DNA from: Planctomycetota bacterium
Lineage (GTDB): Bacteria; Planctomycetota; Phycisphaerae; Sedimentisphaerales; Anaerohalosphaeraceae
Assembly (NCBI GenBank): GCA_012519365.1
Contig: JAAYQH010000241.1
Location: 1 to 11,381 of the forward strand
Length of the DNA: 11,381 nt
Direction: 5' to 3'
The notes under the pieces are model-generated. The model was not told the DNA's origin. It saw nothing but the letters and a program-made list of their open reading frames with translations, and made no database searches. This document shows, in pieces, positions 1-11,381 of this stretch (the stretch's first letter is position 1; the number at the start of each line of letters is the position of its first letter). The position numbers were made by a program, and so were the translations under genes.

Positions 1-327
1 AACGATAGAATCAGCGATTTGGTTTCGGTTCAACGCATAATATCGAAGGGTCCCCTCGGCCCGATCAAACCAGCCGCTACTGTTCTCATAACGCTGACAA
101 TAGCGCTCGGTTGCGGCCAGCTGCAGCATCCACAGCAAATCGTCGCCGTGCGGCGTTTCCTTGCCGCTGATCTTTTGGGCCGCAAAGGAGCAGGCCAAGT
201 CCATTCGCCCTGTCTCATAATGGCGATTAAACACCGCCAGATTCTCCCGCGACGTATTGCACCCGATCGCAGCACACGCCATCCCCACAGAGAATACGAC
301 CCCCTGGATGGACCTGAATTGTTTCAA
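1..327 (-). CDS. N-terminal part of a lipoprotein with TPR-like helices (3' end beyond window)
   Basis: The minus-strand frame is open from about position 327 to the left edge, so only about 109 residues are visible. The likely start is a TTG at 327-325, giving MKQFRSIQGVVFSVGMACAA followed by IGC. This is a short basic N-terminus, a hydrophobic stretch and a lipobox-like A-I-G-C, so export and lipidation at Cys23 are likely. A weak Shine-Dalgarno (AGGA, 342-339) lies 11 nt upstream. An ATG at 282 is possible but would remove most of the signal peptide and has a poor ribosome site. After the Cys comes a helical region (ENLAVFNRHYETGRMDLACS, then DDLLWMLQLAATERYCQRYE and WFDRAE). This resembles the COG3014-type lipoproteins, in which a small gain-of-load helix pair precedes a 'LLW-LQ' segment and a 'F-RAE' helix. 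Family assignment is from memory of the pattern. The function is unknown and the C-terminal part is not visible. Confidence 0.68.
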   Translation of the reverse strand, partial: MKQFRSIQGVVFSVGMACAAIGCNTSRENLAVFNRHYETGRMDLACSFAAQKISGKETPHGDDLLWMLQLAATERYCQRYENSSGWFDRAEGTLRYYALNRNQIADSIV

Positions 328-392
328 CGTAAGACGGATCCTATTGACACCTAAACACTCAAACAAAACCGCAAGAGGGTTGAATTGCGCGC

Positions 393-431
393 TCTAATCG
401 CTGACTCTAAACTCAAATTCTAAACCCAAAA
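393..431. repeat. Three imperfect 13-bp tandem repeats beginning TCTAA
   Basis: TCTAA recurs at 393, 406 and 419, exactly 13 bp apart. The second and third units are closest (TCTAAACTCAAAT and TCTAAACCCAAAA). They lie in the 253-bp gap between the lipoprotein start and the end of the DeoR gene, 66 to 104 bp upstream of the lipoprotein start. They could be binding sites for a regulator of that gene or chance in AT-rich DNA. I see no other gene or RNA in this gap (328-580). Confidence 0.3.
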
Positions 432-507
432 TGCATAATATCAAAACTTTATTTCCAACTGCCCGCAAGAGCAGTACCCCAAGAAGCGGCCGGTTATGCA
501 ACCAGAT

Positions 508-548
508 AAAAAGAGGTCAAGCCTGCCGTAAAACGTAATCTACAGGCT
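508..548 (-). terminator. Possible weak terminator of the DeoR gene
   Basis: Read on the minus strand, AGCCTG (548-543) pairs with CAGGCT (525-520) around a 17-nt loop. A T5 run at 512-508 follows after 7 nt. The stem is short, the loop long and the T-run displaced, so this is only a candidate. It lies 33 bp beyond the DeoR stop codon. Confidence 0.22.
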
Positions 549-580
549 AAATTTGATACACAAATAAAATAAAGGTCGGC

Positions 581-1351
581 CTACTCGGTTTCGTAAATCA
601 GGTCAATGCCTTTTTCGGCGCAGAGGGCCGCCCAGGCCTCGCCGGGATAGACGTTGGTGACAATAGCGTCCAGATCGTCCAGGTCGGCAATTTTGTAGAG
701 GGCAGGCTTGTCAAATTTGCTGCGATCACCGACAAATATGATCCGCGAGGCGTGCCGCAGCACCGTTTTAGTAAAACTGACCGTCGCCACGTCGGCGCCA
801 CTGATGCCCGATTCGATGGAAATGTCGTCGGCGCCGGTAAATGCGGTATATCCGGAAAGTTGAGACACGGCCATTTCGGCGCCCGGGCCGATCATATCCA
901 TCCGTTCCTGGCGGTACTGGCCGCCAAGGATGATGATTTTGTGCTGGACTTGTTCATACAGGCGGCTCATCAGGTGCAGAGAGTTAACAATCACGGTCAG
1001 GTCTTTTTTGTGAGTCAGATACGGGATGATTTCATAACAGGTCGAGCCGGCTTCAAGATAGACATTGTCACCGTCGTGAATTAAATCCGCCGCCAGCCGT
1101 CCGATAATCCGTTTGGCGGCCAGATTGCGTGTTTGTCGATACCGCACAGAGACATTCATTTCCGAGGCCCCCGGTACCGCACCGCCGTAGGTCTTTTTGA
1201 GCAGGCCGTTTTTCTCCAATTGGGTCAAATCCCGCCGGATGGTAACTTCCGTAACTCCCAGTTCCCGTGCAAGTTCTGTCACCCGTACCCGCCCTTTGGA
1301 ACGGATATAGTCCAAAATTGTCTGATGCCGTTGCTGCGATAAAAGACCCAT
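581..1351 (-). CDS. DeoR/GlpR-family transcriptional repressor
   Basis: This 256-residue cytoplasmic protein has the usual length and layout of the DeoR family. Residues 6-58 form the winged helix-turn-helix, with the recognition helix VTEVTIRRDLTQLEKNGLLK (33-52) and the wing KKTYGGAV (52-59). Residues about 75-235 form the DeoRC effector domain, with the ligand-pocket strand VYLEAGSTCYEI (97-108) and the C-terminal FVGDRSKFDKPAL motif. LEAGST has Glu where Asp is common in the family. DeoR-family effectors are typically phosphorylated sugars or sugar-like metabolites. The start ATG at 1351 is supported by GGAG (1363-1360) 8 nt upstream. The gene is divergent from the E1-E2 operon across a 271-bp region rich in TTTCG/CGAAA repeats, so regulation of that operon and of itself is the natural inference. 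Family assignment is firm. The effector and targets are not readable from sequence. Confidence 0.93.
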   Translation of the reverse strand: MGLLSQQRHQTILDYIRSKGRVRVTELARELGVTEVTIRRDLTQLEKNGLLKKTYGGAVPGASEMNVSVRYRQTRNLAAKRIIGRLAADLIHDGDNVYLEAGSTCYEIIPYLTHKKDLTVIVNSLHLMSRLYEQVQHKIIILGGQYRQERMDMIGPGAEMAVSQLSGYTAFTGADDISIESGISGADVATVSFTKTVLRHASRIIFVGDRSKFDKPALYKIADLDDLDAIVTNVYPGEAWAALCAEKGIDLIYETE

Positions 1352-1368
1352 TGCCTAATCTCCGCGCT

Positions 1369-1399
1369 ATTATAAAATAATCGGATAAAAATAATCGGA
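1369..1399 (-). promoter_or_regulatory. DeoR-gene upstream region: TATAAT box overlapping 14-bp-period direct repeats
   Basis: AAAATAATCGGA occurs twice in tandem at 1374-1385 and 1388-1399, a period of 14 bp. The minus strand reads a perfect TATAAT at 1374-1369, 17 nt before the start codon. No good -35 hexamer lies at 16-18 bp, and a transcript from this box would begin inside the Shine-Dalgarno. The box may therefore be fortuitous, or expression may depend on another start. The repeats sit where a self-repressing operator would be expected. Confidence 0.35.
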
Positions 1400-1420
1400 A
1401 CCCGAGGCCACCTGTGTGAC

Positions 1421-1485
1421 ATAGTAACGAAAACAGAAGGCCACTGCAAACAAAAAAAGTTCGATTGTTTTCGTTTGTTTACTAT
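1421..1485. promoter_or_regulatory. Inverted repeat, candidate DeoR operator
   Basis: AACGAAAACA (1426-1435) and TGTTTTCGTT (1466-1475) are a perfect 10-bp inverted pair with centres 40 bp apart. The symmetry extends outward: ATAGT (1421-1425) matches ACTAT (1481-1485), with five extra bases in the right arm. Runs of TTTCG/CGAAA are typical of DeoR-family operators. Further similar half-sites lie downstream: ATCGTTTT at 1512-1519 and again at 1564-1571, 52 bp apart. The position between divergent genes supports an operator role. Binding itself is inferred. Confidence 0.5.
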
Positions 1486-1522
1486 TGTGATTATAAATTG
1501 TATTTTTCAGTATCGTTTTGGT

Positions 1523-1551
1523 TTGATTTTTGAGTTTTTCAACGCTACATT
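1523..1551 (+). promoter_or_regulatory. Candidate sigma-70-type promoter of the E1-E2 operon
   Basis: TTGATT (1523-1528) and TACATT (1546-1551) are separated by 17 bp, with a predicted transcript start near 1558 and a leader of about 90 nt. A second possibility is TTGATC (1561-1566) with GATACT (1584-1589), also 17 bp apart. Both lie just downstream of, or between, the TTTCG-type repeats, so a bound repressor could block them. Confidence 0.35.
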
Positions 1552-1646
1552 GGGACTTGATTGATCGTTTTCGGCTTATGCGCGATACTATCGTAAACCC
1601 AAAAAGCAATCGAGACCCTTAATTGCCGACAGGCAGGAGTTTGAAT

Positions 1647-3884
1647 ATGGCCTTTTCACTTGAAGATCGCCGAGAGAAACCAACCCCGAAAATCAACGAT
1701 TTGATCCGTCAAAAACTAATCACCAAAGAGCAGGCCCTGGACTGGCTTCGCAGTATTTATGAGATACGCTTTTTTGAAGACAAAGTCTATGATTTGCTGG
1801 GACAAAACATCATTAAGGGTGCCTCGCATTTATACGCCGGGCAAGAGGCGGTAGCAGTTGGAGCGTGTGCGGCCATCACCAAAGGCGACGTTATCGGCTC
1901 GACCCATCGCGGCCATGGACATTGCGGCGCAATCGGCAACAAATACGCCCAGACGGAAGACGAACGGCAAATGCACTGGAACCGAATGATGGCCGAACTG
2001 ATGGGCAAGGAAACCGGCTATTGCAAGGGGCGCGGCGGCTCGATGCACATTGCCGATGTCAAACACGGCAATCTTGGTTCGACCGGCATTGTCGGGGGTA
2101 ATATCCCCCCTGCTGTCGGTGCGGCATATGCCGAAAAGTACAAAAAAAGCGGCGCTGTGGTGCTGTCGTTTTTCGGTGACGGTGCGACCAACACCGGCGC
2201 CTTTCATGAGGCGATGAATATGGCCTCGGTCCTGGATGTCCCGCTGGTGGCCATCATTGAAAACAATCTTTACGGCATGAGCGTGCCGTTTTCGGGCAGC
2301 CCCGTGGAAGGAGCCGGGTGTGCGGCCAATATCGAAAATGCCGCCGAGCGGGCGGCGGCCTACGGCGTGCCGGCAATGATCGTTGACGGACAAGATGCGG
2401 TGGCGGTCTTTTTAGCAGTCAACGATGCCGTCGAACACGCCCGCGCTCATAACGAGATGACGATAATCGAATGCAAAACCTATCGCTGGTACGGCCACAG
2501 CCGTTCAGACCCGCGGGTCTATCGCACCAAAGAAGAGGAAAAAGCCTGGAAAGAACGCGACCCAATTGTGGTCTTGAGCAATAAACTGCTGGACGAGAAA
2601 CTGGCCTCACAGGAGGAATTGGACGCGATTCGCGCCCGTGCCGAAAAGACCATCGAGCAGGCGACCCAATTCGCGATGGACAGCCCCTGGCCCAGGCCGG
2701 AAGAATTGAGCAAGGATGTCTACGTTGAAGAATCGTACCCGGCAGACGTACTCGCCAAAGACAAAGACAACGCCAAAAAAGCCATGGTCGCAACGCGCGC
2801 CTATGAATCGCTGCTAAAAACCCTTGAGGGTAAAACCAAAAAAGAAATTGCCGACAAGGCTAAAGAACGCATCAAGTCCGAATACGGCATGACCGTTTTG
2901 GCAATGAAAGATGCCATCGTCCAAGCCCAGGCCGAGGAAATGCGGCGCGACCCGAATGTCTATATTGAAGGCGAGGATGTCGGCATTTACGGCGGGGCCT
3001 ACGGCGCGACAAAAGGCCTGCTGGAGGAATTCGGCAAAGAACGCGTCATTGATACGCCCATTTCCGAAGCGGCGATTGTCGGGGCCGCGGTGGGAGCGGC
3101 ACTGCGAGGACTGCGGCCGATCGCCGAAATTATGTACGTCGATTTTATGCCGATTTGTCTGGATCAACTGATGCACAACGGGGCGTTTAATCGCTATATG
3201 TTCGGCGGGCATGCCAACGTGCCGATGGTTGTGCGAACCGAAGGCGGTGTCGGACGCTGTATCGCCGCGCACCACTCCAAATCGCTGGAGCCGTGGCTGG
3301 TCAACGTGCCCGGTCTGAGCGTGGTGATGCCCTCGACGCCGTATGACGCCAAGGGGCTGCTCAAGGCCGCGATTCGCAGCGATAACCCTGTGGTCTTTAT
3401 CGAACACAAAGCCACTTACGGCCAGATGGGGGCCGCCCCGCTTGACGATTATATTATCCCGCTGGGCGCAGCCGATGTCAAACGTGAAGGCAGCGACGTC
3501 ACGCTGGTCAGTTACAGCCGGCAGGTGATGTTCTGTTTGGCCGCAGCCGAAGAACTGGCCGCTCAGCACGGCATCAACGCCGAAGTGATCGATCTGCGAA
3601 CCATCAAGCCGATGGACATCAAGACCGTGGCCGAGTCAGTCCGCAAAACCGGTCGGCTGGTGACCGTGGCCGAGAGCTTCTGCATGTGCGGCACCGGCCC
3701 GGAGATCGTTCGACAGTTGTTCGGCTATACCTTTGAAAACGGACGAACCGGCTTTGACTATCTGGACGCGGCGCCGGTGATGATGGCCGCAGCGGATGTC
3801 CCGCCGCCAATGAGCGAGCCGCTGGAAAACGCCAGCATCCCCACGCCGGATAAAATTGTTGCAGCGGTCAGAGCATTGCTGTAA
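1647..3884 (+). CDS. Fused E1 alpha-beta of a thiamine diphosphate-dependent 2-oxo acid or acetoin dehydrogenase
   Basis: This 745-residue protein joins the two E1 subunits that are usually separate. Residues about 15-350 are E1 alpha. They include THRGHGHCGAIG (from 86), a segment with TGYCKGRGGSMHIAD, and the thiamine diphosphate/Mg motif GDG (177-179) to NN (206-207). A loop GHSRSDPRVYRT follows. A charged linker with a Lys/Glu-rich helix spans about 350-414. E1 beta begins at an internal Met415 (MTVLAMKDAIVQAQAEEM) and contains GEDVG, the cofactor-contacting PISEAAIVGAAVGAAL (Glu474) and AHHSKSLEPW (His542-His543). The HRGHGHC...GGSMHIAD stretch resembles acetoin dehydrogenase AcoA as much as pyruvate dehydrogenase, so the substrate is unresolved. 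Start choice: the ATG at 1647 has AGGAG 7 nt upstream, while an in-frame TTG at 1623 lacks a ribosome site. E1 decarboxylates its substrate and acylates lipoyl groups of the E2 encoded 68 bp downstream. Confidence 0.93.
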   Translation: MAFSLEDRREKPTPKINDLIRQKLITKEQALDWLRSIYEIRFFEDKVYDLLGQNIIKGASHLYAGQEAVAVGACAAITKGDVIGSTHRGHGHCGAIGNKYAQTEDERQMHWNRMMAELMGKETGYCKGRGGSMHIADVKHGNLGSTGIVGGNIPPAVGAAYAEKYKKSGAVVLSFFGDGATNTGAFHEAMNMASVLDVPLVAIIENNLYGMSVPFSGSPVEGAGCAANIENAAERAAAYGVPAMIVDGQDAVAVFLAVNDAVEHARAHNEMTIIECKTYRWYGHSRSDPRVYRTKEEEKAWKERDPIVVLSNKLLDEKLASQEELDAIRARAEKTIEQATQFAMDSPWPRPEELSKDVYVEESYPADVLAKDKDNAKKAMVATRAYESLLKTLEGKTKKEIADKAKERIKSEYGMTVLAMKDAIVQAQAEEMRRDPNVYIEGEDVGIYGGAYGATKGLLEEFGKERVIDTPISEAAIVGAAVGAALRGLRPIAEIMYVDFMPICLDQLMHNGAFNRYMFGGHANVPMVVRTEGGVGRCIAAHHSKSLEPWLVNVPGLSVVMPSTPYDAKGLLKAAIRSDNPVVFIEHKATYGQMGAAPLDDYIIPLGAADVKREGSDVTLVSYSRQVMFCLAAAEELAAQHGINAEVIDLRTIKPMDIKTVAESVRKTGRLVTVAESFCMCGTGPEIVRQLFGYTFENGRTGFDYLDAAPVMMAAADVPPPMSEPLENASIPTPDKIVAAVRALL

Positions 3885-3892
3885 AAAACGAT

Positions 3893-3915
3893 GGATCTCT
3901 TTCGATAAAGGATCC
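3893..3915 (+). other. Hairpin between E1 and E2 genes
   Basis: GGATC-CTTT (3893-3902, one bulged T) pairs with AAAG-GATCC (3907-3915) around a CGAT loop, 8 nt after the E1 stop. No T-run follows, so it is not a standard terminator. It could protect or process the message or tune E2 expression. Confidence 0.45.
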
Positions 3916-3952
3916 CTAAACCGAACCCACGATAAACGGGAGTACTGAACCG

Positions 3953-5569
3953 ATGGCAAGGGAAGTCAAACTGCCCAAACTCGGCCAGACGATGGAAGAA
4001 GGTACCATTGTCAATACACTGGTAAAAATCGGCGATAAAGTCAGCCGAGGCGATGTACTGTTTGAGGTCGAAACCGACAAGGCAACGCTCGAAGTGGAAT
4101 CGCCCGCCGATGGTTTTGTCAAAGCCATTTTAGTGGAAAACGGCGAAACCCTGCCGGTCAATACGCCGATTTTGATTTTGGGCGAGGAAAACGAAACCGT
4201 CGAGATTGAGACGCGTCCCTCAGGAAAACCGGCAGCTGCGCCTGCCAAACCCGACGCGGGCAAATCGGCGGCAAAAGTGCACACGCCGCCGCCGTCCGAG
4301 GCCGCCGAAACACCCGGCCCGACAACGCGTGTGGTGCGTATGCCCAAGTTGGGGCAAACAATGGAAGAAGGAACGATTGTCACTATACTGGTCCAGGTGG
4401 GCGATGAGGTCAAAAAGTCCGATGTGCTGTTTGAGGTCGAAACCGACAAGGCCACGCTTGAGGTCGAATCGCCTGCCGATGGCTGCGTGAAGGCCATTTT
4501 GATCGATGTCGGCCAGACCGTTCCGGTTAACGAACCGCTGTTGGTGCTGGCCGATCGCGACGAGCAGGTGCCGCAACGTTTTATCACGGCCTTGGTGCAT
4601 GAAGGCACTGCGCCTGCCGAGACGGTGCCCGAACATGTCACCGCCGAAGAACACGCCGCCGCAGCGCCGGAAACCATGCCATCCTCGCCGCCGCCCAAAC
4701 CGACTGCCCCAATGGAGCCTGCCGAAAGACTCTTTGCCACGCCGCGTGCAAAACTGATTGCGCAGGAATTGGGCATTGACCTTCGAGGCGTAACACCGGC
4801 CAACGCGATTCGGATTGTCGAGGCCGATGTGCGCCGCGCCGCCCAGTCGGCTCAAAAGGCGGCCCCCCCCGTCACCGCTGCCCAATACACCCTCGGCCAA
4901 AAGATACCGCTCAATCGGCTCCAACGCATCGTGGCTGAAAAAATGCTCTGGTCCAAACAGAACATCCCGTGTTTTTATCTGAATATCCGTGCCGACGTAA
5001 CGGAGCTGGTCGCGCTTCGCGCCAAATTGAACAAAACCGCCCCCGTCAAACTGTCCTTTAATGATTTTATCCTCCGGGCGCTGGCCATTGGGATGCAGCA
5101 TTATCCGATTATGACCGGCCAACTGGACGGGGATTTTATTCGGCTGGCAGCCTCATTGGATTTTGGGCTGGCGATTTCGACCGAACAGGGACTGGTAGCC
5201 CCGATTGTTCGCAACTGCGGGACCAAGAGCGTCTATGACATTGCTGCATACTGCAAAGAGTTGATCGAACGCACCCGCAGCGGAAAACTTTCACTGGACG
5301 ACCTGGAAGGCGGCTGCATCACCGTCAGCAATCTCGGCGGGTTCGGTATTGAATCGTTCATCCCCATCGTAGTGCCGGGCCAGACGAGCATTCTCGGTGT
5401 CGGAGCCATTATCGATACGGTAGTGCCTTCGGACGGCAATTTGCTTGTACGCAAACTGATGACCCTGACCCTGTCGGTCAATCACAAAGTCGTCAATGGC
5501 GCCGAGGCGGCTCAATTCCTCGACTTTGTCAAGAAACAGCTTGAACACCCCGATACACTTCTGGATTGA
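3953..5569 (+). CDS. Dihydrolipoamide acyltransferase (E2) with two lipoyl domains
   Basis: This 538-residue E2 is the core of the dehydrogenase complex. It carries acyl groups on lipoyl-lysines and transfers them to CoA. Two lipoyl domains are present: residues about 2-80 (ETDKA, Lys43) and about 124-202 (ETDKA, Lys166). Pro/Ala-rich linkers follow each. A peripheral subunit-binding domain lies at about 261-298 (FATPRAKLIAQELGIDLRGV), and the catalytic domain runs from about 310 to the end. The usual G-x-G-x-x-G-R turn of the binding domain is replaced by TPANAIR. The active-site motif, usually DHRxxDG, reads NHKVVNG: catalytic His511 is kept and Asp is replaced by Asn515. The start ATG at 3953 has GGGAG 10 nt upstream. 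The gene follows E1 on the same strand and ends 13 nt before a strong terminator. No E3 gene is adjacent. Confidence 0.94.
   Translation: MAREVKLPKLGQTMEEGTIVNTLVKIGDKVSRGDVLFEVETDKATLEVESPADGFVKAILVENGETLPVNTPILILGEENETVEIETRPSGKPAAAPAKPDAGKSAAKVHTPPPSEAAETPGPTTRVVRMPKLGQTMEEGTIVTILVQVGDEVKKSDVLFEVETDKATLEVESPADGCVKAILIDVGQTVPVNEPLLVLADRDEQVPQRFITALVHEGTAPAETVPEHVTAEEHAAAAPETMPSSPPPKPTAPMEPAERLFATPRAKLIAQELGIDLRGVTPANAIRIVEADVRRAAQSAQKAAPPVTAAQYTLGQKIPLNRLQRIVAEKMLWSKQNIPCFYLNIRADVTELVALRAKLNKTAPVKLSFNDFILRALAIGMQHYPIMTGQLDGDFIRLAASLDFGLAISTEQGLVAPIVRNCGTKSVYDIAAYCKELIERTRSGKLSLDDLEGGCITVSNLGGFGIESFIPIVVPGQTSILGVGAIIDTVVPSDGNLLVRKLMTLTLSVNHKVVNGAEAAQFLDFVKKQLEHPDTLLD
4058..4482 (+). repeat. 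Duplicated lipoyl-domain coding sequence within the E2 gene
   Basis: The stretches at 4058-4083 and 4427-4452 are identical over 26 bp, and similarity continues with mainly third-base changes to about 4113 and 4482. The offset is 369 bp (123 codons). This is the lipoyl-lysine hairpin of each domain and shows a fairly recent internal duplication or conversion. Confidence 0.8.
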
Positions 5570-5582
5570 ACCAGGCGCATCA

Positions 5583-5619
5583 AAAAGCGACGGCAAGAAG
5601 AGCACATGCCGTCGCTTTT
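5583..5619. terminator. Bidirectional intrinsic terminator between E2 and porin genes
   Basis: AAAAGCGACGGCA (5583-5595) and TGCCGTCGCTTTT (5607-5619) form a perfect 13-bp stem with an 11-nt loop. A-runs on the left and T-runs on the right give a U-tract in both directions. It begins 13 nt after the E2 stop and ends 22 nt before the end of the convergent porin gene, so it serves both. Confidence 0.92.
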
Positions 5620-5641
5620 GGCTGCTGGGAGTATTGCCAGA

Positions 5642-6955
5642 TCAGAACTTAAACGTAAAGTCCACTGTCACAACATCGTAATCTTTTGTGACATTATTGC
5701 GGGTCCGCTTGGCGGGCATATACGACACACCAAATTGTGTATTTTTGGCCACTTGATAGGCAGCGCTGATTTTATGTCCCCGAATATTGGTACCACCGCC
5801 GGCAAGGGTCGCCTCAGCCAGTACGCCCAACAGTGCATCGGCTTCCACATCGCGATAGTTATACGACAGCGACCAGGTTCCCGGCGTGGTGGTCTTGCCC
5901 AGACTCACGCCGACCAGATAGGCGGTATCCTCGCCGGCTGCGGCAGTGTTGCACATATAATCGCCGAAAAACTGCAGCGGCAGCGGCCCGGCCGACAATC
6001 CGATTTCGGCAAACCCCTGTACCAAATCAAAATCGCTGATATAACGTCCGTCGGTACTGGACCGGTTGCCATAAAATTCCGTGCTGTCGCTTCCCAAACC
6101 GGTCTGGCCTTTGACATTGCCGTAATTGTAGTAGCCGGCGCCCACGGTCAGGCGCGTCTTGGCCTGCTCGTCCAGCATCAGCGTTGTTCCGCTCTGGATG
6201 CCCCACAAACTGGTATCGGCATCGGTTTTGCGTTCGCGGACATAAAAGCCGCCGGCCGAACCGAACACTTTGACCGATTTGGCCAAGTCCGTTTGATACG
6301 ACACGGCGATACCTTCCGGCGTAACGTCATTGTCAAACATCAAATCGCTGTTGCCGACGCGATAGTAGGGGTTTTTGATTTTACCCCCCAGCACATTCAG
6401 CCCTGTTGCCGCGGCGGGATGATAATCAAAGTAGGCCAAATCCAACCAGATATTCTTGCTGGCAAAGGCATTGCCTAAATCCTGATTGTTGGAGGTCGGC
6501 GAGCCTTCCTTAAGCGGCTCGGCGGCATTGCCGCTGGCCAGACGAAAACCATAATCGACTTCCTCATTGACCTTGCCGGTTAGACCGATGCGGGTCTGAA
6601 TACGATGACGATTGCGGTCGTCCGATTTTGTCGCATCGTCCGCCCATTCGTGCCGATACCGAAAATCTCCATAAAGGGTGATATTGCTGACCCACTCCGG
6701 AATCGCCGGCTGCTGGGCCATTCGGGTTTGCACGGCTCGATCGACGGCCTCAGCAATCGCGTGTTCATCGGCCGAGGAGGGTTCAGGTGAGGCAGCCGCC
6801 TGACTCTTCAGCGCAGCCAATTCCGCCTGCATCGCCGCCAATTGCGCCTCCAGCCGAGCGATCCGCTCTTCCTGGGTGTCGGCCGAGAGCACAGGCACAA
6901 CCCCCATCATCGCTGCCGCCGCCACGGCGGTTATCCATCGCTTGCCTTTGTTCAT
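5642..6955 (-). CDS. Outer-membrane porin (Porin_5 / putative porin family)
   Basis: The product is 437 residues. Residues 1-25 are a signal peptide (MNKGKRW, then an Ala-rich core) with cleavage likely after VLSA. A short coiled coil, ERIARLEAQLAAMQAELAAL, follows at about 30-49, then a beta-barrel that ends in the alternating aromatic strand VTVDFTFKF with a C-terminal Phe, typical of outer-membrane insertion. Motifs I associate with the putative porin family PF16930 are present: DFRYRHEW, RHRIQTRIGL, PTSNNQDLGNAF, NIWLDLAYFDYHP, GGKIKNPYY and DNDVTPEGIAVSY. The start is the ATG at 6955, with AAAGGA (6967-6962) 6 nt upstream. A longer in-frame start at 7027 would put a charged extension before the signal peptide. 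The transported solute is not predictable. The gene lies 102 bp after the chemoreceptor on the same strand and may have its own promoter. Confidence 0.9.
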   Translation of the reverse strand: MNKGKRWITAVAAAAMMGVVPVLSADTQEERIARLEAQLAAMQAELAALKSQAAASPEPSSADEHAIAEAVDRAVQTRMAQQPAIPEWVSNITLYGDFRYRHEWADDATKSDDRNRHRIQTRIGLTGKVNEEVDYGFRLASGNAAEPLKEGSPTSNNQDLGNAFASKNIWLDLAYFDYHPAAATGLNVLGGKIKNPYYRVGNSDLMFDNDVTPEGIAVSYQTDLAKSVKVFGSAGGFYVRERKTDADTSLWGIQSGTTLMLDEQAKTRLTVGAGYYNYGNVKGQTGLGSDSTEFYGNRSSTDGRYISDFDLVQGFAEIGLSAGPLPLQFFGDYMCNTAAAGEDTAYLVGVSLGKTTTPGTWSLSYNYRDVEADALLGVLAEATLAGGGTNIRGHKISAAYQVAKNTQFGVSYMPAKRTRNNVTKDYDVVTVDFTFKF

Positions 6956-7009
6956 CGTTTGTCCTTTCCACTCTTTTCCTGTTTTCCATTCTGTCCGGTG
7001 CTGACTATT

Positions 7010-7026
7010 CCTCAAGATCGCCGCCA
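7010..7026 (-). promoter_or_regulatory. Weak sigma-54-like promoter candidate for the porin
   Basis: The minus strand reads TGGCGGC-GATC-TTGAG, with the spacing of the sigma-54 consensus TGGCACG-N4-TTGCW. The key GC of the -12 element is GA here, so the match is poor. It lies about 55 nt before the start codon. It shares TGGCGGCG-N3-TTG with the better site at 9627-9642. Confidence 0.2.
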
Positions 7027-7034
7027 CGGGGTCA

Positions 7035-7063
7035 GGGCAAGGAATTAAAACATTCCCTTACCC
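7035..7063 (-). other. Hairpin spanning the chemoreceptor stop codon
   Basis: GGGCAAGGAAT (7035-7045) pairs with ATTCCCTTACCC (7052-7063) with one bulge and one wobble. The TAA stop (7060-7058) lies inside the arm. No U-tract follows on the minus strand, so it is a doubtful terminator. It may partially uncouple the receptor gene from the porin. Confidence 0.35.
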
Positions 7064-9172
7064 GTTAAAATCCATAAAATCCTGCTCTTGAGAACTGTTC
7101 TTTGCAACAGCAGCCGGGCCGATCCGACCGGTTTTACCGGTGCCTTCGGCGATGTCGTGAAAGACCCGATCATTCAATCCGAGCCGCGCCGAGTTGTGTT
7201 CAGAGGCCCTCGCTCGCGGCCCGGCTTGATGGCTTTGAGCAGCCGCCGCCCCCTCAACCAGAGACACCAATTGCTCCACAATAGCATTCAGGGCCTCGGC
7301 CTGAGCGTTCAGTTCTTCGCTGGCGCTGGCGGATTCTTCCGCATTGGCGGCATTCTGTTGAGTAACCTTGTCCATTTGCGCGACAGCGGTGTTGATCTGA
7401 TCGATACCCTGAGCCTGTTCCGAACTGGCCGCGGCAATCTCATTGATGAGCTGGGCCACTTTATCGGCGTTTTCGATGGTTTCTTTGAGCGCCTCAGAGA
7501 CGCGCTGAGTGATTTGGACACCGTTATTGGCGTTGGCGACGGATTCTTCAATCATATGCGTCGTGTCTTTGGCCGCCTCCGCCGAACGCATCGCCAGATT
7601 CCGCACCTCCTCGGCCACCACGGCAAACCCCTTGCCCGCCTCGCCGGCCCGGGCCGCCTCCACCGCCGCGTTCAGCGCCAGCAGATTCGTCTGGAAGGCG
7701 ATATCGTCGATCACGCGGATAATCTTGGCCGTCTGGTCAGAAGAAGACTTGATATCGCTGATCGCTCGGGACATCTCCTCGGTAGCCTGTGCCATCTGGC
7801 TGACAGCTTCTTTGGCCACGACCATCAAGTGCGAGGCCTCTTGGGCATTGTCGGCATTTTGTCCGGTCATGGAGCTCATTTCTTCAAGACTCGAGGACGT
7901 TTCCTCCAGGCCGGCCGCCTGCTCGGTCGCCCCTTCGGCAAGCGACTGGGAGGCCGCTGAAATCTGATTCGAGGCACTGACCACCTGCTCGGAGCCGTTG
8001 AACAATTCCCGAATAATGTGGCTCAGGGTAGCGACCAACCGTCGAATCCGCCACAATGCAATGCCCAATGCCACGGCCAAAATGCCCGCCGAGCCCATCA
8101 GCGTCATCACATTGGCCCGACTCATACTTGTGTTCAGTGCGGTCGCTTCGGTTTGGGCGGTTTGTGCCATCGCGGCCATCGAAGCCATTTGATTCTCAAT
8201 GCGGCTTTCCATCTGTTCAGTCAAGGTGTTGATGGTGTTGCGCATCTGAGAAAACGCCTGAAAACTCGCTTGCGCTTCGGTCTGTCGGGCCAGAATACGC
8301 CCTATATTGGCGTCGTTGATGGCAGCGATCTGTCGGCACTGGGCGTCCCATTGCTTGAAGGTCTCGAGGAATTCAGCATATTGGGTTTTCATGGCCTCAT
8401 CAAAATGAGCCGAGGCCTGTTTGGTACGTTCTAAAACCTGGCTCAATTCGTTGCCGTATGTGGCCACCAACGCGTCAAATTGCTGGCGATCGGTTTCTGT
8501 CGTAAACGCAAGCATCGCCACCAGCCCCTGATAGGCGTCTCGATCGGCATTGAGCAGCAATTCAATGCTTTCATATAATGCCAGCAGACGGCTCTTGTCT
8601 TCGCTGTCGGCCAGGGATTCAATTTCCTGCTCGATCAGGCCTACGACTTCATCCAGTTGCTGACGCATCACGGCGAAGGTCTCCACACTCTGGCTGCGCA
8701 GCGCATCACGACGGGACAGCTCTTTGGCCAGTGTCAAGGAAGTCTGCATCACGGCCTCTGTGGCGCGTTTCCAGTCCTCGTAGTATCGTTGAAAGGCCGC
8801 CAGGGTCTGCTGGTTTTTGTCGTCAAAATTGGCTGCTGCCAACTGCATTCGTTCTGCCACCTGCTTCAATTCCGTCGAATGAGTCTCGATCAGTTCAGCA
8901 ACTTGCCGCTCATCCTGTGCCGAGAGCACCTGCATCTCGGCCAAATAGCCCTGATGAGCATCTCGATCGGCATTAAGCAGAAATTCGATGCTGTTATTCA
9001 GCTCATCCATCTGCGGCACTTCCTCCATGATAACCGGCAGCAAGTTTTGCCCGACAGTCTGCTCAACAACACCGGAAATATGCCGCAGCATAAACCCATT
9101 GCCGGCGGTAATTATCACAAGCCCGACAAGCGGTATCGTAACCAACGTTAAAATTTGTTTTTTAATGGTCAT
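7058..9172 (-). CDS. Methyl-accepting chemotaxis protein with duplicated helical sensor
   Basis: The 704-residue transmembrane receptor signals to CheA/CheW. TM1 is about residues 8-28 and TM2 about 355-377. The extracytoplasmic part between them is all-helical and is a tandem duplication: [11 protein letters not shown] (65-75) recurs as [11 protein letters not shown] (206-216), with following helices also alike, a period of 141 residues. This recalls the two-bundle HBM sensors. After TM2 there is no complete HAMP domain. The protein passes almost directly into the signalling coiled coil, with adaptation-type helices rich in Glu/Gln pairs (about 396-450 and 575-640). The hairpin tip (about 488-527) contains [20 protein letters not shown]. 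The tail carries [14 protein letters not shown] (664-677) and ends in DFMDFNG, without a CheR-binding NWETF-type pentapeptide. The start ATG at 9172 has AGGAG 8 nt upstream. The gene follows the 90-residue ORF by 56 bp. Confidence 0.95.
7587..7693. repeat. 107-bp perfect direct repeat, copy 1 (receptor hairpin tip)
   Basis: This segment is identical base for base to 10320-10426, an offset of 2733 bp. It codes for the highly conserved CheA/CheW-contacting tip. The bases just outside differ at synonymous sites, so the identity exceeds what protein conservation alone requires. Confidence 0.95.
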
Positions 9173-9191
9173 GCTTGACTCTCCTAAAATG

Positions 9192-9212
9192 AACGAAACA
9201 TCTTTTTTCGTT
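9192..9212. promoter_or_regulatory. Inverted repeat AACGAAA-N7-TTTCGTT between small ORF and chemoreceptor
   Basis: The two 7-bp arms (9192-9198 and 9206-9212) are perfect. They lie in the 56-bp gap, 6 bp upstream of the receptor's Shine-Dalgarno. The element could be an RNA hairpin tuning translation or an operator. The arms share the AACGAAA core with the candidate DeoR operator at 1426-1475. Confidence 0.4.
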
Positions 9213-9228
9213 TTATACCGTCACAGGG

Positions 9229-9501
9229 TCAGGGATTGACAACGCCGGGTATCCAATGAGTTGTCGATCTGAGGCCGTTCTTTGCTCCGCAAGGCTGCAA
9301 AGACGTTTGTTTGTCAAGACAGTCGGCGATTTCCGGGGCCAAACGAAAACCGACGTTGATAACACGGGAAAAATCCGGATCCAGCACATCGTGGATGTTG
9401 TGTGCCTCGAGAAATTCGCGCGAAAGCGACGCAGCCGTATCAAAACGGCCATCGGCGATGCGTTCCCGCATCCATTTCAAAACATGATCTTCGGTAATCA
9501 T
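9229..9501 (-). CDS. Small protein of unknown function upstream of the chemoreceptor
   Basis: I do not recognise this 90-residue protein. It begins MITEDHVLKWMRERIADGRF and is soluble, with no signal peptide or membrane segment. The first two thirds look helical and acidic (FDTAASLSREFLEAHN, then DVLDPDFSRVINVGFRLAPE). The last 25 residues are Cys/Pro/Gly-containing and less ordered. The start is chosen at the ATG at 9501 because AAAGGA lies 7 nt upstream (9514-9509). An in-frame start 13 codons earlier lacks such a site. Good ribosome site, length and close spacing to the receptor support a real gene in the same transcript. A role with the receptor, such as an adaptor or cytoplasmic partner, is speculation from position only. 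Confidence 0.7.
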   Translation of the reverse strand: MITEDHVLKWMRERIADGRFDTAASLSREFLEAHNIHDVLDPDFSRVINVGFRLAPEIADCLDKQTSLQPCGAKNGLRSTTHWIPGVVNP

Positions 9502-9605
9502 AAGCGGTTCCTTTCTATTGATTTGTACTTGATTCGGCAAGAGCGAAGAGGACCTTAACCAAAGGTTCCATTTTTTGCAGCCGTACCTCCATTGATTGTC
9601 TTTTG

Positions 9606-9642
9606 TCGCAAGGAAACCTTGTGATTTGCAATACCGCCGCCA
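9606..9642 (-). promoter_or_regulatory. Sigma-54-like promoter candidate and adjoining hairpin upstream of the small ORF
   Basis: The minus strand at 9642-9627 reads TGGCGGCGGTATTGCA, matching the sigma-54 layout TGGC-N7-TTGCA with the essential GG and GC at correct spacing. The inner ACG of the -24 box is not matched. The predicted transcript start is near 9616, inside a perfect inverted repeat CAAGG-AAA-CCTTG (9609-9621). The leader to the small ORF would be about 115 nt. I saw no convincing sigma-70 or sigma-28 promoter in the 9502-9703 interval. Confidence 0.3.
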
Positions 9643-9703
9643 TCATTTCGGCACACCAAAACAAAACCGATCGGCAACCGATAGCAACCCGCAAAAAGAC
9701 ACC

Positions 9704-9740
9704 AAAAAGGGGATACAAGACCTGTTGGCCTCATATCCCC
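9704..9740 (-). terminator. Intrinsic terminator of the second chemoreceptor gene
   Basis: Read on the minus strand, GGGGATA (9740-9734) pairs with TATCCCC (9715-9709). An inner AGGCC/GGTCT-like stem with one mismatch lies between them, and TTTTT (9708-9704) follows. It lies 26 bp beyond the stop codon of the receptor gene. A second, weak stem ATCGG-CAA-CCGAT (9670-9682) with T-rich sequence after it lies a little further on. Confidence 0.85.
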
Positions 9741-9766
9741 ATGACGTCCTGTTAGGATGGGAAGGA

Positions 9767-11381
9767 TTACACGCTAAAGTCCGAAAAATCGTCATCCAGC
9801 GGCAGGCTCTTGCCGGCCGTCGTCGTGGAGGCGGCCTTGCCGCCGGCTGACCGAGACGCTGTCTTTGGGCCTGCAGCAATATGGTGGAACGTCTGATCGC
9901 CTAAGCCCAGTGCCTTGTGAGAGCCGCTCCCGGCGGCTCGACGCGGCGATTTGCCACGGCCATGCAGCCGTCCGCCGGAAGCGCCTTGTACCAGCGCCAC
10001 CAACTCCTCAACGATGCCCTGCATCGCTTCGGCTTGGGCACTGAGTTCCTCACTGGCGCTGGCGGATTCTTCGGCGTTGGCGGCATTCTGCTGGGTCACT
10101 TTGTCCATCTGCGCCACGGCCGTGTTGACCTGGTCGATACCCTGAGCCTGCTCGGCACTGGCCGCAGCAATCTCACCGACCAGATCGGTCGTCTTGGCAA
10201 TCCCGTCAACAATCTCGCCGAGCGCCTTGCTGACTTCTCCCGAAATCGCCACGCCGTTCTTGGTATTCTTGACCGATTCCTCAATCATATTCGCCGTGTT
10301 CTTGGCCGCTTCGGCCGAGCGCATCGCCAGATTCCGCACCTCCTCGGCCACCACGGCAAACCCCTTGCCCGCCTCGCCGGCCCGGGCCGCCTCCACCGCC
10401 GCGTTCAGCGCCAGCAGATTCGTCTGAAACGCGATCTCGTCGATGACCTTAATGATCTTGGCGGTTTCGTCGGAGGATTTTTGAATGTCGTCAATCGCCC
10501 GACTCATCCGCTGCATCGACTCGGCACCGCCCTGAGCGGCCTTACGCGCTTCGCCGGCCAAAACGCTGGCCTGTTGAGCGTTATCGGCGTTCTGCTTGGT
10601 CATACTGCTCATTTCCTCAAGCGACGAACTGGTCTCCTCCAGACCCGCCGCCTGTTCAGTCGCCCCCTCGGCCAGCGACTGTGAGGCCGACGACACCTGA
10701 CCGGAGGCCGATGCAACCTGCTGGGCACCTTCCGTCAGACCGGCAATAATGCGATTGATCGGCTTGGTAATCGCACGGGTGATGACAATGCCCAGTGCGA
10801 TCGCCAGCGCAACACCGATGATCGTGGCGGTAACACACAGTATCTCAATAAAGACGGCCTGGCTTTGAGCTCTTTCCACTTCTGTGGCGGCTACTTCATG
10901 GTTGATATCAACTATCTTGGCGAGCAATTCCGTTGCTTCCTCTTGGCGAAGCCTCACCGGCCCCATAATCTGCTGCTGCACGGCAACCATGCTATCGCTG
11001 GCATTATTGACAATTGCAAGTATCGTATCAAATGAGCCAAATACCTCTTGCATAGCCGGCATCATCTCATTTTGAAAGACTTGTCGAGCTTGCTCTTGAT
11101 TGTCGTTTTGAACCAATGTTTTGATCTGACCGACGGCCTCATGAAAACGTTGGTGTGGCGCGGCAAAAACACGCAACGCCGCGGCCAATTCCGAGTTCGT
11201 GGTTTGGAAGGTCGGGAAATAGCGTCCCGTATTACAGGCAGCATGATCGTCGCCGCCCTGAAAGGTTGCAGAAGAATCGTCCAGAAGCTGCCGTATCTTG
11301 TTAACCAGAATATAGTGATCTTTGGTATATTGTTCCAATCGGCGGGCAAGATCTATCGGATCCTGAATACCGATCTGATCA
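9767..11381 (-). CDS. Methyl-accepting chemotaxis protein with CZB-like zinc-binding sensor (5' end beyond window)
   Basis: The frame is open through the right edge ([14 protein letters not shown] precedes a TTG at 11338), so the true start and TM1 lie outside. About 537 residues are visible. The sensor region shows [18 protein letters not shown] and PHQRFHEAV. His, Cys, His and His (codons at 11317-11315, 11236-11234, 11155-11153 and 11143-11141) follow the spacing of CZB zinc ligands. A helical stretch leads to a membrane segment ([20 protein letters not shown], about 10855-10780). After it, [11 protein letters not shown] resembles only the first half of a HAMP domain. The signalling coiled coil and hairpin tip ([19 protein letters not shown]) are canonical. 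The tail has [14 protein letters not shown] (9910-9869) and ends [10 protein letters not shown] terminator follows at 9704-9740. Confidence 0.93.
10320..10426. repeat. 107-bp perfect direct repeat, copy 2 (receptor hairpin tip)
   Basis: This is the second copy of the segment at 7587-7693, in the same orientation and inside the second receptor gene. It is a possible site for recombination that would delete the intervening 2.7 kb or exchange sensor domains. Confidence 0.95.

What the first reader, a model, noticed from the sequence alone, without database searches (positions are those of the whole stretch)
11141..11381. CZB-like His-Cys-His-His zinc site apparently on the extracytoplasmic side of a chemoreceptor
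Seen: His, Cys, His and His in the sensor region with spacings 27, 27 and 4 residues, within [18 protein letters not shown] and PHQRFHEAV. Known: the E. coli DgcZ CZB domain binds zinc through H22, C52, H79 and H83, so its last two spacings are identical. CZB domains are mostly cytoplasmic and often C-terminal in receptors. Here the site precedes the visible membrane segment, so it would sense outside the cytoplasm, for example zinc or thiol oxidants acting on the Cys. The topology is inference because TM1 is outside the window.
Basis: partly seen in the sequence, partly recalled or inferred. Interest (0 to 1): 0.7.

Follow-up and report, generated by a model that had tools for sequence, protein, structure and literature searches.

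The report
Zinc-sensor domain outside the cell membrane
A bacterial swimming-control receptor carries a predicted zinc-binding sensor module on its outer side, built as an insert into a common sensor bundle; such outside zinc modules were already counted in a survey, but I found no experimental study of one.

Summary
The window ends inside a chemoreceptor gene. Its missing start, with TM1, lies on another contig of the same genome, so the His-Cys-His-His region sits between TM1 and TM2, outside the cytoplasm. Pfam CZB matches the window protein below its curated cut-off and 12 of 12 full-length homologues at E up to 0.1. A wider CZB profile aligns the four residues with the zinc ligands of E. 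coli DgcZ.

In 51 non-redundant sensors the five best-kept of 271 positions are the four ligands (51, 51, 50 and 50 of 51) and the Gly after the Cys (50).

One relative has the same 4HB without a CZB. Nested CZBs form one branch of a small tree.

Extracytoplasmic CZBs are not new: a 2021 survey counted 384 (about 3.9%). In a sample of this phylum I count 13 of 28. I think the receptor reads zinc availability or redox state outside the membrane; metal binding and stimulus are untested. Hemerythrin genes adjoin it in three genomes of its family.

The parts
9767..11380 (-). chemoreceptor gene, residues 140-676 of 676; residues 1-143 with TM1 are on contig C277 of the same genome
11012..11359 (-). 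CZB domain, about residues 147-262 of the full protein
   Evidence: Pfam CZB; model match to 3t9o at residues 146-265 and 7-126 of the window fragment
11315..11317 (-). His161, predicted zinc ligand (DgcZ H22)
11234..11236 (-). Cys188, predicted zinc ligand (DgcZ C52)
11153..11155 (-). His215, predicted zinc ligand (DgcZ H79)
11141..11143 (-). His219, predicted zinc ligand (DgcZ H83)
11243..11245 (-). His185, a nearby His that is not a canonical ligand; kept in 37 of 51 sensors
10850..11002 (-). last helix of the 4HB chassis, continuous with the CZB last helix and, in the whole-protein model, with TM2
10781..10837 (-). TM2 (residues 321-339)
   Evidence: hydropathy
10094..10561 (-). cytoplasmic MCP signalling domain; no HAMP match before it at E up to 0.1 in P0001

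Best explanation
The gene encodes a two-TM chemoreceptor whose extracytoplasmic sensor is a 4HB bundle with a complete CZB domain inserted between its third and fourth helices, by helix order at the end away from the membrane. His161, Cys188, His215 and His219 bind one zinc ion per protomer. Whether zinc is held depends on conditions outside the membrane: free zinc, sulfide and oxidants that change zinc availability, or direct oxidation of the cysteine. Gain or loss of zinc shifts the last CZB helix, which runs on into the last 4HB helix and TM2, and so moves the kinase-control domain with no HAMP domain between. Shown by computation here: sequence, topology, homology, predicted fold, conservation. 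Inferred: zinc binding itself, the stimulus, the direction of the response. My split for the stimulus: zinc availability as a readout of redox or sulfide 0.45; direct thiol oxidation 0.25; structural zinc with another ligand 0.2; other 0.1.
Confidence: 0.8

Rival explanations
1. Direct oxidant switch: the zinc-bound cysteine is oxidised outside the membrane, zinc leaves, and the signal changes.
For: HOCl oxidises the equivalent Cys of TlpD, and DgcZ and McpA CZBs were similarly reactive (PMC6715182, passages). The Cys is the only extracytoplasmic Cys in the window's receptor and in 29 of 51 sensors, so there it has no disulfide partner inside the protomer. Two hemerythrin genes lie upstream.
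Against: 15 of 28 named loci carry Desulfo- names and 6 Planctomycetota names, groups that I take to be mostly anaerobes unlikely to meet HOCl; 22 of 51 sensors have further Cys.
Confidence: 0.25
2. Structural zinc: the metal only holds the distal cap together, and the 4HB part or a subunit interface binds the real ligand.
For: A relative with the same 4HB but no CZB exists (L050); the 4HB part matches citrate- and malate-binding LBDs; tight zinc binding would not report zinc changes.
Against: The best-kept sensor residues are the ligands; the best-kept 4HB residues (W125 49, P49 48, L71 48, W115 48 of 51) come close behind, so this is only a mild argument.
Confidence: 0.2
3. The domain is cytoplasmic.
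For: Nearly all CZBs in the 2021 survey are predicted cytosolic (PMC8262984).
Against: TM1 on C277 and in P0001, TM2 before the signalling domain.
Confidence: 0.02
4. The four residues are a chance or decayed motif.
For: Sub-threshold Pfam score in the window.
Against: Kept in 50 to 51 of 51 sensors and aligned to the DgcZ ligands.
Confidence: 0.02

Closest known systems
Putative periplasmic CZBs of membrane-bound chemoreceptors (subgroup in PMC8262984)
   Same: CZB in the N-terminal region of a membrane-bound chemoreceptor; 3His/1Cys; no conserved Arg after the Cys
   Different: The residue after the Cys is Asn in 33 and Ala in 9 of 51 here, where the paper says poorly conserved or Ala. Nesting in a 4HB is not described in the passages I read; I did not see its figures, and nested CZBs may be among its 384.
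E. coli DgcZ CZB (3T9O, 4H54)
   Same: Same four ligands in order, fold match
   Different: Cytosolic, N-terminal in a diguanylate cyclase (PMC8262984); first spacing 30 instead of 27
H. pylori TlpD and Salmonella McpA
   Same: CZB-controlled chemoreceptors with zinc or redox input; TlpD has Asp before the first His, as here (D160 in 48 of 51)
   Different: Soluble, CZB C-terminal (PMC8262984); Arg341 after the Cys, which salt-bridges that Asp in TlpD (PMC12871147), is not conserved here
4HB_MCP_1 ligand-binding domains such as MCP2201
   Same: Pfam 4HB_MCP_1 over residues 4-138, structure match
   Different: Carries about 120 extra residues, the CZB, between helices 3 and 4
Sensors with two stacked helical bundles (TorS, McpS, PilJ)
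   Same: Two helical bundles outside the membrane (kind recalled, not from a call)
   Different: Distal bundle is a CZB; long matches to these have rmsd 8.2 to 10.4, a shorter PilJ match (8wdf) 2.4 over 127 residues

Membership tests
CZB domain (PF13682) | Pfam model over its gathering score | tested here: inconclusive
   Window 21.8 or 26 bits against 29.4, so not reached by this protein; 12 of 12 homologues match at E up to 0.1, best 4.1e-9
CZB domain (PF13682) | 3His/1Cys ligands in CZB order and near-CZB spacing | tested here: met
CZB domain (PF13682) | CZB four-helix fold | tested here: met
CZB domain (PF13682) | Binds zinc | not testable with these tools
   needs purified protein
Extracytoplasmic (periplasmic) CZB of a chemoreceptor | CZB between TM1 and TM2, before the MCP signalling domain | tested here: met
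4HB_MCP_1 sensor | Pfam model over cut-off and 4HB fold | tested here: met
TlpD-like soluble CZB chemoreceptor | No TM, CZB C-terminal | tested here: not met

The most novel reading that the evidence does not exclude
Extracytoplasmic CZBs are lineages of their own that moved the zinc-redox switch outside the membrane. In the nested lineage the CZB is a removable cap on an ordinary 4HB receptor, and it lets anaerobes steer by zinc availability, which reports sulfide, oxygen and redox state, without zinc first entering the cell.
Probability: 0.4. Interest if true: 0.7.

Novelty: new variant of a known kind. Interest (0 to 1): 0.5.

Why it matters
How CZB domains sense is under debate: direct cysteine oxidation, or zinc availability as a messenger of outside redox potential (PMC13370339, a 2026 preprint; outline with abstract, one passage and one section seen). 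The proteins studied in the papers I looked into (TlpD, DgcZ, McpA) are soluble, so zinc or oxidant must first cross the membrane. A CZB outside the membrane takes that step away and would make the two models directly testable. The nested form also offers a natural with-and-without pair (L050) for domain swaps.

Tried and rejected
Profile of the nested family alone against PDB sequences: no CZB hit at E up to 10. Full-length profile: MCP structures plus helical chance matches, no CZB. His185 as an alternative ligand: rejected, kept in 37 of 51 only. Helical bimodular family: not among the Pfam families matched at E up to 0.1 by the 12 members; absence only. Conserved gene neighbours as a clue to the stimulus: in 10 neighbours scanned, a small part of all, I found kinases, a sigma-54 regulator, EAL/GGDEF proteins, a CheA and an MCP, no zinc transporter; two had no match. 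Hemerythrin was not found in the fetched flanks of the 28 named loci at E up to 1e-3, nor beside G423 of the same genus as G019 (flanks about 1.5 kb), so the link rests on three genomes.

Counts that were mended: the 41/37-row conservation counts picked locus rows with a DHY filter and left out L005, which has SGHY; one search repeats the count without it on 60 rows (51 under 90% identity), leaving out L049 (cut by the contig end) and L050 (no CZB). Under, D160 (48 of 51) and Y162 (46 of 51) are no longer invariant. A spurious ORF (L039 710-2281) was and was dropped. The charge count and the tree still rest on the filtered rows. Searches did not turn minus-strand loci; one search corrects them. 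One search stopped with a script error after its first part; the charge count was redone.

That the nested architecture is not described in print rests on four searches of an open-licence library and passages of PMC8262984; its figures were not seen, and the 2011 paper that defined CZB is not held.

Full report
What is there. The window is the whole of contig C82 of a 2.58 Mb, 519-contig assembly. Its right end cuts a minus-strand chemoreceptor gene, 11380..9767, 537 residues visible. The missing part is on contig C277 of the same assembly, bases 3-431, minus strand: 143 residues with Met and TM1, 99% identical to the matching part of a full-length database protein, P0001. The two contig ends share 15 bases. 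P0001 has 676 residues and is 100% identical over the searched sensor part. In its numbering: TM1 11-29, His161, Cys188, His215, His219, TM2 321-339, MCP signalling 413-568.

Organism. For the window's dihydrolipoyl acetyltransferase, the rows that show an organism name among the 120 listed are Phycisphaerae or other Planctomycetota; one name is cut off after 'Anae'. That one lies on a contig of 4,250,973 bases, the length of the contig of G009, a genome of the window's family. G328 and G329, of the same order, are 100% identical over 3594 bases to records titled Phycisphaerales and Planctomycetota. So the host is very probably in Phycisphaerae; a family name such as Anaerohalosphaeraceae is a guess.

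Topology. TM1 and TM2 flank the CZB in 12 of 12 homologues by hydropathy and in the 22 receptor ORFs printed for 28 named loci, and the charge pattern fits N-terminus inside, sensor outside. The signalling domain after TM2 must be cytoplasmic to reach CheA, so the segment between the TMs is outside.

Is it a CZB. Pfam CZB matches the window weakly and under its cut-off, and 12 of 12 homologues at E up to 0.1. In an alignment of 23 CZB stretches that I chose, nested, TM1-proximal and others, the invariant columns are the four ligands and the Gly three after the Cys. That profile finds DgcZ (3t9o) at E 3.4e-6 and aligns the four residues with DgcZ H22, C52, H79 and H83 (the chain carries one extra residue in front; H79 and H83 are named from the finding and by counting). 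A profile of the nested family alone does not find it.

Conservation. Sixty sensors, the window's own among them, leave 51 at under 90% identity, with no motif filter. The five best-kept of positions 40-310 are His219 and His215 (51 of 51), His161, Cys188 and Gly191 (50 of 51). Asp160 is kept in 48, Tyr162 in 46, the extra His185 in 37. The residue after the Cys is Asn in 33, Ala in 9, Arg in 1. Cys188 is the only Cys of residues 36-316 in 29 of 51. Cys-to-His spacing is 27 in 46 of the 50 that keep the ligands. L094 has lost the first His and the Cys together. Selection: the named loci came by two peptide patterns, one with KDHY, six rows by Pfam CZB, the rest by sequence or profile search. 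In the order-wide profile search 24 of 161 genomes match, some only over part of the sensor; of 18 near-full matches besides the window's I read the 14 that were given as loci (L081-L094), and 13 of these keep the four ligands.

Fold. The whole-protein model (mean pLDDT 68.9, pTM 0.42) has pLDDT about 80 to 97 from residue 51 to 300, with helices 7-71, 78-103, 109-142, 147-173, 189-196, 202-230 and 234-343. VIA-align places MCP2201, a 4HB sensor, on residues 44-304 with 130 of 131 residues aligned, so about 130 model residues are skipped, and DgcZ CZB on 146-265 with 115 of 120. Foldseek alone has DgcZ CZB at rank 17, E 0.04. The window fragment alone, folded with 18 named-locus relatives, has pLDDT 91.6 and DgcZ CZB as Foldseek's first match, E 5.9e-3; VIA-align ranks MCP2201 LBDs a little higher. 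CZB and 4HB are similar bundles, so fold alone would not settle it; ligands and sequence do.

An insert, with a natural control. L050, titled Proteobacteria bacterium, is 83 of 140 identical to P0001 over residues 1-140, has nothing matching the CZB, and resumes at about 262-270, with 25 of 75 identical over 271-345. The CZB was gained by one kind or lost by the other.

How common, how related. In 294 genomes drawn across the phylum, 25 have a Pfam CZB at E up to 0.001. I sorted the 29 hits, 28 proteins, by hydropathy and the place of the signalling domain: 8 nested between TM1 and TM2 (the window's included, with its TM1 on C277), 5 between TMs by other layouts, 10 after the signalling domain and so cytosolic, 5 with neither TM nor signalling domain. 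That is 13 of 28 outside the membrane, against about 3.9% in the survey of 10,140 sequences (PMC8262984). A tree of 71 CZB rows on only 115 columns puts the 47 nested rows on one side of a branch (98/89) and the 9 other extracytoplasmic rows on one side of another (98/81); the 15 without TMs around the CZB need two changes, since L056 falls beside the latter. Long branches make this unsure. The window's receptor sits among Desulfobacterales rows, which hints at transfer between phyla, with weak support at the nearest forks.

Neighbours. Upstream on C277 lie two hemerythrin-domain genes and a CheW gene. In two genomes of another genus of the family, G019 and G425, a hemerythrin domain is in the same open frame before the receptor, with a linker of roughly 20-25 residues. 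A ribosome-binding-like AGGAAGGAG lies just before the receptor's own Met in G019, so fusion or separate start cannot be told. CheW lies just upstream of the receptor in 11 and downstream in 3 of the 27 named loci other than L050. The genome has one CheA match, two flagellin matches and four MCP signalling matches, two of them on other contigs.

Mechanism. In TlpD zinc-bound is thought to be kinase-on; breaking one His-Zn bond comes with shifts of CZB helices and of the receptor tip (PMC12871147, passages). For McpA a preprint proposes that cells respond to soluble zinc as a readout of redox (PMC13370339). Here the same switch would face outward. 15 of 28 named loci carry Desulfo- names; sulfate reducers make sulfide, which would precipitate zinc; that link is my inference. 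I found no experimental study of an extracytoplasmic CZB in the open-licence library searched.

Verdict. It belongs to a known but, as far as I could find, unstudied class; the nesting, the insert-free relative, the branch and the hemerythrin neighbours are what this work adds.

Noticed in passing
L022 530-946 and 961-1428 (contig C277), upstream of the receptor's start: Two hemerythrin-domain genes in a row, then CheW, directly before the CZB receptor.
   Followed up: partly
L081 340-3066 and L085 3-1847 (G019, G425): A hemerythrin domain lies in the same open frame before the nested CZB receptor in two species: a fusion, or two starts in one frame.
   Followed up: partly
L064/L078 and L099: Two CZB-like stretches in tandem outside the membrane, right after TM1.
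   Followed up: partly
L026 6910-8175: A second receptor-like ORF with a TM1-proximal CZB directly downstream of the nested one.
   Followed up: partly
L094: A nested CZB that lost the first His and the Cys together but kept the last two His.
   Followed up: no
window 10561-10781: No HAMP match between TM2 and the signalling domain of P0001; 2 of 12 homologues have one.
   Followed up: partly
window 7058-9172: A second chemoreceptor, 704 aa, whose sensor region matches no Pfam sensor family above cut-off.
   Followed up: no
window 9229-9540: A 103 aa ORF between the two receptors with no Pfam match.
   Followed up: no
window 5642-7027 and 581-1351: A putative porin (Porin_5) and a DeoR-type regulator.
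   Followed up: no
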